64,000 nucleotides of DNA from a bacterium (GTDB lineage Bacteria > Armatimonadota > Fimbriimonadia > Fimbriimonadales > Fimbriimonadaceae), in assembly GCA_027483535.1 (NCBI GenBank), contig JAIXUN010000001.1:165432-229431 (forward strand), written 5' to 3'. The notes below the pieces were generated by a model. That model was not told the origin of the DNA. It saw nothing but the letters and a program-made list of their open reading frames with translations, and searched no databases. Both the position numbers and the translations under genes were made by a program. This document shows, in pieces, positions 1-64,000 of this stretch (positions are counted from its first letter, which is position 1; each line of letters opens with the position of its first letter).

Positions 1-158
1 GCGGCACGATCCGATGGGCGACCGATATCCTAACCCATCCCAACGTTTTGCAGGAGCGGTGGCACTATCCCAAGTGGGTAAACGCGGCTCGACTTTACGC
101 AGAGAAGCTCCTGCCGGACGCAGAGGGTCCGGCAAAAGAGACTTCGGCGGACAACTGA
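1..158 (+). CDS. C-terminal end of an unidentified protein (5' truncated by window edge)
   Basis: An open frame enters from the left edge (codons in phase with base 3) and stops at TGA 156-158, giving about 51 residues. The tail is rich in Trp, Tyr and Leu and ends in a short hydrophilic Ala/Glu/Lys stretch, which looks like a genuine protein end. The stop lies only 3 bases from the convergent stop of the sugar permease at 162, a spacing seen repeatedly in this window. Too little is present to name a family. Its position beside a sugar importer makes carbohydrate metabolism possible, but that is a guess. Confidence 0.5.
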   Translation, partial: GTIRWATDILTHPNVLQERWHYPKWVNAARLYAEKLLPDAEGPAKETSADN

Positions 159-161
159 CCT

Positions 162-1889
162 TTATCGACCGCCGAGTCCGCTGAGCGTGAGTCCTTCGAT
201 GAAGTACTTCTGGGCGAAGAAGAACAGCGCGAGAACGGGCAGGATGGTGAGCGTTGCGAACGCCATCAGCAGCCCCGGCTCGCCGTACCGATCCCCTTGG
301 AAGAGTTGCAAGGCGTAGCTCAACGGCATGTTCTCTGGCGAGTTCACGTAAATGAGCGGACCCATGAAGTTGTTCCAAGAACCCATGAACGTCCAAATGG
401 CGATTACGGCCAGGGCGGGTTTGATCTGGGGGATCATGATCGACCAGAACGTCCGCACGTAATTGCATCCGTCGATCTTCGCTGCGTCCTCTAATTCCAT
501 GGGGATCTGTTTGAAGAACTGCTGCAGCAAAAAGATGTTGAACGCACTGCCAAAGAATGCGGGCACCCACAACGGGTACAGCGAGTCGATCCAGCCCAGA
601 GTCCGGAAGATCAGAAATTGGGGCAGAAGGGTGACGGCACCTGGCAACATCATGGTCGCAAGAAGGACCCGGAAAAGGTTGTCTCGTCCCGGGAACTGCA
701 TTCTTGAAAACGCATAAGCAACGATTGCCGACGATGACAGAGTGCCGATGACGTTCAAGATCACGAGAATGAGCGTGTTCTTGAGATACACCAATCCGCC
801 GTTCGTTTCGGGCGGCAGAAAGTCGAGCGCTTCTGAGTAGTTCTGAACTCGCAGACCCACGTGGCGAACCGGTTCCACCTCGGCGGGCATAAAGGTGTGC
901 TGTTCGCCTTTCAGGCTCTGGGGCTCCATGATTTGGAGCGTCTTTCGACCGTCGTCTAAGTTTTCAACGACGAACCCTTTCACAGGGGTGCCCTTTAGGT
1001 TGGATGAGAAAATCTGAGCATCGGTCGGAACTTCTTTCAGGTCCGATATCTTCGCTTCGAAGGTTATTCCTCGGATAGCGAGGGGCTTTTGAATGTCGAG
1101 CAACGCCGTATCTCCCTTCTTAGAGATGATGCCAGCGACCACCTTTTTGCCTTCGTAGATCGCCTCGAACTTCGGATTCTTCGGGTCCTTGAACGGGATG
1201 GTGTCTTGGACCTTCGGGATCCAAACAATCCCCTCCTTCGAACTCATGTCTCGGTCTTCTTTGAACGAGGTGATCACCAGGAAGGCGAACGGCAGACCGA
1301 ACACGACACAGCCGACCATGAGCGTGATCTGGCTGACGAGCATCTTTGCAAGTCCGCGTCCCGCGGCGAATCGTGCGGCATAAACCATCGCCGCCGTTGT
1401 TGCGATAAGAGCAAGGATGATTCCAGCAACGACGGGTGCGTGAAGCAGAATGCCGCCTTTAAGTATCTCGATCTTATTGGATTTATCGCTGAAGTAAAGA
1501 ACCGCAAAGACGAACGCCGCAATCAAGAAGGCACCCAACGAGACGCTTTTGGATCTTTGTTCCTCTGCGTTGATCGCGGTGAGGGTCTGAATGAGACGCG
1601 CGATGGCCATTGCCAAACAGGCGAAGCCTAGCCACGCCGTCCAAGGCATCACGAACCAAACAAGCGGAAATCTGAAGGCTCCCGCTTCTGATCGGGTACC
1701 TACGCCTCCAACTACGAGAAGAGCAGCCCCAGCGAGAGATGAGACGAGAACCGTTCGGCCGTTTGAGCGAAGGTCGCGCGATTCGGTTGAAAACACGATC
1801 CGAAACAGAGCCACGATCGCCTGGAAGGCAAAAACCGAACCCGCCCAAACGGCGAGCGTGCCAAGAGCAAAAAACAGACCGGAGTTCAT
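162..1889 (-). CDS. MalG-type sugar ABC transporter permease with N-terminal membrane extension and large extracytoplasmic insertion
   Basis: 575 residues, about twice the usual 270-300 of a MalG/CUT1 permease. The C-terminal 200 residues are classical: the EAA loop is present around residues 470-490 (LEDAAKIDG followed by IPQIKP) and the chain ends with the usual last membrane segment. Upstream of the first canonical helix (about residues 184-205) there are roughly five extra hydrophobic segments between residues 5 and 170. Between canonical helices 1 and 2 there is a beta-rich soluble region of about 150 residues where the family normally has a short periplasmic loop; its end still carries the usual NY-x-EAL element. 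The ATG overlaps the stop of the upstream gene by 4 bases (ATGA), so the two are co-translated. No ATPase gene is nearby, so a shared MsmX-like ATPase elsewhere is likely (inference). Confidence 0.9.
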   Translation of the reverse strand: MNSGLFFALGTLAVWAGSVFAFQAIVALFRIVFSTESRDLRSNGRTVLVSSLAGAALLVVGGVGTRSEAGAFRFPLVWFVMPWTAWLGFACLAMAIARLIQTLTAINAEEQRSKSVSLGAFLIAAFVFAVLYFSDKSNKIEILKGGILLHAPVVAGIILALIATTAAMVYAARFAAGRGLAKMLVSQITLMVGCVVFGLPFAFLVITSFKEDRDMSSKEGIVWIPKVQDTIPFKDPKNPKFEAIYEGKKVVAGIISKKGDTALLDIQKPLAIRGITFEAKISDLKEVPTDAQIFSSNLKGTPVKGFVVENLDDGRKTLQIMEPQSLKGEQHTFMPAEVEPVRHVGLRVQNYSEALDFLPPETNGGLVYLKNTLILVILNVIGTLSSSAIVAYAFSRMQFPGRDNLFRVLLATMMLPGAVTLLPQFLIFRTLGWIDSLYPLWVPAFFGSAFNIFLLQQFFKQIPMELEDAAKIDGCNYVRTFWSIMIPQIKPALAVIAIWTFMGSWNNFMGPLIYVNSPENMPLSYALQLFQGDRYGEPGLLMAFATLTILPVLALFFFAQKYFIEGLTLSGLGGR

Positions 1890-4360
1890 TTGTCGGACTC
1901 GTAATAGACCCAGCGGGAGCGAAGCTGGAATTGGACGGCGGTGATTACCAGAATGATCGTGAAGATTAACCAGGCAAGAGCGGAGGCGTAACCCATCTTG
2001 AAGTAGGCAAAACCGTTGTTGAACAAGTGATAGACAGGCGTGAGCATGGAGTCGTCTGGCCCGATCGGTCCGTCACCGTTCGGCTTCATCACATAGATTC
2101 GATCGAACTCTTGCATGGACCCGATGAAGCCCATGACAGTGTTAAAGAAGATGATCGGACTGAGCTGAGGGAAGGTTATCGACCAGAACTGTCGTCCGGG
2201 CGTGGCTCCGTCGATCCCGGCAGCTTCGTAAAGCGTGGTCGAGACACCCTTTAACCCAGCGAGCCACAGGATCATGCCGCTACCCGCACCCCACACTCCC
2301 ATGACAATGAGCGCGGGCTTTGCCCAGTCGGCCGAGGTCAACCATCCCGGAACCTCTAGCCCCATCCAAGCCGAGATGGATTTGACCCAGTAAGAATTGA
2401 TCAGACCCTTGCCGGGGTCGGGCGTGAGAACCCACGACCATAGGACCGCACTGGCAATGCCCGGCACAATGGCAGGCATGTAAAAAACAGTCCGGTAGAA
2501 CCTCATTCCCCGCGCCGCCATGTTGAGTAGCATCGCCACCGCCAGACCCGTCGAGAGTCCGAGGGGAACGCCGACTCCTGCCAGATAGGCTGCATTAGAG
2601 AGGGCCTTGAGCAAGCGTGTTTTGTCGGACCCGAACATCTCGGCGTAGTTCTTGAACCCAACAAATCGAGCCTCGTTCAGAACGTCGTACTGGGTGAAGC
2701 TAAAGAAGAGCGAGGCGACCATCGGCCCGATGGTAAAGATGAGGAATCCGAGAATCCAGGGGGAAATGAAGAGGTAGGCCCACTTTGCCTCGCCTCGTTC
2801 GAGCCGTCCTAGCTTCGCCCGATAGAAGGAGACGATCATGAGGATCACGACCCCAACTAGGGCTAAGACACCTAGAACAGCCGGGAGCCGGAGATCGATA
2901 ACCGGGTAGCGCTCTTTCTCGAAGTACGCGTCGAGTTCCCGCTGCACATTGGACTGCGCTTCCTTGAGAGCCCCCATCGGCGAGTTCTTGCCATAGCAGG
3001 CGGCCTCCATTGCCCGAACGTGCTCTTGCCACATCACCTGCCCGACAAACGTCACGGGCCGGATTCGACCGTAGTTCGCCATTTCGACGTGCATGTCGAT
3101 CGCGTCGGCAAAGTTCTTGGCGGCAGGTCGAAATTCCTTGGCTTGAAGCTCGTTGAACTCTTTGCTCGCCATTTGGCGGGCCATGAACGCTCGACCCTTG
3201 AGCTTTTCCCATTCGTTTTGAGCCCGGGACTCCACCATGCGTCCTTCCGTGCTCGTCGCAAATTTGATGAATCGCCATGCGGCCTCCGGATACCTTGCGC
3301 CACGGGGAATGGCCAAAGAGGATCCGCCCACCCACGTCACGAAGGTGTCTTTTTCGTTCGTGAATCGCCCTCGTTTGTAAAACCGGTCGTCAGGAACAGG
3401 GGGAGGCGCCACGCCGAAATCGAGCGCGGGCGCGTATCGAGACATCGTATTGAGGATCCAGTCTCCATCGATCTTCATGGCGACTTGACCGACGATGAAG
3501 GCATCGTTCTCGCCTCCTCGGAAGCCGGACTCAAATGACTTGGCTTTCTCGTAACCGCCAACGATCTTGTAGCCATCGACCATGAACTGAAGGGCTTCAG
3601 CCGCTTCCGGCGTTGCCATCGTGCACTTTCGACCATCCTCCGAAAGGAACGAGGCGTTGTTCATGAACCCGTACATGTAGAGCCAGGAGTTGCCGAAGTT
3701 GGGCATGAACCCCGCCTTTACGAGTCGGCCTGACTTGTCGAACTCGGTGAGGACCTTGCTGTAAGCGAGAATTTCCGACCAGGTTCTTGGCGGTCGGTTC
3801 GGGTCAAGTCCTGCCTTCTCTAGTTCGGCGGCTTTTTCCTTAAACCGGGCTCTGTTCCAATAGAGGATCCGGTTGTCGGCTCCGGTCGGGACGGCGTACA
3901 GGTTGCCGTCGTACATCGCCTCCTCCCAGCAAGAATCGTAATACTGTTCTTTCTTGGGTGCCTCTGGATCGTTCTTATCTCGCTCGACGAGATCGTTCAG
4001 CGACCGGAATGCTCCGCGGCTTGCCCAGTCCGAGATGGTGAATCGGTCTTGGTTAATGACGTCCGGGGCGACATTACCCACGATGCTCGTCATGAGCTTT
4101 TGGGGGTCCATCTTGCCCGCGCCCATGCTCAGAACGCGAACACTGAGATCGGGATTCCGTCGTTCGAACTCTCGGATGACCGCATCCTGACCCTTCGAGT
4201 CTGATCCGAGCGAGACTCCCCAGAACACGATTTCGGTTCGAGTGTTCTTCTTTGCGGGCTGCGCCGGTTGCGCACCTGCCAGTCCAGCGCCGAATAATCC
4301 GACCGTAAGGACCGATGCCGCGACGGCGATAGATTTCGAATTGATAAAAAAGCGGCTCAT
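1886..4360 (-). CDS. Fused sugar-binding protein + MalF-type ABC permease
   Basis: 824 residues. Residues 1-30 form a signal sequence ending near AGAQP. About 35-480 resemble family-1 solute-binding proteins (MalE/UgpB type: an N-terminal beta strand, a region predicting ligand contacts, many surface Trp/Tyr). A single hydrophobic helix follows at about 490-512 with Arg/Lys on its far side, and then a complete MalF-type permease (about 525-824) with the EAA motif EAAGIDGATPGRQFW. The topology is self-consistent: the binding domain is outside, the linker helix returns the chain to the cytoplasm, and the permease starts inside. Fusions of binding protein and permease are known in the OpuA/glycine-betaine family but are unusual for CUT1 sugar importers. 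A TATAAA box on the minus strand lies at 4387-4392. It is transcribed with the MalG-type permease downstream. Confidence 0.92.
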   Translation of the reverse strand: MSRFFINSKSIAVAASVLTVGLFGAGLAGAQPAQPAKKNTRTEIVFWGVSLGSDSKGQDAVIREFERRNPDLSVRVLSMGAGKMDPQKLMTSIVGNVAPDVINQDRFTISDWASRGAFRSLNDLVERDKNDPEAPKKEQYYDSCWEEAMYDGNLYAVPTGADNRILYWNRARFKEKAAELEKAGLDPNRPPRTWSEILAYSKVLTEFDKSGRLVKAGFMPNFGNSWLYMYGFMNNASFLSEDGRKCTMATPEAAEALQFMVDGYKIVGGYEKAKSFESGFRGGENDAFIVGQVAMKIDGDWILNTMSRYAPALDFGVAPPPVPDDRFYKRGRFTNEKDTFVTWVGGSSLAIPRGARYPEAAWRFIKFATSTEGRMVESRAQNEWEKLKGRAFMARQMASKEFNELQAKEFRPAAKNFADAIDMHVEMANYGRIRPVTFVGQVMWQEHVRAMEAACYGKNSPMGALKEAQSNVQRELDAYFEKERYPVIDLRLPAVLGVLALVGVVILMIVSFYRAKLGRLERGEAKWAYLFISPWILGFLIFTIGPMVASLFFSFTQYDVLNEARFVGFKNYAEMFGSDKTRLLKALSNAAYLAGVGVPLGLSTGLAVAMLLNMAARGMRFYRTVFYMPAIVPGIASAVLWSWVLTPDPGKGLINSYWVKSISAWMGLEVPGWLTSADWAKPALIVMGVWGAGSGMILWLAGLKGVSTTLYEAAGIDGATPGRQFWSITFPQLSPIIFFNTVMGFIGSMQEFDRIYVMKPNGDGPIGPDDSMLTPVYHLFNNGFAYFKMGYASALAWLIFTIILVITAVQFQLRSRWVYYESDK

Positions 4361-4386
4361 CCTCGAACCCTGAAACGATAACTCAT

Positions 4387-4392
4387 TTTATA
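4387..4392 (-). promoter_or_regulatory. Putative -10 box of the fused ABC transporter operon
   Basis: On the minus strand the sequence reads TATAAA, with a G before it. It lies 26 bases before the ATG at 4360, leaving a leader of about 20 bases that contains AGGG seven bases before the start. A convincing -35 is not visible. Confidence 0.45.
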
Positions 4393-4488
4393 CCGTGAAT
4401 TCGTATTCTCGAAAGTGTCGAACCGAGTTTTCTCACGGAATCACGCGTTTTGTGCTGGGGCAGACGTACAAACTTACGGGCGGGACAA

Positions 4489-5787
4489 ATGGGAGATATT
4501 GCGGAACCGATCGTAGGCGAAGGGGCGGGTGGCGAACCGCCCAAGAAGCAGAAAGGGTTGCAGCCCATTGTTGCAATCTTCTTGACGGTTCTCCTTGACT
4601 TGCTTGGGTTCGCGATGTTCATTCCGGACCTTCAGTTACGTGGGCAGGATCTTGCCCGCGATTTCCTCAAGGTCACTTCGAACACCGAACAAGTTGGAGT
4701 GCTTGTTGGATTTGCCCTGGCTTCATTCTCAATCGCTCAGCTCCTTACCGGCCCTTGGCTGGGGCGGCTCAGCGACCAAAAGGGCCGACGGACGGTGTTG
4801 CTCATCTCAAGCGCTCTGGGCGTGGTCTCCTATGTTCTCTACGCGCATGCGACTTCCCTGCCGATCATGTATCTCTCGCGGATTCTTGCGGGCATAGCGG
4901 CTTCTAACCTCGGTGTTGCCTTTGCCTACGTGGCGGACATTTCGACCCCTCAAGATCGGGCGAAGAGTCTTGGGCTGCTCGGGGCGGCGTTCGGTCTCGG
5001 ATTCATCTTTGGACCTCCGTTGGGAGCAAAGATTTTGGAGTGGGGTAACGACTCTCCGTTGCTCTTGGGTTACACCAGCGCTATTCTCTTGGCGATCAAC
5101 TTCTTCTTCATCCTGAAGTTCGTGCCTGAAAGCTTGAAACGGGAGAACGTTGCCGCACCTCGAAAATTCCTTGCCGATCTCCAGGTTGCTTTCAGAACTC
5201 CAGGCCTCTCTCTGCTGTTGGTGATGTTCTTCTTCATCAACCTCGGGTTCACGAACCTCGAAACCACCTATTTTCGACTTCTTGAGGTCGACAACTGGAT
5301 CTTTGCCTACGGTGATCGAGCCAAGCAGGTGGGGGCGCAAGTTCTTTTCGTGGTCGGCATCATTGGTGCGATCATGCAAGGCGGCGTGATTCGGGTGGTC
5401 ACACCCAAGTTCGGCGAGCTGAAATTGCTCAAGTTCGGATACTTGCTCTTTGTTCCCGCCCTGGCCTTGGTGCCTTTCTCGAAGATCTGGTTCCCGGGGA
5501 TTTTGGTGATCGTGATGCTTGGCGTGGCGAACGGCCTCACCGGACCAAGTTTGAGCTCGCTCATTTCTCGGTCCGCGCCTCCGACGATGCAAGGCGGTGT
5601 TTTCGGTATCACCCAGTCGCTAGGAGCGTTTGCCCGTGCGACCAGCCCGCTCATCAGCAGCCCTCTGTTCACTTATAAGCCGTGGGCGCCCTACGTTCTT
5701 GGAGCCGGGCTTGCCGTCATACCGCTGATTGGGGCTTGGTTCTTTGTGAAACCTGTCAGTTCCCAACCTGCAAATAGTGTTGATTAG
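4489..5787 (+). CDS. Major facilitator superfamily (DHA1/TCR-like) transporter
   Basis: 432 residues from ATG 4489; the frame is open to a TTG at 4450, but the N-terminus from 4489 is a short hydrophilic Pro/Lys tail followed directly by helix 1, as usual. The chain has about 12 hydrophobic helices. MFS motif A is clear between helices 2 and 3 (GRLSDQKGRR, about residues 90-100), and a motif-C-like Gly/Pro-rich helix 5 follows (GLGFIFGPPLG). This grouping holds proton-coupled drug or small-solute exporters such as TetA-like proteins; the substrate cannot be told. It is divergent from the sugar importer. No strong ribosome-binding site is seen. Confidence 0.85.
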   Translation: MGDIAEPIVGEGAGGEPPKKQKGLQPIVAIFLTVLLDLLGFAMFIPDLQLRGQDLARDFLKVTSNTEQVGVLVGFALASFSIAQLLTGPWLGRLSDQKGRRTVLLISSALGVVSYVLYAHATSLPIMYLSRILAGIAASNLGVAFAYVADISTPQDRAKSLGLLGAAFGLGFIFGPPLGAKILEWGNDSPLLLGYTSAILLAINFFFILKFVPESLKRENVAAPRKFLADLQVAFRTPGLSLLLVMFFFINLGFTNLETTYFRLLEVDNWIFAYGDRAKQVGAQVLFVVGIIGAIMQGGVIRVVTPKFGELKLLKFGYLLFVPALALVPFSKIWFPGILVIVMLGVANGLTGPSLSSLISRSAPPTMQGGVFGITQSLGAFARATSPLISSPLFTYKPWAPYVLGAGLAVIPLIGAWFFVKPVSSQPANSVD

Positions 5788-5872
5788 GGTTCGGACAAAC
5801 AAAGTTCGCCTTTCGAAACGGTTGCGGATGGTCTAGAATTGGCTGACCGTTTCGACAGATCGGAGATCATTG

Positions 5873-6265
5873 GTGTCCACTCAAAACGAACCGACTTCCG
5901 CCCCTTCGGTGGAAAGCAGCATTCCATCCGCGGAGAGCGGATCGGGTGCGGTGTCAAAAGGACGCGGCGAATCGCGACGAGACTGGCTTGGCTCGATCGG
6001 CGGGTTGCTCATCTTTGTAGCGGGAATCTCTCTGCTGACCCTCGTGTTTAAGCTCGCCTTCGAGATGTTCCAAACACCACCGCGACTCGCGCTCAAGATT
6101 GAAAGCGGCAAGCCGTTTGATATCTCCGGTGTGGGCGATGCGCTTTTTGGCGTGATCATCAAGATCGCACTCCTCTTCGTGATGTCGATCGTAGGTTCCG
6201 TGATCTGTAATCGAGGCATTCATCTTTACGCCTCGATCATCAGGAAACCCAAGAAGTCTTCTTAG
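5873..6265 (+). CDS. Small two-helix membrane protein, function unknown
   Basis: 130 residues starting at GTG 5873, chosen because GGAG lies at 5862-5865 with normal spacing and a TAGAAT -10-like box is at 5833-5838. The first 45 residues are Ser/Thr/Pro/Glu-rich and polar. Two membrane segments follow at about 45-70 and 90-112, with a short linker containing FDISGVGDALFG. I do not recognise the family. It lies 85 bases downstream of the MFS gene and may be independent of it. Confidence 0.65.
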   Translation: MSTQNEPTSAPSVESSIPSAESGSGAVSKGRGESRRDWLGSIGGLLIFVAGISLLTLVFKLAFEMFQTPPRLALKIESGKPFDISGVGDALFGVIIKIALLFVMSIVGSVICNRGIHLYASIIRKPKKSS

Positions 6266-6276
6266 CACTTCACCCT

Positions 6277-6298
6277 TAGCCGGCAAGATTGCCGGTTA
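6277..6298 (+). terminator. Inverted repeat after the small membrane protein gene
   Basis: TAGCCGGCAA and TTGCCGGTTA form a near-perfect 10-base inverted repeat 11 bases after the stop at 6265. The loop is tight and no clear T-run follows, so it could be a Rho-type or weak terminator. Confidence 0.4.
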
Positions 6299-6342
6299 AA
6301 TGCCCTTTATCTGAAAATACCGGGTCCGATGAGCTCCGTTCA

Positions 6343-6371
6343 TTGCTAGGGACAGGCAGGTTTGCTAGTAT
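6343..6371 (+). promoter_or_regulatory. Promoter of the PEP-CTERM gene
   Basis: TTGCTA (6343-6348), 17 bases, then TAGTAT (6366-6371) form a good housekeeping-sigma promoter. The expected 5' leader is about 35 bases and holds GAGGGA just upstream of ATG 6413. Confidence 0.6.
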
Positions 6372-6412
6372 GTAACTAGGTCGAAAGACCAGTGTTTTTT
6401 TGAGGGAATTCC

Positions 6413-7075
6413 ATGCGCAAGAACTCTAGTCTCTTCGCAATCGCGTCTATCGCCATTGCTCTCCCGTCGCTCGCTTCGGCTCAAACCGCCTCCATGTGGC
6501 TCAACCAGGCAGGTGATGCCCCCACCACCGTGACGACTCTGCTCACGGCGACTCCGAACAGCGTCATCAACCTTTCCGGTTACCTCCAATCCAGTTCCGC
6601 TTCGGCAATTTTGGTGACTGCATTGGTCGGCTACACCACCGCGTCTTCGATGGGCACCGGAGCTACTCCGGACGCATCGTTCCTGTCCTTCGGTTCCGCG
6701 GCTTGGGTTGCTCCGTTCACGTCGGGCGCACTTCCGACCGTTCAAGCAGGCGGCACGGGTTCGGGCACTCGACCCTACGGCGCATCGCTCTCGTCTGGTC
6801 TCACCACCGGAACGTTCGGTCTGGCAACGGGCGTGCCCGTGAAGGCGTTCGACATCTCGTTGAACCTCGGTAATGCTCCGGTAGGATCGTTTGCAGAAAT
6901 CGTTCTCTGGGACGGACAAAGCGTCGACTTCTCTTCGAGCGTCACGTACGATAACTTCAACAGCTCGTTCCCCGGATCGCAGCGAATCAGCGTTGCCGTT
7001 GTTCCGGAACCGACCACCATGCTCGGTTTTGCGGCGGTTAGCCTTCTCGCCCTGCGACGACGACGCTCAGCTTAA
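6413..7075 (+). CDS. PEP-CTERM sorting-signal surface protein
   Basis: 220 residues. A signal peptide covers residues 1-23 and ends ASAQT. The mature part is Ser/Thr/Ala/Gly-rich, of the kind usual for beta-rich surface proteins. The C-terminus has the full tripartite PEP-CTERM signal: VPEPTT, a hydrophobic segment, then a basic RRRR cluster at the end. Proteins with this signal are processed by an exosortase (EpsH family) and associated with exopolysaccharide or the outer surface; no exosortase lies in this window. GAGG about eight bases before ATG 6413 supports the start. It has its own promoter and a strong terminator, so it is monocistronic unless there is readthrough. Confidence 0.88.
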   Translation: MRKNSSLFAIASIAIALPSLASAQTASMWLNQAGDAPTTVTTLLTATPNSVINLSGYLQSSSASAILVTALVGYTTASSMGTGATPDASFLSFGSAAWVAPFTSGALPTVQAGGTGSGTRPYGASLSSGLTTGTFGLATGVPVKAFDISLNLGNAPVGSFAEIVLWDGQSVDFSSSVTYDNFNSSFPGSQRISVAVVPEPTTMLGFAAVSLLALRRRRSA

Positions 7076-7092
7076 GTAAAGCTCCTGTTCCA

Positions 7093-7128
7093 AACCCCTC
7101 GGACAAGTCCTTTTCGAGGGGTTTTTTC
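7093..7128 (+). terminator. Rho-independent terminator of the PEP-CTERM gene
   Basis: AACCCCTCG (7093-7101) pairs perfectly with CGAGGGGTT (7115-7123), followed by a T-run. It ends only seven bases before the next start codon at 7136. Confidence 0.85.
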
Positions 7129-7135
7129 TTCCAAC

Positions 7136-9493
7136 ATGAACTCAAATTTACTTCGTTCGGTCGTTCTGACCGGCTTAATCTTCTTTAGCTCCGCGTCCTT
7201 TGCTCAGACGGCTTCTAGCCCTGAAATGACGAAGGAGAACTTCGAATTCAAGACTGGAGTCAAGGTCTCCATGGCGGAATTGATGCTTCGGCAACGTTTG
7301 GACAAATCGCCGCGTCCGAAAATCAAGTTTCACAACGATGAAACGGAGTATCGGAAGAACCTTCCCCAAAATCCTGATTCCCCCGCGATCGCCTCTTCGG
7401 CCGGCAAGCAAGTAGGGCTTGATCTTGGAATCTTCGCCGCGAAGCCTGCCGGACGAATCGAGCCCCTTTTTGCGACGGTTGGCACCAACTTCGAGGGTGG
7501 AAACTCGACTCAAGGTCCGACGGTCACCCCTCCCGACACGATGGGCGAGGTTGGCCCGGCAAACGTTGTAGTGCCGCTCAACAACCAAGTTCGGATCTAC
7601 AACCGTTCCGGCGTCTTGATCAGCGCCGTTAACACGGATGTTTTCTTCTCCCCGGTGGTGACTCCCGGATCTGGAACCAGCGACCCTCGCGTCCGATTCG
7701 ATCGGCTCACAAATCGCTGGTACGTGTGCGCGATCGATGTCGCAGGCCCGCGAAACCGACTCCTGCTTGCGGTTTCGAACAGCGATACCCTTACCAGCAC
7801 GTCAACCTGGACCTTTTCTTTCGCCCTGGCAGCGACCAACCGGTTTGCTGACTACCCCACCTTGGCCGTCGATCAAAACGGTGTGTACATCGGCGTCAAC
7901 TCGTTCAGCAACACCACCGGCGGTTTTTTGGGATCAGACCTTTGGTGCTTCCGAAAAGCGGATGCTATCGCCGGAACCCTGGCGGGAACTACCTTTTTAA
8001 ACCTCACCGACTCATTTACCCCCTTCATCGCGGATAACGACGACCCAGCAGCCACCGACGGCTACTACCTCGCGGTCTCAAATGCAAGTTTCGGTCTGTT
8101 AAAGTTCGGCCGCGTGGCACGTTCTGGAGCCGGATTCGCTTTCACACAGGCGATCAGCAACCTAACCATCGCCACATCCAGCTTCCCGGTCGATCAAGCC
8201 ATTCCGGGAGGATCGCACGACACCATCGACGATCGAATGTTCTCGGCGAAAGTTTTCTATGACCGAGTGACCAATACCCGAACGCTCTGGACGACCCAAA
8301 ACATGGCCGTCGACAGTGCCGGCGTAGCCACGAATACGGGCGCCCGCACCAACGCATCTCGCTGGTATCAAATCACGAACCTCAATACAACCCCTACCGT
8401 TGCTCAATTCGGAACGGTGTTCAACACGTCCTTCGGATTCAGCATTCCGACAGTTGCGATGAACCTGCAGGGTCATGCCCTGATGGGCTTCACCCGAAGT
8501 AATGCAACGACTTCGCCGGGAGTTGCGACGTCTCACCGACTGGCCACCGATGCAAGCGGCACGATGACAGCTCCGACACTTCGTCAGGCCGGAACCGGCA
8601 ACTTCGCGTTGTTCGGAACGCCATCGCGATGGGGTGACTACAGCAATACGGTCGTCGATCCTCGCAACGGCATGTCGATCTGGACATTCCAAGAGTACGT
8701 TCGAGCGAACAACTCGTGGGCGGTTCGAGCCATTGAACTAAGGGCTCCGGCTCCGACGCTTGCATCCGTTGCCCCGGCAACGATCACACAAGGTCAAAGC
8801 ACTTCGTTCACCCTCACCGGAACGGGACTCTTCGATCCGGGCGCAGGGTATCCAGATCGTCTGGCAGTCTCGGTTTCCGGAACGGGCGTCACGGTGTCTA
8901 ACCTGACCTGGGTTAGCCCGACGTCGGTAACGATGACCCTAAGCGCAACGAGCGGTGCCGCTACAGGCTCGCGAACCATCACTCTAACGAATCCAGACGG
9001 TCAGACGGCGACGACGACCTTGACCGTGAATGCTCTAGCATTGGTTGCAGGAACGATCACGTTTGAGGACTTTCCGCCCGCAACAAAGCCGCAGGTAACG
9101 GTTCAGATTCGAAACAACACGACGGGAGCGCTCATTGAGAGCACAAACGTGGTGCCGAGTTCGGCTGGAACTTTCAGCTTCCCAACGAGCGTTCCCGCTG
9201 GGACCTACCGAGTCTGGGTGAAGCCATCCCACCGGTTCCTTGGCAAAATCCTGAATAACGTCGTGTTCACCGGCTCCGGTGTTTCAGGGCTATCGTTCAC
9301 GCTTAAGAACGGCGACGTCAACGGAGACAACTTCGTTTCCGCTTCTGACCAGTTGGCTCTTCGAGCGGCATGGGGTGCAAACTCCTCCTCTTCGAACTGG
9401 AATCCCAACGCCGACCTGAACGGCGACGGTAACGTCGGCAACAGCGACTTCCTTATCATGAGGAAGAACTTCGGCGCCGCGGGCGATAACTAA
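7136..9493 (+). CDS. Large secreted protein with TIG-like and dockerin-like domains
   Basis: 785 residues. A signal peptide spans about 1-23 (ending SFAQT). Residues about 110-530 form a repetitive beta-rich region with Asp/Asn-rich loops, probably a propeller-like or adhesin-like fold, which I do not recognise. About 540-640 look like an IPT/TIG immunoglobulin-like domain (starting SVAPATITQGQS). A further beta domain follows, and the last 60 residues contain two dockerin type I-like calcium loops (GDVNGDNFVSASD and ADLNGDGNVGNSD). In cellulosome bacteria dockerins bind cohesins; lone dockerin-like tails are also common on secreted proteins of Planctomycetes-type bacteria without cohesins. 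The ATG is immediately behind the upstream terminator, leaving no room for a normal promoter or ribosome-binding site. Confidence 0.85.
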   Translation: MNSNLLRSVVLTGLIFFSSASFAQTASSPEMTKENFEFKTGVKVSMAELMLRQRLDKSPRPKIKFHNDETEYRKNLPQNPDSPAIASSAGKQVGLDLGIFAAKPAGRIEPLFATVGTNFEGGNSTQGPTVTPPDTMGEVGPANVVVPLNNQVRIYNRSGVLISAVNTDVFFSPVVTPGSGTSDPRVRFDRLTNRWYVCAIDVAGPRNRLLLAVSNSDTLTSTSTWTFSFALAATNRFADYPTLAVDQNGVYIGVNSFSNTTGGFLGSDLWCFRKADAIAGTLAGTTFLNLTDSFTPFIADNDDPAATDGYYLAVSNASFGLLKFGRVARSGAGFAFTQAISNLTIATSSFPVDQAIPGGSHDTIDDRMFSAKVFYDRVTNTRTLWTTQNMAVDSAGVATNTGARTNASRWYQITNLNTTPTVAQFGTVFNTSFGFSIPTVAMNLQGHALMGFTRSNATTSPGVATSHRLATDASGTMTAPTLRQAGTGNFALFGTPSRWGDYSNTVVDPRNGMSIWTFQEYVRANNSWAVRAIELRAPAPTLASVAPATITQGQSTSFTLTGTGLFDPGAGYPDRLAVSVSGTGVTVSNLTWVSPTSVTMTLSATSGAATGSRTITLTNPDGQTATTTLTVNALALVAGTITFEDFPPATKPQVTVQIRNNTTGALIESTNVVPSSAGTFSFPTSVPAGTYRVWVKPSHRFLGKILNNVVFTGSGVSGLSFTLKNGDVNGDNFVSASDQLALRAAWGANSSSSNWNPNADLNGDGNVGNSDFLIMRKNFGAAGDN

Positions 9494-9517
9494 TCCCCCG
9501 AGCCATCAGCCATTCAG

Positions 9518-9550
9518 AAAGGTCCAGACGGTCAGTCTGGACCTTTTTTT
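9518..9550 (+). terminator. Strong Rho-independent terminator
   Basis: A 12-base perfect stem (9518-9529 with 9535-9546), five-base loop, then a run of Ts. It closes the dockerin-like protein gene. Confidence 0.92.
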
Positions 9551-9653
9551 GCATCCGAGTCAGACGGGCGCAAGAAGCTCCCGACAATTTATCCAACCAG
9601 GGCGGAAAGCCCATCTTCGAAAAGCGGAAACGCCCTTGCCCGTTGCAAGCGTC

Positions 9654-9659
9654 TATACT
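9654..9659 (+). promoter_or_regulatory. Putative -10 box upstream of the small secreted ORF
   Basis: TATACT occurs 26 bases before GTG 9686. The same hexamer precedes the GH9 gene and the class V aminotransferase gene. No clear -35 is visible. Confidence 0.35.
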
Positions 9660-9685
9660 CTTCGAGGGAACTCTGTAGCGCGATC

Positions 9686-9985
9686 GTGACCAACTTCTTA
9701 CCGTTTCTCCTACTCCTGCTGTGGAATGGGTCTGCACTGTCTGCAGATCGGGGATCGGTAACGACAACAGATCGGCTCGTTCGAATTGTCCACGCGGAAC
9801 AGCGAGCGTTTCTTGCCGTTTTCCACGATCGTGAGGAGCCAAGAAGAACCGCTCCCCTAGCCGAAGTTTCGAGCACCGAAGACGAGTTCACCGTTCCCGG
9901 CCGACACCTTCCAGCGCCGATCTCCATCGCGCTTCCCCTTCCGGTGATTGGGCACGAATTCGGTCGCGACGGCCCTGCGCATTAA
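9686..9985 (+). CDS. Possible small secreted protein
   Basis: 99 residues from GTG 9686. The first 20 residues look like a signal peptide (NFLPFLLLLLWNGSALSAD). The rest is polar with a Pro/Leu-rich patch near the end, and no family is recognised. A TATACT box 26 bases upstream supports transcription. The only alternatives in this 528-base stretch between a terminator and secA are antisense frames without starts or signals, so this is the best coding candidate, but it is weakly supported. Confidence 0.4.
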   Translation: MTNFLPFLLLLLWNGSALSADRGSVTTTDRLVRIVHAEQRAFLAVFHDREEPRRTAPLAEVSSTEDEFTVPGRHLPAPISIALPLPVIGHEFGRDGPAH

Positions 9986-10077
9986 AGTGCCGCGCATTCG
10001 CCTTTCCGAGAGTCAGTCGCTTTTGCGGCACCCTTTTCTTTGGCTAACTCTCGTCTGCCCACCACACCACTACAAAC

Positions 10078-13000
10078 ATGCAATTTCTTAGAAAGCTATT
10101 CGACACCAGCAAGCGCGACGTTGAGAACGTCCAGCCGATTCTTAAGCAGATCAACGCCCTTGAGCCCACAATTTCCGAGCTCGACGATACTGCCCTAAAG
10201 GCGAAAGCGGCGGATCTTCGAGAGCGAGCCCTGAAGGGCGAATCGCTCGATTCGTTGCTCGTTGAGACCTTCGCGGTAGTCCGAGAAGTTTCGAAGCGGA
10301 CGCTTGGCATGCGACAGTTCGATGTCCAGCTCATTGGTGGCGCGGTTCTTCACCAGGGCCGAATCGCGGAGATGAAAACGGGTGAAGGTAAGACCCTCGT
10401 TGCGGTTGCGCCGATGGTTCTGAACGCTCTTCCGAGTCGGGGAGCCCACCTCGTCACCGTTAACGACTACCTTGCTCGTCGGGACGCCGTTTGGATGGGT
10501 CCGATCTACCACTTCTTTGGTCTCTCGGTTGGCATCATCCAGGGTCAGAGCCAAGAGTCGGACGAGTTGGGCGGTTCCTACATTTACGAGCCGGGTTGCA
10601 ACGAGCTCGACGATCCTCGCTATTTGAATCTCCGTCCCTGTCACCGTCGCGAGGCTTACGCGTGCGACATCACCTACGGCACGAACCACGAGTTCGGGTT
10701 CGACTACCTTCGAGACAACATGGCGTTCTCCGAGGAGGACCTGGTGATGAACGAACTCAATTTTGCGATCGTTGACGAAGTTGACTCGATTCTCATCGAC
10801 GAAGCTCGAACGCCGCACATCATCTCTGGTCCGTCGATGGAGGATGTCAGCGTTTACAAGGTGGTCGATGCGATCGTTCGACAACTTCAGCCAGAAGTTC
10901 ACTACACGGCCGATAAGAAGAACCACTCCGCAAACCTTACGGAAGAGGGCATGGACGAGGTCGAGCGATTGCTCGGGATCGACAACATCGCCAGCGATCC
11001 GCGGCTCTTCCACCACGTGAACGCTTCGGTAAAGGCCTTCGCCCTGTTCGACAAGGACATCGACTACGTTGTTCGTGGCGGAGAGGTCGTGATTGTTGAC
11101 GAGAACACGGGCCGAATGATGTTCGGACGCCGATACTCGGACGGTCTTCACCAGGCCCTCGAAGCGAAGGAAGGCGTGACGGTCCAGCGCGAAAGCCAAA
11201 CCGTTGCCACCATCACGTTCCAAAACCTGTTCCGACTCTATAACAAGCTGGCGGGTATGACGGGTACGGCCAAGACGGAAGAAGACGAGTTCCGAAAGAT
11301 CTATGGCTTGGACGTTGTCACGGTTCCTACTCACCGTCCAACCAAGCGGACTGACCAGCCCGACATCATCTACAAGACTCTGGAAGCGAAGTTCCGAGGA
11401 ATCGGCTGGGAGATTCTTCGCCTTTACTCCAAGCAACAGCCTGTTCTGGTGGGTACGCGATCCATCGAAATGTCGGAGCGCGTGTCGGCTCGATTGACGG
11501 CTGAGATGCTTCAGAAGCTCGTCATCGCCAAGCGGCTGTACGAAATGTGCGAACTCAAGAAGTCGCTCAAGGGAGACGACCGAACGGACGCGATGCGACT
11601 CTACAACTCTGATCTCGATCAGGTAACCATCGCTCAGTTCCAAACTCTTCTCGGTCGCATTGGACTCCCCACCGACGTGATGAATTCGGAGTGGGCGACC
11701 TGGTGCAAAGACTCCTGGGGAATGGGTCCCGAGGCGGATGAGTATCTGAACGAAGCCCTGGGGCACGGTATTCCGCACAACATCTTGAACGCGAAGTTCC
11801 ACGAGAAGGAAGCGTTAATCATCGCCGAAGCGGGTCGAAAGGGTGCCGTCACCATCGCCACGAACATGGCGGGTCGGGGTGTCGACATTCTGCTCGGCGG
11901 TCGCGTTGAAGACGAACTCGTGAAGATGGCTCGGAAAGACGTCGAAGTGGCTCAAGACGGAGAGGACGAGTACGGCGACACGTTCCGCACTTTCCGGCGG
12001 GGTGGCAACGAGCGCGCCACGCCTCCGCTTCCGCTCAGCGACCAGGAGCGGCGCGTCGCCGCAGAAGAGGTTCGCGCCCTGGGCGGTCTCTTCATCCTCG
12101 GAACCGAAAGACACGAGAGCCGGCGAATTGACAACCAGTTGCGAGGTCGTGCAGGTCGACAAGGAGACCCCGGCGAGAGCCGATTCTACGTCTCTCTGGA
12201 AGACATGCTCTGGAAGATCTTTAACCCCAACATGTTGGAGAACCCGATCCTGAAGGGTTGGCCTCCGATGGAAGAGGTCACTGCAAAGTTCCTCTCCGGC
12301 ATGATCCTGAAGACGCAAGAGCGAATCGAGAACCACTTCTTCGAGTCTCGTAAGCACGTTCTGGAGTACGACGACGTACTGAACTCGCAGCGCGAACACA
12401 TTTACGCGGTTCGCCGTGAGGTTCTGCTTGGCAAAGACGTTCGACCAGACCTACGTGAGTACATCCAAGACGTGGTTGTAGACGCGGTTGAAGGTGCCTG
12501 GATGATTGAAGAAGACGGAACTCGGGTGTACGACCACTCCGTTCTGTTCGAAGATCTGAACGAACTCTTCCCGCTGGTGGACTATGTCACCGTCTCCGAG
12601 TTGGAGGAGTACCAACCCGGCACGCAGCTCATCGAATTCCTTCAGCGCACGATGCTGAAGGCATACGACAATAAGATCGAAGAAGCGGGCGATGCCATGC
12701 CCGATCTGGAGCGATTTGTCATGCTCCGCGCCGTGAACGATAAGTGGATGGAGCACCTCCAAACCGTCGAGTACATCCGAGAGGGCATCAGCCTTCGAGG
12801 ATACGGTCAGGTGGACCCGCTGGTCGCTTACAAGCGCGAAACGTTCGATGCGTTCCAGCACACTCTGAAAGCGATCCGAGATCAGGCGTCGAAGATGCTG
12901 TTCATGGTTCGTGTGGAGAAGCAGCAGTCCGCGATGGACGAAATGCCGCTCACGATCGATCTTGGCGACATCACTGGCGAAACGAGCGCTCCCGCGGTTG

Positions 13001-13149
13001 CCGCACCAACGGCAGAACCGGGCGCTCTTCCCTTCCCAGAGTCGGTAGATCCGAAGCGTGTCGGTCGAAACGACACTTGCCCTTGCGGTAGCGGCCTTAA
13101 GTTCAAGGCTTGCCACTACCCGGTCCTTCGTCAGAAGGGTGTCATCTAA
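10078..13149 (+). CDS. secA: Protein translocase ATPase SecA
   Basis: 1023 residues, longer than the usual 830-930. SecA is the ATPase motor that drives Sec-dependent export through SecYEG. Hallmarks: MKTGEGKT Walker A (about 99-106), the ITYGTNHEFGFDYLRDNM block, VDEVDSILIDEARTP Walker B (about 237-251), MTGTAKTE, TNMAGRGVDI, the GRAGRQGDPG arginine-finger motif, and a C-terminal zinc/SEC-C motif (CPCGSG...CH) that binds SecB or ribosomes. Two insertions stand out: a short one in NBD1 before the ITYGTN block, and about 85 residues in NBD2 (roughly 476-562) between TRSIEMSE...SARL and GIPHNILNAKFHEKEA, segments that are nearly adjacent in E. coli. The ATG at 10078 gives the normal N-terminus. 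Confidence 0.98.
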   Translation: MQFLRKLFDTSKRDVENVQPILKQINALEPTISELDDTALKAKAADLRERALKGESLDSLLVETFAVVREVSKRTLGMRQFDVQLIGGAVLHQGRIAEMKTGEGKTLVAVAPMVLNALPSRGAHLVTVNDYLARRDAVWMGPIYHFFGLSVGIIQGQSQESDELGGSYIYEPGCNELDDPRYLNLRPCHRREAYACDITYGTNHEFGFDYLRDNMAFSEEDLVMNELNFAIVDEVDSILIDEARTPHIISGPSMEDVSVYKVVDAIVRQLQPEVHYTADKKNHSANLTEEGMDEVERLLGIDNIASDPRLFHHVNASVKAFALFDKDIDYVVRGGEVVIVDENTGRMMFGRRYSDGLHQALEAKEGVTVQRESQTVATITFQNLFRLYNKLAGMTGTAKTEEDEFRKIYGLDVVTVPTHRPTKRTDQPDIIYKTLEAKFRGIGWEILRLYSKQQPVLVGTRSIEMSERVSARLTAEMLQKLVIAKRLYEMCELKKSLKGDDRTDAMRLYNSDLDQVTIAQFQTLLGRIGLPTDVMNSEWATWCKDSWGMGPEADEYLNEALGHGIPHNILNAKFHEKEALIIAEAGRKGAVTIATNMAGRGVDILLGGRVEDELVKMARKDVEVAQDGEDEYGDTFRTFRRGGNERATPPLPLSDQERRVAAEEVRALGGLFILGTERHESRRIDNQLRGRAGRQGDPGESRFYVSLEDMLWKIFNPNMLENPILKGWPPMEEVTAKFLSGMILKTQERIENHFFESRKHVLEYDDVLNSQREHIYAVRREVLLGKDVRPDLREYIQDVVVDAVEGAWMIEEDGTRVYDHSVLFEDLNELFPLVDYVTVSELEEYQPGTQLIEFLQRTMLKAYDNKIEEAGDAMPDLERFVMLRAVNDKWMEHLQTVEYIREGISLRGYGQVDPLVAYKRETFDAFQHTLKAIRDQASKMLFMVRVEKQQSAMDEMPLTIDLGDITGETSAPAVAAPTAEPGALPFPESVDPKRVGRNDTCPCGSGLKFKACHYPVLRQKGVI

Positions 13150-13169
13150 GAAACGGCCACCCAAGCAAC

Positions 13170-13216
13170 AAAAGAGCCTCGGTAGACCTTACGGTCCGCC
13201 GAGGCTCTTTCTCTTT
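13170..13216. terminator. Bidirectional terminator between secA and the convergent gene
   Basis: AAAGAGCCTCGG (13171-13182) pairs with CCGAGGCTCTTT (13199-13210), with T-runs on both sides, serving secA and the convergent gene ending at 13229. Confidence 0.88.
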
Positions 13217-13228
13217 TCCAAAGGTTTT

Positions 13229-13822
13229 TTAGACCACTTCGGCGTGAAGGGCGTCTAGGATTCCAATTCTGCGAAAGACCAGCGCTCGCTCGACTGGGTG
13301 CTGAGTGGAAAGCAGTTGCTCAGTGGCGAGGTATTCCACCGTGTCGTCGATGATGCGTTGTCGACGACGGGGGTCGGTGCAACTACGGACGGTGCCAATG
13401 ATCGCCGCCTGGACCTCCGGGAGGCATCTTTCCCACTTCCCGTACGCCAAAGGATGGAACGCAATTGCATCCATAAGGTCTTGGGGCATCACTTCGTGGT
13501 TCGGGTCACGATCAGCGGCCCACGTTCCGTGGTACGTCGCCTTCTCCATTGCTTTCATTCCGTGTTCGTTCATTAACCCGTTCCTCAATGCTTCTACGAA
13601 AATTTCGCGCTCTTCGACCGACCAGAGGTGAATATCGGCCATTGGACCTAGAACGGCTTGTCCACGCCCGATTCGCTTGATTCGGTAACCGAATGCAATC
13701 GCAGACATCTGTAGCCACCGTAGATCTAATTCCAGGCATTCATACTTTAAGGTGAGGGTTCTCCCACAGGGAGCCACTCTCCGAAGAGTTTCAACGACCA
13801 TTTTGCGATTCAGCTCGTCCAT
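13229..13822 (-). CDS. Unknown soluble protein divergent from a TetR regulator
   Basis: 197 residues, no signal peptide or membrane segment. The middle is rich in Trp, His, Met and Glu (for example around HLWSVEEREIFVEALRNGL), with a helical, acidic-basic composition. I do not recognise the family. The start is ATG 13822; GATATT lies six bases upstream on the minus strand, compatible with a leaderless start. The gene is divergent from the TetR gene, with a palindrome in the 70-base gap, so it is probably the regulator's target (inference). Confidence 0.7.
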   Translation of the reverse strand: MDELNRKMVVETLRRVAPCGRTLTLKYECLELDLRWLQMSAIAFGYRIKRIGRGQAVLGPMADIHLWSVEEREIFVEALRNGLMNEHGMKAMEKATYHGTWAADRDPNHEVMPQDLMDAIAFHPLAYGKWERCLPEVQAAIIGTVRSCTDPRRRQRIIDDTVEYLATEQLLSTQHPVERALVFRRIGILDALHAEVV

Positions 13823-13828
13823 AGATTT

Positions 13829-13848
13829 AATATCTCACTTGTGATATT
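13829..13848. promoter_or_regulatory. Palindromic operator between the divergent gene pair
   Basis: A 20-base imperfect palindrome with arms AATATCTCAC and TTGTGATATT (8 of 10 positions symmetric) lies 7 bases before the minus-strand ATG (13822) and 45 bases before the TetR ATG (13893). Its GATATT half also supplies the possible -10 for the minus gene. Size and position are typical of a TetR-family operator. Confidence 0.6.
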
Positions 13849-13892
13849 TATTTATACCGAGTCGTAGTCTCAATTGGTTGCACCGATTTTCT

Positions 13893-14522
13893 ATGGGTCG
13901 CATTAAAGGGTCGCTATCAAAGGATCACGCTGATAAAAGAGAGGCGTTGCTGTACAAACTCCACGAGCATGTGGAGCAGGGCAACGCCATTGGTCTTGGT
14001 CTGCGAAGCATGGCGGAAGTGATGGGCGTCTCCGTTCCCACGGTACGCCACTACTTCGGCTCTCGCCGAGGCGCGGTGCAAGCTCTTCTCCACACGTACA
14101 AAGTTGAGGGGGAACCCCACTTGGAGATCATGCGTCAGCCGACGGGTCCTTTTGCGGACTCGATTCGCGACGCCATCACGTTCCTACTTAAGGGCTTTCA
14201 GGAGTCTCCGCTCCCCCAGATCCACGCGTTCGGTCTCGCCGAGGGGTTCAGCGATCGGGAACTTGCGGATAGCTACGTGAAAGACCTTTTAGAATCGGCC
14301 CTTGAAGCCATTGCGACGCGCTTGAAGCTACACATCGACCGAGGCGAGATGATTCCAATCGATCCGCGCGTGGCAGCGATCTATCTGATCTCGCCAATCC
14401 TTATCACCTTCCTCCACCAGTGCGGTCTGAACGGAAAGAGCACGTATCCAACCGACTTAAAGGCGCTTGCCGAGGGTCATGCCGAAGCATTCATTCGCGC
14501 TTACCAGGTTCCCAAGAGCTGA
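13893..14522 (+). CDS. TetR-family transcriptional regulator
   Basis: 209 residues from ATG 13893 (an in-frame TTG at 13878 is less likely). The N-terminal helix-turn-helix covers about 20-65 and includes LRSMAEVMGVSVPTVRHYFG, the usual TetR recognition-helix pattern. The C-terminal 140 residues are helical and would form the ligand-binding and dimerisation part; no ligand can be inferred. TetR proteins usually repress a neighbouring divergent gene and their own promoter, which fits the palindrome at 13829-13848. The neighbour encodes an unknown protein, not an efflux pump. Confidence 0.88.
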   Translation: MGRIKGSLSKDHADKREALLYKLHEHVEQGNAIGLGLRSMAEVMGVSVPTVRHYFGSRRGAVQALLHTYKVEGEPHLEIMRQPTGPFADSIRDAITFLLKGFQESPLPQIHAFGLAEGFSDRELADSYVKDLLESALEAIATRLKLHIDRGEMIPIDPRVAAIYLISPILITFLHQCGLNGKSTYPTDLKALAEGHAEAFIRAYQVPKS

Positions 14523-14534
14523 TCGGTTGAACGG

Positions 14535-15287
14535 TTAAGGCCGGTGCACGTGCATGGTGCAACCACCGGTGGCGTCAGTTTCAAAGACTTCCTCGACCAC
14601 TCCCTCTCTCGATCGACTGGACGCTCGCACCCTAGATGCGCGCGTATCGAACACTCCACAGTACGCAGTTAAGAGCGTGTTATAGTCGGCGGTTGAAATA
14701 TCCTTATCGGCTGATGAGGACCCGAACGGGAACATGAGATCGGCATTGCTCTCCGAGTGACCCGACAGATAGAGGACATGTCCCATCTCGTGGGCGGAGG
14801 TAGCAGCGAACCCTTTGAAGAACTGATCGTTGGTCATGGTTGTCCAAACGTTCAGTTGAATCTCCGCCGAGACCGTCTCTCGTGTGGAGACAACGATTCG
14901 CTTGGTGGTCACACCTAAAACGGTGGTCGTCGCTGGGACCGTCCGGAATCGAACGATGACATCCGCCTCGGAGAGAACGGTGGTTCGACTCACGAGAGTT
15001 TGGCCAGAGATGGTGTTCCAGCGTTCAAACGCGGCCCAGGCAACATCAATGCCCGATCCGCCGCGAATGGTGACGTCGCTTTCGAAATACACCTTAAGGG
15101 GCACCTTCTCCCAGAAGGTGAGAAGGTTGTCCGAACCGTCGGCGTCTTGGTCAAGCGCGTAGTTGGGAATGTACACGTCGGTGCCGCATGATCGAACGGC
15201 TCCACCGCCCCCACCCGAACCACCGCATGAGGTGAGAGACAAAAGGGCAAGAACCCCCGTGAGAAGATTTCTTGCCCGTAAGCGCAT
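14535..15287 (-). CDS. Matrixin-like zinc metalloprotease lipoprotein
   Basis: 250 residues. A lipoprotein signal peptide ends with the lipobox LTSC (Cys21), followed by a Gly-rich tether. The zinc-binding motif HEMGHVLYLSGH (residues 166-177) has the bacterial matrixin variant in which the third His sits one residue later than in HExxHxxGxxH; the Met-turn is DLMF just after. The upstream AWAAFERW segment is also typical of this family (COG5549-like predicted Zn-dependent proteases). It probably cleaves extracellular or periplasmic proteins. It is convergent with the TetR gene (12-base gap). Confidence 0.8.
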   Translation of the reverse strand: MRLRARNLLTGVLALLSLTSCGGSGGGGGAVRSCGTDVYIPNYALDQDADGSDNLLTFWEKVPLKVYFESDVTIRGGSGIDVAWAAFERWNTISGQTLVSRTTVLSEADVIVRFRTVPATTTVLGVTTKRIVVSTRETVSAEIQLNVWTTMTNDQFFKGFAATSAHEMGHVLYLSGHSESNADLMFPFGSSSADKDISTADYNTLLTAYCGVFDTRASRVRASSRSREGVVEEVFETDATGGCTMHVHRP

Positions 15288-15345
15288 ATCCTTCTATCTT
15301 CCCTGTTTTTCACCCGGAAGATAGCGAGAGATGACAGTTTCTGAC

Positions 15346-15783
15346 TTATCTCTTAAGAGACGCCATGGCTTCCATGGCTAAATCCAGGGTCACGTTCTGG
15401 CCCGTGAAGCGAATGTAGTGACCGGGCGTGCGATCAGCCAGTTGGTACCAAGATGTGGAGAGGCCGAACTTGCTGGTGCTGCCAAAGAATTCGGCGATGA
15501 TTGGGCCCGCGAGAGGATGCTCGGCAACCCGAACCGCATTCGGTGCTACCTCACCCCGTGCCGATGCCCAAAGAGAATCGGCTACGTCCCAGGTTTTGTA
15601 GGAAATCGTAACCGTAGCACCGGATTCGTGCTTGAGGATGCCGTTCGCTCCAGACTTGGCGAAGGTCCAGCCTTTGGGGGCTACGACCTGGAACGGAAAG
15701 TCCGCAGGTCCTGCGTATGCAGATGTTAAGATGGCGGTCGTAAAGACCGTGGCGAGGATTCGTGGGGAAAAGAGAGTCTTCAT
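15346..15783 (-). CDS. Small secreted protein, function unknown
   Basis: 145 residues from ATG 15783; an in-frame GTG at 15807 would add eight residues before the same signal peptide. The signal sequence ends near TSAYA. The mature 120 residues have a short beta-rich pattern (FPFQVVAPKGWTF, VTISYKTWD) and could be a PsbP/Mog1-like or DUF-type fold, but no family is assigned. It lies 58 bases upstream of the metalloprotease gene, on the same strand, and might be cotranscribed with it. Confidence 0.65.
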   Translation of the reverse strand: MKTLFSPRILATVFTTAILTSAYAGPADFPFQVVAPKGWTFAKSGANGILKHESGATVTISYKTWDVADSLWASARGEVAPNAVRVAEHPLAGPIIAEFFGSTSKFGLSTSWYQLADRTPGHYIRFTGQNVTLDLAMEAMASLKR

Positions 15784-15885
15784 TATCAGGGTCTTGGATT
15801 GGTTCACGAATAGTGCGTGTTCCGTCCATTAGCTTCATGATAGGTCCAAAGGCTCTCTTTCCCGCGGCATACCGCGAACCTAATG

Positions 15886-16452
15886 CTAGTGATTAACTAC
15901 AAAGGTAGCTATTCGGGCACCGAACCGCTTTGCCGTCTCGATATCGCCCTCAGAAGGCGTTTGTTCCGGCGGAAGGTTGTCGCTTTGGGTCATGAGGCCA
16001 GACCACGCTCCAAATCGGTTGACGCTCTCCGGGGTGAGCCCTTCGTGAGGGACGCCTTGAGAGATCCAGACCATGCTGTGCTGGCTCGCAAGGGTGAACA
16101 AGTAGGTCAACGTGCTGGACTTGTCTCCGCTAAGGGTGAGCGAGTTGGTGAATCCGGCGGCGTACTTGTCTTTCCAACCTTGACCGAACCAAACCTTGGA
16201 ACTGGCATCGGCGAAGACCTTAAACGGTGCGGAAGGTCCGCCCATGTAGGTTGGCGTGCCGAAGATGATCGCATCTGCGGCTTGGAGAAGGTCCCAACCG
16301 TTTGCGAATTCCTCGATCGGCTCTTCGACCTTATCGACGGCTAAGGAGACAACACGGGTTCCCTCAACGGATGCTGCACCTTCGGCGACGATTCCGGCCA
16401 CCTTGGCGGTGTGACCATAGCCACTGTGGAAAGCAATTGCGATTAGCTTCAT
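15886..16452 (-). CDS. Flavodoxin-fold NAD(P)H:quinone oxidoreductase-like protein (WrbA-like)
   Basis: 188 residues from ATG 16452. The N-terminus has the FMN phosphate loop AFHSGYGHTAKVA (about 7-19), and GTPTYMGGPSAPFKVFADA (about 66-85) matches the WrbA/NAD(P)H:quinone oxidoreductase active-site loop. This family reduces quinones using FMN. The frame is open 31 codons further upstream but the start of beta strand 1 fixes ATG 16452. A TAGAAC -10-like box (16461-16466, minus strand) is 8 bases upstream, suggesting a very short leader. Confidence 0.82.
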   Translation of the reverse strand: MKLIAIAFHSGYGHTAKVAGIVAEGAASVEGTRVVSLAVDKVEEPIEEFANGWDLLQAADAIIFGTPTYMGGPSAPFKVFADASSKVWFGQGWKDKYAAGFTNSLTLSGDKSSTLTYLFTLASQHSMVWISQGVPHEGLTPESVNRFGAWSGLMTQSDNLPPEQTPSEGDIETAKRFGARIATFVVNH

Positions 16453-16569
16453 ACGAGTGAGTTCTACGCGAAGCTTGGAGGTGGGTGATGTATCGGGGGA
16501 TACAACGGTGCGATTCTTAAAATTTCGCTTTCCTCGAGTGTTCATGGACCAGATGGTCGAGCTCTAGGG

Positions 16570-16575
16570 TATTAT
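16570..16575 (+). promoter_or_regulatory. Putative -10 box of the tRNA-Tyr gene
   Basis: TATTAT lies 15 bases before the tRNA 5' end, just downstream of the divergent flavodoxin gene's upstream region. A clear -35 is not visible. Confidence 0.4.
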
Positions 16576-16590
16576 CTGGGTCCTGTTCGC

Positions 16591-16676
16591 GGGGAGATGC
16601 CCGAGTGGCCAATGGGAACAGACTGTAAATCTGTCAGCGAAAGCTTTCGCAGGTTCGAATCCTGCTCTCCCCACCA
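16591..16676 (+). tRNA. tRNA-Tyr (anticodon GTA)
   Basis: An 86-base class II tRNA with a seven-base acceptor stem (GGGGAGA with TCTCCCC), a long variable arm (AGCGAAAGCTTTCGC region), T-arm GGTTCGAATCC and an encoded CCA tail (16674-16676). The anticodon loop CTGTAAATC gives GTA, tyrosine. The long variable arm matches bacterial tRNA-Tyr. Confidence 0.96.
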
Positions 16677-16683
16677 AAAGTTC

Positions 16684-16720
16684 AAAGGACTCAGAGCGCA
16701 AGCGCTGAGTCCTTTTTGAT
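16684..16720 (+). terminator. Terminator after tRNA-Tyr
   Basis: AAAGGACTCAG pairs with CTGAGTCCTTT, with the loop AGCGCAAGCG, followed by Ts. Confidence 0.82.
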
Positions 16721-16996
16721 TTCTAAAGCAGAAGTTCTTGCCGGCCCGTGGCAAAGTCGAGCAGCGCAGTCTAGCAAGTGAGAAAAACAAACCTGGGCCC
16801 ATCTGGGCGGCTACCGAATAGACATTCCCTTTTCCCCATCTTTGGATCTGTTAATTAAAGTACTTGACAGGCCTATCCTAGTTAGTTACCCTCAATCAGC
16901 AATCTCATTGCATAAGCGTGCATCAGCCGGTTAGAAGCTGAAGACATTGCACCGAGGTTGCGCCGACCTGCCCCTTTCCGTCGTGACCTAGAGGAG
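16721..16996. other. Intergenic AT-richer stretch with a promoter
   Basis: No gene is seen here. The sequence becomes visibly AT-richer from about 16820. It contains a good promoter, TTGACA (16864-16869), 17 bases, TACCCT (16887-16892), pointing at the membrane-protein gene at 16997. Confidence 0.6.
16864..16892 (+). promoter_or_regulatory. Consensus-like sigma-70 promoter
   Basis: TTGACA, a 17-base spacer, then TACCCT. It is the best -35 box in the window and would give a leader of about 95 bases before ATG 16997. Confidence 0.6.
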
Positions 16997-17428
16997 ATGA
17001 AAGTTAAGCGAGATCGTCAAACCGCAGTCTTCTTGGTTGGAGCGATTGTAGCCTCCCACTGGTTGGGGCTTCTCCCGATCGCGCATACAGGCGCTTGGCA
17101 GAACCACTTTTTCCCAGTAAACCTGTCAGGGGTCCGCTCCGTTTTCTTTATGATTCTGCCCCTGGCAATCATGGGTCTCCTTTTCTGGTTCGGGAAGCGC
17201 TTGACTTGGCTTTGGCTTGTACAAGTTTTGTATTCACTTGCTGCATTCGCATTTACCAAACCACAGATGGAAACTATCGCCAAAGAACTCAAGATTTCGG
17301 TGTTCCAAGTCATGTTCGTTGCATGGCAGCCTTATGCCTACACTTTTGTATCGACCGTAGTGTTGATGTTGGTGTTGTCAAAATACGAAAAACTGCGAGG
17401 CATGGTCTTCCGTGAAATCCCTTCCTAG
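16997..17428 (+). CDS. Small multi-pass membrane protein, function unknown
   Basis: 143 residues from ATG 16997, which directly follows GAGGAG (16991-16996), a spacing too short to be ideal. About four hydrophobic segments are visible (residues 10-27, 44-63, 70-86, 109-129). No family is recognised. The gene uses more AT-ending codons than its neighbours, as does the overlapping pilin-like gene downstream, suggesting the pair arrived together. The 3' end overlaps the GTG start of the next gene by 17 bases. Confidence 0.65.
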   Translation: MKVKRDRQTAVFLVGAIVASHWLGLLPIAHTGAWQNHFFPVNLSGVRSVFFMILPLAIMGLLFWFGKRLTWLWLVQVLYSLAAFAFTKPQMETIAKELKISVFQVMFVAWQPYAYTFVSTVVLMLVLSKYEKLRGMVFREIPS

Positions 17429-18047
17429 GTCGAAAACTCGTTCTGCTTTTACACTTGTAGAAATACTCATTGTTATTTCCATCCTGGTTGTATTGGCAGG
17501 GCTGTTGTTTCCCGTTTTCGCCAGAGCCCGGAGACAATCTCAGATTGCCTCCGGTTGGAATCGGATGCGGCAGACAACCGTCGCCCTTCAACTCTATGCA
17601 CAAGACAACAACGATGAGAGACCCGATGTTTCCGTAGCCAGGAGGGTCGTTCCATTGCCCGTACAGTGTCATCCGCTTGATGACTGGCAACCCAATTGTT
17701 TAGTGCGGAACGAGCCGCTACTCCTTGGTAGCTGGGGTTATACGAAATCCGACCCAGAACCTAGATTTGTAGAGCCCTCGAAGGAAACTTGGATCGTGAA
17801 CGTATTCGCCGTCGATGAGCCAATGATGCCAGTGTTTCGGTACAGGACTTCACCAGATGACCCCTGTGTACTGAACGAGACTTGTTTCGTTCAAGAGCGG
17901 ATAGAGTGTATGGGCTCAGATTCGGCCCTGAGAGTTGTGAAGCGTAAGCAGCGAAAGAAGTTCCAGGCAGGACCTTACATGGTTTTTGATTGGAACACCG
18001 CCTTCGATCTGTGCCGAGGGGCGACAGAATTGCAACCGTCGAACTAG
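17412..18047 (+). CDS. Prepilin-like protein (type IV pilin / type II pseudopilin N-terminus)
   Basis: 211 residues from GTG 17412. The N-terminus has a basic leader and then the class III signal SAFTLVEILIVISILVVLAGLLF (Glu at mature position +5), the prepilin processing site. The residue before Phe is Ala rather than the usual Gly. After the helix the ARRQSQIASGWNRMRQTTVALQLYAQDNNDE stretch resembles the pseudopilin/DUF1559 pattern common in Armatimonadota and Planctomycetes. The C-terminal region is Cys-containing and unlike known minor pilins. It would be a pilus or secretion pseudopilin; its assembly machine may be the GspF pair at 40989-43744. Confidence 0.8.
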   Translation: MKSLPRSKTRSAFTLVEILIVISILVVLAGLLFPVFARARRQSQIASGWNRMRQTTVALQLYAQDNNDERPDVSVARRVVPLPVQCHPLDDWQPNCLVRNEPLLLGSWGYTKSDPEPRFVEPSKETWIVNVFAVDEPMMPVFRYRTSPDDPCVLNETCFVQERIECMGSDSALRVVKRKQRKKFQAGPYMVFDWNTAFDLCRGATELQPSN

Positions 18048-18184
18048 ACGGGGCCATACACTAAGAGCAAAAAAATGGAGCTGGGCACCTGATCAGACGT
18101 TCTGTCGAATCAAGCAGCCTGCTGCAGAACTTTTCCTTGACACGACCCGCAGTGCTCCACCTTCGCACGATCCAGTGAAGCCCC

Positions 18185-18190
18185 TATACT
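18185..18190 (+). promoter_or_regulatory. Putative -10 box upstream of the aminotransferase gene
   Basis: TATACT lies 22 bases before the TTG start at 18213. No clear -35. Confidence 0.35.
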
Positions 18191-18212
18191 CGTACCAGGG
18201 GCGGTCCAAGGT

Positions 18213-19463
18213 TTGCCAAGTCGAAGAGAGTTTCTTGCCGGGTCCATTGCTTTTCTCGCCGCCCGAGAGGACTTCCGCGCAGCGATCGAGGCGCTTCCGG
18301 CATCGGGCGGACTAGCAAACGATGAGAGCTACTGGCAGGAGATCAGGGACCTCTTTTACATCGATCCGGAGTTGACCGTTTTCAACCACGTGGGCCTCTC
18401 ACCGACCCCAAAGGCGGTTATTGAACGCGAGTATCGCGAACGGATAAGGGCAGCCTCCGACCCTAGTTATCACATGTGGCGCAAGCAGGATGGCGAATTG
18501 CTGGCGGTGCGTGAACAGTTAGGCAAGCTGATTGGTTGCAAAGAAGACGAGATGGCCCTGGTCGCCAACGCCACCGTGGGTCTGCAAACCACCATTCTTG
18601 GATTGCCGCTGGATCGGGGGGACGAGATTGTCCTTGCGGAAAACGAATACCCCCGAGCGATGACTGCCGTCGAACAGCGGGTGGCTCGAGATGGGGCGGT
18701 GGCGAAGAAGGTCTCTATGCCACCAACCGAGTTTGAATCGGGAGCAGTTGTCCGACGATTTGAAACGGCGATGACGGACAAAACCCGCCTGGTGGTGATG
18801 AGCCGGAAGAGCTACCTCAACGGACAAATCTTGCCGGTCAGAGAGGTCGCTCAGCTTTGCGCGGAACGGAAGATTCCTTTGGTGTGCGACGCCGCCCAGA
18901 GCATCGGCATCCTTCCCGACACCGTGGAATCGCTTGGAAACCCGATCTACCTGGCTTGCGGACATAAGTGGCTGATGGGACCGCCGGGCACGGGTTTGCT
19001 AGTGGTGAAGAAGCCTTGGCTGGAAAAAATCTGGCCGCTCCATTCTGCGGACATCGGATTGAAATCATCGCCTCGGAAGTTCGAGCAACAAGGCACTCGA
19101 TCCATTCCCGCCCTCCTTAGTCTTCTTTCGGCGTTAGAGCTTCACAATCGGATCGGGTTAGAAGCGAAAGCGGCCCGCATTCAATACCTTCGAGAAACGA
19201 TCGCGGGACAGATTCTTGAGATCAAGGGAGCCTCACTTGTTGGGTCGCTCAACCCGGCAACCCATCACGGGATGGTGACTTTCAAGTTTGAAGGTAAGCC
19301 TTCGCGGGAGATAGTTGACAAGCTCATGTCGGCGCACAAGATTCACGTTGTTGCCGCAAATCGGGGGCAGTTCGATGGCGTTCGTATCTCTCCAAACGTT
19401 TTCACGAGCCCAGTTGAGATCAAGCGACTGGTGGAAGCCCTCGCCGCGATTGTCCGCAGTTAA
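18213..19463 (+). CDS. Class V aminotransferase-fold PLP enzyme with Tat-like signal
   Basis: 416 residues. TTG 18213 is the only start that keeps the N-terminus PSRREFLAGSIAFLAA, a twin-arginine-type signal followed by a short hydrophobic stretch. The body is a type I PLP fold: NHVGLSPTPKAV near the start, the DAAQSIG cofactor-Asp motif (about residues 230-236), and the PLP Lys in CGHKWLMGPPGTG (about residue 252). Class V members include cysteine desulfurases, isopenicillin-N epimerase-like and kynureninase-like enzymes; the substrate is unclear. Export of a PLP enzyme by Tat is plausible because it folds first. It abuts the next gene tail to tail with no gap. Confidence 0.82.
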   Translation: MPSRREFLAGSIAFLAAREDFRAAIEALPASGGLANDESYWQEIRDLFYIDPELTVFNHVGLSPTPKAVIEREYRERIRAASDPSYHMWRKQDGELLAVREQLGKLIGCKEDEMALVANATVGLQTTILGLPLDRGDEIVLAENEYPRAMTAVEQRVARDGAVAKKVSMPPTEFESGAVVRRFETAMTDKTRLVVMSRKSYLNGQILPVREVAQLCAERKIPLVCDAAQSIGILPDTVESLGNPIYLACGHKWLMGPPGTGLLVVKKPWLEKIWPLHSADIGLKSSPRKFEQQGTRSIPALLSLLSALELHNRIGLEAKAARIQYLRETIAGQILEIKGASLVGSLNPATHHGMVTFKFEGKPSREIVDKLMSAHKIHVVAANRGQFDGVRISPNVFTSPVEIKRLVEALAAIVRS

Positions 19464-19859
19464 TCAAGGCAACGAACCGCGATTGCGCTTTATCATTGCC
19501 GTGTAAGGGGTAAATCCGGCCCGTTCATAAAAGGGGACCAGGTCTGGATCACAGATGAGATCGCACGCATATAGACCTCTAAACTCAGCGTCGAAAGCCT
19601 CGACCAGTTGGGTGCCCACCCCTCTTCCCCGGTAGCTTGGGACCACTTCTAGTAATGTGATGAACGCGTAAAGAGCGCCGTCGGTCAGCCAAGCGAGAAA
19701 GCCAACAACAAGCCCCTCTGCCTCGGCGATGAAGACCTTCCCCGAGCCGTTGAGAACCCCTTCAAATCGTTCTTGTGACGGCTTTACGGGCCAACCTTCA
19801 AAGAACTGTTCAACAGGAATCGTCGGATCACTTGGGCTCCACGGACGGATGACGACCAT
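19464..19859 (-). CDS. GNAT-family N-acetyltransferase
   Basis: 131 residues from ATG 19859 (the frame is open upstream for 64 codons without support). The acetyl-CoA pyrophosphate loop is VPSYRGRGVGTQLV (motif Q/RxxGxG/A); the C-terminal YERAGF is also typical. Substrate unknown. On the minus strand TATCCT ends six bases before the ATG, a leaderless arrangement. The stop abuts the stop of the aminotransferase gene. Confidence 0.8.
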   Translation of the reverse strand: MVVIRPWSPSDPTIPVEQFFEGWPVKPSQERFEGVLNGSGKVFIAEAEGLVVGFLAWLTDGALYAFITLLEVVPSYRGRGVGTQLVEAFDAEFRGLYACDLICDPDLVPFYERAGFTPYTAMIKRNRGSLP

Positions 19860-19865
19860 GTTCCT

Positions 19866-19871
19866 AGGATA
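19866..19871 (-). promoter_or_regulatory. -10 box of the GNAT gene, leaderless spacing
   Basis: TATCCT on the minus strand, 6 bases before ATG 19859. AGGA in the spacer could act as a weak ribosome-binding site instead. Confidence 0.4.
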
Positions 19872-20034
19872 TCGACGACCATTGAATTGGCACAACCCAG
19901 GCACCGGTTTACACTTCAACCTTAGCGGGGGGATCTTCCTCGAGTTGCGGCGTAGGCTCTCGAACATTGCGGGATGACCATCCCCCTTGGACCGGAGTTT
20001 TTTCGTCAGACTATTGCCGAGCGGTGGATTCGCA

Positions 20035-21114
20035 ATGGGACCAGTAGACAACCAACGGAGACGGGATGATCAGGCGCCTACCGTTCATCTCAGCCGATTG
20101 GGGATGGCCCCGCACCTGCGAGTGATCGCCCTATCCGGAGCGGGTTTTGGACTCCTTGTCTGGCCTATGGGGGTCTGGCTTGCGGGGTGCCAACCTACGT
20201 CGGCGCGCCAGCCTAGTCTGGCCACCATTGCCAAACCAGTGGCGGCTCCACCAGGAATGGTCCTGATCAAGGGTGGTGAATTCGTGCTGGGCAACAACAA
20301 CGGCTTCCCGGACGAGCGTCCTGAACGACGGGTTAAGATGTCACCGTTCTGGATGGACGACTCCGAAGTTACCAATGCTGAATTCGAGAAGTTTGTCGAG
20401 GCGACCGGCTACGTCACCACGGCCGAAAAGCCGCTCGATTCTAAAGATTTCCCGGGGGTCGACCCCCAAGACCTTCAGCCCGGCGCGGCGGTTTTCACCG
20501 AGGGCAAAGGTTGGGCTTATGTCCCGGGCGCAAATTGGAAACATCCGGAAGGGCCAACTTCCAGCATCAAAGGGCGTGAGAATCATCCCGTCGTGCAGGT
20601 GAGTTGGGACGATGCGGTCGCCTATGCGAAATGGGCGGGTAAGCGCCTTCCAACCGAGGCAGAGTGGGAGTACGCAGCCAAGGGCGGCATGCCGCAGCCT
20701 AAGTTTGTTTGGGGCGATCAACCTTCCTCCGAAGCAAAACCGCAGGCCAACATTTGGCAGGGAGAATTCCCGAAGAAGAACCTCGGTTCGGACAAGTTTC
20801 GAAGAACCGCGCCTGTTCGATCCTTTGCACCTAACCGATTTGGTCTGTACGATATGGCGGGCAACGTTTGGGAATGGTGCTCGGACTTCTATCGCCCTGA
20901 TGCCTACAAATCGGCGAGCCAAGTGAACCCGCAGGGTCCGAAGGATTCTCTTGATCCTGATGAGCCGGGGTCTGTGAAGCGGGTGACAAGGGGCGGCTCG
21001 TTCCTCTGTGCCGAGAACTACTGTCGGGGGTATCGACCCACGGCGAGGATGAAGACGACGCCGGATACGGGTCTTTGCCACACCGGATTTCGGTGCGTCA
21101 AAGACCTGCCCTAG
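20035..21114 (+). CDS. Formylglycine-generating enzyme-family lipoprotein
   Basis: 359 residues from ATG 20035 (GGTGG eight bases upstream); ATG 20104 is an alternative that begins just before the signal peptide. A hydrophobic segment ends with the lipobox LAGC, so it should be a lipoprotein. The rest is a complete SUMF1/FGE domain, ending in RGGSFLCAENYCRGYRP and TGFRC. Both copper-binding active-site cysteines of aerobic FGE (human Cys336/Cys341) are present with the same spacing (Cys325 and Cys330 here). FGE converts a Cys in sulfatases to formylglycine. Many SUMF1-domain proteins lack these cysteines, so this is a potentially active member. No sulfatase gene is in the window. It is convergent with the next gene (9-base gap). 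Confidence 0.85.
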   Translation: MGPVDNQRRRDDQAPTVHLSRLGMAPHLRVIALSGAGFGLLVWPMGVWLAGCQPTSARQPSLATIAKPVAAPPGMVLIKGGEFVLGNNNGFPDERPERRVKMSPFWMDDSEVTNAEFEKFVEATGYVTTAEKPLDSKDFPGVDPQDLQPGAAVFTEGKGWAYVPGANWKHPEGPTSSIKGRENHPVVQVSWDDAVAYAKWAGKRLPTEAEWEYAAKGGMPQPKFVWGDQPSSEAKPQANIWQGEFPKKNLGSDKFRRTAPVRSFAPNRFGLYDMAGNVWEWCSDFYRPDAYKSASQVNPQGPKDSLDPDEPGSVKRVTRGGSFLCAENYCRGYRPTARMKTTPDTGLCHTGFRCVKDLP

Positions 21115-21123
21115 TCACGCTGC

Positions 21124-23154
21124 TTAAGCCGCAACGACCGATCGGTTGTACTTGGCGCCCGCGTGGTGCGGATCGATTCGGAGAACTTCGTCGTAGCAGC
21201 GAAGTGCCGCATCGGTGTAGTTCAACTGGGCGAGCGCATTCCCAAAGACAAACCATCCAGCGGCTTGTTCCGGTGCGATCTTGAGACCGTTCTGATACCA
21301 GTTGGCGGCGTCTTCGTACCGACCGAGTCGATACAGCACATCGCCTCCATTGAAGTAGGCGTTCGCGTCTTCTTCATCGACCTGAATCGCTCGGGCGAAG
21401 CAGTCGAGGGCTTCCTCTTCCTTCCCGGCTCGCTCAAGGGCTCGACCGTAGTTCGTCAACAGACGAGCATCGGCGGCGCGGTGCTCAAACAGCTCTTCGT
21501 ACGCTCGAAGCAGAGCGGTGTCGTCGTTGGAAGCTTCGAGAGCCTCGCACCAGTAGCTCCACGCATCGTCCGATTGCGGGTCTAGCAACCAAGCAGATCG
21601 GAAGATGTCGGCGGCACCTTTGAAGTTGTACTTCTTGGTTTCAAGCTGACCCAGGTGCAGACGCGCCTCGACGCCAAAGTAGGGGTCATCCGAAACCGCG
21701 TTGAAGTCGGCAGAAGCCTCTGCGTCTCGACCGAGGTGTCGGTAGAGAACGCCACGAGCGAGCTGCAAAGAGGTGTGATTCGGAGCGTTTTGAACCGCGT
21801 AGTCCATCGACTCCAGTGCCTCTTCGATTCGACCCAGTTGGGCAAGAATCTGTCCCTGAAGGGCATGTCGCTTGAAGGCTTGGATAGACCGGTCACCCGC
21901 AAGGTGAATTGGCCATTCCATGGAAAGGCTGCGCTGAATGGCTTCTAGCGCACGCGACCAGTTACCAAGTTTGGCAAGGGCATTTGCCAGTTCAAACTCG
22001 ATGAGGATGCTCTCAGTGCCTCGTTCGCGAGCAAGCTCGGCGACCTCGGCTGCGGCGAGTGAGTTGCCGAGTTCGTTGAGAGAGGTCATCCAGACCTGGT
22101 AGGCAAGAGGAGCAAATTCGTCGCTGGGCGACATCATTGCAACCGTTTTCTCGGCGGCGGCGGCGGCTTCCTTAAAGTTCTTTGCGACGATGTGCGTGTT
22201 CGCAAGGTTGAACCACTGGAACGGATCGTTGGGATTCTCGTTCAGGCGGCTCTCAAGAATCGAAAGGGTGCGTTCGATCTTGCCCTTCGATTCCATGACC
22301 TCGTGCTTGTAGCCGTAGTGCCACAGTTTCGCCTCGGGCAAGTGCATCCAGGGCAGACCGAGGGTCTTGAGCGAAGGTGCGATTTGTTCGTGGATCGGCT
22401 CCGTAAATTGGACGCCGTCACGACGTTGGAAAAGGCGAAGGAGTCGGTGAACAAACTGCTCTTCCGGCTTATCGTCCGCAACAAAGTTGACGATCTCTAA
22501 GTTGTATCCGCCAAAGTGAGGGCGAACGATGGCCTGCCGGATCATCTCGACGCTGTTCGCATCAAGAGCTTCGTCGGCGTCAATCCACAACGCCCAGTCT
22601 CCGGTTGCTTCCTTGAGCGACACGTTTCGAGCGGCGGAAAAGTCGTTGCACCAAGCAAAATGGGCGATCTTTGCCCCGAACGATTCGGCGATGGCGACAG
22701 TGTCGTCCGTACTTCCCGTATCGACCACGACGATCTCGTCGACGATTCCCTTCACGCTTTCGAGACACTGGCCGAGAAACTGCGATTCGTTCTTGACGAT
22801 AAGGCAGGCGCTGAGTTTGACACCCGCGGTTTCCTTGTCCGACAGGGGGAACTGGGCGGCATACGTCTCTAGAACGTCATCGGTCTTGCCCAACTTGGCG
22901 TACATCGCCTGGACGGCTGCAAAGTGCTTGGAGAGGATTCCGTAAAGCACTCCTTCGCGCGAGGCACCCGAAATTTCTTTAAATCGATCCGCAGCGGTTC
23001 GCTCTTCCCAGTTAAAGCAACCAAGGATCAACTCTTCGCAGAGCAGATCCTTGTCGGTGGGCTTTTTGGCGAGCGCGGCTTGAATCAGTTCTCGAGCCGC
23101 ATCGTATTTGAACTCAGACTCGAATTGGATGGCTCGTTTGACCGTGCTGTTCAT
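21124..23154 (-). CDS. Family 2 glycosyltransferase with TPR repeats
   Basis: 676 residues from ATG 23154. N-terminal 110 residues are TPR-like helices; about 113-310 form a GT2 domain (ACLIVKNESQFLGQCLESV, DEIVVVDTGSTDDT, metal-binding DAD at about 192-194); the rest is a run of TPRs, including ANAYFNGGDVLYRLGRYEDAANWYQNGLK near the end. GT2-TPR proteins glycosylate proteins or polysaccharides; TPRs may bind the acceptor. The ATG overlaps the stop of the MerR gene by one base (TAATG), so translation is coupled. Other starts upstream lie in the MerR gene and are rejected. Confidence 0.88.
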   Translation of the reverse strand: MNSTVKRAIQFESEFKYDAARELIQAALAKKPTDKDLLCEELILGCFNWEERTAADRFKEISGASREGVLYGILSKHFAAVQAMYAKLGKTDDVLETYAAQFPLSDKETAGVKLSACLIVKNESQFLGQCLESVKGIVDEIVVVDTGSTDDTVAIAESFGAKIAHFAWCNDFSAARNVSLKEATGDWALWIDADEALDANSVEMIRQAIVRPHFGGYNLEIVNFVADDKPEEQFVHRLLRLFQRRDGVQFTEPIHEQIAPSLKTLGLPWMHLPEAKLWHYGYKHEVMESKGKIERTLSILESRLNENPNDPFQWFNLANTHIVAKNFKEAAAAAEKTVAMMSPSDEFAPLAYQVWMTSLNELGNSLAAAEVAELARERGTESILIEFELANALAKLGNWSRALEAIQRSLSMEWPIHLAGDRSIQAFKRHALQGQILAQLGRIEEALESMDYAVQNAPNHTSLQLARGVLYRHLGRDAEASADFNAVSDDPYFGVEARLHLGQLETKKYNFKGAADIFRSAWLLDPQSDDAWSYWCEALEASNDDTALLRAYEELFEHRAADARLLTNYGRALERAGKEEEALDCFARAIQVDEEDANAYFNGGDVLYRLGRYEDAANWYQNGLKIAPEQAAGWFVFGNALAQLNYTDAALRCYDEVLRIDPHHAGAKYNRSVVAA

Positions 23155-23420
23155 TAGGCTGCCTCCGATCGGGATTTGGCGAGATAGCGCCGGGCTCCGG
23201 CAATGCTGAACATCTCGTCTCGAACCAATCGTTTGATGGTGAAGATGGTTTGGATGTCTTCGGGTCGATAGCGACGCTGACCACCCTCGGTCCGAACCGG
23301 ACCCAGGTATTCGTCGAACTCGCGCTCCCAATAGCGGAGCGTGTGAATTTCGACGCCCGTTATGCGGCTGGCCACACTGATGCTCACCGCACTTTCACTC
23401 TTCTTCTTATCGCTACCCAT
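23154..23420 (-). CDS. Short MerR-type DNA-binding protein
   Basis: 88 residues: a winged helix-turn-helix (ITGVEIHTLRYWEREF, then GGQRRYRPEDI) and a short C-terminal helix, with no effector domain. This compact version is often encoded beside cell-surface or secondary-metabolite genes. It is co-translated with the GT2-TPR gene, so it may sense and control the same process (inference). The ATG at 23420 has no clear ribosome-binding site. Confidence 0.85.
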   Translation of the reverse strand: MGSDKKKSESAVSISVASRITGVEIHTLRYWEREFDEYLGPVRTEGGQRRYRPEDIQTIFTIKRLVRDEMFSIAGARRYLAKSRSEAA

Positions 23421-23568
23421 ACCGGCAATTCCAGTTCAAAGGTGTCCCGATCACCGCAAGGTGAGCGTTACCACTGGAGTTATCGGAGCGGTCCCGGCAT
23501 TTTTGCAGGGGGGAGATTTTGGATGAGTGTGGAACCTAAGCGGATTCGGCTTTCGTAACTCGCTGAGA

Positions 23569-23581
23569 TACAATGCCCGTC
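23569..23581 (+). promoter_or_regulatory. Leaderless promoter of the M14 peptidase gene
   Basis: TACAAT (23569-23574) then 7 bases to ATG 23582. Transcription should begin at or beside the start codon. The nearby ATG 23573 lies inside the box and is therefore the less likely start. Confidence 0.45.
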
Positions 23582-26173
23582 ATGCTCGCGAGCTTTAGTT
23601 GCTCTCTTTTGTTATTCGGATCGTTAGGGACTCCTTCCGTCCCCGTTCGAACGCTGTCGCCGCTCGTGAGTGCCCCGCTCCGGGGCTTGGCACCTGCACA
23701 AGACTTTGAAGAACTGGACTTGTGGGGACCGTTCGATAAGTCCATCCCTCACCCGGAGAAAGTTCTCGGTTACAGCATCGGATCGCGCATCACGACTTAC
23801 CGCGATCAAGAGCGCGTGTTTAACGAACTTGAACAAGCCGCTAAAACCAAGATCAAACGAATCGACTACGGAAACAGCACGCTGGGTCTCCCTCTTCGCG
23901 TGTTCGCGATCTCGTCGCCAAAGAACATTGCCAATCTAGAAGCGATCCGCAAGGCGAACGAGGATGTTGCTCTGGGGAAGAAGGCCGATACGGGCTCTTT
24001 GCCCACGATCGTTTGGATCAACGAGTGCATTCACGGCAACGAACCCGCTTCCTTTGAGAGTGCGATGATGTTCGCGTACAACCTAGTTGCCGGATCCAAG
24101 GCGGCGAAGTCTTTAGACGACGTGGTGGTGATTCTCAATCCCGCTTACAACCCCGACGGTCACGAGCGCTTCGCGGTCTACTACAACTCGGTGGCTCGCG
24201 GTTCGGCCCAGTCTTACTCGTACGAGTTTGCCGAGCCCGGCGCGGTTGCGGGCCGATTCAACCACTACCGGTTCGACATGAACCGGGACCGAGTCTCGCT
24301 GACACAAGCCGAAACCCGTCAGGAGGTCAAGCTATTCCAAACTTGGCGACCCCACATCTACGCCGACCAGCACGGTCAGGTGGAGAACTACTTCTTCCCG
24401 CCGAACCCGATGGCGATCAACGCCAACGTCGATCGAGACAGGTTGAACAAATGGACCGACATTCTTGGTCGAGACGCCGCGAAGGAGTTCGACAAACTCG
24501 GTTGGAGCTACTTTGTTCGCACCGACTTCGACTTGTACTACCCGGGCTACCTCGACTCGTTCACCAGCCTTTGCGGCGCGATCGGCATGACCCACGAAAC
24601 CGACGGTGGCAAGTGGCTGCACAAACTTCGTTCGGACGGATCGGACGTGTCTCTTCGAGAGGGTGCTTCTAAGCACCTGGTCACGGCACTCGCGCTAGTG
24701 ACCTCTGGCGCGGAGAATCGTCGAGAACTCGTCGCCTCTTGGGCGACCTACAAGAAGCAGAATCGCACGGGCGAGATCGCGGGCAAGTTTCAACGAGTGG
24801 CGCTGAGCGGATCTTATAAGGAACTGCAGCGATTCCAAAATCACCTCGCTCTCGCCGGCATCGAATCTAAGTGGACCTCCGAAAAGGTCAAGGCTTCGAT
24901 GACCGGGTTCTGGTCGGGCAAGGCGGAAGAGGTCGAACTTCCTGCGGGGACGCTCGTTGTGGACATGAACCAGGAGAACGGCGCCCTGGCGAAGTCTCTA
25001 CTGGAACCAGGCTCTGACTTTGAGCCCGAGTTTGTGAAGAACCAGCTAGGAAAGAAATCGACGGCCCCGGAAGGTGAGAACTATCCCGGTCCGGACAGCA
25101 CCGAGTTTTACGACCTCACCGCTTGGTCGCTACCCTACACCTATGGGCTGAAAGCTTGGCACAGCGACTCTCGTCCGGATTGGAAGTTCGGTGAGCCCGT
25201 TCAGAATCTCAAGGCGAGCGTTCTTGGCAAGGCACCCATTTACATCCTGAGATACACGGATGAGGACGATATGTTGGCGATCCACGATCTGCTGGCGAAA
25301 GACGTCCGGGTGAGCGTCACGACGAAGGATTTTGAAGCTGGAAAGGGCTCTTACTCGCGAGGCACGTTTATCATCTTCGCCTCTCGAAACGAGGAAGATC
25401 TTCTGAAAAAGCTCGAAGCGGTTCAGGCTTCGCGGAAGGTGAAGTTCGAGACTCTGGGCACGAGCTACCCGGATGGTGGGGGTCGATTCGGACCTGGCAA
25501 CTACAACACGGTCGCTTTGCAAAAGCCAAAGATCGGTGTTGTGTTTGGCTCTGCTCCAAACCTTTCTGCCGCAGGTTACGCCTGGTATGCCTTTGAAAAG
25601 CGATTCAACATCCCGTTCGTGGCGATCAACTCGGCGCAGATCTCCAGGGCTCTTGCCGACTTCAACATTCTTGTGGTCCCTTCCGGATCGGGCATTGCGG
25701 GTAACTCCAAGGTGAAAGAGTGGGTCAGCAACGGCGGGACCCTCGTCGCAGTGGGTGACAGTTCGGTGATCGGCTCTGGCGCGCTGTTCAACCTAGATGA
25801 GGGCAAGGACGAGACTCGATCCCTTCCGGGTTCGCTGTTCCGAGCCGTCCTTGAACCAAGGTCGCTGCTTACAGCGGGATACGCGAACGGTGCCGAGATC
25901 GCGGTTCCGGTGGAAGGCACTTCCTTCTACCAACCGAAGAAGTCGGGCGGCACGGTGGTTAAGATCGTCGCTGAGGCGGAGCGAACCTACCTTTCCGGTT
26001 GGAGTTGGGGCGAAGAGAGTCTGAAAGCGGTTAAGAACTCTGTCTTCATGCACGACGAGCCCGTTGGGCAAGGGCACGTTGTCTGGTTTGCTTACGATCC
26101 CATGGACCGGGGCTTGTGGCCGGGGCTCGGAAAGTTGTTCTTGAACTCGCTCTTCTTGAGCAGCGCGCGATAA
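23582..26173 (+). CDS. Secreted M14-family zinc carboxypeptidase with C-terminal amidotransferase-like domain
   Basis: 863 residues from ATG 23582 (preferred over ATG 23573, see the promoter entry). The N-terminus is a signal peptide. The M14 zinc site is visible: IHGNEPAS supplies His and Glu (about residues 150-153), DMNRDR the substrate-binding Asn/Arg, YADQHG the third ligand His (about 262), and THETDG the catalytic Glu (about 338). The C-terminal 300 residues contain a class I glutamine-amidotransferase/DJ-1-like fold (DFNILVVPSGSG). This two-domain layout is frequent in Planctomycetes and Armatimonadota. It likely trims extracellular peptides or peptidoglycan stems. Confidence 0.87.
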   Translation: MLASFSCSLLLFGSLGTPSVPVRTLSPLVSAPLRGLAPAQDFEELDLWGPFDKSIPHPEKVLGYSIGSRITTYRDQERVFNELEQAAKTKIKRIDYGNSTLGLPLRVFAISSPKNIANLEAIRKANEDVALGKKADTGSLPTIVWINECIHGNEPASFESAMMFAYNLVAGSKAAKSLDDVVVILNPAYNPDGHERFAVYYNSVARGSAQSYSYEFAEPGAVAGRFNHYRFDMNRDRVSLTQAETRQEVKLFQTWRPHIYADQHGQVENYFFPPNPMAINANVDRDRLNKWTDILGRDAAKEFDKLGWSYFVRTDFDLYYPGYLDSFTSLCGAIGMTHETDGGKWLHKLRSDGSDVSLREGASKHLVTALALVTSGAENRRELVASWATYKKQNRTGEIAGKFQRVALSGSYKELQRFQNHLALAGIESKWTSEKVKASMTGFWSGKAEEVELPAGTLVVDMNQENGALAKSLLEPGSDFEPEFVKNQLGKKSTAPEGENYPGPDSTEFYDLTAWSLPYTYGLKAWHSDSRPDWKFGEPVQNLKASVLGKAPIYILRYTDEDDMLAIHDLLAKDVRVSVTTKDFEAGKGSYSRGTFIIFASRNEEDLLKKLEAVQASRKVKFETLGTSYPDGGGRFGPGNYNTVALQKPKIGVVFGSAPNLSAAGYAWYAFEKRFNIPFVAINSAQISRALADFNILVVPSGSGIAGNSKVKEWVSNGGTLVAVGDSSVIGSGALFNLDEGKDETRSLPGSLFRAVLEPRSLLTAGYANGAEIAVPVEGTSFYQPKKSGGTVVKIVAEAERTYLSGWSWGEESLKAVKNSVFMHDEPVGQGHVVWFAYDPMDRGLWPGLGKLFLNSLFLSSAR

Positions 26174-26182
26174 GGGCGGAAC

Positions 26183-26215
26183 AAGGGGAAGGAGCAATCT
26201 TTCCCCTTCTCTCTT
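26183..26215 (+). terminator. Likely terminator of the M14 peptidase gene
   Basis: AAGGGGAA (26183-26190) and TTTCCCCTT (26200-26208) form a hairpin followed by a pyrimidine-rich tract. Confidence 0.55.
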
Positions 26216-26265
26216 CCCCCTTTTCTCTTGTAGGGCGTCTTAATCTTCCATAATCTGGAGCTAAG

Positions 26266-27438
26266 ATGGCCACCGACGGTTGTTACGGCGTCAACACGCA
26301 ACTCGCTCACTTTGGCGAGTCTTGTCCTGCAGATGGAACGCCGGTTGTCCCCCCGATTTACCAAAACTCCCTCTTCACCTTCCCAACCATGGAAGGGCTG
26401 TTGGAGAACATGTGGAACAACCCGGGCGGGCCACCCCACCACTACTCCCGAGTGAGCAACCCCTCGCTCGAACTCCTTGAAAAGAAGTTGGCGAATCTAG
26501 AAGGGGGCGATGCCTGCAAAGTCTTTGCCTCGGGCATGACCGCGATCACCATCGCGATCATGAACCAAGTGAAGGGCGGCGATCACGTGATTGTCGTCGA
26601 CGGTTGCTACGGACCGGTGAAGGCACTGCTCACGGGCTATCTGCCGAAGTACGGCGTCGAAGCGACCTTTGTCGACGGTCGAGACGTGGATGCGATCTTC
26701 GCAGCGGTGAAGCCGAACACGAAACTGATCTACCTAGAATCCCCAACCAGCTTAACCTTCCGTCTTCAAGACATTCCGGAGGTCGCCAAGCGAGCCAAAG
26801 AGCGAGGTATTCGAACGATGATCGATGCCACTTACAACACGCCGCTGATGATGAAGCCGCTGGAGATGGGAATCGACATCGTTTGCCACAGTTGCACGAA
26901 GTACTTCAGTGGTCACAGCGACCTCACCGCCGGTGCCGTAATTGCCTCACAGGAGATCATCGACAATCTCGTTCGCAATGAGGTTCTAATGATGGGAGCC
27001 CTTCTTGGCCCATTTCAGGCTTGGCTCCTCACGCGGGGTACTCGCACCCTCGCCGTCCGACTCCCTCAGCACGAGAAGACCGCAAACCATGTTGCGGGTT
27101 GGCTGGAGCAACAACCGGAAGTGAAGGTTGTCCACCACATCGGCCTGGAGTCTTACGCCCAGCGCGACGTCTTCTTGAAGACTATGAAGGGCGCGACGGG
27201 CCTCTTCTCGTTCGAGGCGAAGGATGACGACCGAGCGAAGGTGATGGACTTCTGCAATCGCTTGCAGTTGTTTGGACGAGGAATCTCTTGGGGCGGTTTC
27301 GAGAGCTTGGTGGTCGCTAGCCATGTGCAACCTTGCGACTACGACGCGCCTCGCTGGTTCATCCGACTGTTCTGCGGTCTTGAGGATCCGGAGGATCTGA
27401 TCGCCGACATTGCCAACGCCCTGCCCGCTCTTCGGTAA
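26266..27438 (+). CDS. Cys/Met-metabolism PLP-dependent enzyme (cystathionine gamma-synthase/methionine gamma-lyase family)
   Basis: 390 residues. HYSRVSNPSLELLEKKLANLEGG near the start and SCTKYFSGHSDLTAG with the PLP Lys (about residue 212) are diagnostic of this family. The exact reaction (transsulfuration, sulfhydrylation or gamma-elimination) cannot be decided without alignment. GGAG five bases before ATG 26266 supports the start, and CATAAT lies just upstream. Closed by a clear terminator at 27457. Confidence 0.9.
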   Translation: MATDGCYGVNTQLAHFGESCPADGTPVVPPIYQNSLFTFPTMEGLLENMWNNPGGPPHHYSRVSNPSLELLEKKLANLEGGDACKVFASGMTAITIAIMNQVKGGDHVIVVDGCYGPVKALLTGYLPKYGVEATFVDGRDVDAIFAAVKPNTKLIYLESPTSLTFRLQDIPEVAKRAKERGIRTMIDATYNTPLMMKPLEMGIDIVCHSCTKYFSGHSDLTAGAVIASQEIIDNLVRNEVLMMGALLGPFQAWLLTRGTRTLAVRLPQHEKTANHVAGWLEQQPEVKVVHHIGLESYAQRDVFLKTMKGATGLFSFEAKDDDRAKVMDFCNRLQLFGRGISWGGFESLVVASHVQPCDYDAPRWFIRLFCGLEDPEDLIADIANALPALR

Positions 27439-27456
27439 GGCTAACGAACCATTTCT

Positions 27457-27496
27457 CTAGGACTCGCCCGGTCAAAGGCGGGTCCTAGGTCTTTTT
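27457..27496 (+). terminator. Rho-independent terminator
   Basis: CTAGGACTCGCC pairs with GGCGGGTCCTAG (one mismatch), followed by TCTTTTT. Confidence 0.88.
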
Positions 27497-27551
27497 GGGG
27501 ACAGGAGATGGGTCTTGTGAACTCTTTGCGTTAAGTTCCGTCGCTCCATGC

Positions 27552-29039
27552 ATGATGGCGTTGAGTGAACGAGACAAGGTTGCCCATTTGCTCCGACGAT
27601 TTGGGCTCGGTGCAAGCGAAGCCGAGATCGAGTACTACGGGCAAGGCGGCTATCGAGCGGCCGTGGATCGGCTTATCGACTACGAAAAGCTCGCGGACAA
27701 CGCGGCGATTCAAAAGTCGGATATCACGAACCGACGCGGGTACGGCAACATCCGGGTGATCCTCGGAATGGTCTATTACCGATATCTGGTAACCCAGCGC
27801 CCGTTGGAAGCAAAGCTAACCCTTTTCTGGCACGACCATTTTGCTACGAGCGCCCAGAAGGTTTCCAACACGGAGGCCATGATGGCCCACTTTGAAACTC
27901 TTCGTGAGAATTGTTCGGGTTCCTTCAAAGATCTTCTGACGGCCGTATCGAAGGATCCCGCGATGCTTTACTGGCTGGATAACAACGAGAACGTCAAGGG
28001 CAAACCGAATGAGAACTTTGCCCGCGAGGTGATGGAGCTATTCACCCTCGGTATCGGTCACTACACCGAAGAAGACGTCCAAGAGGCGGCTCGGGCGTTT
28101 ACGGGCTGGGGGTACGGGACCTTAAGAGGCGGAAGAGTTCCAGAGGGACGCTTAGTGATTGGTCGCTTCCAGTTCAACCCGCAGTTGCACGACAACGGAA
28201 AGAAAACCGTTCTTGGAAAGGCGGGACGCCTGAACGGCGATGACGTGATCGACCACCTGTGTTCCATGCCAAGAACGGCTGAATACATCACTCTGAAGAT
28301 GTGGGAGTGGTTCGCGTACGAGACGCCCGAGAAATCGGTGATCGATCGGATCGCGAAGAAGTTCATGGAGTCTGGGCTCCAGATCAAAACCCTCGTTCGA
28401 GAGATCGCCTTGTCCCCTGAGTTCTTTTCCGACAAATGCGTCCGGAAGCAGCTAAAGAACCCGATTGACTTCGCGATTTCATCCGCTCGGGCACTGGGCG
28501 CAGGTCAGATCAGCGAAGCGGTTTTCCGAAGAGGGCTTGAGTCTCCTCGATACAACGAGCAAACAGGTTTGAACTTGACCGCGGCGGCGGGTTTTGCCCA
28601 AGGGTATGCGGCCCATAACAGCACAAAAGAGATGGGGATGGAGCTTCTCTATCCGCCCGATGTTGCAGGTTGGGTCAGTGGCAAGGGCTGGATCACAAGT
28701 GCGACGATGGTCGCCCGCATGAAATGGGCCGAAGCCTTGTGGGTCGACATCGCCGCATTCCGAGAGCAGCGAGACGGAGGTGGAGGAGGTGGACGTCGAA
28801 CCCCGAAGGTCAACATCGACGCGGGTCGAATCATGCCCGATGTCCGAACTGCCGCAGAACTTGTCGACCGTCTTCTCTCGCTTTTCGACGCACCGGAGAA
28901 TGCCAAGCTCCGGAACAGCCTCATAGAGGCGGCAGAGAAGGCGATGGATGGTCAACCATTGAGCCGCACGAACATCAACGATGTCGCCCGCAAGGTTTCG
29001 ACCCTGATCTTCGGCTCTCCGACCTTTCAAGTCTGCTAA
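27552..29039 (+). CDS. DUF1800 family protein
   Basis: 495 residues from ATG 27552 or 27555. The family pattern is clear: WHDHFATS, LDNNENVKGKPNENFAREVMELFTLGIG, and AARAFTGWGYG. No signal peptide is seen. DUF1800 proteins are widespread in Planctomycetes-type bacteria, nearly always beside a DUF1501 protein; no DUF1501 gene follows here. Role unknown. A Gly-rich tract (GGGGGGR) lies near residue 415. Confidence 0.85.
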   Translation: MMALSERDKVAHLLRRFGLGASEAEIEYYGQGGYRAAVDRLIDYEKLADNAAIQKSDITNRRGYGNIRVILGMVYYRYLVTQRPLEAKLTLFWHDHFATSAQKVSNTEAMMAHFETLRENCSGSFKDLLTAVSKDPAMLYWLDNNENVKGKPNENFAREVMELFTLGIGHYTEEDVQEAARAFTGWGYGTLRGGRVPEGRLVIGRFQFNPQLHDNGKKTVLGKAGRLNGDDVIDHLCSMPRTAEYITLKMWEWFAYETPEKSVIDRIAKKFMESGLQIKTLVREIALSPEFFSDKCVRKQLKNPIDFAISSARALGAGQISEAVFRRGLESPRYNEQTGLNLTAAAGFAQGYAAHNSTKEMGMELLYPPDVAGWVSGKGWITSATMVARMKWAEALWVDIAAFREQRDGGGGGGRRTPKVNIDAGRIMPDVRTAAELVDRLLSLFDAPENAKLRNSLIEAAEKAMDGQPLSRTNINDVARKVSTLIFGSPTFQVC

Positions 29040-29078
29040 CAAGTCGGCGGTATTGATTTGCGTGAAGTTGTCGTAGTC

Positions 29079-29090
29079 TAGATACACATC
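29079..29090 (+). promoter_or_regulatory. Leaderless promoter of the methyltransferase gene
   Basis: TAGATA (29079-29084) then 6 bases to ATG 29091; a TTGATT box at 29053-29058 is a loose -35 candidate (20-base spacing). Confidence 0.5.
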
Positions 29091-29828
29091 ATGCAGGTCG
29101 CCGCCGCCCTATTGCTCACTCTCATTAACGGGATTCCCCAAGATAAGGGTGCTCCGCTCACCGTCGAAAAACCGCCGTACGTCCAGTTGGATCGTTACGA
29201 CCCGGATGGTATCGGTGTGAGTTATATGGGCCGAGAAATTGCCCAGGTCATGGGTCATTTTGGTGCCCCTTGGTTAGACCGACCGGAGCGATACGCGGAA
29301 GAAGCACCGCAAATCTTGATCGGCGCGCTGGATTTGAAGCCCGGAATGATCGCGGTCGACTTGGGGGCGGGGTCGGGGTACCTCTCGTTCCCGATGGCGA
29401 AAAAAGTAGCTCCTAATGGAAAGGTACTTGCCACCGATATCCAGCCGGAAATGCTCGCCATTATCGAGGGCAAGAAGAAGCGGATGAACGCCAAAAACGT
29501 GGAAACCGTGCTCGGCACCACCACGGACACGGGTCTTAAGAACGACTCCGCCGACCTCATCCTTCTCGTGGACGTTTACCACGAGTTCGACAAGCCTTAC
29601 GAGATGATGACCAGCATGTGGAAGTCTCTGAAGGTGGGCGGCAGGCTGGTGCTGGTCGAATATCGTAAAGAAGACCGTCGGGTGCCGATCAAAGAAGTTC
29701 ACAAGATGAGTGAAGCCCAAGTGCGGAAAGAGGTCGAGATCTTCCCGTTTAAGTGGGTTACGACCAAGAAGAACCTTCCTCGGCAACACATTATCGTGTT
29801 CGAGAAGGTTCCTCCTAAAAAGTCTTAG
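29091..29828 (+). CDS. SAM-dependent class I methyltransferase with hydrophobic N-terminus
   Basis: 245 residues. A Rossmann methyltransferase core is clear: VDLGAGSGYLSFPMA (motif I, about residues 88-102), ATDI acidic strand, and the LLVDVYHEF post-I motif. The first 14 residues are hydrophobic (QVAAALLLTLI) and resemble a signal peptide, which would place a SAM enzyme outside the cytoplasm. Similar Planctomycetes-type methyltransferases carry such N-termini. The 3' end overlaps the convergent FecR-like gene by four bases. Confidence 0.82.
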   Translation: MQVAAALLLTLINGIPQDKGAPLTVEKPPYVQLDRYDPDGIGVSYMGREIAQVMGHFGAPWLDRPERYAEEAPQILIGALDLKPGMIAVDLGAGSGYLSFPMAKKVAPNGKVLATDIQPEMLAIIEGKKKRMNAKNVETVLGTTTDTGLKNDSADLILLVDVYHEFDKPYEMMTSMWKSLKVGGRLVLVEYRKEDRRVPIKEVHKMSEAQVRKEVEIFPFKWVTTKKNLPRQHIIVFEKVPPKKS

Positions 29829-30766
29829 CGCTTTCCGCCAGATCGAGACCCGTTCGGTTTGTCTTTGCTTTTGAGTGCCGGGGGGATTCTGCCCTTCTCG
29901 ATGCGTTCAATTGCCGCGTCGATCTGCTCGTTTCGGGGCTTGGTCACGTTAAGCTTTCGATACATTCCCAGCGCGTCTGAATCCAGCATGAACTCCTCGT
30001 AGAGGTCTGCTAAGACGAGCAGTTCGCCGGGATCATCAAGATCGAGCAGGCCCGACTTCGATTCGAGTTGATTGAGATCCTTGACCTCATCTTCTGTAAG
30101 GATTCTAAAGAACGCGCTGCCCGTTTTGATCGTCGCCGCCTCGGCATTGAGGGCTTCGATCGCGATCTCGTAATTCAAACCTCTCTTGATCTTGAGAGCG
30201 TCGGTTGGCAAGGTTGTCTTGTCTCCATCGGAGTAGAAGACCGAAACTATTCGTTCGTCAGCCTCCTTGATCGAGATTCGATAAGAGGCGGCCCCTTCAA
30301 CCGACCGCCAGCGTAGTTCCTCTGGAATCGACCTGAATCCACCGATCAACGAAATCTCGAGCTTGTCCCCTCTCGCTAGAGTAGCGGCAGGTCGAGAGAC
30401 GGTTGCACCGGTTCCATGCTGTGCGATCCGGACCGGAATCTTTGGCAGATCGGTCGGCTTGCCACCTTTCAGCAAGGTGATGCGATTGCCGACAATCTTC
30501 ACTTTCGAATTCGGTGCAAGCTGAGCTCGAATCCCAGTTTTCAGGAAGGTGATGCGGGGCTTTGCCGTTGGCCCAACGGTTACGGTTGAACCTTCTTCGA
30601 GTTCGACCATCAGGCGCACCGGACGTTCTCCACGCGCCGGAGTTGAGACGGTGACCTCTCCGTCCGTAAGCACGTAAAGCTTAGCTACCACGGCCGATGG
30701 TGCCGAAGCGCTTGCCTGCCCCAGGGAAGTCCAAAGAACTGCCCCTAAGAATAATGTCGTTGTCAT
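29825..30766 (-). CDS. FecR-like exported protein, partner of a CHASE2 cyclase
   Basis: 313 residues from ATG 30766, with GGGGGAG immediately upstream. A signal peptide ends near ASAS. The next 110 residues resemble a FecR domain (LYVLTDGEVTVST, beta-rich, ending in Val/Lys strands); the C-terminal part is a fibronectin-like and then helical (TPR-like) region, with a polar Ser/Gly/Lys tail. FecR-domain genes commonly stand beside CHASE2-cyclase genes in cyanobacteria and spirochaetes, and here they are cotranscribed (66-base gap). It may be the extracytoplasmic sensor partner of that cyclase. Confidence 0.75.
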   Translation of the reverse strand: MTTTLFLGAVLWTSLGQASASAPSAVVAKLYVLTDGEVTVSTPARGERPVRLMVELEEGSTVTVGPTAKPRITFLKTGIRAQLAPNSKVKIVGNRITLLKGGKPTDLPKIPVRIAQHGTGATVSRPAATLARGDKLEISLIGGFRSIPEELRWRSVEGAASYRISIKEADERIVSVFYSDGDKTTLPTDALKIKRGLNYEIAIEALNAEAATIKTGSAFFRILTEDEVKDLNQLESKSGLLDLDDPGELLVLADLYEEFMLDSDALGMYRKLNVTKPRNEQIDAAIERIEKGRIPPALKSKDKPNGSRSGGKR

Positions 30767-30832
30767 CTCCCCCCTCTCTCCTTTTATTATTCCGCGTGTT
30801 AGCGTCGAATCCGAGCTACCCAAACTTCTGAT

Positions 30833-32635
30833 CTAGTTCGATCTTGGAAGATAGTAAATCTCCTCTTCGTCCGACTTCCCTCTGATAGGACGCATAACGG
30901 GACCTTTGAACTGCGCTTTCCTTTCCGGATCTAGGTCCACCGACCCACCTACCACGATCTCGGCCTCTAACTCCTTGCTCAAAAACTGTAATCGCGAGGC
31001 AATATTCACGGTCGAGCCGATCATGGTGAACTCGTATCGCGATAGTCCACCAAGGTTGCCCGCAAGAACGGGGCCAGACTGAATGCCGATCCCCACTTCA
31101 ATTCTGCCCACTAGAGGATCGTTGTTTTGAGCATTCCACTCCCTCAACTTTTCACCCATCTCCAGGGCTGACTCAACCGCCGCCCGTGAAGGGTTTTCGA
31201 GCGGAAAAGGACTGCCAAATACGGCCATGAAGCCATCGCCAAGGAATCGGCAAATGAATCCCCCTCGCGAATCGATACTCGGTACTAGAAGTTCAAAAAG
31301 CTCATTCAGGACGCTAAACAGACGGTCGGTAGGAATCCGCTCCGACAACGCCACGAAGTTTCGGATATCAAGAAAGAGAACGGTTGCGTTCGGAACCGCC
31401 GCCGACGGGAGGTTGTCTCCGGCAGCCAGAACGTAGTCGCGGACAGTGGGCGAAACCAACGCGCCAAAGAGCTTCTCCATTCGGCTCTTCTCCTGGCCCT
31501 CAATGAGCGCTCGCAAAGGATAAGCGACAATCGGTACCGCCAGAGCGCAACCCCAAACTGCGGCGAGCGGAAGGACCGTATCTGCCTTGATGAAGGCCAG
31601 CGCAGCCACGCCGCTGTAAAGAGCGACCGCAACGGGAATGCCGATCAGGCTTGTTGAAAAGCGCCATCGCCAGGCGATCCACGCGAAAACACCTGCGACG
31701 CCCCAGACGATGCCAAGCATCCGAAGGGGGTCTTCTACAAGCGATGGCCCGATGACCCTCAGGGGTCGACCATCTATGACGGTCGCGAGGGATTCAGCCT
31801 GGATCCAAACGCCGGGTTGGTTCGCCTTAAGAGGCGTCGGGTGGATATCGCCGCTCGACTCGTCGGTAAAGCCGACGAACACGTAAGCGTCCTTCACCTT
31901 CTCGCGATCAAAGGTGTTATTGAAAACGTCGAGGGCCCTCACGGAGGGCACCCCTTTCCCTAAATAGTTGACCCAGAACGGGTTCGGGATATTCGCGATC
32001 GGTCCGGTGGCGGAGTGGAGGAGAGAGCCTTCCTTGAATCGGTTGGTACGCACCGTGACCTGAGTTTTTCCGACTACCGACTCTTCCAACAGTGAAAGTT
32101 CAGGGGCGCCGATTCGGATCCCTTCGATGTTCTCGGCGAACTCTTGCATGAGTCCCGCGACCACTATTCGATCGACATTCTCTTGAATGACCGCCATGAA
32201 CTCGCCCATGGGCTGAGGCAAAGAGTTTCTAAATGCGATCTCCTCCGCTTCAGACATCTTGCCCTTGATCGCACGGGACGCGAACGCGCGAATGTCCTCG
32301 TCGGAGTTCGCCATGAACGCAATGTCAAAAATGATTCGCTCGGGATTGGCGGCAATGAGGTTCTTTGTTACCTGCGCGTACTGCTCACCCCAGAATGTTC
32401 GCGATCGGGGCCAAGCCTCCAGTTCAGGTCGATCGAGGGTGACAACAACGACCTTTGCGTTCGACTGCCGAGGTCCCCTCCATTGAAATCGATAGGTGTG
32501 GGTGCCGAGTTCGAACTCGCGAAAGAACGTCCCGCAGAACAGCCCCGCAAGCAGAAGGGTGACAAACGCACCAACAAGACCCTCTAACCAGGGCCTCCGA
32601 CCTGAAAATCGATACCTCCCCACTTTTCCCCACAT
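30833..32635 (-). CDS. CHASE2 domain-containing class III nucleotide cyclase
   Basis: 600 residues. One membrane helix (about 20-38), an extracytoplasmic CHASE2 domain (about 40-290), three membrane helices (about 300-375) and a class III cyclase domain (about 410-590). Catalytic elements are present: metal Asp in VLFLDIRNF and FLGDGF, and the transition-state Asn/Arg in STVNIASRL. The purine-specifying Lys usual in adenylate cyclases (in KxxGD) is Arg here, so the base specificity is open. Two starts are possible: ATG 32635, which follows a TATAAT by two bases, and GTG 32623, preceded by GGGGA, which would suit that promoter better. Confidence 0.88.
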   Translation of the reverse strand: MWGKVGRYRFSGRRPWLEGLVGAFVTLLLAGLFCGTFFREFELGTHTYRFQWRGPRQSNAKVVVVTLDRPELEAWPRSRTFWGEQYAQVTKNLIAANPERIIFDIAFMANSDEDIRAFASRAIKGKMSEAEEIAFRNSLPQPMGEFMAVIQENVDRIVVAGLMQEFAENIEGIRIGAPELSLLEESVVGKTQVTVRTNRFKEGSLLHSATGPIANIPNPFWVNYLGKGVPSVRALDVFNNTFDREKVKDAYVFVGFTDESSGDIHPTPLKANQPGVWIQAESLATVIDGRPLRVIGPSLVEDPLRMLGIVWGVAGVFAWIAWRWRFSTSLIGIPVAVALYSGVAALAFIKADTVLPLAAVWGCALAVPIVAYPLRALIEGQEKSRMEKLFGALVSPTVRDYVLAAGDNLPSAAVPNATVLFLDIRNFVALSERIPTDRLFSVLNELFELLVPSIDSRGGFICRFLGDGFMAVFGSPFPLENPSRAAVESALEMGEKLREWNAQNNDPLVGRIEVGIGIQSGPVLAGNLGGLSRYEFTMIGSTVNIASRLQFLSKELEAEIVVGGSVDLDPERKAQFKGPVMRPIRGKSDEEEIYYLPRSN

Positions 32636-32638
32636 TCA

Positions 32639-32644
32639 TTATAG
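32639..32644 (-). promoter_or_regulatory. -10 box (TATAAT) of the cyclase-FecR operon
   Basis: TATAAT on the minus strand, two bases before ATG 32635. The start of transcription would fall inside the annotated codons, which points to GTG 32623 as the true start. Confidence 0.5.
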
Positions 32645-32699
32645 AAACGTGTCGTTCCGAGAGAAGCATCATCTGTCGGCACTTTCGCCTCAGGAGTCC

Positions 32700-32733
32700 T
32701 TGCAGATTGGGCAAAGACCCTTATACTGACGAT
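32700..32733 (+). promoter_or_regulatory. Leaderless promoter of the GH9 gene
   Basis: TTGCAG (32700-32705), 16 bases, TATACT (32722-32727), then exactly 6 bases to ATG 32734. Transcription should start on the A of the ATG. Confidence 0.6.
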
Positions 32734-35043
32734 ATGTCCAAGTGGCTCGTGTCACTAAGTTTCGTCGTCGCCGGCTCCACCGCACTCGCGGCAGATGTTG
32801 TTTCGGTTCTCCCTCTCACGGATCGGATCCTTATGATTCATCTGAACGAAGGAAAGGTCGTCCATCACACCATCGGGCAGAAGCGAGGCGACGAAAAGGT
32901 GGTGATCGACCCCTTAGATGTTGCGAAGGCGACCCGAGCATCCACTTTTTCGCTCCGTTGGCAGGGCAACGCTTTGGGTGCCGAGCCAAAGTGGGTCGGA
33001 CGCAAATCTAAAGGCACGGACTTCGCGTGGTTCATCGATAAGTTCGAAAACGGCTTTGCCGTAAATGATCGCCCCGACCATACCAAAGAACATTGGCTTT
33101 ATCTGTCACTCCCAACGCCCATGAAGGCGGGGACAAAGTACGAGCTCACCACCGGGGATTTGGCAAAGAATGGCAAGACTTGGTCGTTCACTTACGATCC
33201 GGCAAGTCTTCGCTCAGAGGCGGTTCACGTGAACCTGATCGGCTATTCCACTCTCTCGCCCGCGCGAGTTGCCTACGTCTTTCACTGGATGGGCGACCGT
33301 GGCGGGCTAGACCTGAAGGCATATGAAGGCGCTAAATGCTCGGTAATTGAGGATCAGACTGGAAAAGTTGTGCACACGGGTGCTCTCAAGTTTCGAAAGC
33401 CAAGCACCCAAGCTGAGACCGCTAACGCTTCGGACAGTCCCCCGAACGGCAATTTTCTTGGAGCGGATGTTTTCGAGTTTGACTTCTCGTCATTCAACAA
33501 ACCGGGAAAGTACCGAGTCGCCGTTGACGGAATTGGCTGTTCGTTCCCCTTTGAAATTGCCGACGACATCTATCGGAAGCCGTTTCAGATCACGGCACGC
33601 GGTCTGTATCACAATCGCAGCGGGATTGCGCTCACGAAGCCGTATACGGACTTCGAGCGTCCAGCGCCACACAACCCAAAACTGACGCCGGGTTTCGCGG
33701 GCAAGTTGAAGTACACAACTGTTCGCATGCAAGAGTGGGGTTCGGAGGGCGGAGACGCCAAGAAGCTCGAAGCCGGATTCAAGGGCAATCTGGATGTATC
33801 CGGTTGGTATCAAGATGCCGGAGACTGGGATAGTTACCACACGCATCTAAGGGTCGCCACCGAACTGCTATTTGCCTTCGAACTCTCTCCGAAGAACTTC
33901 CGCGACAACGAACTCAATATTCCAGAGAGTGGAAACGGGATTCCGGACATCGTCGATGAGGCGGCTTGGCTTCCGCGATTCTGCTACCGACTTCGACAAG
34001 AGTTGCTCAAGAAAAAGTTTGGGACGGGTGGCATCGGGCTGCGAATCGCAGGCGATGCATTTGGTTCAGACGGGGAGGGCAAACCGAGTTGGAAAGACAC
34101 GGATCGCATCTATGCCGCCTCCGGAGAAGATCCGCTCTCGACTTATCGATATGCCGCTACCGCCGCCCACCTAGCACTCGCCTTCAAAAGGATCGGCAAG
34201 AAGGATCCTGAAGGAATCGACTGGCAGAGAGAAGCCCTCGAGTCGTACGCCTGGGCGAAAGCGAATACCAAACCCGGCGACGTCAAGGAACTGAAGCCAC
34301 ACCGAGCCTATGCTTCCGCCAATCTCTTTCGACTCACAGGATCGAAAATGTACGAGAAGGCGCTGGGGGAAGACACCACCGAATTCGCCGAAAACGGATT
34401 TGCGTGGTTCGACGATAGCTACGCCGTGGGTGCGTACTGCCTGGGTGCGGAAGGTGTCGATCGAGACCCCGCTTTGCTCAAACGACTCAAGGGCTGTCTG
34501 CTCAACACGGCGAGGGATCAGGCGATTCGGGTTCCGGGCGAGCGTGCTTTGCGATGGGGCGGAATGTGGTGGTTCCCGATGCTTGTGGGCCAACAAACCA
34601 CTCCGTGGATGATGGAAACCGCAATGGCCTACGGAGTCATCAGGACGGAACAACCTGAACTTGCCAAGCAGTTTCTCGCCGCCATGTACGCCACGTGCGA
34701 CCACATGCTGGGAAACAACAGCCTCAATATGACGTGGGTAACGGGCCTCGGGCCGCGTTATCCGACCCACGTTTTTCACATGGACGCCTGGTACAACGGC
34801 AAACCTGAAGCGCACCCGGGGATCATTCCTTACGGCATTTGGCGCAAGGAAAAAGACCTCGGCAACGGTCCTTGGGATCAAGCCTGGCCTCATAAGACCG
34901 TTTACCCGGCGATCGATAAGTGGCCGGGCAATGAACGTTGGTTTAGCAACCGTTGCGCACCCATGACCGGAGAATTCACAGTCCACCAGAACTCCGGACC
35001 CGCTGCGGCGATGTTCGGAATCCTCTGTGCTCCACGGGGTTAA
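32734..35043 (+). CDS. Secreted glycoside hydrolase family 9 enzyme
   Basis: 769 residues from ATG 32734. The signal peptide ends at ALAAD. Residues about 25-280 hold N-terminal Ig-like domains of the CelD_N type (including VNLIGYS), then the (alpha/alpha)6 barrel: GWYQDAGDWDSY with the catalytic base pair of Asp (about 360), GNGIPDIVDEA, and near the end GEFTVHQNSGPA, whose Glu (about residue 746) aligns with the catalytic acid of GH9 cellulases. It probably cleaves beta-glucans or related plant polysaccharides. No CBM or dockerin is attached. Confidence 0.9.
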   Translation: MSKWLVSLSFVVAGSTALAADVVSVLPLTDRILMIHLNEGKVVHHTIGQKRGDEKVVIDPLDVAKATRASTFSLRWQGNALGAEPKWVGRKSKGTDFAWFIDKFENGFAVNDRPDHTKEHWLYLSLPTPMKAGTKYELTTGDLAKNGKTWSFTYDPASLRSEAVHVNLIGYSTLSPARVAYVFHWMGDRGGLDLKAYEGAKCSVIEDQTGKVVHTGALKFRKPSTQAETANASDSPPNGNFLGADVFEFDFSSFNKPGKYRVAVDGIGCSFPFEIADDIYRKPFQITARGLYHNRSGIALTKPYTDFERPAPHNPKLTPGFAGKLKYTTVRMQEWGSEGGDAKKLEAGFKGNLDVSGWYQDAGDWDSYHTHLRVATELLFAFELSPKNFRDNELNIPESGNGIPDIVDEAAWLPRFCYRLRQELLKKKFGTGGIGLRIAGDAFGSDGEGKPSWKDTDRIYAASGEDPLSTYRYAATAAHLALAFKRIGKKDPEGIDWQREALESYAWAKANTKPGDVKELKPHRAYASANLFRLTGSKMYEKALGEDTTEFAENGFAWFDDSYAVGAYCLGAEGVDRDPALLKRLKGCLLNTARDQAIRVPGERALRWGGMWWFPMLVGQQTTPWMMETAMAYGVIRTEQPELAKQFLAAMYATCDHMLGNNSLNMTWVTGLGPRYPTHVFHMDAWYNGKPEAHPGIIPYGIWRKEKDLGNGPWDQAWPHKTVYPAIDKWPGNERWFSNRCAPMTGEFTVHQNSGPAAAMFGILCAPRG

Positions 35044-35078
35044 CGGTCAACCCTCCGCAGAAATGCGGGTTTGAGAAC

Positions 35079-35124
35079 GAAGAATGCAGCAATGTTCCTT
35101 TTTGGAACGGGTCCTGCATTCTTC
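35079..35124 (+). repeat. Two-part hairpin between GH9 and PEP-CTERM genes
   Basis: GAAGAATGCAG (35079-35089) pairs perfectly with CTGCATTCTTC (35114-35124), enclosing a second stem GTTCC/GGAAC (35094-35098 with 35104-35108). It ends 7 bases before the ATG at 35132. It could be the GH9 terminator, but no T-run follows, so a structured leader is equally possible. Confidence 0.6.
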
Positions 35125-35131
35125 AATTTCC

Positions 35132-35812
35132 ATGACCGCAACGAACATCCTCGCAAATCGATTCGCTCTCGCCCTGGGCGCCATGGCAGTTCTTTCCGCT
35201 GCTGCATCCGCTCAACTCACGGTGAAGCAAACGAAGTCTTTCGAATTCAACGCCGCCACGTTCGGACAACTCAACACCACGGACCTCAAGTTCAACTCCT
35301 TCGACAGCAAGCTCGGCACCTTGACCGGCGTTGAAGTAACCCTGAACTACAACCTCACCGCAAACGGCAACTACGATCGCTCGTCCTCTAACCCTCAACC
35401 CACCGAGATTCGAGCTTACGGATCGGTAAACGCTTCGCTCGCCGGGAGCAACTTCATGGTCTCCCGATCGATGAACGAGAACGCAGGTTGGGCGATGTAC
35501 CAGCCAGATAGCGTTTCCTTCCAAGCACCTGGCCGACAACAACCGAATTCTGGCAATCTCGACCTCAACCGATTTTCTCAGCCCGGCGGCGTGACCTTCA
35601 AGGTCACCGAGCAAGGTTCGGGCCTGTACTTCGATGAGTCGATCCAAGCAACCGACGCTTTCTGGCTCAACGAATCCACCCGAACGGTTGGCACGGTCGA
35701 AGTGACCTACACCTACAATGCCGTTCCGGAGCCCGGCACGATGATCGCGATGGGAACGGGCATCTTCGGTCTTCTTCGATCGAAGAGCGTTCTCAAGAAG
35801 CGCTCGAAGTAA
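35132..35812 (+). CDS. PEP-CTERM sorting-signal surface protein
   Basis: 226 residues from ATG 35132. A signal peptide ends ASAQ; the body is beta-rich with Asn/Ser-rich loops and matches the general pattern of choice-of-anchor PEP-CTERM proteins; the C-terminus is VPEPGTMIAMGTGIFGLLRSK followed by a basic tail. It is the second such protein in the window (compare 6413). It has a hairpin directly before its start and a terminator after its stop. Confidence 0.86.
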   Translation: MTATNILANRFALALGAMAVLSAAASAQLTVKQTKSFEFNAATFGQLNTTDLKFNSFDSKLGTLTGVEVTLNYNLTANGNYDRSSSNPQPTEIRAYGSVNASLAGSNFMVSRSMNENAGWAMYQPDSVSFQAPGRQQPNSGNLDLNRFSQPGGVTFKVTEQGSGLYFDESIQATDAFWLNESTRTVGTVEVTYTYNAVPEPGTMIAMGTGIFGLLRSKSVLKKRSK

Positions 35813-35878
35813 TCGCCGGTTAGCCTCGCGCTAAAAACAATTTGGGTTTCTTTCTTTTATTGGACTGCACTGGGTCTT

Positions 35879-35911
35879 GGAGGGTCGCTCTTTAGAGCGA
35901 ACCCTCCTTTT
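35879..35911 (+). terminator. Terminator of the second PEP-CTERM gene
   Basis: GGAGGGTCGCTC pairs with GAGCGAACCCTCC (one bulged base), followed by four Ts. Confidence 0.82.
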
Positions 35912-36006
35912 ACATTTAGGGATCACAGTTACACCCTGCAAGTTAAGAAGCAGGCGATTACGCGGGGTCGGTCGGGCTTATCGTAGGTTCAAAGCCCTCT
36001 CGGCGG

Positions 36007-36012
36007 TACACT
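36007..36012 (+). promoter_or_regulatory. Putative -10 box of typA
   Basis: TACACT, 10 bases before ATG 36023; the leader would be about four bases. No ribosome-binding site is visible. Confidence 0.35.
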
Positions 36013-36022
36013 CTATCCGCCC

Positions 36023-37855
36023 ATGGTCTCCAAAATTCGGAATGTCGGCATCATCGCGCACGTCGACCACGGAAAGACAACCCTCGTCGACGCGATCTTT
36101 AAGCAAGCCGGCCTTTTCCGGGACAATCAAAACATGGCCGAACGGGTCATGGACTCAAACGACCTAGAACGAGAGAAAGGCATTACCATCCTTTCCAAGG
36201 TCGCATCGATTCGGTATCTCGATTACAAAATCAACATTGTCGACACTCCGGGTCACGCCGACTTCGGCGGTGAAGTCGAGCGAGTTCTTAGCATGGTCGA
36301 CGGCGTTTTGCTTATCGTCGACGCTCAAGAAGGCCCGATGCCGCAAACGCGCTTTGTTCTTAAGAAGGCTTTCCAGAACGGACTGAAACCCGTGGTTTGC
36401 ATCAATAAGATCGACCGCGAGAACGCCCGACCCGCATACGCTTACGACAAGACGATCGACCTGTTCATCGACCTTGGCGCGAGCGAGGACGATCTCTTCT
36501 TCCCTTACCTCTACACCAGTGGTGCGAGCGGATTCGCTCGAACCAAGGTGGATGGCACCGAGACCGACATGCGGTCGCTGCTCGCGGCGATCGTTGAGCA
36601 CATCCCGGCTCCGAAAGTGGAAGACGAAGGCTCGTTCCTTCTTCAAGTCAATAACCTCGACTACAGCGACTATCTGGGCCGAATGTTCGGTGGTAAGGTC
36701 CTGCGCGGCACGATTAAGGTCGGCGACCGGGTGGAGATGCTCCGAGAGGGTGTCGAAAAGAAGATGGGCTTCAATGTCACCAAGCTTTGGACTTACGAAG
36801 GCATTCAGCTTAAGGAGACCGAATCGGTTTCTGCAGGTGAGATTGTGATGCTCGCGGGACTGGATAACGTCCTCATCTCGGACACCATCGCCCACGTCGA
36901 CACCTCACCCGCACTTCCTGCGATTCAAGTTGAGCCATCCACGCTCTCCATGAACTTCTATGCGAACAACTCGCCTTTAGCTGGAAAGGATGGCGGAAAG
37001 TTCCTCACCATCCACAAGATTCGCGAGCGAGTCGAGCGGGAAGAAGCGGTTTCGGTATCGGTCAAGATCGACCCGAACGGTCCTCCCGATGCGGTCAAGG
37101 TCAAGGCTCGTGGCGAACTCCAGCTTGCGATTCTGATCGAAACTATGCGACGAGAAGGGTACGAGATGCAGATTTCTCGACCGCAGGTCATCTACCAACG
37201 CGACGACAACAACAAGCCGCTTGAGCCGGTCGAAATTGCCACCTTGGAAGTTCCTGAGGATGCGGTTGGAGCGGTGATGGAAGAGATGAGCCGACGCCGT
37301 GGGGACCTGTTGGACATGAAGACCAACGATAACGGAACGAACACTCTTGAGTATTCGATCCCGACCCGTGGCCTCATCGGTTTCCGATCCACCTTCTTAA
37401 CGCTCACCCGAGGGCTTGGTCTGATCGGTTCCCTGTTCGACTCTTACCAGCCGCACAAGGGAGAGGTCGAGACTCGAACCCAGGGATCGCTTATTGCTAA
37501 GGATTCGGGCAAGCTCACACGATACGCTTACGAAGACATTCAAGAGCGAGGAACGCTGTTTTATCCGGTTGGTTCGGACGTTTACGGTGGGATGATCGTT
37601 GGCGCGTGCGCTCGCGATGAAGACATGGTTGTGAACTCAACCAAAGAAAAGCACGCCACCAACATCCGGTCCGCAAACGCGGATGCCACAAGCGTGCTGG
37701 ACTCACACCGAGAACTCTCCCTCGAGCAATCGCTCTCTTGGTTGCGAGACGACGAACTTTTGGAAGTCACGCCGAAAACGCTGCGTTTCCGAAAGAAGAT
37801 TCTGGATCACTCCGAGCGACGGGTTGCCGAGCGACGAGCCGATATCATCATCTAG
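36023..37855 (+). CDS. typA: GTPase TypA/BipA
   Basis: 610 residues, normal length. G1 HVDHGKTTLVDAI (about 12-24), switch/G2 ERGITIL-like block (EREKGITILSK), G3 DTPGHADFGGEVERVL, G4 NKID, and the C-terminal TypA domain. TypA is a ribosome-associated translational GTPase for growth at low temperature and 50S assembly. It has its own terminator at 37882. Confidence 0.96.
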   Translation: MVSKIRNVGIIAHVDHGKTTLVDAIFKQAGLFRDNQNMAERVMDSNDLEREKGITILSKVASIRYLDYKINIVDTPGHADFGGEVERVLSMVDGVLLIVDAQEGPMPQTRFVLKKAFQNGLKPVVCINKIDRENARPAYAYDKTIDLFIDLGASEDDLFFPYLYTSGASGFARTKVDGTETDMRSLLAAIVEHIPAPKVEDEGSFLLQVNNLDYSDYLGRMFGGKVLRGTIKVGDRVEMLREGVEKKMGFNVTKLWTYEGIQLKETESVSAGEIVMLAGLDNVLISDTIAHVDTSPALPAIQVEPSTLSMNFYANNSPLAGKDGGKFLTIHKIRERVEREEAVSVSVKIDPNGPPDAVKVKARGELQLAILIETMRREGYEMQISRPQVIYQRDDNNKPLEPVEIATLEVPEDAVGAVMEEMSRRRGDLLDMKTNDNGTNTLEYSIPTRGLIGFRSTFLTLTRGLGLIGSLFDSYQPHKGEVETRTQGSLIAKDSGKLTRYAYEDIQERGTLFYPVGSDVYGGMIVGACARDEDMVVNSTKEKHATNIRSANADATSVLDSHRELSLEQSLSWLRDDELLEVTPKTLRFRKKILDHSERRVAERRADIII

Positions 37856-37881
37856 TTCTGGCAGAAAGGGTACGCAAACAC

Positions 37882-37918
37882 ACGGGTTTGGATGGAAACA
37901 TCCAGACCCGTTCTTCTT
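37882..37918 (+). terminator. Terminator of typA
   Basis: A 13-base stem (37882-37894 with 37899-37911, one mismatch) with a GAAA loop, followed by a pyrimidine-rich T tract. Confidence 0.85.
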
Positions 37919-37931
37919 TCCAACCCGTTAT

Positions 37932-37943
37932 TATTATGGGGTT
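37932..37943 (+). promoter_or_regulatory. Leaderless promoter of the GH25-like gene
   Basis: TATTAT (37932-37937) then 6 bases to GTG 37944, right behind the typA terminator. Confidence 0.5.
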
Positions 37944-39695
37944 GTGTTTGATTTAAGGCATCGGCGCCTCCTCGCTGGATTAATGATCGGGTTACTGTCG
38001 AGTGTCGGGTTCGCCCAGACCATCGAAGTGAGCGGTCCCGCGACTCTCGTTGCGGGTCAAGAAGGTGTTTTTCAGGTCACGGTGAACACCACACGTCAGC
38101 AATCAGCGACAGAAATTGGGACCCGCGTTCAGACGCCAACCGCTTTGGGGACGTCGTCAGCCAGTCTTGCCCTTGGGAGACCACTGACCCAAACCCCGGA
38201 GCTGCGCACCTTCCGCGTCGAGCAGATTCGACCGGGGACGGCGGTTCGAATGACGTTTCGAATCACGCCTTCGAGCTCATTTTCTGGCTCGCTGAACCTA
38301 CAGTTCTTCACCCGAAACATTGAATCGTCGACTCCGAACGCGACCTTGAATCGCACGATTTCGGTGACTCCAGATCCGAATCTGCCCACGCCCACGATGT
38401 CGGCACCGTTGAACGGAGCGGATATCTCGCCTTCTCCGATCTTGCGAGTGATCGCGAGCCCGGCCACTTCGCGAACGGTGAAGTATCAGGTCGAAGCCAC
38501 CAAGGCGGGCGATGGATCGGTGCGCACGTTCGAATCTGATTTCGTGACCACCGGAACGAACACCGACATTTTTGTCCCCTACTTGAGCGGACTCACCGCG
38601 GGTAATTGGACTCTCCGAGCTCGCTGCCTGGACGATCAGGGACGCGCGGGCGGTTGGTCTGCCTCTCGGACTGTCTCGGTCTACGGTGGGATCGATATGG
38701 CGGGTCGAGGATCGCTCTCGGGATTCCAGCAGTTCAAATCCGGAGGCTGGGACACTTTCTTTGCCGCCGCTTGGGGAGGCAACGGTCGGTGGCCAGATTG
38801 TCGCCAGAACCTTCTTTGGGCAACGCAAGCGGGCATGCGAGTCGCCGCCTATGCGTTCATCAACTTTGACAACTCCTCGACGGTGGCGGGTGCTCCGGCA
38901 AACCAAACCGGATCCTGGCAGATCGATCAAGCCCTTGCCGCGACGGGCTACACGGGCAACAAGGCCACTTTGGGTTTTGATCTGAAGTACATGATGATCG
39001 ACGTTGAGAATCGGTACTGGGGCACGGTGAGCCAAGACGACCGGGTGCAGCGAATCGCTGAGGGGATGCAACGTGCCCGCAATCTCGGCTTCTGGACCAT
39101 GATCTACACCCGCAACGAGCGAACCAACCAGTGGTGGAACGACGCGACGGGATCGAGCACCGATTTTTCGGACCTTGGGCTATGGGGATCGCTCCCAGAG
39201 CTAGAGACGGTTCCGTACCGCGACGATCTAGAGCTGGATCGTGGGTCGGTTTGGGTGCGCTTTGGTGGCTGGGCGGATCGGGTTGGAAAGCAGTGGCTGC
39301 TCGATCGAACCATCGCGGGGATGCGAGTCGACCTCAACACGTGGCTGGCATCGGCATGGAACATCAACTCGCCAAATCCTGGTTCGATAAACATTCCTCA
39401 GCCGACTTTGGTGGTGCAACGTGGCACTTCAAACCGGATTGAAGTTCAATTCACCGTTCGCAACACCGGAACGGTCGAGGCGTACGCGGTACGAGTGATG
39501 TCTGCCACGTTGAACAACGTGGCGTCTACGAATCGAAAGTTGAGTCTGATGACGGTCCCGGCAGGTGGTCAGAGACTTGGGATCCTCAACTTCCCTTCCA
39601 CGGCGGCGGGAGCAAATTCCACCGCGAATCTGACCTATACGGTGTGGACAGGAATGGGTCCCCAAACTTACACGGTTCCGGTATTCGTTCCGTAA
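37944..39695 (+). CDS. Secreted protein with Ig-like domains and a GH25 (lysozyme)-like domain
   Basis: 583 residues from GTG 37944. The signal peptide ends at GFAQ. About 25-245 are Ig-like beta domains with Thr/Ser/Pro linkers. About 248-470 look like a GH25 TIM barrel: GIDM start with the first acidic residue, MMIDVE (about 349-354) matching the DxE motif, and VDLN (about 461) near the end. The C-terminal 110 residues are another beta domain. GH25 enzymes cleave peptidoglycan as muramidases; the long beta flanks suggest surface anchoring or carbohydrate recognition. The typA gene precedes it but a terminator separates them. Confidence 0.7.
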   Translation: MFDLRHRRLLAGLMIGLLSSVGFAQTIEVSGPATLVAGQEGVFQVTVNTTRQQSATEIGTRVQTPTALGTSSASLALGRPLTQTPELRTFRVEQIRPGTAVRMTFRITPSSSFSGSLNLQFFTRNIESSTPNATLNRTISVTPDPNLPTPTMSAPLNGADISPSPILRVIASPATSRTVKYQVEATKAGDGSVRTFESDFVTTGTNTDIFVPYLSGLTAGNWTLRARCLDDQGRAGGWSASRTVSVYGGIDMAGRGSLSGFQQFKSGGWDTFFAAAWGGNGRWPDCRQNLLWATQAGMRVAAYAFINFDNSSTVAGAPANQTGSWQIDQALAATGYTGNKATLGFDLKYMMIDVENRYWGTVSQDDRVQRIAEGMQRARNLGFWTMIYTRNERTNQWWNDATGSSTDFSDLGLWGSLPELETVPYRDDLELDRGSVWVRFGGWADRVGKQWLLDRTIAGMRVDLNTWLASAWNINSPNPGSINIPQPTLVVQRGTSNRIEVQFTVRNTGTVEAYAVRVMSATLNNVASTNRKLSLMTVPAGGQRLGILNFPSTAAGANSTANLTYTVWTGMGPQTYTVPVFVP

Positions 39696-39713
39696 ACGGC
39701 TCTTGTGTGGCGG

Positions 39714-40886
39714 TTAGCGCTGAGTGAAGCTATCCGCCACAAGCCATCCGCAGATGGCACCGATGTAAACAAGGTTTCCGCCCCAGAGAAACACTTGCAC
39801 TGCTTCGAAGCCTCGGGGGGCCAGTGCGGCGGCGATGGTCAAGCACAACGTGGTGACGCCGACCCCGTAAAGAAGCCGCGTCGCCGAAAGGTTGAAGGTT
39901 CCTCGGATCAAGCCAAGGATCGCGTAGAGCGCGGCCGCGAACCAAAAGTTCACCACCGCAACCGTTCCGAGAGCGACCATCGGGCCGAATTTTCCGACCG
40001 AGTTGGTCGTCGAAGAAATGAATCGATCCAGCAGATTCCCCGCCGAGAGGCACGATCCCGTCACCACGCCCGTCAGGAAGAGCATGACGATAAGGCCAAG
40101 GGTCCACGTACTGAGCATGTTGAACGATGGGAAGAGCGGTCGCTCAGGCGCGACGAAGACATAGATCATCGAGAGGACGATGAAGAGCGCGGCGACGATC
40201 AACGCCACCCCCTGATTGGCCTGAGGCAGACCCGCCATTTGCCCGAAAGAATCTGTTCGACCCGCTCGAATCAGCTCCTCGTAACGGCGCATGTAAAGCG
40301 AGTTTCGAGGGTCCATTTGGGCAGCATAGGAGTACATCTTCACCGCCTCGCTGAGCTTGCCCCGTTGTCTGGCGAGATCGCCAAGGACCGCATAAGGGAG
40401 CGCTTGCTTGGGGTCGCGCGCGATGATTTCACGCGCGAGCGTCTCGGCTTCTACCCATTGACCTCGCGAAAAGATGAGGCTCAGCTTGGTGATCTCCGCC
40501 GCGACGGTCGTGGGTCCCTGGAAAGTGTCCTTTTGCGTCCCGGATCGGCCCGTTGCCGTTCCCGCGCTTCCGCTCGCCGCGTTGGCGGCGTTCCTTTGTT
40601 GAGCGGCTCGCTGCTGGGCTTCTGCGTTTCGTCGACGCTGTTCTTGGACTTCCCGCTCTTGGGCTCGACGGGCATCCATGTCGAGGATTGCGTCGTAGTT
40701 TCGGCGACGATCAGGATCGCCTATGCTCTCGTACGCTTCGGTGACCCGCAGAAATTGCTCGGCCGCCTGCTTGGAAGGGTTCCGGTCCGGGTGAAGCTCC
40801 ATCACGAGCTTTCGATACGCGGATCGAATCTCGCTTGAACTGGCGGAGCGCTCGACACCTAATGTTTGGTAGTGAGTCCTCGCCAT
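39714..40886 (-). CDS. Membrane-anchored DnaJ-TPR protein
   Basis: 390 residues from ATG 40886. The J domain covers residues 1-70 with the HPD motif (about 33-35), needed to stimulate DnaK. A charged Gln/Arg-rich linker (EREVQEQRRRNAEAQQR) follows, then two TPR-like helical repeats (about 140-205) and five membrane segments to the C-terminus. No DnaK/GrpE genes are nearby. It lies 102 bases downstream of the GspF pair on the same strand, so it may help that machine assemble. Convergent with the GH25-like gene (18-base gap). Confidence 0.83.
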   Translation of the reverse strand: MARTHYQTLGVERSASSSEIRSAYRKLVMELHPDRNPSKQAAEQFLRVTEAYESIGDPDRRRNYDAILDMDARRAQEREVQEQRRRNAEAQQRAAQQRNAANAASGSAGTATGRSGTQKDTFQGPTTVAAEITKLSLIFSRGQWVEAETLAREIIARDPKQALPYAVLGDLARQRGKLSEAVKMYSYAAQMDPRNSLYMRRYEELIRAGRTDSFGQMAGLPQANQGVALIVAALFIVLSMIYVFVAPERPLFPSFNMLSTWTLGLIVMLFLTGVVTGSCLSAGNLLDRFISSTTNSVGKFGPMVALGTVAVVNFWFAAALYAILGLIRGTFNLSATRLLYGVGVTTLCLTIAAALAPRGFEAVQVFLWGGNLVYIGAICGWLVADSFTQR

Positions 40887-40988
40887 GAATCCATCCCCGT
40901 GAGGATCGGTAGACCCTCGCAAAATTATCGGTAGGTGCCTAGCGACACCTTACCGTATCTCCCTTTAATGCAACGGGAAGGGTGCGAC

Positions 40989-42356
40989 CTAAGTTCCGTT
41001 CACCTGGTCTACATAGCCCGACGCCATGCCGCTGTAGAACGACACGACGATGAAGCCGATATAGATCGCCACGCAAAGGAAGATGAAAACGCCAAAGACG
41101 TGACCCATTTGGACCGCTCGAACTTTGCTGTCTTCCTCGTAGTAGTCGGCAACTTTGTGAAGCATGCCGTCGAGGTTGCCTGTGGTTTCGCCCGTCCGCA
41201 TCATGTCGATGACGATCGGGTTGAATGCGCCCGTGGTAACCAGCGTCTCGGTGATTCCGGCCCCAGATTCGATTCGAGTCGAAGCGGGCAAGATTAGAGC
41301 GCGCAGATATTCGTTGCCGCAGGAGTCGGCGGCAAGTTTGATCGACTTCGTCATCGGAACGCCGCTCCTATAAAGCGCCCCAAACGATCGCCCAAACTTA
41401 GCCATGGCGAGCATTCGCATTGTCTTGCCGACATACGGGATGTAGCTAATCACCGCATCCCATAGATAGCGGATCCTGAAATTGGCAAGACCGACTCGCA
41501 AGAAGAGAAAGATGAAGACGATCAGCGGAGCCAGCCAAAACCAAGTGGAAGCGTTGGTCAGAGGCGAGCTCAAACCTTTTGCACCCGGCTTGATCGCGGC
41601 AAGGATCGCGTTGGTGGCAAGGATGATGATGATCGAAAGCCCGAGCTGCAGCTTGGGATAGAACGTGACCCTTCGATACAGATTGCGCAGCGAGATTTCC
41701 TGATCGATGTATTCGGAAGTCTGCTTCAGAGCGGAGTCTAGAAAACCGCCTTCTTCGCCGACTCGAACGATGCTCATCATGATCGGGCTGAAGACTTCGG
41801 GATATCTCTGCATCCCAACCGAGATCGGCCTGCCTGCCTGAACGTGATCGCGAAGTTCGGTGACCACCTTCTTGAATCGAGGGTCTCGCTGTTGTTTGGC
41901 AAGGGTGTCCAGCGCTTGAACGTAGGGGACCCCCGCGTTGAGCATCGTGGAAAGTTGGCTGAAGAAGAAGCTGAGCACCGAGAGCGCAACTTTGCCCACC
42001 AGCGGACCTGCCACGGAGGTTGCCATGTAGCTCCGCTGTTCGGTTGGCGGACCCGTCACCGTCGAACCCGGGACCACTTGTTCTCCGTAGACGTTTGCCT
42101 GATACGCGGGAATGGAAACGTGCTGCTCGGAAACGCCCTCTGGTGATGGCGACATTGTCGCAGCATGCGGGGCTGCCGGGCCTGATCCACCCGCAGTCGA
42201 CAAAGGATCGCCGAGCGATCGGGCTTGCTGGATGGAAGAAACGGCCAGCCCTCTCTGGCTAAGCTCCTGAATAGCGGCATCCAAACCGGCCGCAAAGACG
42301 ATTCCGCTGGTGGCGCTGCCGTCGGTTCTCTGAGCTTGGTATTCGAAAGTGGGCAT
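40989..42356 (-). CDS. GspF/PilC inner-membrane platform protein (copy 2)
   Basis: 455 residues from ATG 42356. An N-terminal ubiquitin-like/ARMP domain (MPTFEYQAQRTDGSATSGIV), a Pro/Ser/Ala linker, and then two T2SF repeats, each with AGVP-type and EEGGFLD/GETTGNLD motifs (ARVGEEGG-like and MRTGETTG). It is a complete platform protein of type IV pili or type II secretion, contacting the assembly ATPase. It starts 20 bases after the first copy ends and has no ribosome-binding site, suggesting coupling. No PilB/GspE ATPase is in the window. Confidence 0.92.
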   Translation of the reverse strand: MPTFEYQAQRTDGSATSGIVFAAGLDAAIQELSQRGLAVSSIQQARSLGDPLSTAGGSGPAAPHAATMSPSPEGVSEQHVSIPAYQANVYGEQVVPGSTVTGPPTEQRSYMATSVAGPLVGKVALSVLSFFFSQLSTMLNAGVPYVQALDTLAKQQRDPRFKKVVTELRDHVQAGRPISVGMQRYPEVFSPIMMSIVRVGEEGGFLDSALKQTSEYIDQEISLRNLYRRVTFYPKLQLGLSIIIILATNAILAAIKPGAKGLSSPLTNASTWFWLAPLIVFIFLFLRVGLANFRIRYLWDAVISYIPYVGKTMRMLAMAKFGRSFGALYRSGVPMTKSIKLAADSCGNEYLRALILPASTRIESGAGITETLVTTGAFNPIVIDMMRTGETTGNLDGMLHKVADYYEEDSKVRAVQMGHVFGVFIFLCVAIYIGFIVVSFYSGMASGYVDQVNGT

Positions 42357-42376
42357 GGTCTTGTGTGAGTGGGCGA

Positions 42377-43744
42377 TCAGTTCGCGTTGGCGAAGTAGTT
42401 GAAGAGTCCGAGATACCAATCCCGAGCGAGGATTCCGGCAACGATGGCACCAAGAAAAAGAGTAACCGCCCAAGCCGTTCTCTTTAACCCGATTCCGGCA
42501 AGATTCGTTTTCCGCTCCAGATTATCGTCGGCCATTCGAGAGATTTGCTGGAGCGCACCCGGAACATCTCCGGTGATCTCGCTCACTTCTAGCATGTCTC
42601 GGTAAGTTGGCTTGAGCACCCTCATCAGCCCCGCCGAGAGTGGAACACCTTCTCGGATTGAACCAACGAGTTGGCGATATTGTTCTCGAACAACATCGTT
42701 GGGGATCGAATCAATCGCCAGGGGAACGGCTAGGTTCGGAGAAATTCCCGCTTGAGAAAGATATTGAAGCGACTTTGAGAATCGGGAAAACGCCTCTTCC
42801 TTGGCTCGACCCGCGAGCATGGGAGCGGCAGATTCAACTCGCTGGCGCAGAGGTCTCAGGACGCCCAGCTTCCAGATGGCAAGCGCTCCATAGAGCACCG
42901 CCACGCCGATACTCGCCGCGATCACGGAGGGTGCGAGGTTCGGTGCAACCGTTCTGGCAACCGTCCCCGTGGGCGAAAGAGTTCCCCCTGCCTTGTCCTG
43001 AAGTTCGATGGCTTTCATCGCCCCCTTTTGCATTGCGAGGGTCATCGGGGCGAGTACGGCCAGACCGATCATCGCGATCGCTCCCCAGTTGCCAGATTTG
43101 AACAGCTTCTGCACTTCAAAGGCGCTGTTGGCGAGTTCGTCGAGAACTTCCGGCAATCGACCCGCCGTCTCCCCAACGGCGACGTATCCCGCAAGATGAG
43201 GTTCGAAGACGTCTGGTCTGGCCCTCATGGCGTCACCTAAGGAAGTCCCCGCAGAAACCGCCCCGGCTAGCTCGGCAAAGGCCGACTTGTGGGCGCTTTT
43301 GTGCCCAGACTGGGAGAATCGGTCCAATACGACAGGGAGCGCGACACCCGACTTCACGGCCGAGGAAAGCTGGCCGAAGAGGAAGAAGACCTCCTTTTTG
43401 GAGAGGAGGCTCGCGTAAGGTTTGGGGCCAACCCTCGGGGCCGGAGTCGCTACGGGCGATCCGCTAGACGGTGTTTGGTAGCCCTCGCTGGAATGTTGGG
43501 CAAATGGTTGATTGACCATGGGCGCGGGGGCAACCGTTTGCGCAGGGTTGACAGCTTGAGCGGGCGCCACGGGGTGGACTTTCTCCGGGTGGACGATCTC
43601 CGGGAAGGGTCTCGATGCCACCTGAGCGTGCCGAAATCCCTTCTTTTTCAGGAAAAACGACACTTCGACTTCATTAGCCGCGTTGATTTTGCCGCGCACT
43701 TGGGCGCCGCTTAAATCGGTTGCGGTGTAGTGAAACTCGGGCAT
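42377..43744 (-). CDS. GspF/PilC inner-membrane platform protein (copy 1)
   Basis: 455 residues, exactly as long as copy 2 but clearly diverged. An ARMP-like N-terminus (MPEFHYTATDLSGAQVRGKI), a long Pro/Val/His/Gln linker (residues 60-120), and two T2SF repeats with the conserved VAVGETAGRLPEVL and VSEITGDVPGAL motifs. AGAGG seven bases upstream of ATG 43744 supports the start. It heads the GspF-GspF-DnaJ-TPR unit; its promoter lies beside a LacI-type operator that belongs to the divergent gene or to both. Confidence 0.92.
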   Translation of the reverse strand: MPEFHYTATDLSGAQVRGKINAANEVEVSFFLKKKGFRHAQVASRPFPEIVHPEKVHPVAPAQAVNPAQTVAPAPMVNQPFAQHSSEGYQTPSSGSPVATPAPRVGPKPYASLLSKKEVFFLFGQLSSAVKSGVALPVVLDRFSQSGHKSAHKSAFAELAGAVSAGTSLGDAMRARPDVFEPHLAGYVAVGETAGRLPEVLDELANSAFEVQKLFKSGNWGAIAMIGLAVLAPMTLAMQKGAMKAIELQDKAGGTLSPTGTVARTVAPNLAPSVIAASIGVAVLYGALAIWKLGVLRPLRQRVESAAPMLAGRAKEEAFSRFSKSLQYLSQAGISPNLAVPLAIDSIPNDVVREQYRQLVGSIREGVPLSAGLMRVLKPTYRDMLEVSEITGDVPGALQQISRMADDNLERKTNLAGIGLKRTAWAVTLFLGAIVAGILARDWYLGLFNYFANAN

Positions 43745-43769
43745 CTGCTACCTCTAGACGAAATGCATG

Positions 43770-43785
43770 ACGCAAACGTTTGCGA
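43770..43785. promoter_or_regulatory. LacI/PurR-type operator between the GspF and isomerase genes
   Basis: ACGCAAACGTTTGCGA contains a perfect 14-base palindrome CGCAAACGTTTGCG and differs from the E. coli PurR operator consensus at one position. It lies 26 bases from the GspF start (43744) and 41 bases from the isomerase start (43826). A LacI-family regulator of sugar use is the likely user (inference). Confidence 0.72.
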
Positions 43786-43813
43786 AAGCCCTCCGGAGAG
43801 AATTTTTGCGCTG

Positions 43814-43825
43814 TATGATGTACCG
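43814..43825 (+). promoter_or_regulatory. Leaderless promoter of the isomerase gene
   Basis: TATGAT (43814-43819) then exactly 6 bases to ATG 43826, downstream of the LacI-type operator, a standard repressor arrangement. Confidence 0.55.
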
Positions 43826-44662
43826 ATGCATGCAACATTGAGCCCAGGCGCGATTCACGTCTCCGTCGCCAGCCTGGAAGACTTCATTGCCAAAGCCAAG
43901 GTGGGCGGGTTTACCGGACTTGAGTTGAACCCATCCCTCCTTGAAGGTCGATCTGCAACCGAAGTTGCCGAAACCCTCGCCGGTGAAGAACTGGTGGCGG
44001 CCGGATTTGGAATGCCCGTGCAGTTCCGCGAAGACGAGGCTCGCTGGAAGGAAGACCTAGAAAAGCTCCCCGCCATCGCAAAAACCATGTCCGAGTTCGG
44101 AATGAGCCGAACCTTTACGTGGATCATGCCCGGGAGCAATGACAAGAACTTCGACCAGAACTACGAGTTTCATGTCACGCGACTCAAACCCGTTGCCGCA
44201 ATTCTTGCCGACCATGGCATTCGATTCGGTCTGGAGTTCGTTGGACCAAAAACGTCGCGCGATTCGTTCCGACATCCGTTCGTTTACACCACTCACGCCA
44301 TGCTCCGAATGGCAAAAGAGGTCGGTGCAAACTGCGGCCTACTTCTCGATAGCTGGCACTGGTACACGTCCGAAGGGACGGAGGCAGATATCCTTGCTCT
44401 TAACGAGCAGGACGTGGTTTACGTCCACACCAACGACGCACCGGCAGGCATCGCCGTGGACGACCAACTGGATCACAAGCGCGAACTTCCTAAGGCGACA
44501 GGAGTGATCGATCTCGACACGTTCTTTGGATCGCTCCGAAAGATCGGTTACCAGGGACCGGTGGTTGTTGAGCCGTTCTTGGCATCGCTCAAAGAACTTC
44601 CGTCGGACGAAGATCGTTTGCGCAAGGTTGGCGAGTCTCTGAAGCAAACGCTGGGAGCCTAG
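43826..44662 (+). CDS. Sugar-phosphate isomerase/epimerase family protein (xylose isomerase-like TIM barrel)
   Basis: 278 residues from ATG 43826, chosen from the leaderless box; upstream codons have no support. Motifs: GLELNPS at strand 1, FGLEFVGPK and GLLLDSWHWY with metal-binding Glu/Asp/His, VVVEPF near the end. These TIM-barrel proteins are sugar isomerases/epimerases or inositol-catabolism enzymes (IolE/IolI-like); the substrate is unknown. Control by a LacI-type operator supports a role in sugar catabolism. Confidence 0.85.
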   Translation: MHATLSPGAIHVSVASLEDFIAKAKVGGFTGLELNPSLLEGRSATEVAETLAGEELVAAGFGMPVQFREDEARWKEDLEKLPAIAKTMSEFGMSRTFTWIMPGSNDKNFDQNYEFHVTRLKPVAAILADHGIRFGLEFVGPKTSRDSFRHPFVYTTHAMLRMAKEVGANCGLLLDSWHWYTSEGTEADILALNEQDVVYVHTNDAPAGIAVDDQLDHKRELPKATGVIDLDTFFGSLRKIGYQGPVVVEPFLASLKELPSDEDRLRKVGESLKQTLGA

Positions 44663-44670
44663 TCTCAAAA

Positions 44671-44706
44671 AAGAAAAAGGAGGAGCGACCCTTCGAAAGT
44701 CGCTCC
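44671..44706 (-). terminator. Terminator of the Gly/Gln-rich secreted protein gene
   Basis: GGAGCGAC (44682-44689) and GTCGCTCC (44699-44706) form a stem; on the minus strand it is followed by a long T-run, so it serves the gene ending at 44747. Confidence 0.82.
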
Positions 44707-44746
44707 CCAATTGTTGCGTCTACTCTGTTAGAGTTTTCGGCGGCTC

Positions 44747-45460
44747 TTAGAGGCCGCCCTCTTCGAACTTGAATGGCGCGCCGCCCATTTCTTTGAGCTT
44801 AGAGACTTGCGCAGAAGTCAGGATCTTGCCGATTTCGGTGTTCATGATCTCTTCGTTCTTTTGCATGGTTCCTTGAACGTCCTCTCGGCTCAGTTCGCCG
44901 TCGCGAACCTTTTGCATAACCGCTCGGTTGGCCTCTTGCTGCTTTTGTTGCAGTTCTCGAAGCTTGGCGACCTGATCTTCAGAGAGGCCGAGATCCTTTT
45001 GGATGCTCTCGTTCATCGCGGCTCGATTGCCGGATCGCTGAACAAACAGCTCTTTGAGTCGCTTTTGCTGCCCTGGCTCAAGAATAGCCATTACCTTTGC
45101 TTCACGCTCGCGAGCGGCTTGGCGCATCGCTTCCGGATCTAGGTTGCCGCCTTGACCGCCACCCTGACCTTGGCGGCCGCCGCCCTGTCCTTGACCTTGT
45201 CGACCGCCACCTTGGCCGCCGCCACCGGGACCGCCTTGACCTCGAACTCGAACTCCTGCTTCCGCAAGCTTGGCGGATTGATCGTCAGTAATCTTGAGTT
45301 CCGATCGCACATCGTTGCGCGAAAGGAGACCCATCATTCCTTGCTGCTGACCAAATCCTTGCCGACCTCCACCTTGACGTCCGCCGCCTCCTTGACCTTG
45401 GGCAAGAGAAAGAGCGGTGATGGCTAGTAAACCGACCGAAACGAAAACTCCACGCTTCAT
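44747..45460 (-). CDS. Gly/Gln-rich secreted protein with LTXXQ/Spy-like helical region
   Basis: 237 residues. Signal peptide ends LSLAQG. Residues 20-45 and 75-105 are low-complexity GQGGGR repeats. The remaining helical parts carry Spy/CpxP-type features: SELKITDDQSAKLAEAG, MAILEPGQQKRLKELF, and DLGLSEDQVAKLRELQQKQQE. Such proteins are periplasmic chaperone- or sensor-like. Start ATG 45460; no convincing promoter is visible. Confidence 0.75.
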   Translation of the reverse strand: MKRGVFVSVGLLAITALSLAQGQGGGGRQGGGRQGFGQQQGMMGLLSRNDVRSELKITDDQSAKLAEAGVRVRGQGGPGGGGQGGGRQGQGQGGGRQGQGGGQGGNLDPEAMRQAAREREAKVMAILEPGQQKRLKELFVQRSGNRAAMNESIQKDLGLSEDQVAKLRELQQKQQEANRAVMQKVRDGELSREDVQGTMQKNEEIMNTEIGKILTSAQVSKLKEMGGAPFKFEEGGL

Positions 45461-45532
45461 AGTCGCAACAACGCAGACGAAGAATCGATGTTCAGTAGAT
45501 TTTGATTTCGCGAAAAAAGTCTTTCGGAAGAC

Positions 45533-45946
45533 CTAGGACTCGGTCAGAACCCGTTCGGCAATAACGAACGCCGCGAAGTCGTCATAGGGTTCGGGTGGAA
45601 CCTGCAAACTGGACGGCAAGAACCGTCGCCACCCCTTTCTAGGGTGATGCTCCCAGTACCTTTCCCTTGCTTGGATGGTGGTCTCCCGCTCATCGATGAC
45701 AAGGAGCCCCATGCCGGGAAGGTGGCTTCGAATCGCCTCTACAAGCGGCTTTGAACCGGTAGAGCTTCCAACGATGATGAGGTGGAACTCCCCGTGAACG
45801 TACGCCTCGTGAATTTTGGGGAGAACGGCGTCAACCGGAATAATGTCGCGCCAAACAAGATCAAGCACACCTTCATCGGTGCGCTTAACGAGGGCTATCC
45901 CGCACTTATGGGTGCCTGGATCAATGGCGAGGACGGTCTTTTCCAC
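45533..45946 (-). CDS. YqgF/RuvX-like RNase H-fold nuclease
   Basis: 137 residues from GTG 45946. VLAIDPGTHKCGIALV gives the first active-site Asp; VIDERETTIQARERYW and DDFAAFVIAERVL carry the later acidic residues. This length and the GWRRFLPSSLQVP insert match the cyanobacterial-type Holliday-junction-resolvase/pre-16S-nuclease-like family rather than canonical short YqgF. It is the last gene of the rlmN-lpt operon (41 bases after the DUF3084 gene). Confidence 0.85.
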   Translation of the reverse strand: MEKTVLAIDPGTHKCGIALVKRTDEGVLDLVWRDIIPVDAVLPKIHEAYVHGEFHLIIVGSSTGSKPLVEAIRSHLPGMGLLVIDERETTIQARERYWEHHPRKGWRRFLPSSLQVPPEPYDDFAAFVIAERVLTES

Positions 45947-45987
45947 AGGCGACGTGTTATGGTACTTCGTTCAGAGAACGAGCACAC

Positions 45988-47553
45988 CTAGTAACTCACG
46001 CGAAGTTCCAACTTGAGGGGATCCCCCGCTCGGGTCTCTTGGACCACAACGGCTTCAATCTTGACGGGGCGATTCAGCTCTCGAATCAGCCGAACTTTTT
46101 CTAGAATTTCTTCTGGACCAAGAACACCAAAGGTCTCCTCGGTGCCAATTCGCTGAGGAATCAGCCTCGCTCGTCGACAGCGATCTTGAACGCGCGTAAC
46201 GAGGAATTCGGTGATCTGGGTGTAAACCGCAAAGTCCGACCTTCGGCCGTCGATTCGGCTATCCGCAACAACGGACTCCGCCTCGAAGACCACCGGGTTC
46301 GGATACAAGGTCACCAGCAAAGGAATGTCTTCCCCTTGGAAACTGTTTCGAGTCGCATTGGCAACGAGCACCACGTTCTGACTCAAACCCGCAACAAGAG
46401 GATAAACCGATTCAAAAGTCGCTTCTGTAGCCGGACCATTCCCGGCTCGAAAAAGGGCGATGATCGGGTTGCTCCTTGCCGGGGAGTCGGTTCGACCCCG
46501 TCGTTCGGAGTTGATTCGAGCGACTCGAATCAGGGTCGTTAGCAGGTTCTGCGAATCGGTGACACCCGCTTTTGCGGGAATGGATATTCGAGCAACTTCC
46601 TCAAGCCTCAAGAACAGAACCGGATTCAAGCGTGAGTTGTCGACGGCGGTGCGGAGGGTGCCAAGCGTCGTTTCCAGTTCCACGCGATCTTTGCGGAGTC
46701 GATCCAGTTCGGTTTGGGTTCTCTGCAAATTGCCCAGAGCTTCGTCGTAATCGCGCTTCGCGTTGTCTCGCTCTGCGACCAGTCGCTCCGTGTCTTTGTT
46801 GAGCTCGTCAATCTTCGTCTTCTGCTCGGTGATCTGGCGCGTAAGGTCGGACGCCTCGTTCATCAACCGAAGGTTTTCACTTTGGATCGTGTTCCGGTCT
46901 TCTAGGGCGAGTTCCTGTTCTTTTCGAACCCGTTGAAGTTGCACTTCAAGCGTTTTTCGTTGCTTCTGCAGCACCGCCAATTTGTTGCGTTCGGCGTCGA
47001 GTTGGGTTCTCTGAGCGTCGAGCTTTCGTGTCGCTTCGGTCACCTGGCTTTTTGCCGCTTGGTAATTCTTTTCTAATCCGCTCAGGCGATCTTGAACGGA
47101 TGTCAGCCGGCCTTCCAGTTGCGAGAGTTGGGCTCGCTGCGCCTTCACGCGCCCGAGTTGCTTCTCAATTTCTTTCTGCTGCTTTTCTAGTTCTATAGAA
47201 CCGAGGGTGATTTTGTTTGTAAGCGACGCCTTTTCACGCGCCAGTTGAACGCTCTCATCCTTGATCCGATCTCGCTCGGCGACGACCTCTTTGAGTTCGA
47301 CAATGGCGGTTCGACCACGACCGAGCCACTCGCGCACGTCGCTGGAAAGGGCGGCGACCAAACCGATGGTGATGAGCGGAATGAGCATTCCGGCGATGGT
47401 GACGCTGACCATTGCCACGTGCTTGGGCCGCATTCGATAGAGGCTGATCCGCTTCTTACCAATTTTGAACCCAAGAACGTCGGCAACATAGGCGGAGACG
47501 CCACCCAGGATAACCATGAGCCCGATAAACCCGACAGGAAGGAGGTCTTGCAT
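45988..47553 (-). CDS. DUF3084 coiled-coil membrane protein
   Basis: 521 residues. Two membrane helices (about 5-23 and 47-68) flank the conserved GFKIGKKRISLYRMRPKHVAM block. A long coiled coil with many Glu/Arg/Gln/Leu heptads runs from about 85 to 300, followed by a globular C-terminal domain. DUF3084 is best known from cyanobacteria, where its role is unknown. It starts 3 bases after the LptF/G stop and so belongs to the lipopolysaccharide operon, suggesting an envelope job. Confidence 0.87.
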   Translation of the reverse strand: MQDLLPVGFIGLMVILGGVSAYVADVLGFKIGKKRISLYRMRPKHVAMVSVTIAGMLIPLITIGLVAALSSDVREWLGRGRTAIVELKEVVAERDRIKDESVQLAREKASLTNKITLGSIELEKQQKEIEKQLGRVKAQRAQLSQLEGRLTSVQDRLSGLEKNYQAAKSQVTEATRKLDAQRTQLDAERNKLAVLQKQRKTLEVQLQRVRKEQELALEDRNTIQSENLRLMNEASDLTRQITEQKTKIDELNKDTERLVAERDNAKRDYDEALGNLQRTQTELDRLRKDRVELETTLGTLRTAVDNSRLNPVLFLRLEEVARISIPAKAGVTDSQNLLTTLIRVARINSERRGRTDSPARSNPIIALFRAGNGPATEATFESVYPLVAGLSQNVVLVANATRNSFQGEDIPLLVTLYPNPVVFEAESVVADSRIDGRRSDFAVYTQITEFLVTRVQDRCRRARLIPQRIGTEETFGVLGPEEILEKVRLIRELNRPVKIEAVVVQETRAGDPLKLELRVSY

Positions 47554-47556
47554 GGA

Positions 47557-48684
47557 TTAGCCGATATTCCTCCGCCACATGATCACGATCGCGGCGATGG
47601 TTCCTAAAACGATGGGCGTGAAGCTAGCGAGCCAACTTGGAATGATTCCGCCCATGGCCCAAGTATTCATGAAATTTGCGAGGGTCATGTAGGCAAAAGT
47701 GATTCCAATAGCAATCGCAAAACCTGCGGCGTTCCCGGTGCGGTGATTTCGAATGCCCAACGCCGCGCCTAAAAGACCGAATACGAACGCCGCGAACGGC
47801 AAAGCGAACTTGTTCCAGAACCAATACTCTCGGTTTCGATACTGCTCGGGCGTGAGGGTCTTGTCGATCTTTGCCAGTTGCAGTTGTCGCCAGAGTTCTC
47901 TTGTGGAGAAGTAGTCGGGATCGTTGACCTGTTGGGTGCCGATCTCTTCTGGCTTCATGGCCACCTTCGGAACGGACGAGGGCCAGACTTCATCCTCGAT
48001 TTCCACCCGGCTTCGACCGTCTGCGCTTACCAACTTTGCTCCACCGACAATCCGCCAATCCGGAGGCGAGCCCGCTTCTGGTGGCTTGTACTGAAGCTCC
48101 TTGGCTTCGAGGTAGAAGTTGTCTTTGCCGACGTCGTCCCTCGCCACGATGGTGACGTTCCTCAGGGTGCTGGTGCGAAGGTTGAAGTCTTGCGCAACGA
48201 TGAAGCCAACAACCTTCCCCTCATCGACGATCGACTGGGATGCGGGTTGGTTCGCTTTGGCGTTGAGAGAACGAGCAACGATCTTGGCGAGGGCCTGGCT
48301 TCGCTTCGCCGCGTACGGCACAAAGGTCTCGTTGAACAGAAAGGCGAGCGAGGCGATCACCACCGCAAAGAGCCCCACCGGACGGATGATGCGGTAGATG
48401 CTCGCCCCGGCCGCGCGGAGCGCCACAATCTCGGAATCAGAACTCAGTCGACCGAAGGCGAGAAGCGCTCCCAAAAGGGTCGCCATTGCGAAAGTCTTCA
48501 CTAAGATCGCGGGCAAGAGCAGCATGGTGATCTCGCCGATCATGCTTGCGGGGACACCTTGCACCACGTAGTCGGTGATTCGGTTCAGGTACGTAGCCGC
48601 CATGAGCAGCGTGGAAAACATCGCCACCCCGCTTAACCAAGGACTCCAAAGCTCCTTGAGAATCAGCCGATCAATTCGCTTCAT
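47557..48684 (-). CDS. LptF/LptG-family LPS export permease
   Basis: 375 residues, normal length. YjgP/YjgQ fold: six membrane helices with a beta-jellyroll insertion between helices 3 and 4 ([11 protein letters not shown], later [10 protein letters not shown]). It would be the membrane half of the LPS-extracting ABC transporter with LptB. Only one such gene is here; a second partner may lie elsewhere or this one may form a homodimer. The ATG overlaps the lptB stop (ATGA). Confidence 0.9.
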
Positions 48685-49517
48685 GGATTGGAGGAGGGTG
48701 GTTCCCCGCTTTCTTCCCCGCTTGCATCGCCGTCCGCCTCTTTATCTTCTCGCTCGGATTTGGTTGGGGGCGCGAAGTCATCTGTAAAGCCAAGTGCTCC
48801 GGCATCAAATTGCTGGCCGAGGTAGTGCTTACGCACAAGCTCATCGCCCGCAACTTGGGCGGCAGTGCCCGAGGCAACGATTTGACCGTCGATCAGGATG
48901 TAGTTCCGATTGGTGATGCGCAGGGTGGCACCGACGTTGTGATCCGTGATGAGGATTCCGATTCCGCGGTCTCGCAATCGGAAGAGGATTTCCTGAATCT
49001 CTTCAATGGTGACCGGGTCGATTCCCGTAAACGGCTCGTCGAGCAAGATGAAGTTCGGTCGAGTCGCCATCGCGCGGGCGATCTCTACTCGCCGCCGCTC
49101 GCCACCGGAGAGCACTCCGGCTTGACTCTTCAGGATGTGCGAAATGTGGAGTTCTTCGACCAGCTCTTCAATGCGCTCGTTTCGCTCTTTGCCCTTTACT
49201 CCGACCAGTTCAAGAACAAGTTTCAAGTTGTCCTCCACGCTGAGCTTGCGGAACACCGACGTTTCTTGAGGCAAATACCCGATGCCGGAACGAGCCCGCT
49301 TGTACATAGGCCATCGAGAGACATCGGTGGAATCGAGGAAAATCTTGCCGTCGTTGGGTCGCACGAGTCCAACGGTCATATAGAACGTGGTTGTCTTGCC
49401 CGCGCCGTTGGGACCGAGAAGCCCGACGATCTCTCCCGTGGAGACCTCAAACGAAACGCCCCGGACCACATTACGGCCCCGATAGCTCTTTTTGAGTTGC
49501 TCACCCCGAATCTTCAT
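48681..49517 (-). CDS. lptB: LPS export ABC transporter ATPase LptB
   Basis: 278 residues. Walker [11 protein letters not shown]-loop YLPQETS, signature LSGGERRR, Walker [14 protein letters not shown] and H-loop ITDHN, in the typical LptB/LivF-like arrangement. About 35 residues of acidic, Ser-rich C-terminal tail extend beyond the usual LptB length. It powers removal of LPS from the inner membrane. ATGA overlaps join it to both neighbours. Confidence 0.95.
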
Positions 49518-50506
49518 TGCGATTCGAGACCTCCCGGCTTTTTCGTCTTCGGGCGAATCTTGGTCGTCACCGAGTTGTCGCCTTCGGAGAAGAGCTTGAT
49601 GCTGACGATTTCATTCTTTGCATTGAGCAAGAGCGTGGCTCGAGATGCTCCCGTGATCTCCGGACCGTCCTCGCCGTCCGTACTGGAGGAAAGATCGAGG
49701 TCGTCTAGCAGTTCGATTTGGTTGACGGCGTTACCAATCGGCTTTGGCAAGGCGCTGTAGAGAAGGCGACGAGCTTTCGCCCGGAAGGTCTCGCGCTTTT
49801 CCTTCTTGGCTCCCTTTTCTTCAACCAGGGTCAGGCGCTTGAGTTCGATGGTGACCCCGCCCGTTAAGTCGGCCGAAGTCAGCGCCGACTCCCCCTTTTT
49901 GGGTTGACGCAATACCGAAACCACCCCGCGGTTGCCCGTTAGCACGAAGGGGCTCCGCGGAACGCGCTCGCCTTCATCTCTCGTCACCGTCACTTTGCTC
50001 GGGAATTCGAGCTTGGCAAAGCTCGGGTTCTTATCGATTTTGTAAATGGCGGTTTCTGATACGAGGATTGTGGTGGCGACCTGGCTGGCGTTGCCAGGAT
50101 CGGTAGCAAGCGGTTCTTTCTGAACTAAGCGAACGCCTCCCTTGAGGTTGAGGTTATCGAAATTGGTTCGAGGTTTGGCTGGGTTAGCTGGGTCGGGTTC
50201 GGAGATGAGATCCCCTTCGATGGACTGGCAACTTAGCTCGGCGTTTTGTGACTTAGAGACCACGAGAACGTCGCCCTTGGCGGCGAACGCCTTATCGATC
50301 TCGACCGATCCGCTGTTTGCTTGAACGCGCCAATTCCAGGCATCTCCCTTCCTGTCCGCAAAAGTGAACCGACGTTTGGACGATTGGGCCTGCCCTACGC
50401 TGATTGCGCCGACCGTGAGACCAAAAACCAGGCACATCGCCACCGATCCAAAGGCTTGCAGCCGTGTTTTGGAACGAGCTTGAGACGAAAGGACAGATCG
50501 GTTCAT
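49514..50506 (-). CDS. LptA/OstA-like periplasmic LPS transport protein
   Basis: 330 residues, longer than E. coli LptA (about 185). Signal peptide ends VGQAQ. A long beta-jellyroll region with [21 protein letters not shown] and [13 protein letters not shown] repeats matches the OstA/LptA pattern. It forms the bridge carrying LPS across the periplasm. Its position between LptC-like and LptB genes is decisive. Confidence 0.83.
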
Positions 50507-51192
50507 GGATGACTCTGCTTATCAGTTTGAACGGTTGGACGTTTCGCCGTGCCTTCACGCTTCGACTTCGCTCCGTTTGCTAGGAAACGTTCCATAGAAT
50601 CGGGAGTTCCCAAGACCCGAAGATCCGACGTTGAGATCAACGCATCGAGAGGTCCTAGATAGCCTCGGGTTCCCTCAACCGTTACGTTGCCTTTGGCTTC
50701 GAGGACTTCTTGGTCCGGTCGATATTGGACTTCTTCGGCAAACAAGTCGCTCTTGTAAGCGATCGAGTGAAACTGGACCTTCCCCTTCAAAGTGAGCTTG
50801 TTCGACTTCTCGTCTGCAATCCCGGTCTCGGCTTTGTAAGTGCCAATTTTCTTGCCATTCTGGAACACCTCTCCGGAGACAGTTGCCATTTGACCGAAAA
50901 AGGCTCCCTTCTGACCGAACGAGAGGTTCGCCCGTTCCCAGCGAACATTCCAGAGCACCGACCCTTTCGTTGGGTCGAATCGCTCGCCCTTGCCTCGGCC
51001 CGTCGATGCGGATTCAATCAACTTAGGTTTTTCGGGTTTTCCGTCGACTTTCTGCTCCTTGACGTTCTCTTTAGAAGTCGATTTTGCTTTCTTGGCATTG
51101 CAGCCTGAGAGGGAGAAAAGGACAGCTAGGAGTGCCGCGCAGAGTGCAAAACGCCCAATTTTTGGAGTGGCAAAACCGAGAACGGTGATCAA
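50503..51192 (-). CDS. LptC-like lipoprotein
   Basis: 229 residues from TTG 51192, whose TTGA overlaps the rlmN stop. The signal peptide ends in the lipobox LSGC (about residue 31). The mature part has the LptC beta pattern (SGEVFQNGKKIGTYKAETGIAD, VEYRPDQEVLEAKGNVTVEGTRGY-like). It would pass LPS from LptB/FG to LptA. A lipoprotein LptC is unusual, since E. coli LptC is a membrane-anchored bitopic protein. Confidence 0.8.
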   Translation of the reverse strand: MITVLGFATPKIGRFALCAALLAVLFSLSGCNAKKAKSTSKENVKEQKVDGKPEKPKLIESASTGRGKGERFDPTKGSVLWNVRWERANLSFGQKGAFFGQMATVSGEVFQNGKKIGTYKAETGIADEKSNKLTLKGKVQFHSIAYKSDLFAEEVQYRPDQEVLEAKGNVTVEGTRGYLGPLDALISTSDLRVLGTPDSMERFLANGAKSKREGTAKRPTVQTDKQSHP

Positions 51193-52316
51193 GCTGGGGA
51201 AAGCGGAATGGCCGATTCCGACAACCTCCCCGTCCGTTTGGAGAATTTTCCTTTGTGCATCCCTGCCAATTGCCCGCATGCAGCGGCGATGTCGTGCCCC
51301 CGCTCTACCCGCTGCGTGACGTTTACTCCGGCATTTTCGAGAATGCCTCGGAAAGTTCGCACACGGTCAGAAGTAGGACGCTTGAACCCGTTGCCGGTAT
51401 CGACCCAGTTGAAGGGGATCAGATTCACCACGCAGGGCATGTTCCGAATGAGCGGGATGAGAGCTCTTGCCTGTTCGGGCGTGTCGTTGACCTCGTCGAT
51501 CAGGAGGTATTCGAAAGTCACCTTCCGACCCGTCTTTTTGGCGTACCGTCGCATCTCGTCGACTACCTCTTCCACGGGCCACTTGTGATTGACGGGCATC
51601 AGTCGGTCGCGAACTTCATTAAACGGGCTATGCAGCGAGAGCGCCAGGTGGATCGGTAATTCCAATTCGCCGAGTTTGCGGATCTGTGGAACCAGTCCCA
51701 CGGTGCTGATGGTGAGGTGCCTGTAGCTGAGTCCAACTTCGTCATGGAGCAGAGTGAGCGTTTTCACGACCGAATCGAAGTTCAGTAGGGGCTCGCCCAT
51801 TCCCATGAAAACAACATGCGAGATGCGCCGATCGGTGAGGCTTTGCAAAAGCAGATATTGGCCAACAATCTCCCCGGGGGTTAGGTTGCGGTCGAAACCG
51901 CCTAGTCCGGTCGCGCAGAAAGTGCATCCCATGGGGCAGCCGACTTGGCTGGAGATGCAGCAACTCACCCGGTCTTCGTAGGGGAGGAGAACACACTCGT
52001 AAACCTGTTGGTCTCCGTTGTGAACGAGAAGTTTATCTACCCCGTCGGTGGATTTTCGGTGGTCGGCAACGTGCAGCGGCGATAGCCTGCAAGTGCGGTC
52101 GAGCTCGTCTCGCAGGGCTTGCGGGAGGTCGCCCATGTTGGCGATGGATTGCTCGGCGCGGCGGTAAAGGTGCCAAGCCAGTTGCTTCGATCGGAGTTTG
52201 GGATTGAGCCCTGCAGGGACAACCGACTGAAGCTCTTCCCGGGTCAGACCGACAAGCGAGGGGCGAGCGTTGGATTCGAACGGCATTGGCTGGTTAACGG
52301 AATCGTTCGTCTCCAT
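51189..52316 (-). CDS. rlmN: 23S rRNA (adenine-C2) methyltransferase RlmN
   Basis: 375 residues. Radical SAM motif CPMGCTFCATG (CxxxCxxC), the GMGEPLLN motif, and the C-terminal Cys in the CGQLAG region (needed for the methylation cycle). RlmN methylates A2503 of 23S rRNA and A37 of some tRNAs. It heads the Lpt operon through a TTGA overlap. TAAACT (52325-52330) 8 bases before ATG 52316 is a likely -10. Confidence 0.96.
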   Translation of the reverse strand: METNDSVNQPMPFESNARPSLVGLTREELQSVVPAGLNPKLRSKQLAWHLYRRAEQSIANMGDLPQALRDELDRTCRLSPLHVADHRKSTDGVDKLLVHNGDQQVYECVLLPYEDRVSCCISSQVGCPMGCTFCATGLGGFDRNLTPGEIVGQYLLLQSLTDRRISHVVFMGMGEPLLNFDSVVKTLTLLHDEVGLSYRHLTISTVGLVPQIRKLGELELPIHLALSLHSPFNEVRDRLMPVNHKWPVEEVVDEMRRYAKKTGRKVTFEYLLIDEVNDTPEQARALIPLIRNMPCVVNLIPFNWVDTGNGFKRPTSDRVRTFRGILENAGVNVTQRVERGHDIAAACGQLAGMHKGKFSKRTGRLSESAIPLSPA

Positions 52317-52324
52317 GAATCTTC

Positions 52325-52330
52325 AGTTTA
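52325..52330 (-). promoter_or_regulatory. -10 box of the rlmN-lpt operon
   Basis: TAAACT on the minus strand, 8 bases before ATG 52316; leader of about one base. Confidence 0.4.
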
Positions 52331-52405
52331 CTCGCGACTGGAATATCCCGGTTAATTACTAGAACCGCGTAGATACGCAAGGGTTCCGGTAGTCAGCCGT
52401 TGGTA

Positions 52406-52411
52406 TAGTTC
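52406..52411 (+). promoter_or_regulatory. Putative -10 box of the first acyltransferase gene
   Basis: TATAGT upstream of the acyltransferase at 52516 (about 105 bases before that ATG, 51 before the alternative GTG at 52462). Confidence 0.35.
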
Positions 52412-52515
52412 TTGCAGGATCTCTTTGAAGAGGGTCCAACGAGACTATCACTCGATGCTGCGTGGATTCTCAATCTAACTTTTTTGCTTGCTTGGATTCC
52501 CATCCTCGTCTCGAG

Positions 52516-53679
52516 ATGCCGAACGATACTCAACCCGAAGTTTCACCTCAATCAACTGAATCGAAGAAGCCGCGGGAACACTATCCGCTGCTTACTTCTA
52601 TTCGGTTCTTTGCTGCGTTTGGCATCGTCATCCATCACTTCGGTGGAAGCATTGCGAATCTAGCCGGGGCACGTGGAGCACCACTCGTAGGAGCGTTCGG
52701 TGCAGGCGTAAAGTTCTTCTTTGTCTTAAGCGGATTTATTCTCACGTACTCCTATTACGAGAAGTATCATAAAACCGACTGGCACCGATCTTCCAGCCAA
52801 CTTAAGGCTTATTATCGCAGTCGCTTTTTCCGGGTCTATCCTATTTACTTATTCGCTCTTACGGTTTCCATTCCACAAATTATTAGGAATGCACCCACGT
52901 ACGGAGCCAAGCTCTCCGCATTCGACTGGAGCGTTTTTGGGATATCGAAGATAACTCTTACTCAGGCATGGCTGCCTGTCCTCGGAAACAATCCGCCGAT
53001 GCTGAACGCGGCGTGGTCGCTCTCTTGCGAGGCTTTCTTCTATCTTCTCTTCCCGTTCTTCTTCGCCGCGCTGGATCGCAGCAAGCTAGTGACGCTTTGG
53101 ATCGTTCTCGTTGGCGCGTCGCTATTTCCCTTTACGGTCGACCCACTCTATGCGGCAAATCCGGAAGGCATCGGCGGGCTTTTCAACGACTGGTTCCCTC
53201 CTTTCCGGACGGGTGAGTTTGTCTTGGGAATGACGGCCGCCTTTTTGGCGAAAAGGCTCGGCGGCTTCCATCCGAATTGGAATCGATGGCTGGCATGGCT
53301 TGCGGTTCCGGCGATGTGGGTCGCCTTTGGCTACGAACTCATCCCGGTTCGGCGGTTGGATGACGCGCTGGATTTGCTCATCGTTGCGACGGTTCTAGTT
53401 TCTTGGCTGAAGCCTGGACCCGTGCTGACCAAAGCTTTCGGAACCCCGTTCTGGACAACGCTCGGAGCGGCAAGCTACGCGCTTTACCTTCTGCACGGTC
53501 CGGTTTTCGGCTACCTCACCAAGGGCAAAACGCCTCTTACTGAAACCCTGATCCGAACAAATCTCGGCGCGTTTATCGTCTACTCGCTCCTCGCGATCGG
53601 CGTCTCCATCCTCGCCTACCGATTTGTCGAAGAACCAATGAACCAGAGATTCCGCGCGGCAAAGCCAAAGGCGAGCTAG
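52516..53679 (+). CDS. Acyltransferase 3 family membrane protein
   Basis: 387 residues from ATG 52516; an in-frame GTG at 52462 would add 18 residues. About ten hydrophobic helices. The family motifs are SIRFFAAFGIVIHHF near the N-terminus (with the catalytic His) and YALYLLHGPVF plus the ending RFVEEPMN. OafA/Wzy-type enzymes O-acetylate surface polysaccharides. It is convergent with a second acyltransferase. Confidence 0.85.
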   Translation: MPNDTQPEVSPQSTESKKPREHYPLLTSIRFFAAFGIVIHHFGGSIANLAGARGAPLVGAFGAGVKFFFVLSGFILTYSYYEKYHKTDWHRSSSQLKAYYRSRFFRVYPIYLFALTVSIPQIIRNAPTYGAKLSAFDWSVFGISKITLTQAWLPVLGNNPPMLNAAWSLSCEAFFYLLFPFFFAALDRSKLVTLWIVLVGASLFPFTVDPLYAANPEGIGGLFNDWFPPFRTGEFVLGMTAAFLAKRLGGFHPNWNRWLAWLAVPAMWVAFGYELIPVRRLDDALDLLIVATVLVSWLKPGPVLTKAFGTPFWTTLGAASYALYLLHGPVFGYLTKGKTPLTETLIRTNLGAFIVYSLLAIGVSILAYRFVEEPMNQRFRAAKPKAS

Positions 53680-53705
53680 ATCTTCACTGGATGTTGGTAG
53701 CCGGA

Positions 53706-54848
53706 CTAGGCAGCGGTTGCGGCTGGCTTTCGTTTTAGAAACTTCTTGCCAAGGGCAATACCCGGCTGTTCGATGAATCGGTAGAACAAGGCCGACAGCC
53801 CGAGAGCAATTCCGATTTGAAGTGCGAAGCACACAATGGGAACCTGCTTCAGCCCCGGCACCAAGACTGGAAGCAGCATGGCTTGAGCGTGCAGCAAATA
53901 AAGACTGTACGAAATTTGACCGAGCCACACCAAAACCTTGGGCATCGGGCGTGACTTCCAGAGAATTCCCACCACGAACAACGCTCCGGCAATCAGCGCA
54001 CTTGTGACCTCATTGATCAAGGTTGCGGGAAAATCTACTTCCACCACGGGCGATCGCAGTCCGCGGTTGATTATGAGGGTCGTCGAGATCAAACCTACGA
54101 GTGCGGTTCCCCAGCGCACGCCCGTTTTCTTGGTCATCTGACCGTGCATCACACGGAAGATGACAAGTCCGATGACGGCAAACCAGAGCAACATTGGACC
54201 AACGTAAGGACCACTCAAGCCCGCTTTCAAAGGTCGATAGATGGCGGGCAAGAAGCCGACGACGAACGAAAGGCCGGCAACGAACCACATATTGTTGAGC
54301 CGCTTGAATGCAAAAAGGGCGGCGCAACCAATGTAGATCATCCACTCGAAACCGAGCGTCCACGCAACCGGGTTGATGTCATGGGCATCAAACTTCACTC
54401 CCGGAATCTTGTCTTGGAAGAAGAATTGGAGAAGAGAAAAGTTGACCAACCAGGTACGCCAATCGTCTGGCAGCGGCTTATCACCAAGCATTCCACTGGT
54501 GTCGTAGGCGTTGCGCAGGACGAAGAAGCCGATCAGGAAGATCAGCATCGACGCGAGGTAGGCAGGATAAAGGCGGAAGATCCGTGAGACCCAGAAAGCC
54601 TTGAGATCGCCACGGCGCTCGATACTCATTGGAATAACGAATCCGCTGACGATGAAGAACGCGACCACGCCCGCTCGTCCTAGGTTGACGTAAGGGCTTA
54701 CCGCGAGGGCGGTCGAACGGAACAACTGCTCCGAATAGTGCTGAATGAGAACGATAAAGGCAGCAACACCGCGAATGGCGTCTAAGAACTCAAGACGAAC
54801 CCCTTCCGATTTTTTGCTTGTGACCTGACTTCCCTTTTCATCACTCAT
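53706..54848 (-). CDS. Acyltransferase 3 family membrane protein
   Basis: 380 residues from ATG 54848 (GGGGG upstream). LEFLDAIRGVAAFIVLIQHY carries the catalytic His; SYSLYLLHAQAM and RFIEQPGI are the later family motifs. About ten membrane helices. It is clearly a paralogue of, but not a duplicate of, the gene at 52516. Likely O-acetylates an envelope polysaccharide. Confidence 0.86.
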   Translation of the reverse strand: MSDEKGSQVTSKKSEGVRLEFLDAIRGVAAFIVLIQHYSEQLFRSTALAVSPYVNLGRAGVVAFFIVSGFVIPMSIERRGDLKAFWVSRIFRLYPAYLASMLIFLIGFFVLRNAYDTSGMLGDKPLPDDWRTWLVNFSLLQFFFQDKIPGVKFDAHDINPVAWTLGFEWMIYIGCAALFAFKRLNNMWFVAGLSFVVGFLPAIYRPLKAGLSGPYVGPMLLWFAVIGLVIFRVMHGQMTKKTGVRWGTALVGLISTTLIINRGLRSPVVEVDFPATLINEVTSALIAGALFVVGILWKSRPMPKVLVWLGQISYSLYLLHAQAMLLPVLVPGLKQVPIVCFALQIGIALGLSALFYRFIEQPGIALGKKFLKRKPAATAA

Positions 54849-54940
54849 TCAAACCCCCAAAAGCTCGACGAGCAATCCCGGAGCCAATCTCATTGTCGGA
54901 TGTTGGGCGTACCTTTTCAACCTTTATCGCCGGTTGGGAG

Positions 54941-57019
54941 TTACTCAACGCCGTTCTCCGCCTTGACGTGCGCCAGGGCTTCCCAGAAGTCGTCGAATCG
55001 ACGCATGTCGGTAGGGAGATTTTCTAGGATCGTCTCGCCGTACCGCTTGGTGCGAACTCGTGGATCGAGCACGGCAACCACTCCCCAATCTCGGGTGGAT
55101 CGAATCAACCGTCCTGCGCCCTGCCGCATCATCATTTTTGCGTTCGGGAGGGTGTGCACTTGGAACGGGTCCAGTTCTTGCTTCGCTAGATACGCAAGGC
55201 GGCCAAGTTGAGCGGGTTCGGTTGGGACCTCGAACGGAATTCTCACCAGCACCGTGCAGATGAGGGTTTCGCCGGGAGCGTCGAAACCGGTCCAGAACGA
55301 TCGAAGGGCAAAAAGCGAAGTTCTTGGATCCTTTCGGAATCGCTCGCCAAGATCACCCGCGCCCGATCTTGGTTGAACGAGGATCGGATAATCCGGCCCC
55401 ATGTCGAGCATCCCTCGAACCGCTTCCATCTCTTTGCGAGAGTGGAAGAGCACCAGCGTTCGACCTTCGCAAGCTTCCAAAATGACCCGTAACTCTTGCG
55501 CGATTGCGTAGTGATACGTCGGTTCCTCTTTGTTCTGCCGTGCCAAGGTGGGGTCGGGAATCCGCCCGGCCTTGGGCAAGTAAAGAGCCGCCTGAATTCG
55601 GAAATCGTAGGGCGAGGGAAGGATCTCTTCAAACATGGGATCGACACCCGTTGTTCGCTTGTAGTGATCAAAAGCTCCGTCAACTGCGAGCGTTGCCGAA
55701 AGCGATGCCGTGGGGACCCTATTCCAAAGAATCTCCTTCAGAGGCTCGGCGACATCGACCACGTCCGAACGGACTCGGGGTTCGTAAACCGCACCCTGAC
55801 CTTCTCGGTACATGCCTTGAAACTGCCCAACGTGACTGATCGATGCGCCTTGCGGTTCCAAAAGATGCCCCGAATAGGAACCGTACTCTCGGAGGAAGGA
55901 GAGGGTCATTTGCGCCGACTCGTACGCCATTCGGTGACTCTCCGGCTTCTCGTCTCGCAGGCGGGCGAGAATGTCGTCGTACCGCTTGGTCACCGCTTGA
56001 CAAGCGTCTCGAACGGATACGGCGAGCGACTCAATCGCGATCCGCTCATCTTGAACGAGCAAAGCTTTAAGGGCCGGATGGTCCAAGATTTCGCCCGGAC
56101 TCGCGGCTACCAGCTTGGAGTCGCGAACTTGCCGACCAAGGCTTGCAAGCTGAGATTGACAACCGTCAACCAGAGTTCGAAATCTCTCGCCCGTGGACTG
56201 GAGTTCTGCTTGAAGACCGGTTCGATTCAGGTAATTCGAAAGCGTCTTCTCGAGCCGAATCGACATCGCAGAGAGCATCGCCAGCTTGGAGGAGGTGATC
56301 TCAAACTCAAGCGCATTCACGGCCGCGCCAGGAAGGTCGTGCGCCTCGTCAATGATCGCGAAATCGACCTTGCCGAGCAACCCCTCGCCCTCTTCGTCGA
56401 CATTGGCAACGATGGCGTCTTGGAGCAAGAACGCATGGTTCGTGATGATGACCTGCGCATCTTCGGCTCGCTTGCGAGCCTGATAGTAGTAGCAGTCATC
56501 GTACATCGGGCAGGCCCGGGCGGGGCAAACCGATGGCGTAGCAATTTTGGGCCAAACGCGAGCCTCTACGTCTTTCCTCGAGAAGGCGAATCGTCGAAAC
56601 TCGCTTTCGATGCCGAGGTTGGCGTACTCCTGGAAAGCTTCTCGGTGCGAGGGCAACTCGTCTTCTAGGTTGACGAGGCAGGCGTAGCGTTGTCGCCCGA
56701 TCATGAAAGCGATCTTCGGGGAATCGTCAAAGAGTGAAAGGGCGAACGGAAGGTCCTTGCGCCAGTACTGTTCGGCAAGAACGTTGGTGTACGTAGCCAC
56801 GACCGTTCGCTTGCCCGATTCGAGCGCGTTGGCGATAGCGGGAAGCAGAGCCGCGAAGGACTTTCCCAGACCGGTGGGTGCCTCAAACACCCCAGTCGCC
56901 CCCGATTCGATCATGTCCGAGATCAGCAATGCAAGCTGAATCTGGTGGGGACGGCTTTCGAAGCCGTTTTGGCGGTTCAGCCGATCGAATGCTTCTTGAA
57001 TCCGATCGGCTGCGCTCAC
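54941..57019 (-). CDS. DinG/XPD-family Fe-S DNA helicase
   Basis: 692 residues from GTG 57019. Walker A APTGLGKS (about 46-53), the Fe-S cysteines (one in RYACLVN, the rest in CPARACPMYDDC), Walker B IIDEAHDL, and the helicase VI motif MRQGAGRLIRST. DinG-type helicases unwind D-loops, R-loops or forked DNA. It starts 9 bases after the UPF0173 gene and is likely cotranscribed with it. Confidence 0.92.
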   Translation of the reverse strand: MSAADRIQEAFDRLNRQNGFESRPHQIQLALLISDMIESGATGVFEAPTGLGKSFAALLPAIANALESGKRTVVATYTNVLAEQYWRKDLPFALSLFDDSPKIAFMIGRQRYACLVNLEDELPSHREAFQEYANLGIESEFRRFAFSRKDVEARVWPKIATPSVCPARACPMYDDCYYYQARKRAEDAQVIITNHAFLLQDAIVANVDEEGEGLLGKVDFAIIDEAHDLPGAAVNALEFEITSSKLAMLSAMSIRLEKTLSNYLNRTGLQAELQSTGERFRTLVDGCQSQLASLGRQVRDSKLVAASPGEILDHPALKALLVQDERIAIESLAVSVRDACQAVTKRYDDILARLRDEKPESHRMAYESAQMTLSFLREYGSYSGHLLEPQGASISHVGQFQGMYREGQGAVYEPRVRSDVVDVAEPLKEILWNRVPTASLSATLAVDGAFDHYKRTTGVDPMFEEILPSPYDFRIQAALYLPKAGRIPDPTLARQNKEEPTYHYAIAQELRVILEACEGRTLVLFHSRKEMEAVRGMLDMGPDYPILVQPRSGAGDLGERFRKDPRTSLFALRSFWTGFDAPGETLICTVLVRIPFEVPTEPAQLGRLAYLAKQELDPFQVHTLPNAKMMMRQGAGRLIRSTRDWGVVAVLDPRVRTKRYGETILENLPTDMRRFDDFWEALAHVKAENGVE

Positions 57020-57028
57020 CTTGGGGTT

Positions 57029-57733
57029 TTACCCGCCGAATTCGAACGAGTCGCCGGGGTGGAGTTCGTGGACACCGATTCCGGTCCCCTCGAGCCCTTG
57101 TTCAAGCGTCTCCACCGACTGCGTGAGAATCGGGAAAGTCTTGAAGTGAATAGGCACGACCGTTTTCGGGTGGATGAGTTTGGCGGCATCTGCGGCCTCT
57201 TCAGACCCCATGGTGAACCAGTCTCCTACGGGAAGAAAGGCGACATCTGGCTTGTACCGATCTCCAATCAGTTTCATGTCGCTGAACAGTGCGGTGTCTC
57301 CCGCGTGGTAGGCGGTGCCAGAGGCAGTTCGCACCACGACTCCCGCCGCTTCGCCCGCGTAGAGCGTTCCTCGGGTTGGAGAATCGTACGAGTTGGAGTG
57401 CATGGCGTGCGTGAGCGTGATCTTGAACGGGCCGACCTCGACGGTGCCGCCCTTGTTCATCTGAATCACCTTATCTTCCGGGACTCCCTCTTGAACCATG
57501 ATTGCCCCGAGTTCCCAGGTCGCCACTAAGGTCGCGCCCGTAAGTTTTTGTACTCGCACCGCGTCCGAGGCGTGGTCGCCGTGACCGTGGGTCAAGACGA
57601 TGACGTCAATTTTGGTCGGGTTGGTCCATGCCTCGGGGCAAGAAGGGTTTCCTTGCAGCCAGGGGTCGATGGCGAGAACGGATTCTCCCTCTTGGAGAAC
57701 GATGGCGGAATGTCCGAGGAAGGTCGCTTTCAT
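57029..57733 (-). CDS. UPF0173 metallo-beta-lactamase-fold hydrolase
   Basis: 234 residues. HGHGDHASDAV carries the metal-binding HxHxDH motif; GDTALFSDMKLIG and VPIHFKTFP are further metal and fold motifs. UPF0173 proteins are uncharacterised hydrolases. A TAGAAT box lies 14 bases before the ATG on the minus strand. Divergent from the CotH operon. Confidence 0.9.
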   Translation of the reverse strand: MKATFLGHSAIVLQEGESVLAIDPWLQGNPSCPEAWTNPTKIDVIVLTHGHGDHASDAVRVQKLTGATLVATWELGAIMVQEGVPEDKVIQMNKGGTVEVGPFKITLTHAMHSNSYDSPTRGTLYAGEAAGVVVRTASGTAYHAGDTALFSDMKLIGDRYKPDVAFLPVGDWFTMGSEEAADAAKLIHPKTVVPIHFKTFPILTQSVETLEQGLEGTGIGVHELHPGDSFEFGG

Positions 57734-57866
57734 GGTTTCAACTGTGATTCTACGGGGAGTGAGAGATAGGAGCGTGCCTGGTCTTCACGGATTTTTTCAC
57801 GCTTCATTTCATCTTCATGCGGCTACGTTAAAACAATCCTCGAATCCTTAACTTTCGAGGGAAGCC

Positions 57867-59876
57867 ATGAAGACACGACTATCCATCTCTGCGTTCAGCA
57901 TCGTCGCTCTGTCGGCCGCACTGCCGTCTCTTTCGGACGCGCAGTTTGATTCTGGCGGACAAGGTGGTCGACCTGGCCAGTTCGGCCAGGGTGGACCGAT
58001 GGGCGGTCCGATGGGTGGGCCGGGGGGCATGGGTCCCAATCGGGAAGACCTCAAGATTCTTGATCGGTTCGACACGAACAAGGACAAGATGCTCGACAAG
58101 ACGGAGCGCTCTACTGCTCGGGCTTATCTCAAGCAGAATCGGCCTCAGGGTGGCGGGCGACGACCGGGAGGTCCAGGCGGTCCGGGCGGGTTTGGACCAG
58201 GCGGAATAGGACCGGGCGGCATGGGTCCTGGCGGTCCTGGTGGGCCTGGAGGAATGGGAGGACCGGGAGGTATGGGTCCGGGAGGACCGGGAGGTCCGGG
58301 CGGCCCTGGAGGGCGGATGGTTGCCGGGACACCCGGACCCAAGGTTTCCAAGTTAGCCGCCAAGGCATATCCCGGGAAAGATCTCTACGATTCCGGCACC
58401 TTGAGGACGATCTTCATCGACTTCGAGAACAAAGATTGGGAGTCGGAACTAGAAGACTTCCACAACACGGACGTGGATGTTCCCGCCACCGTCACACTCG
58501 ATGGCGTTGAGCTGAAGAACGTTGGACTACGGTTCCGGGGCAACTCCTCTTACATGATGGTTCCCGCTGGAAACAAGAGGTCGCTCAACCTTTCCGTCGA
58601 CATGGTGGATTCCAAGCAACGAGCGCTTGGCTACAAGACTCTCAACCTGCTCAATTCCAACTCGGACCCTTCGTTCATGAGTTCGTCTTTGTACGCGAAA
58701 CTCGCCGAGCGTTGGCTACCTACGCCTCGGAGCAACTTTATGAAGGTGGTTATCAACGGCGAAAGTTGGGGCATCTACGTGAACGTTGAGCAGTTCAACA
58801 ACGACTTCGTTGCACGTAACTTTGGAGCCAAGAAATCAGAGACGGAGAAGGTCGACAAGGATGCCAAGGAGCCGAAAGGCGCTCGGTGGAAGGTCCCCGG
58901 AAGCCCGATGGCAGACGGTGGTTTGCGATTTCTCGGTGATGACGTTCAGCCGTACAAGCAGCGGTTTGAAATCAAGAGCAAGGATCGACCGGAGGACTGG
59001 AAGGCGCTGGTCAACCTTTGCAAGGTGCTGAACACCACTCCGGATGACAAGTTGGTCTCGGCTCTTGCTCCGATTCTAGACATTGAAGGCACCCTCCGAT
59101 TCCTGGCGATCGACATCGTCTCGATGAACAGCGACGGATACTGGACCCGCGCCAGCGACTTCAGCCTCTACCTTGATCCTTCTGGAAAGTTTCACGTGAT
59201 TCCTCAAGACATCAATGAGGCGTTTCGAAGCGAGGGCGGTCTCGGTGGCCCCGGCATGGGTCGCCCCGGTGGACCCGGAGGTTTCGGACCAGGTGGTTTC
59301 GGGCCCGGCGGGCCTGGTGGGCCAGGTGGTTTCGGGCCGGGCGATGAAACCCCGAGCCAGGGCGGATTCGGTCCGCAGGGTGCTCAAGGCGGTTTTGGAC
59401 CGGGAGGTCCCGGTGGTCCCGGTGGACCTGGCCAATTTGGACCGGGCCAGTTTGGAGCAGGGCAAGGCATGGGCCAGCGTGGCAATCCGTTCGAACTCGA
59501 TCCGCTTATCGGGCTCACCGATGCCCGAAAGCCACTTCGAGCCCGACTTCTTGCGATCCCGGCTCTGAAAAAGCGCTATCTGGAAATCGTGCGAGAAATG
59601 GCGGCCAAAGATCTCGACTGGGCAAACATCGGACCTTTCATCGAAGCCAATCGTAAGTTGCTCGACGCCGAGATCAAGGCGGACACCCGGAAGAACAGCA
59701 CCTACGAGGCGTTCGTAGCCGCTCTTTCCAGTCAAGCCCCTGCTACACCCGCTTCGACCCAACCGGGCCAAATGCGGCGGGAGCAATCGCTGAAGAGCTT
59801 CTTCCAAATCCGACGCAACTACCTGTTGAACTACAAAGAAGGCGCTAATCCTGCTCGGCAAGGAGGACGACAATGA
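57867..59876 (+). CDS. Secreted CotH-family atypical kinase with Gly/Pro-rich linkers
   Basis: 669 residues; GAGGGA upstream of ATG 57867. Signal peptide ends SDAQ. Residues about 30-50 and 90-155 are collagen-like GPGG repeats, with an EF-hand-like loop between them (DTNKDKMLDKTE). The CotH kinase domain starts about 160: VGLRFRGNSSYMM, the VVINGESWGIYVNVEQ core, then the metal-binding IPQDINEAF; a second GPGG stretch (about 455-535) interrupts its C-terminal part. CotH phosphorylates Bacillus spore coat proteins; homologues in Gram-negative bacteria often stand beside VTC and DUF4956 genes, as here. Confidence 0.87.
   Translation: MKTRLSISAFSIVALSAALPSLSDAQFDSGGQGGRPGQFGQGGPMGGPMGGPGGMGPNREDLKILDRFDTNKDKMLDKTERSTARAYLKQNRPQGGGRRPGGPGGPGGFGPGGIGPGGMGPGGPGGPGGMGGPGGMGPGGPGGPGGPGGRMVAGTPGPKVSKLAAKAYPGKDLYDSGTLRTIFIDFENKDWESELEDFHNTDVDVPATVTLDGVELKNVGLRFRGNSSYMMVPAGNKRSLNLSVDMVDSKQRALGYKTLNLLNSNSDPSFMSSSLYAKLAERWLPTPRSNFMKVVINGESWGIYVNVEQFNNDFVARNFGAKKSETEKVDKDAKEPKGARWKVPGSPMADGGLRFLGDDVQPYKQRFEIKSKDRPEDWKALVNLCKVLNTTPDDKLVSALAPILDIEGTLRFLAIDIVSMNSDGYWTRASDFSLYLDPSGKFHVIPQDINEAFRSEGGLGGPGMGRPGGPGGFGPGGFGPGGPGGPGGFGPGDETPSQGGFGPQGAQGGFGPGGPGGPGGPGQFGPGQFGAGQGMGQRGNPFELDPLIGLTDARKPLRARLLAIPALKKRYLEIVREMAAKDLDWANIGPFIEANRKLLDAEIKADTRKNSTYEAFVAALSSQAPATPASTQPGQMRREQSLKSFFQIRRNYLLNYKEGANPARQGGRQ
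58140..58330 (+). repeat. GPGG-coding low-complexity repeat (first tract)
   Basis: Imperfect short-period tandem repeats of GGxCCxGGx units encode Gly-Pro-Gly-Gly. Encoding is varied at third positions, so it is selected at protein level rather than freshly expanded. Confidence 0.8.
59235..59475 (+). repeat. GPGG-coding low-complexity repeat (second tract)
   Basis: A second Gly/Pro-rich tract in the same gene, inside the kinase region, including GFGPGGPGGPG blocks. Confidence 0.78.
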
Positions 59877-60622
59877 TCGTTCCGGTAAGTCCGTCGCTCA
59901 CTTCGGGCGGAAAATGGTCCAACGAAGTCAAGTTTGTCGTTCCGCAAGAAGTTGTTCCGCAGATCCTAGAATGGGTTCGGGGGCAGATGTCCCCTGACCC
60001 GCACGGTCAGGTTGATCTCGACGGTGCGTATCTCGTGCGGACTCTGTATCTGGACACCGCAAACCAAGATGTTCTGAAGAAGTCGAAAGGCTATCGGGTG
60101 AACAAGTATCGGATTCGACGGTATGGCTGCGATTCTGGGTTGCACCTGGAGTGCAAGCGGAAGATCAAGGACCGTGTTTCGAAGGATCGAGTCACGGTTT
60201 CGGGACTCGCTCTCTTGCACCTGGTCGAAGAGAGCAAAGGAGGCGACAAATCCTTTGAACCAACGTCGTTCTGGGATGCGGTTTCCTACCGAAAGCTCGC
60301 CCCTGCTACGTTGGTGGAGTACAAACGGTACGCCTTCTTTGGGATCGACTCCGGCAACACGGTGCGACTGACCATCGACGTCGACATCGTTACCCAGCGA
60401 CACGATGAATGGTCCGTCCCGAGCATTGACGACCCAACCGAAGTCTCACAAGATGCGGTGATCGAGATCAAATTCCCGTCGCTTCTGCCCAACATGTTTC
60501 GGGAGTTCCTGCTTCGATTCGGCTTAACACCTGTCGGGTTTAGCAAGTACCGCTCGGCCATGCTCACCGGCGCTGCGCCGGATTCCATTGAGGATAAGGA
60601 GGGAGGATGCTCGAGTTCCTAA
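59873..60622 (+). CDS. VTC-domain polyphosphate polymerase-like protein
   Basis: 249 residues; ATG 59873 overlaps the CotH stop (ATGA). VTC domain features: TLYLDTANQDVL, KYRIRRYG, LECKRKIKDRVSKDR and VEIKF strands, with the Arg/Lys/Glu residues of the tunnel that makes polyphosphate from ATP in yeast VTC4. In bacteria its product is not certain. Coupled to CotH and DUF4956. Confidence 0.85.
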   Translation: MIVPVSPSLTSGGKWSNEVKFVVPQEVVPQILEWVRGQMSPDPHGQVDLDGAYLVRTLYLDTANQDVLKKSKGYRVNKYRIRRYGCDSGLHLECKRKIKDRVSKDRVTVSGLALLHLVEESKGGDKSFEPTSFWDAVSYRKLAPATLVEYKRYAFFGIDSGNTVRLTIDVDIVTQRHDEWSVPSIDDPTEVSQDAVIEIKFPSLLPNMFREFLLRFGLTPVGFSKYRSAMLTGAAPDSIEDKEGGCSSS

Positions 60623-61272
60623 ACCAGGCGGCTGCTCAAGGACCCCAGATCGACTGGTCGGTTCTGGTTCTTCGACAGTTCATCGCGTTCATCCTAGGCG
60701 TCGTCATCGCCTATGTGTTCAAGGTGACTCGCGGAGATTCGGTGCGGCTGAAGTCTTTGATGACCACGCTCGTCCTGCTGACGTTGTTGATCACGACGGT
60801 CTCCGCCGTCATTGGCGACAACGTCGCCCGGGCTTTCAGCCTCGTCGGCGCCCTCTCTATCGTTCGTTTCCGGACGGTGGTGGAGGACACGAGAGACACC
60901 GCTTTTGTGATCCTTGCGGTTGCAGTGGGTATGTCGATCGGGTCGGGGAACTTGAACGTTCCGCTGGTGCTCATCCCCTCGGCATTCTTGGCGGCGGTTC
61001 TGTTTGGGGGCCACAAAGACACGGCTCGCGAAGATTTCACCCATCGCGTAACGGTGCGAACGGGCCTACTTTTTGATTCGGGATCTGTGGCGCGTGCGGT
61101 GGAGACTTATCAAGGGCAGTCCACGCTGGTAGGGGTTTCGACCGCGAAACAAGGCACCCTCACCGAGTGGGAGTTCTCCGTCACGGGCGTCCGAACTTCG
61201 ACGATTCCTCCGCTACTAGAATCGTTGCGGGTGTTAGAGGGGGTCGGCGACGTGGAGATTCGACGCTCTTAA
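60607..61272 (+). CDS. DUF4956 membrane protein
   Basis: 221 residues; the ATG lies 16 bases before the end of the VTC gene. About four membrane helices at the N-terminal half (about 14-36, 48-76, 95-120), with the conserved RAFSLVGALSIVRFRT and TAFVILAVAVGMSIGSG stretches, and a soluble C-terminal domain. This protein usually accompanies VTC and CotH; its role is unknown, perhaps channelling or anchoring the polymerase. Confidence 0.88.
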   Translation: MLEFLNQAAAQGPQIDWSVLVLRQFIAFILGVVIAYVFKVTRGDSVRLKSLMTTLVLLTLLITTVSAVIGDNVARAFSLVGALSIVRFRTVVEDTRDTAFVILAVAVGMSIGSGNLNVPLVLIPSAFLAAVLFGGHKDTAREDFTHRVTVRTGLLFDSGSVARAVETYQGQSTLVGVSTAKQGTLTEWEFSVTGVRTSTIPPLLESLRVLEGVGDVEIRRS

Positions 61273-61281
61273 AGCAAAAGA

Positions 61282-61310
61282 CCCCGGGTTCCTCACAAAA
61301 GGAACCGGGG
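61282..61310 (-). terminator. Terminator between the DUF4956 and 61333 genes
   Basis: CCCCGGGTTCC and GGAACCGGGG form a stem (one bulge). A T-rich tail occurs on the minus strand, so it mainly serves the gene ending at 61333, though it may also stop plus-strand transcription. Confidence 0.7.
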
Positions 61311-61332
61311 CCAATTAGATCGTTCGAAGGCG

Positions 61333-62349
61333 TTAATCCATCACGAATCGAACCGTTCGCCGATTTCGACCGTCGAGAATCTCCATCTCGTACGGACCGT
61401 TTCCAAGCCGTGTGGACCACTTCCACTTGCCGCGCTCAACTTTCACTCGCGACTTGGTCCATTGCTTTCCGTCTTTCATGAGGACCAGTTCCACGAACTC
61501 AGATCTCGACTTCCCTTCAGCGGTAAAACGGGGGCCATCGATCTTTTGGCGATCGCGTGGCTTGTCGATGCTGAGTCCGGGCCCAAAACCGCCGCCCAGG
61601 TTTCCACCGGAGCCACCGAAATCACCGTCATCCGATCCACCCGAACCTCCGAATCCGTTGCCCCACCCGGAAGCACCCGCGCCAGTCCAGTTGAACTTGG
61701 TATCGCCCCAGCCTCGGTTGGATCGACCCACGACGAACCGAACTTCGTCTCCTTCCGACCATCCACCACGGGTTGCGACCATTCGGTAGGTTCCGTTTTG
61801 AAGGCGAAGGTTAGAGACCACCCATCGACCCGCAGGATTTGGTCGAGCGGTCACCGACTCCACGCGTCGGTCGTCTTTGTTGTAGACAAACACCTTTACC
61901 GGAGCAGATCCTTTCGCGGTGCCTCGGACCGAAATGCTTCCCGAGCGCATTGTGTCGTACCAGCCAGGAGTGTCGATTTTTACGTCTCGACCGTCCCAGT
62001 AGGAAGTGTCCACCCAGTTGTCGGACGAGTCGATTCGGAAGCCGTTTGCGAAGTCCACGTCTGCGTTGCGCACCGAGTACTCATCTCGCGAAACTTGGAT
62101 GGAAAATCGGAAAGGCAATCCTCGCCAGCCTTCTTTGTCGGTGGCGACTCCCTCTCCGGAGATGCGAACGTCTCGTCCCGACCCGGTCTCTCGAACGGAC
62201 GTGTAGAAAACATACTCCCACTTCGTTTTCTTCTTGATGAGCTGACGAACCGCGTGCTCACCTTGATCGCTCACTTGCGAGGCGCTGCCCACGGCGGCTA
62301 AACCTGCAAGCGCCAGAGTCACTCCGATAAATCGATGGACTATTTTCAT
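61333..62349 (-). CDS. Secreted beta-rich protein, function unknown
   Basis: 338 residues. Signal peptide ends VGSASQ. Two or three beta domains: an N-terminal one with a Tyr/Asp-rich pattern, a central Ig-like one (FVYNKDDRRVESVTARPNPAGRW), a Gly/Ser/Asp-rich linker (about 225-260), and a C-terminal Ig-like domain ending RRTVRFVMD. No catalytic motif is seen. TAGAAT lies 7 bases before the ATG. Confidence 0.75.
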   Translation of the reverse strand: MKIVHRFIGVTLALAGLAAVGSASQVSDQGEHAVRQLIKKKTKWEYVFYTSVRETGSGRDVRISGEGVATDKEGWRGLPFRFSIQVSRDEYSVRNADVDFANGFRIDSSDNWVDTSYWDGRDVKIDTPGWYDTMRSGSISVRGTAKGSAPVKVFVYNKDDRRVESVTARPNPAGRWVVSNLRLQNGTYRMVATRGGWSEGDEVRFVVGRSNRGWGDTKFNWTGAGASGWGNGFGGSGGSDDGDFGGSGGNLGGGFGPGLSIDKPRDRQKIDGPRFTAEGKSRSEFVELVLMKDGKQWTKSRVKVERGKWKWSTRLGNGPYEMEILDGRNRRTVRFVMD

Positions 62350-62356
62350 TGGTGAG

Positions 62357-62362
62357 ATTCTA
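62357..62362 (-). promoter_or_regulatory. Leaderless -10 box of the 61333 gene
   Basis: TAGAAT on the minus strand, 7 bases before ATG 62349. Confidence 0.45.
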
Positions 62363-62391
62363 GACGGATGAGGAGGGGCTCCGGTGTCGAA

Positions 62392-63012
62392 TCAGAGGGT
62401 GACTTTGGCTTCCTTCTTCGCTGCGATTTTGCCCGCGGCCTTATCCACAAGCGGAATGCCTTGCTGAATCAGAGTCTCGAGTTCGTCCCAGGTTTGACCA
62501 GGCGTGTAGTCGGCGAAGACGAGGGAGAGCTTGCCGAGGCCAATGTTGAGCACCGTTGCTTTGGGCCCGAAGTCGTCGAATGGGGCGTGGTGAATGGAGA
62601 ACTCGGCGAGTTTGCGATCCCCCATCGCCACGTATCCACCATCCACCCCAAAGGGTGCGAGCGAGAAGGTGTCGAGTTCGTTCTTTGCCGCCAGCGGGTC
62701 GGTGACCGGTGGACGGCGCTTCTCGAAATAAGACTTCAGACCGGCTTGAAGCGTCCCTTTGAACCCGGGGTGAGCAAAGGAGAACTCGGCAATTCCCAAA
62801 ACGTACTCGGGCGAATCTTTCGCCTCCAAGGTCCAACGAACTCCATGCTCCATGCCATGAATTCGAAACTTGCCATCAGTTAGGGCTTCGTATCGCCAGC
62901 CCATGGAAGAGCAATACTGCTCCCTTTTCGAAGGCTTTCCCTTTTGAATAACCAGGTAAACGATCGCCCCCAAAACGGCAAGCGCGGCGATAACTCCGAT
63001 AGCAACGTACAT
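62392..63012 (-). CDS. Membrane-anchored protein, function unknown
   Basis: 206 residues. One N-terminal membrane helix (residues 2-23), then a soluble domain with FRIHGMEHGVRWTLEAKDS and a helical, Ala/Lys-rich end. No family recognised. GAGAGAGG directly before ATG 63012 is its only start signal. It is followed 43 bases downstream by the secreted protein gene at 61333-62349, on the same strand. Confidence 0.65.
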   Translation of the reverse strand: MYVAIGVIAALAVLGAIVYLVIQKGKPSKREQYCSSMGWRYEALTDGKFRIHGMEHGVRWTLEAKDSPEYVLGIAEFSFAHPGFKGTLQAGLKSYFEKRRPPVTDPLAAKNELDTFSLAPFGVDGGYVAMGDRKLAEFSIHHAPFDDFGPKATVLNIGLGKLSLVFADYTPGQTWDELETLIQQGIPLVDKAAGKIAAKKEAKVTL

Positions 63013-63122
63013 CCTCTCTCTCTCCCGGCCGAAGGCGCAAAACGGCTCCTTCTTGATAGGTTAGATGCATTAGAGGTTCTAAAGGATCACCGAAGTGAAA
63101 CTTTCTTTACGAAGTACCGACT

Positions 63123-64000
63123 TCATTTTGCGTTTTCGGCAAAGAGGCGCCGAATGACTTCTTCAACGGACACTTCCTCGACTGAGACGTCATGGACGGG
63201 AAGCTTTTGGAGGAGTCCAGCCATCACCTGTGGCGTCCGGTCTTTCTCCACCTGAATTCGAACCGATGTCCCTTCGAAAGCTTCGATCTCGCCGAATCCC
63301 TCCGCGTCGGCCCGTTCGACCTCGCGGCTAAAGGTGAGAACAATCGTCCGAGAGTCGGAAAACTTCCTGGAGAGCGCCTCGAGCGTCCCATCGTAAACCA
63401 CGGTGCCCTTGTCGATCACTATGGTTCGCTTGCACAACTCCTGGACGTCTTGCATGTAGTGGCTGGTGAGCAAGATCGTGCAGTTGTCCTGAGCATGCGC
63501 CTCGCGCAGAAACTCGCGAATTCGCTGTTGGCTGATGACGTCGAGTCCCAACGTTGGCTCATCGAGGAAGACAATCTGAGGTCGGTAAAGCAGAGCCGCG
63601 ACCAATTCGCACTTCATCCGCTCGCCCAGCGAGAGTCGGCGCACTTGAGTGTGGACCTTGTCTTTCAGGTCGAGGGCTTCGATGAGATACTCGACCCGTT
63701 TCTTGAACTCAGCTTCGGGGACCTCGTACAGCTCCCGAAAGACGACAAAGCTGTCCCAAGCAGGCAAGTCCCACCAGAGTTGCTGCTTGTTTCCCATGAC
63801 CAGTGAGAGTTGGCGCAGGAGTTCGGGCTTCCTTTCGGTTGGCGTGTACCCAAGCACTTTGCACCACCCACCCGTGGGATGCAGGATGCCGCTCAGCATT
63901 TTTAGCGTGGTCGTTTTTCCGGCTCCGTTTGGCCCCAAAAATCCAATGACCTCGCCCGGCTCGATCTTTAGGTCAATCCCTTTAACGGCCTGCACCTCTT
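63123..64000 (-). CDS. ABC-2-type transporter ATPase, 5' end beyond the window
   Basis: At least 292 residues; the frame runs off the right edge before its start. Walker [10 protein letters not shown], a Q-loop with NKQQLWWDLP, signature LSLGERMK, Walker B VFLDEPTLGLD and H-loop LLTSHYM are all present. The WWDLPAWDSFVVFRELYEVPE stretch marks the uncharacterised ABC-2 ATPase group (COG4586-like). Permease genes would lie outside the window. Confidence 0.93.
   Translation of the reverse strand, partial: EVQAVKGIDLKIEPGEVIGFLGPNGAGKTTTLKMLSGILHPTGGWCKVLGYTPTERKPELLRQLSLVMGNKQQLWWDLPAWDSFVVFRELYEVPEAEFKKRVEYLIEALDLKDKVHTQVRRLSLGERMKCELVAALLYRPQIVFLDEPTLGLDVISQQRIREFLREAHAQDNCTILLTSHYMQDVQELCKRTIVIDKGTVVYDGTLEALSRKFSDSRTIVLTFSREVERADAEGFGEIEAFEGTSVRIQVEKDRTPQVMAGLLQKLPVHDVSVEEVSVEEVIRRLFAENAK

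Follow-up and report, generated by a model that had tools for sequence, protein, structure and literature searches.

A predicted maltose-type sugar importer of Armatimonadota with its binding protein fused to MalF and, in Fimbriimonadaceae, a two-unit insertion in MalG

In the window, by which we mean the whole 64,000-nucleotide stretch of DNA analyzed here (contig JAIXUN010000001.1, positions 165,432 to 229,431, from a member of the Fimbriimonadaceae), two genes on the minus strand share a four-base ATGA overlap. The first encodes a solute-binding protein fused to a MalF-type permease, and the second encodes an enlarged MalG. Their lengths, 824 and 575 residues, were confirmed as given in an earlier note on this DNA. 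The features of the locus are listed below in window coordinates, with the evidence for each in brackets.

1886–4360, minus strand: fused binding protein and MalF-type permease, 824 aa (domain matches, model, orthologues)
4271–4360, minus strand: signal peptide, residues ~1–30 (AGA-QP cleavage-like site by eye; helix 7–29 in the model)
2906–4243, minus strand: solute-binding domain SBP_bac_1, residues ~40–485 (domain match, model)
2819–2890, minus strand: added helix TM0, residues 491–514, running from periplasm to cytoplasm ahead of MalF TM1 (model and sequence)
1901–2806, minus strand: MalF/UgpA-type six-helix permease domain, residues 519–820 (domain matches, model)
2168–2233, minus strand: EAA coupling loop of MalF, LYEAAGIDGATPGRQFWSITFP (sequence; invariant alignment columns)
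162–1889, minus strand: enlarged MalG-type permease, 575 aa (CUT1 permease core at the C-terminus)
1362–1889, minus strand: N-terminal extension of MalG, residues 1–176, with five extra helices (model)
1260–1352, minus strand: standard TM1 of MalG, residues 180–210 (model)
1029–1172, minus strand: insertion unit 1 of MalG, residues ~240–287 (profile comparison, model)
858–1025, minus strand: insertion unit 2 of MalG, residues ~289–344 (profile comparison, model)
165–794, minus strand: permease core of MalG, TM2–TM6, residues 366–575 (domain and structure matches)
417–497, minus strand: EAA coupling loop of MalG, ELEDAAKIDGCNYVRTFWSIMIPQIKP (sequence; invariant alignment columns)

Residues 60–374 of the fused protein matched SBP_bac_1 (family 1 solute-binding protein, 118.6 bits), residues 599–815 matched BPD_transp_1, and the alignment to UgpA covered residues 528–820. 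The AlphaFold2 model contained a confidently predicted binding domain (pLDDT 88–98 in most blocks), a helix at residues 491–514 and, after it, the permease helices. Domain matches and model thereby confirmed the proposal that the binding domain is joined by a single helix to a MalF permease. CUT1 permeases begin on the cytoplasmic side of the membrane, so that a periplasmic receptor placed in front of MalF needs one helix more, and one is present. The MalF domain carries no MalF-P2-like domain. The nearest solved structure to the solute-binding domain was that of the mannobiose-binding protein CpMnBP1 (4r9f), and further oligosaccharide receptors followed among the closest ones.

In MalG, about five additional helices had been noticed from the sequence; the model bore this out and placed all of them before the standard TM1. 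It also showed beta strands at residues 72–80 and 141–149 of this N-terminal extension, and both beta-strand loops are predicted to be periplasmic. The loop between TM1 and TM2 (the periplasmic loop P1) comprises 137 residues. MalG proteins of this genome that lack the insertion have 18 at this place, indicating that ~119 residues were inserted. The beta-rich insertion described in the earlier note therefore stands as a beta-rich TM1–TM2 loop (pLDDT 86–91, both units covered), and the size of ~150 residues assigned to it is roughly that of the whole loop. The insertion consists of two homologous beta units of ~55 aa each: an hhalign profile comparison between the two gave 95% probability, an E-value of 3.8e-8 and a score of 34.4, whereas scores did not exceed 14.4 in 60 column shuffles and reached 7.8 with a reversed profile. 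The single unit found in other Armatimonadota (see below) gave a 98% match to unit 2 and a 96% match to unit 1. Comparison of the units with the PDB by sequence yielded no match better than E 0.44, and sequence profiles nothing reliable. Foldseek detected a weak resemblance to SH3/Agenet-like barrels (E 4e-3 to 6e-3), its sole lead for this part of MalG being the tandem Agenet structure 6ie4 (E 4.1e-3), which superposed poorly overall (125 columns, rmsd 14.5), and the Pfam Agenet model gave a weak match in 1 of 13 (E 0.064). We regard an SH3/Tudor-like barrel fold of the units as a lead, not a result.

When the fused protein was searched against 291 genomes of Armatimonadota, the full-length fusion was found at 44–70% identity in at least 19 family-level groups. 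The fused proteins formed one clade in trees of both the permease (MalF) part (support 98/99) and the receptor part (95/92). Their sister clade is made up of ordinary systems with free receptors, and the genome of the window has one of these as well (C4:~243000). The tethered importer is thus a genuine variant of a familiar type of transporter, conserved across Armatimonadota. The TM1–TM2 loops of the accompanying MalG proteins, sized by alignment-based classification (in which locus L068 was misread owing to a frame-overextended ORF), fell into steps of 18, ~83 and ~138 residues, corresponding to none, one and two units. Two units were present in all Fimbriimonadaceae loci read and one in most other families read, and no unit was present in two further families (loci L206 and L208) although MalF is fused there. 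Among the matches from a search of plasmids, the two single-piece ones that were inspected proved to be neighboring separate genes and no fusion. One record titled ‘Methanoregulaceae archaeon SJ84’ (L105) carries a Fimbriimonadaceae operon, and its title or binning looks wrong.

The system has the features of the CUT1 family (TC 3.A.1.1): two BPD_transp_1 permeases with EAA loops akin to UgpA/UgpE and MalF/MalG, a family 1 solute-binding protein and an ATPase, the last encoded in the genome but outside the operon. As in MalEFGK2/UgpBAEC (2r6g, 3rlf) and AlgM1/M2 (4tqu), there is an SBP_bac_1 receptor, a MalF/MalG pair with EAA loops and an ATPase of the UgpC/MalK type. Unlike in MalEFGK2/UgpBAEC, the receptor is fused to MalF by an extra helix, the MalF-P2 domain is missing, MalG is extended by five helices at its N-terminus and by two beta units in its P1 loop, and the ATPase gene lies elsewhere. 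Covalent linkage of a receptor to the permease through a short linker is shared with OpuA, in which a hydrophobic anchor adjoins the linker (PMC11065425), and with GlnPQ. However, OpuA has two receptors per complex, whereas one would be expected on the MalF/MalG heterodimer, and OpuA and GlnPQ belong to the glycine-betaine and amino-acid families. Since the best matches of the fused importer are to CUT1, it works like these systems but is not a member of them. An insertion between TM1 and TM2 is likewise found in MalG1 and MalG2 of the Thermotogales; there it is hydrophilic, measures ~500 aa and has no similarity to known proteins, and malE is a separate gene (PMC2246101), which indicates that this loop of MalG can enlarge without a tether. 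Tethered receptors and a large MalG TM1–TM2 insertion are therefore each known from earlier work. No report of a receptor–MalF fusion was found in the open literature, a scope outside which most subscription journals lie.

The importer had been described as self-contained, which proved wrong: the operon contains no ATPase gene, and the only match above the cut-off in a TOBE_2 search of the genome was a UgpC/MalK-type ATPase at ~2.38 Mb on C1, a contig other than that of the operon. This protein contains OB_MalK and TOBE_2 domains and scored 437.4 bits with the NCBIfam UgpC model (cut-off 432). Considering that one MalK-type ATPase stands against about ten SBP_bac_1 proteins in the genome, the ATPase is probably shared, and presumably serves the fused importer as well as the other sugar importers. 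MsmX of Bacillus subtilis, a single ATPase that drives several CUT1 importers (PMC5730181), is a precedent for sharing, for which the evidence here is the gene counts. At locus L144, from a relative, the end of malG is directly overlapped by a gene of the UgpC type, and this argues in favor of assigning an ATPase of the UgpC/MalK type. Elsewhere, the cluster around malG consisted of antisense or overlapping frames and unrelated ABC-2-type ATPases, with MalK at L144 only, and no conserved catabolic neighbor hinting at the substrate was found around malG in the loci of relatives. The predicted substrate is probably an oligosaccharide.

As a whole, we consider it reasonably probable that the two genes encode a CUT1 importer for oligosaccharides that has a captive receptor and a shared ATPase, and in which the MalG-P1 insertion acts as a docking platform. 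The periplasmic binding domain would be followed by a short linker and by TM0, which would lead to the cytoplasmic start of MalF, and the tether would keep one receptor at each channel. MalF and MalG would pair as usual and be driven by the single UgpC/MalK-type ATPase. The MalG-P1 insertion would give the receptor, whether tethered or free, an additional platform for docking in place of the large MalF-P2 loop of E. coli, and the five extra helices of MalG may brace the insertion side. MalE of E. coli reportedly contacts MalG-P1 as well as MalF-P2 (secondary citation of Daus et al. 2007, listed as ref. 89 of PMC3150292). Given a MalF devoid of P2 and an enlarged MalG-P1, a docking role is the simplest inference, and the insertion probably docks the receptor. 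The captive receptor may gain a higher effective concentration at the channel. The earlier suggestion that tethering could raise local affinity is unlikely to hold for affinity to the ligand, because the ligand affinity of GlnPQ is unchanged by neighboring tandem domains; a longer linker lowers the rate of transport in that system (PMC8025302).

More tentatively, and with clear reservations, this arrangement might be a phylum-wide, vertically inherited design in which a small beta module, gained by MalG-P1 and later duplicated in one family, docks the receptor instead of MalF-P2 alongside the MalF tether, and which is portable, as locus L067 (below) would illustrate. If so, the two sides of the channel would both hold the receptor and the module would be a portable docking element. 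More generally, the importer described here would extend covalently tethered receptors to the maltose-type family. It would also offer a natural series, from no unit to two and with the receptor either tethered or not, in part inside a single genome, for separating the effects of tethering and accessory docking on import. In addition, it provides a conserved marker for the poorly studied phylum Armatimonadota.

The insertion and the extra helices might instead have nothing to do with the receptor, and bind peptidoglycan, an outer-layer polymer or another membrane protein, or stabilize or regulate the complex. The weak resemblance of the units to SH3/Agenet-like barrels is in keeping with such a role. 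So are the mirror-tree partial correlations over 54 pairs, in which the insertion tracked the N-terminal extension (r = 0.28) slightly better than the binding domain (0.18), the value for MalF being 0.21. However, the location of the insertion is precisely loop P1, the contact site reported, in the secondary citation given above, for the E. coli binding protein, and we regard a function unrelated to the receptor as unlikely.

Docking of the receptor in general, as we propose, is to be distinguished from an insertion that coevolved with the tethered binding domain as its dedicated partner and exists because of the tether. In favor of the latter, fusion and insertion occurred together in most of the adjacent gene pairs read. 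Loci fetched with a MalG query, a set that is biased because it was selected for the insertion region, included 66 fused ones, of which 55 had two units and 11 had one, and those fetched with the fused protein included 12 fused with one unit and two with none. The co-occurrence expected in the earlier note therefore holds for most loci, but it is not obligatory in either direction. A fused MalF is accompanied by an insertion-free MalG in L206, L208 and the second fusion of the genome studied here (L039); in L206 and L208 the receptor is tethered without the insertion, which is thus dispensable there. Conversely, L067 combines a free receptor with a MalG that contains both units and whose core groups with free-receptor MalG (100/99), and in L130 a free receptor and a free-type MalF are followed by a MalG that has two units and belongs to the fused-type clade. 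No fused orthologue was found in the genome of L130. Tether and insertion are therefore separable. Equal occurrence of the insertion in species with free binding proteins had been named as an observation that would speak against a link; such loci exist, yet they are rare, a free-type MalG with the insertion (as in L067) being present in one of 85 family genomes among the matches listed. The receptor/MalF pairs of L067 and L130 fall into the sister clade of the fused proteins, which is what a general docking function of the insertion would predict. The module of the L067 MalG (L067:4998-6218), a protein whose core groups with an insertion-free MalG, has possibly been transferred by recombination.

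The anticipated coevolution of the insertion specifically with the binding domain was not borne out, since its correlation with that domain was weak and no higher than with MalF or the N-terminus. Most of the co-occurrence is accounted for by common descent alone. The proposal of a dedicated coupling between insertion and tether is thus supported in part, a causal link being hypothetical, and we judge a partnership owed to the tether to be rather improbable.

The importer with a captive receptor also presupposes that the receptor stays attached. Were the fusion a precursor, cut by a protease between the binding domain and TM0, the receptor would be freed. In keeping with cleavage, the TM0/linker region is far more divergent than the remainder of the chain, with a mean distance of 1.59 versus 0.59 and 0.50. 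However, the added helix and the reading frame are kept phylum-wide, and the linker and anchor sequences of OpuA are also poorly conserved while its receptor is nonetheless attached (PMC11065425), which makes a cleaved precursor very improbable. That two genes were merely joined by a sequencing error or frameshift is practically negligible as an explanation, because the frames of all fused orthologues but one, among the matches listed from the 291-genome search, are open over their full length. A hidden frameshift at the junction (~2890), for which the earlier note had asked, was looked for and excluded, the full-length fused frame being free of internal stops in almost all of the orthologues listed. 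In the one exception (genome G217, L207:3713-6202), an in-frame TAG interrupts the receptor domain rather than the junction, which reflects either a sequencing error or a pseudogene.

The genome contains two other binding protein–MalF fusions. The second, of 817 aa (C1:348231-350684), is divergent and is followed by an ordinary MalG (L039:1732-5105, corresponding to C1:348231-351604); a protein resembling alpha-L-rhamnosidases according to Pfam is encoded nearby. The third, of 847 aa, is located on contig C4 (L040:1156-3699) and no MalG ORF was found alongside it. An orphan MalG of 527 aa with an unrelated TM1–TM2 insertion is encoded elsewhere on C4 (L041:2372-3955), and the two may pair together. 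The three fusions of this genome were separate in the tree, and AU tests did not reject a single clade (p 0.08–0.35). Positions 6413–9493 of the window hold two neighboring genes for secreted proteins: one product has a tail that by eye resembles PEP-CTERM, and the other, of 785 aa, carries a type I dockerin domain at its end according to Pfam.
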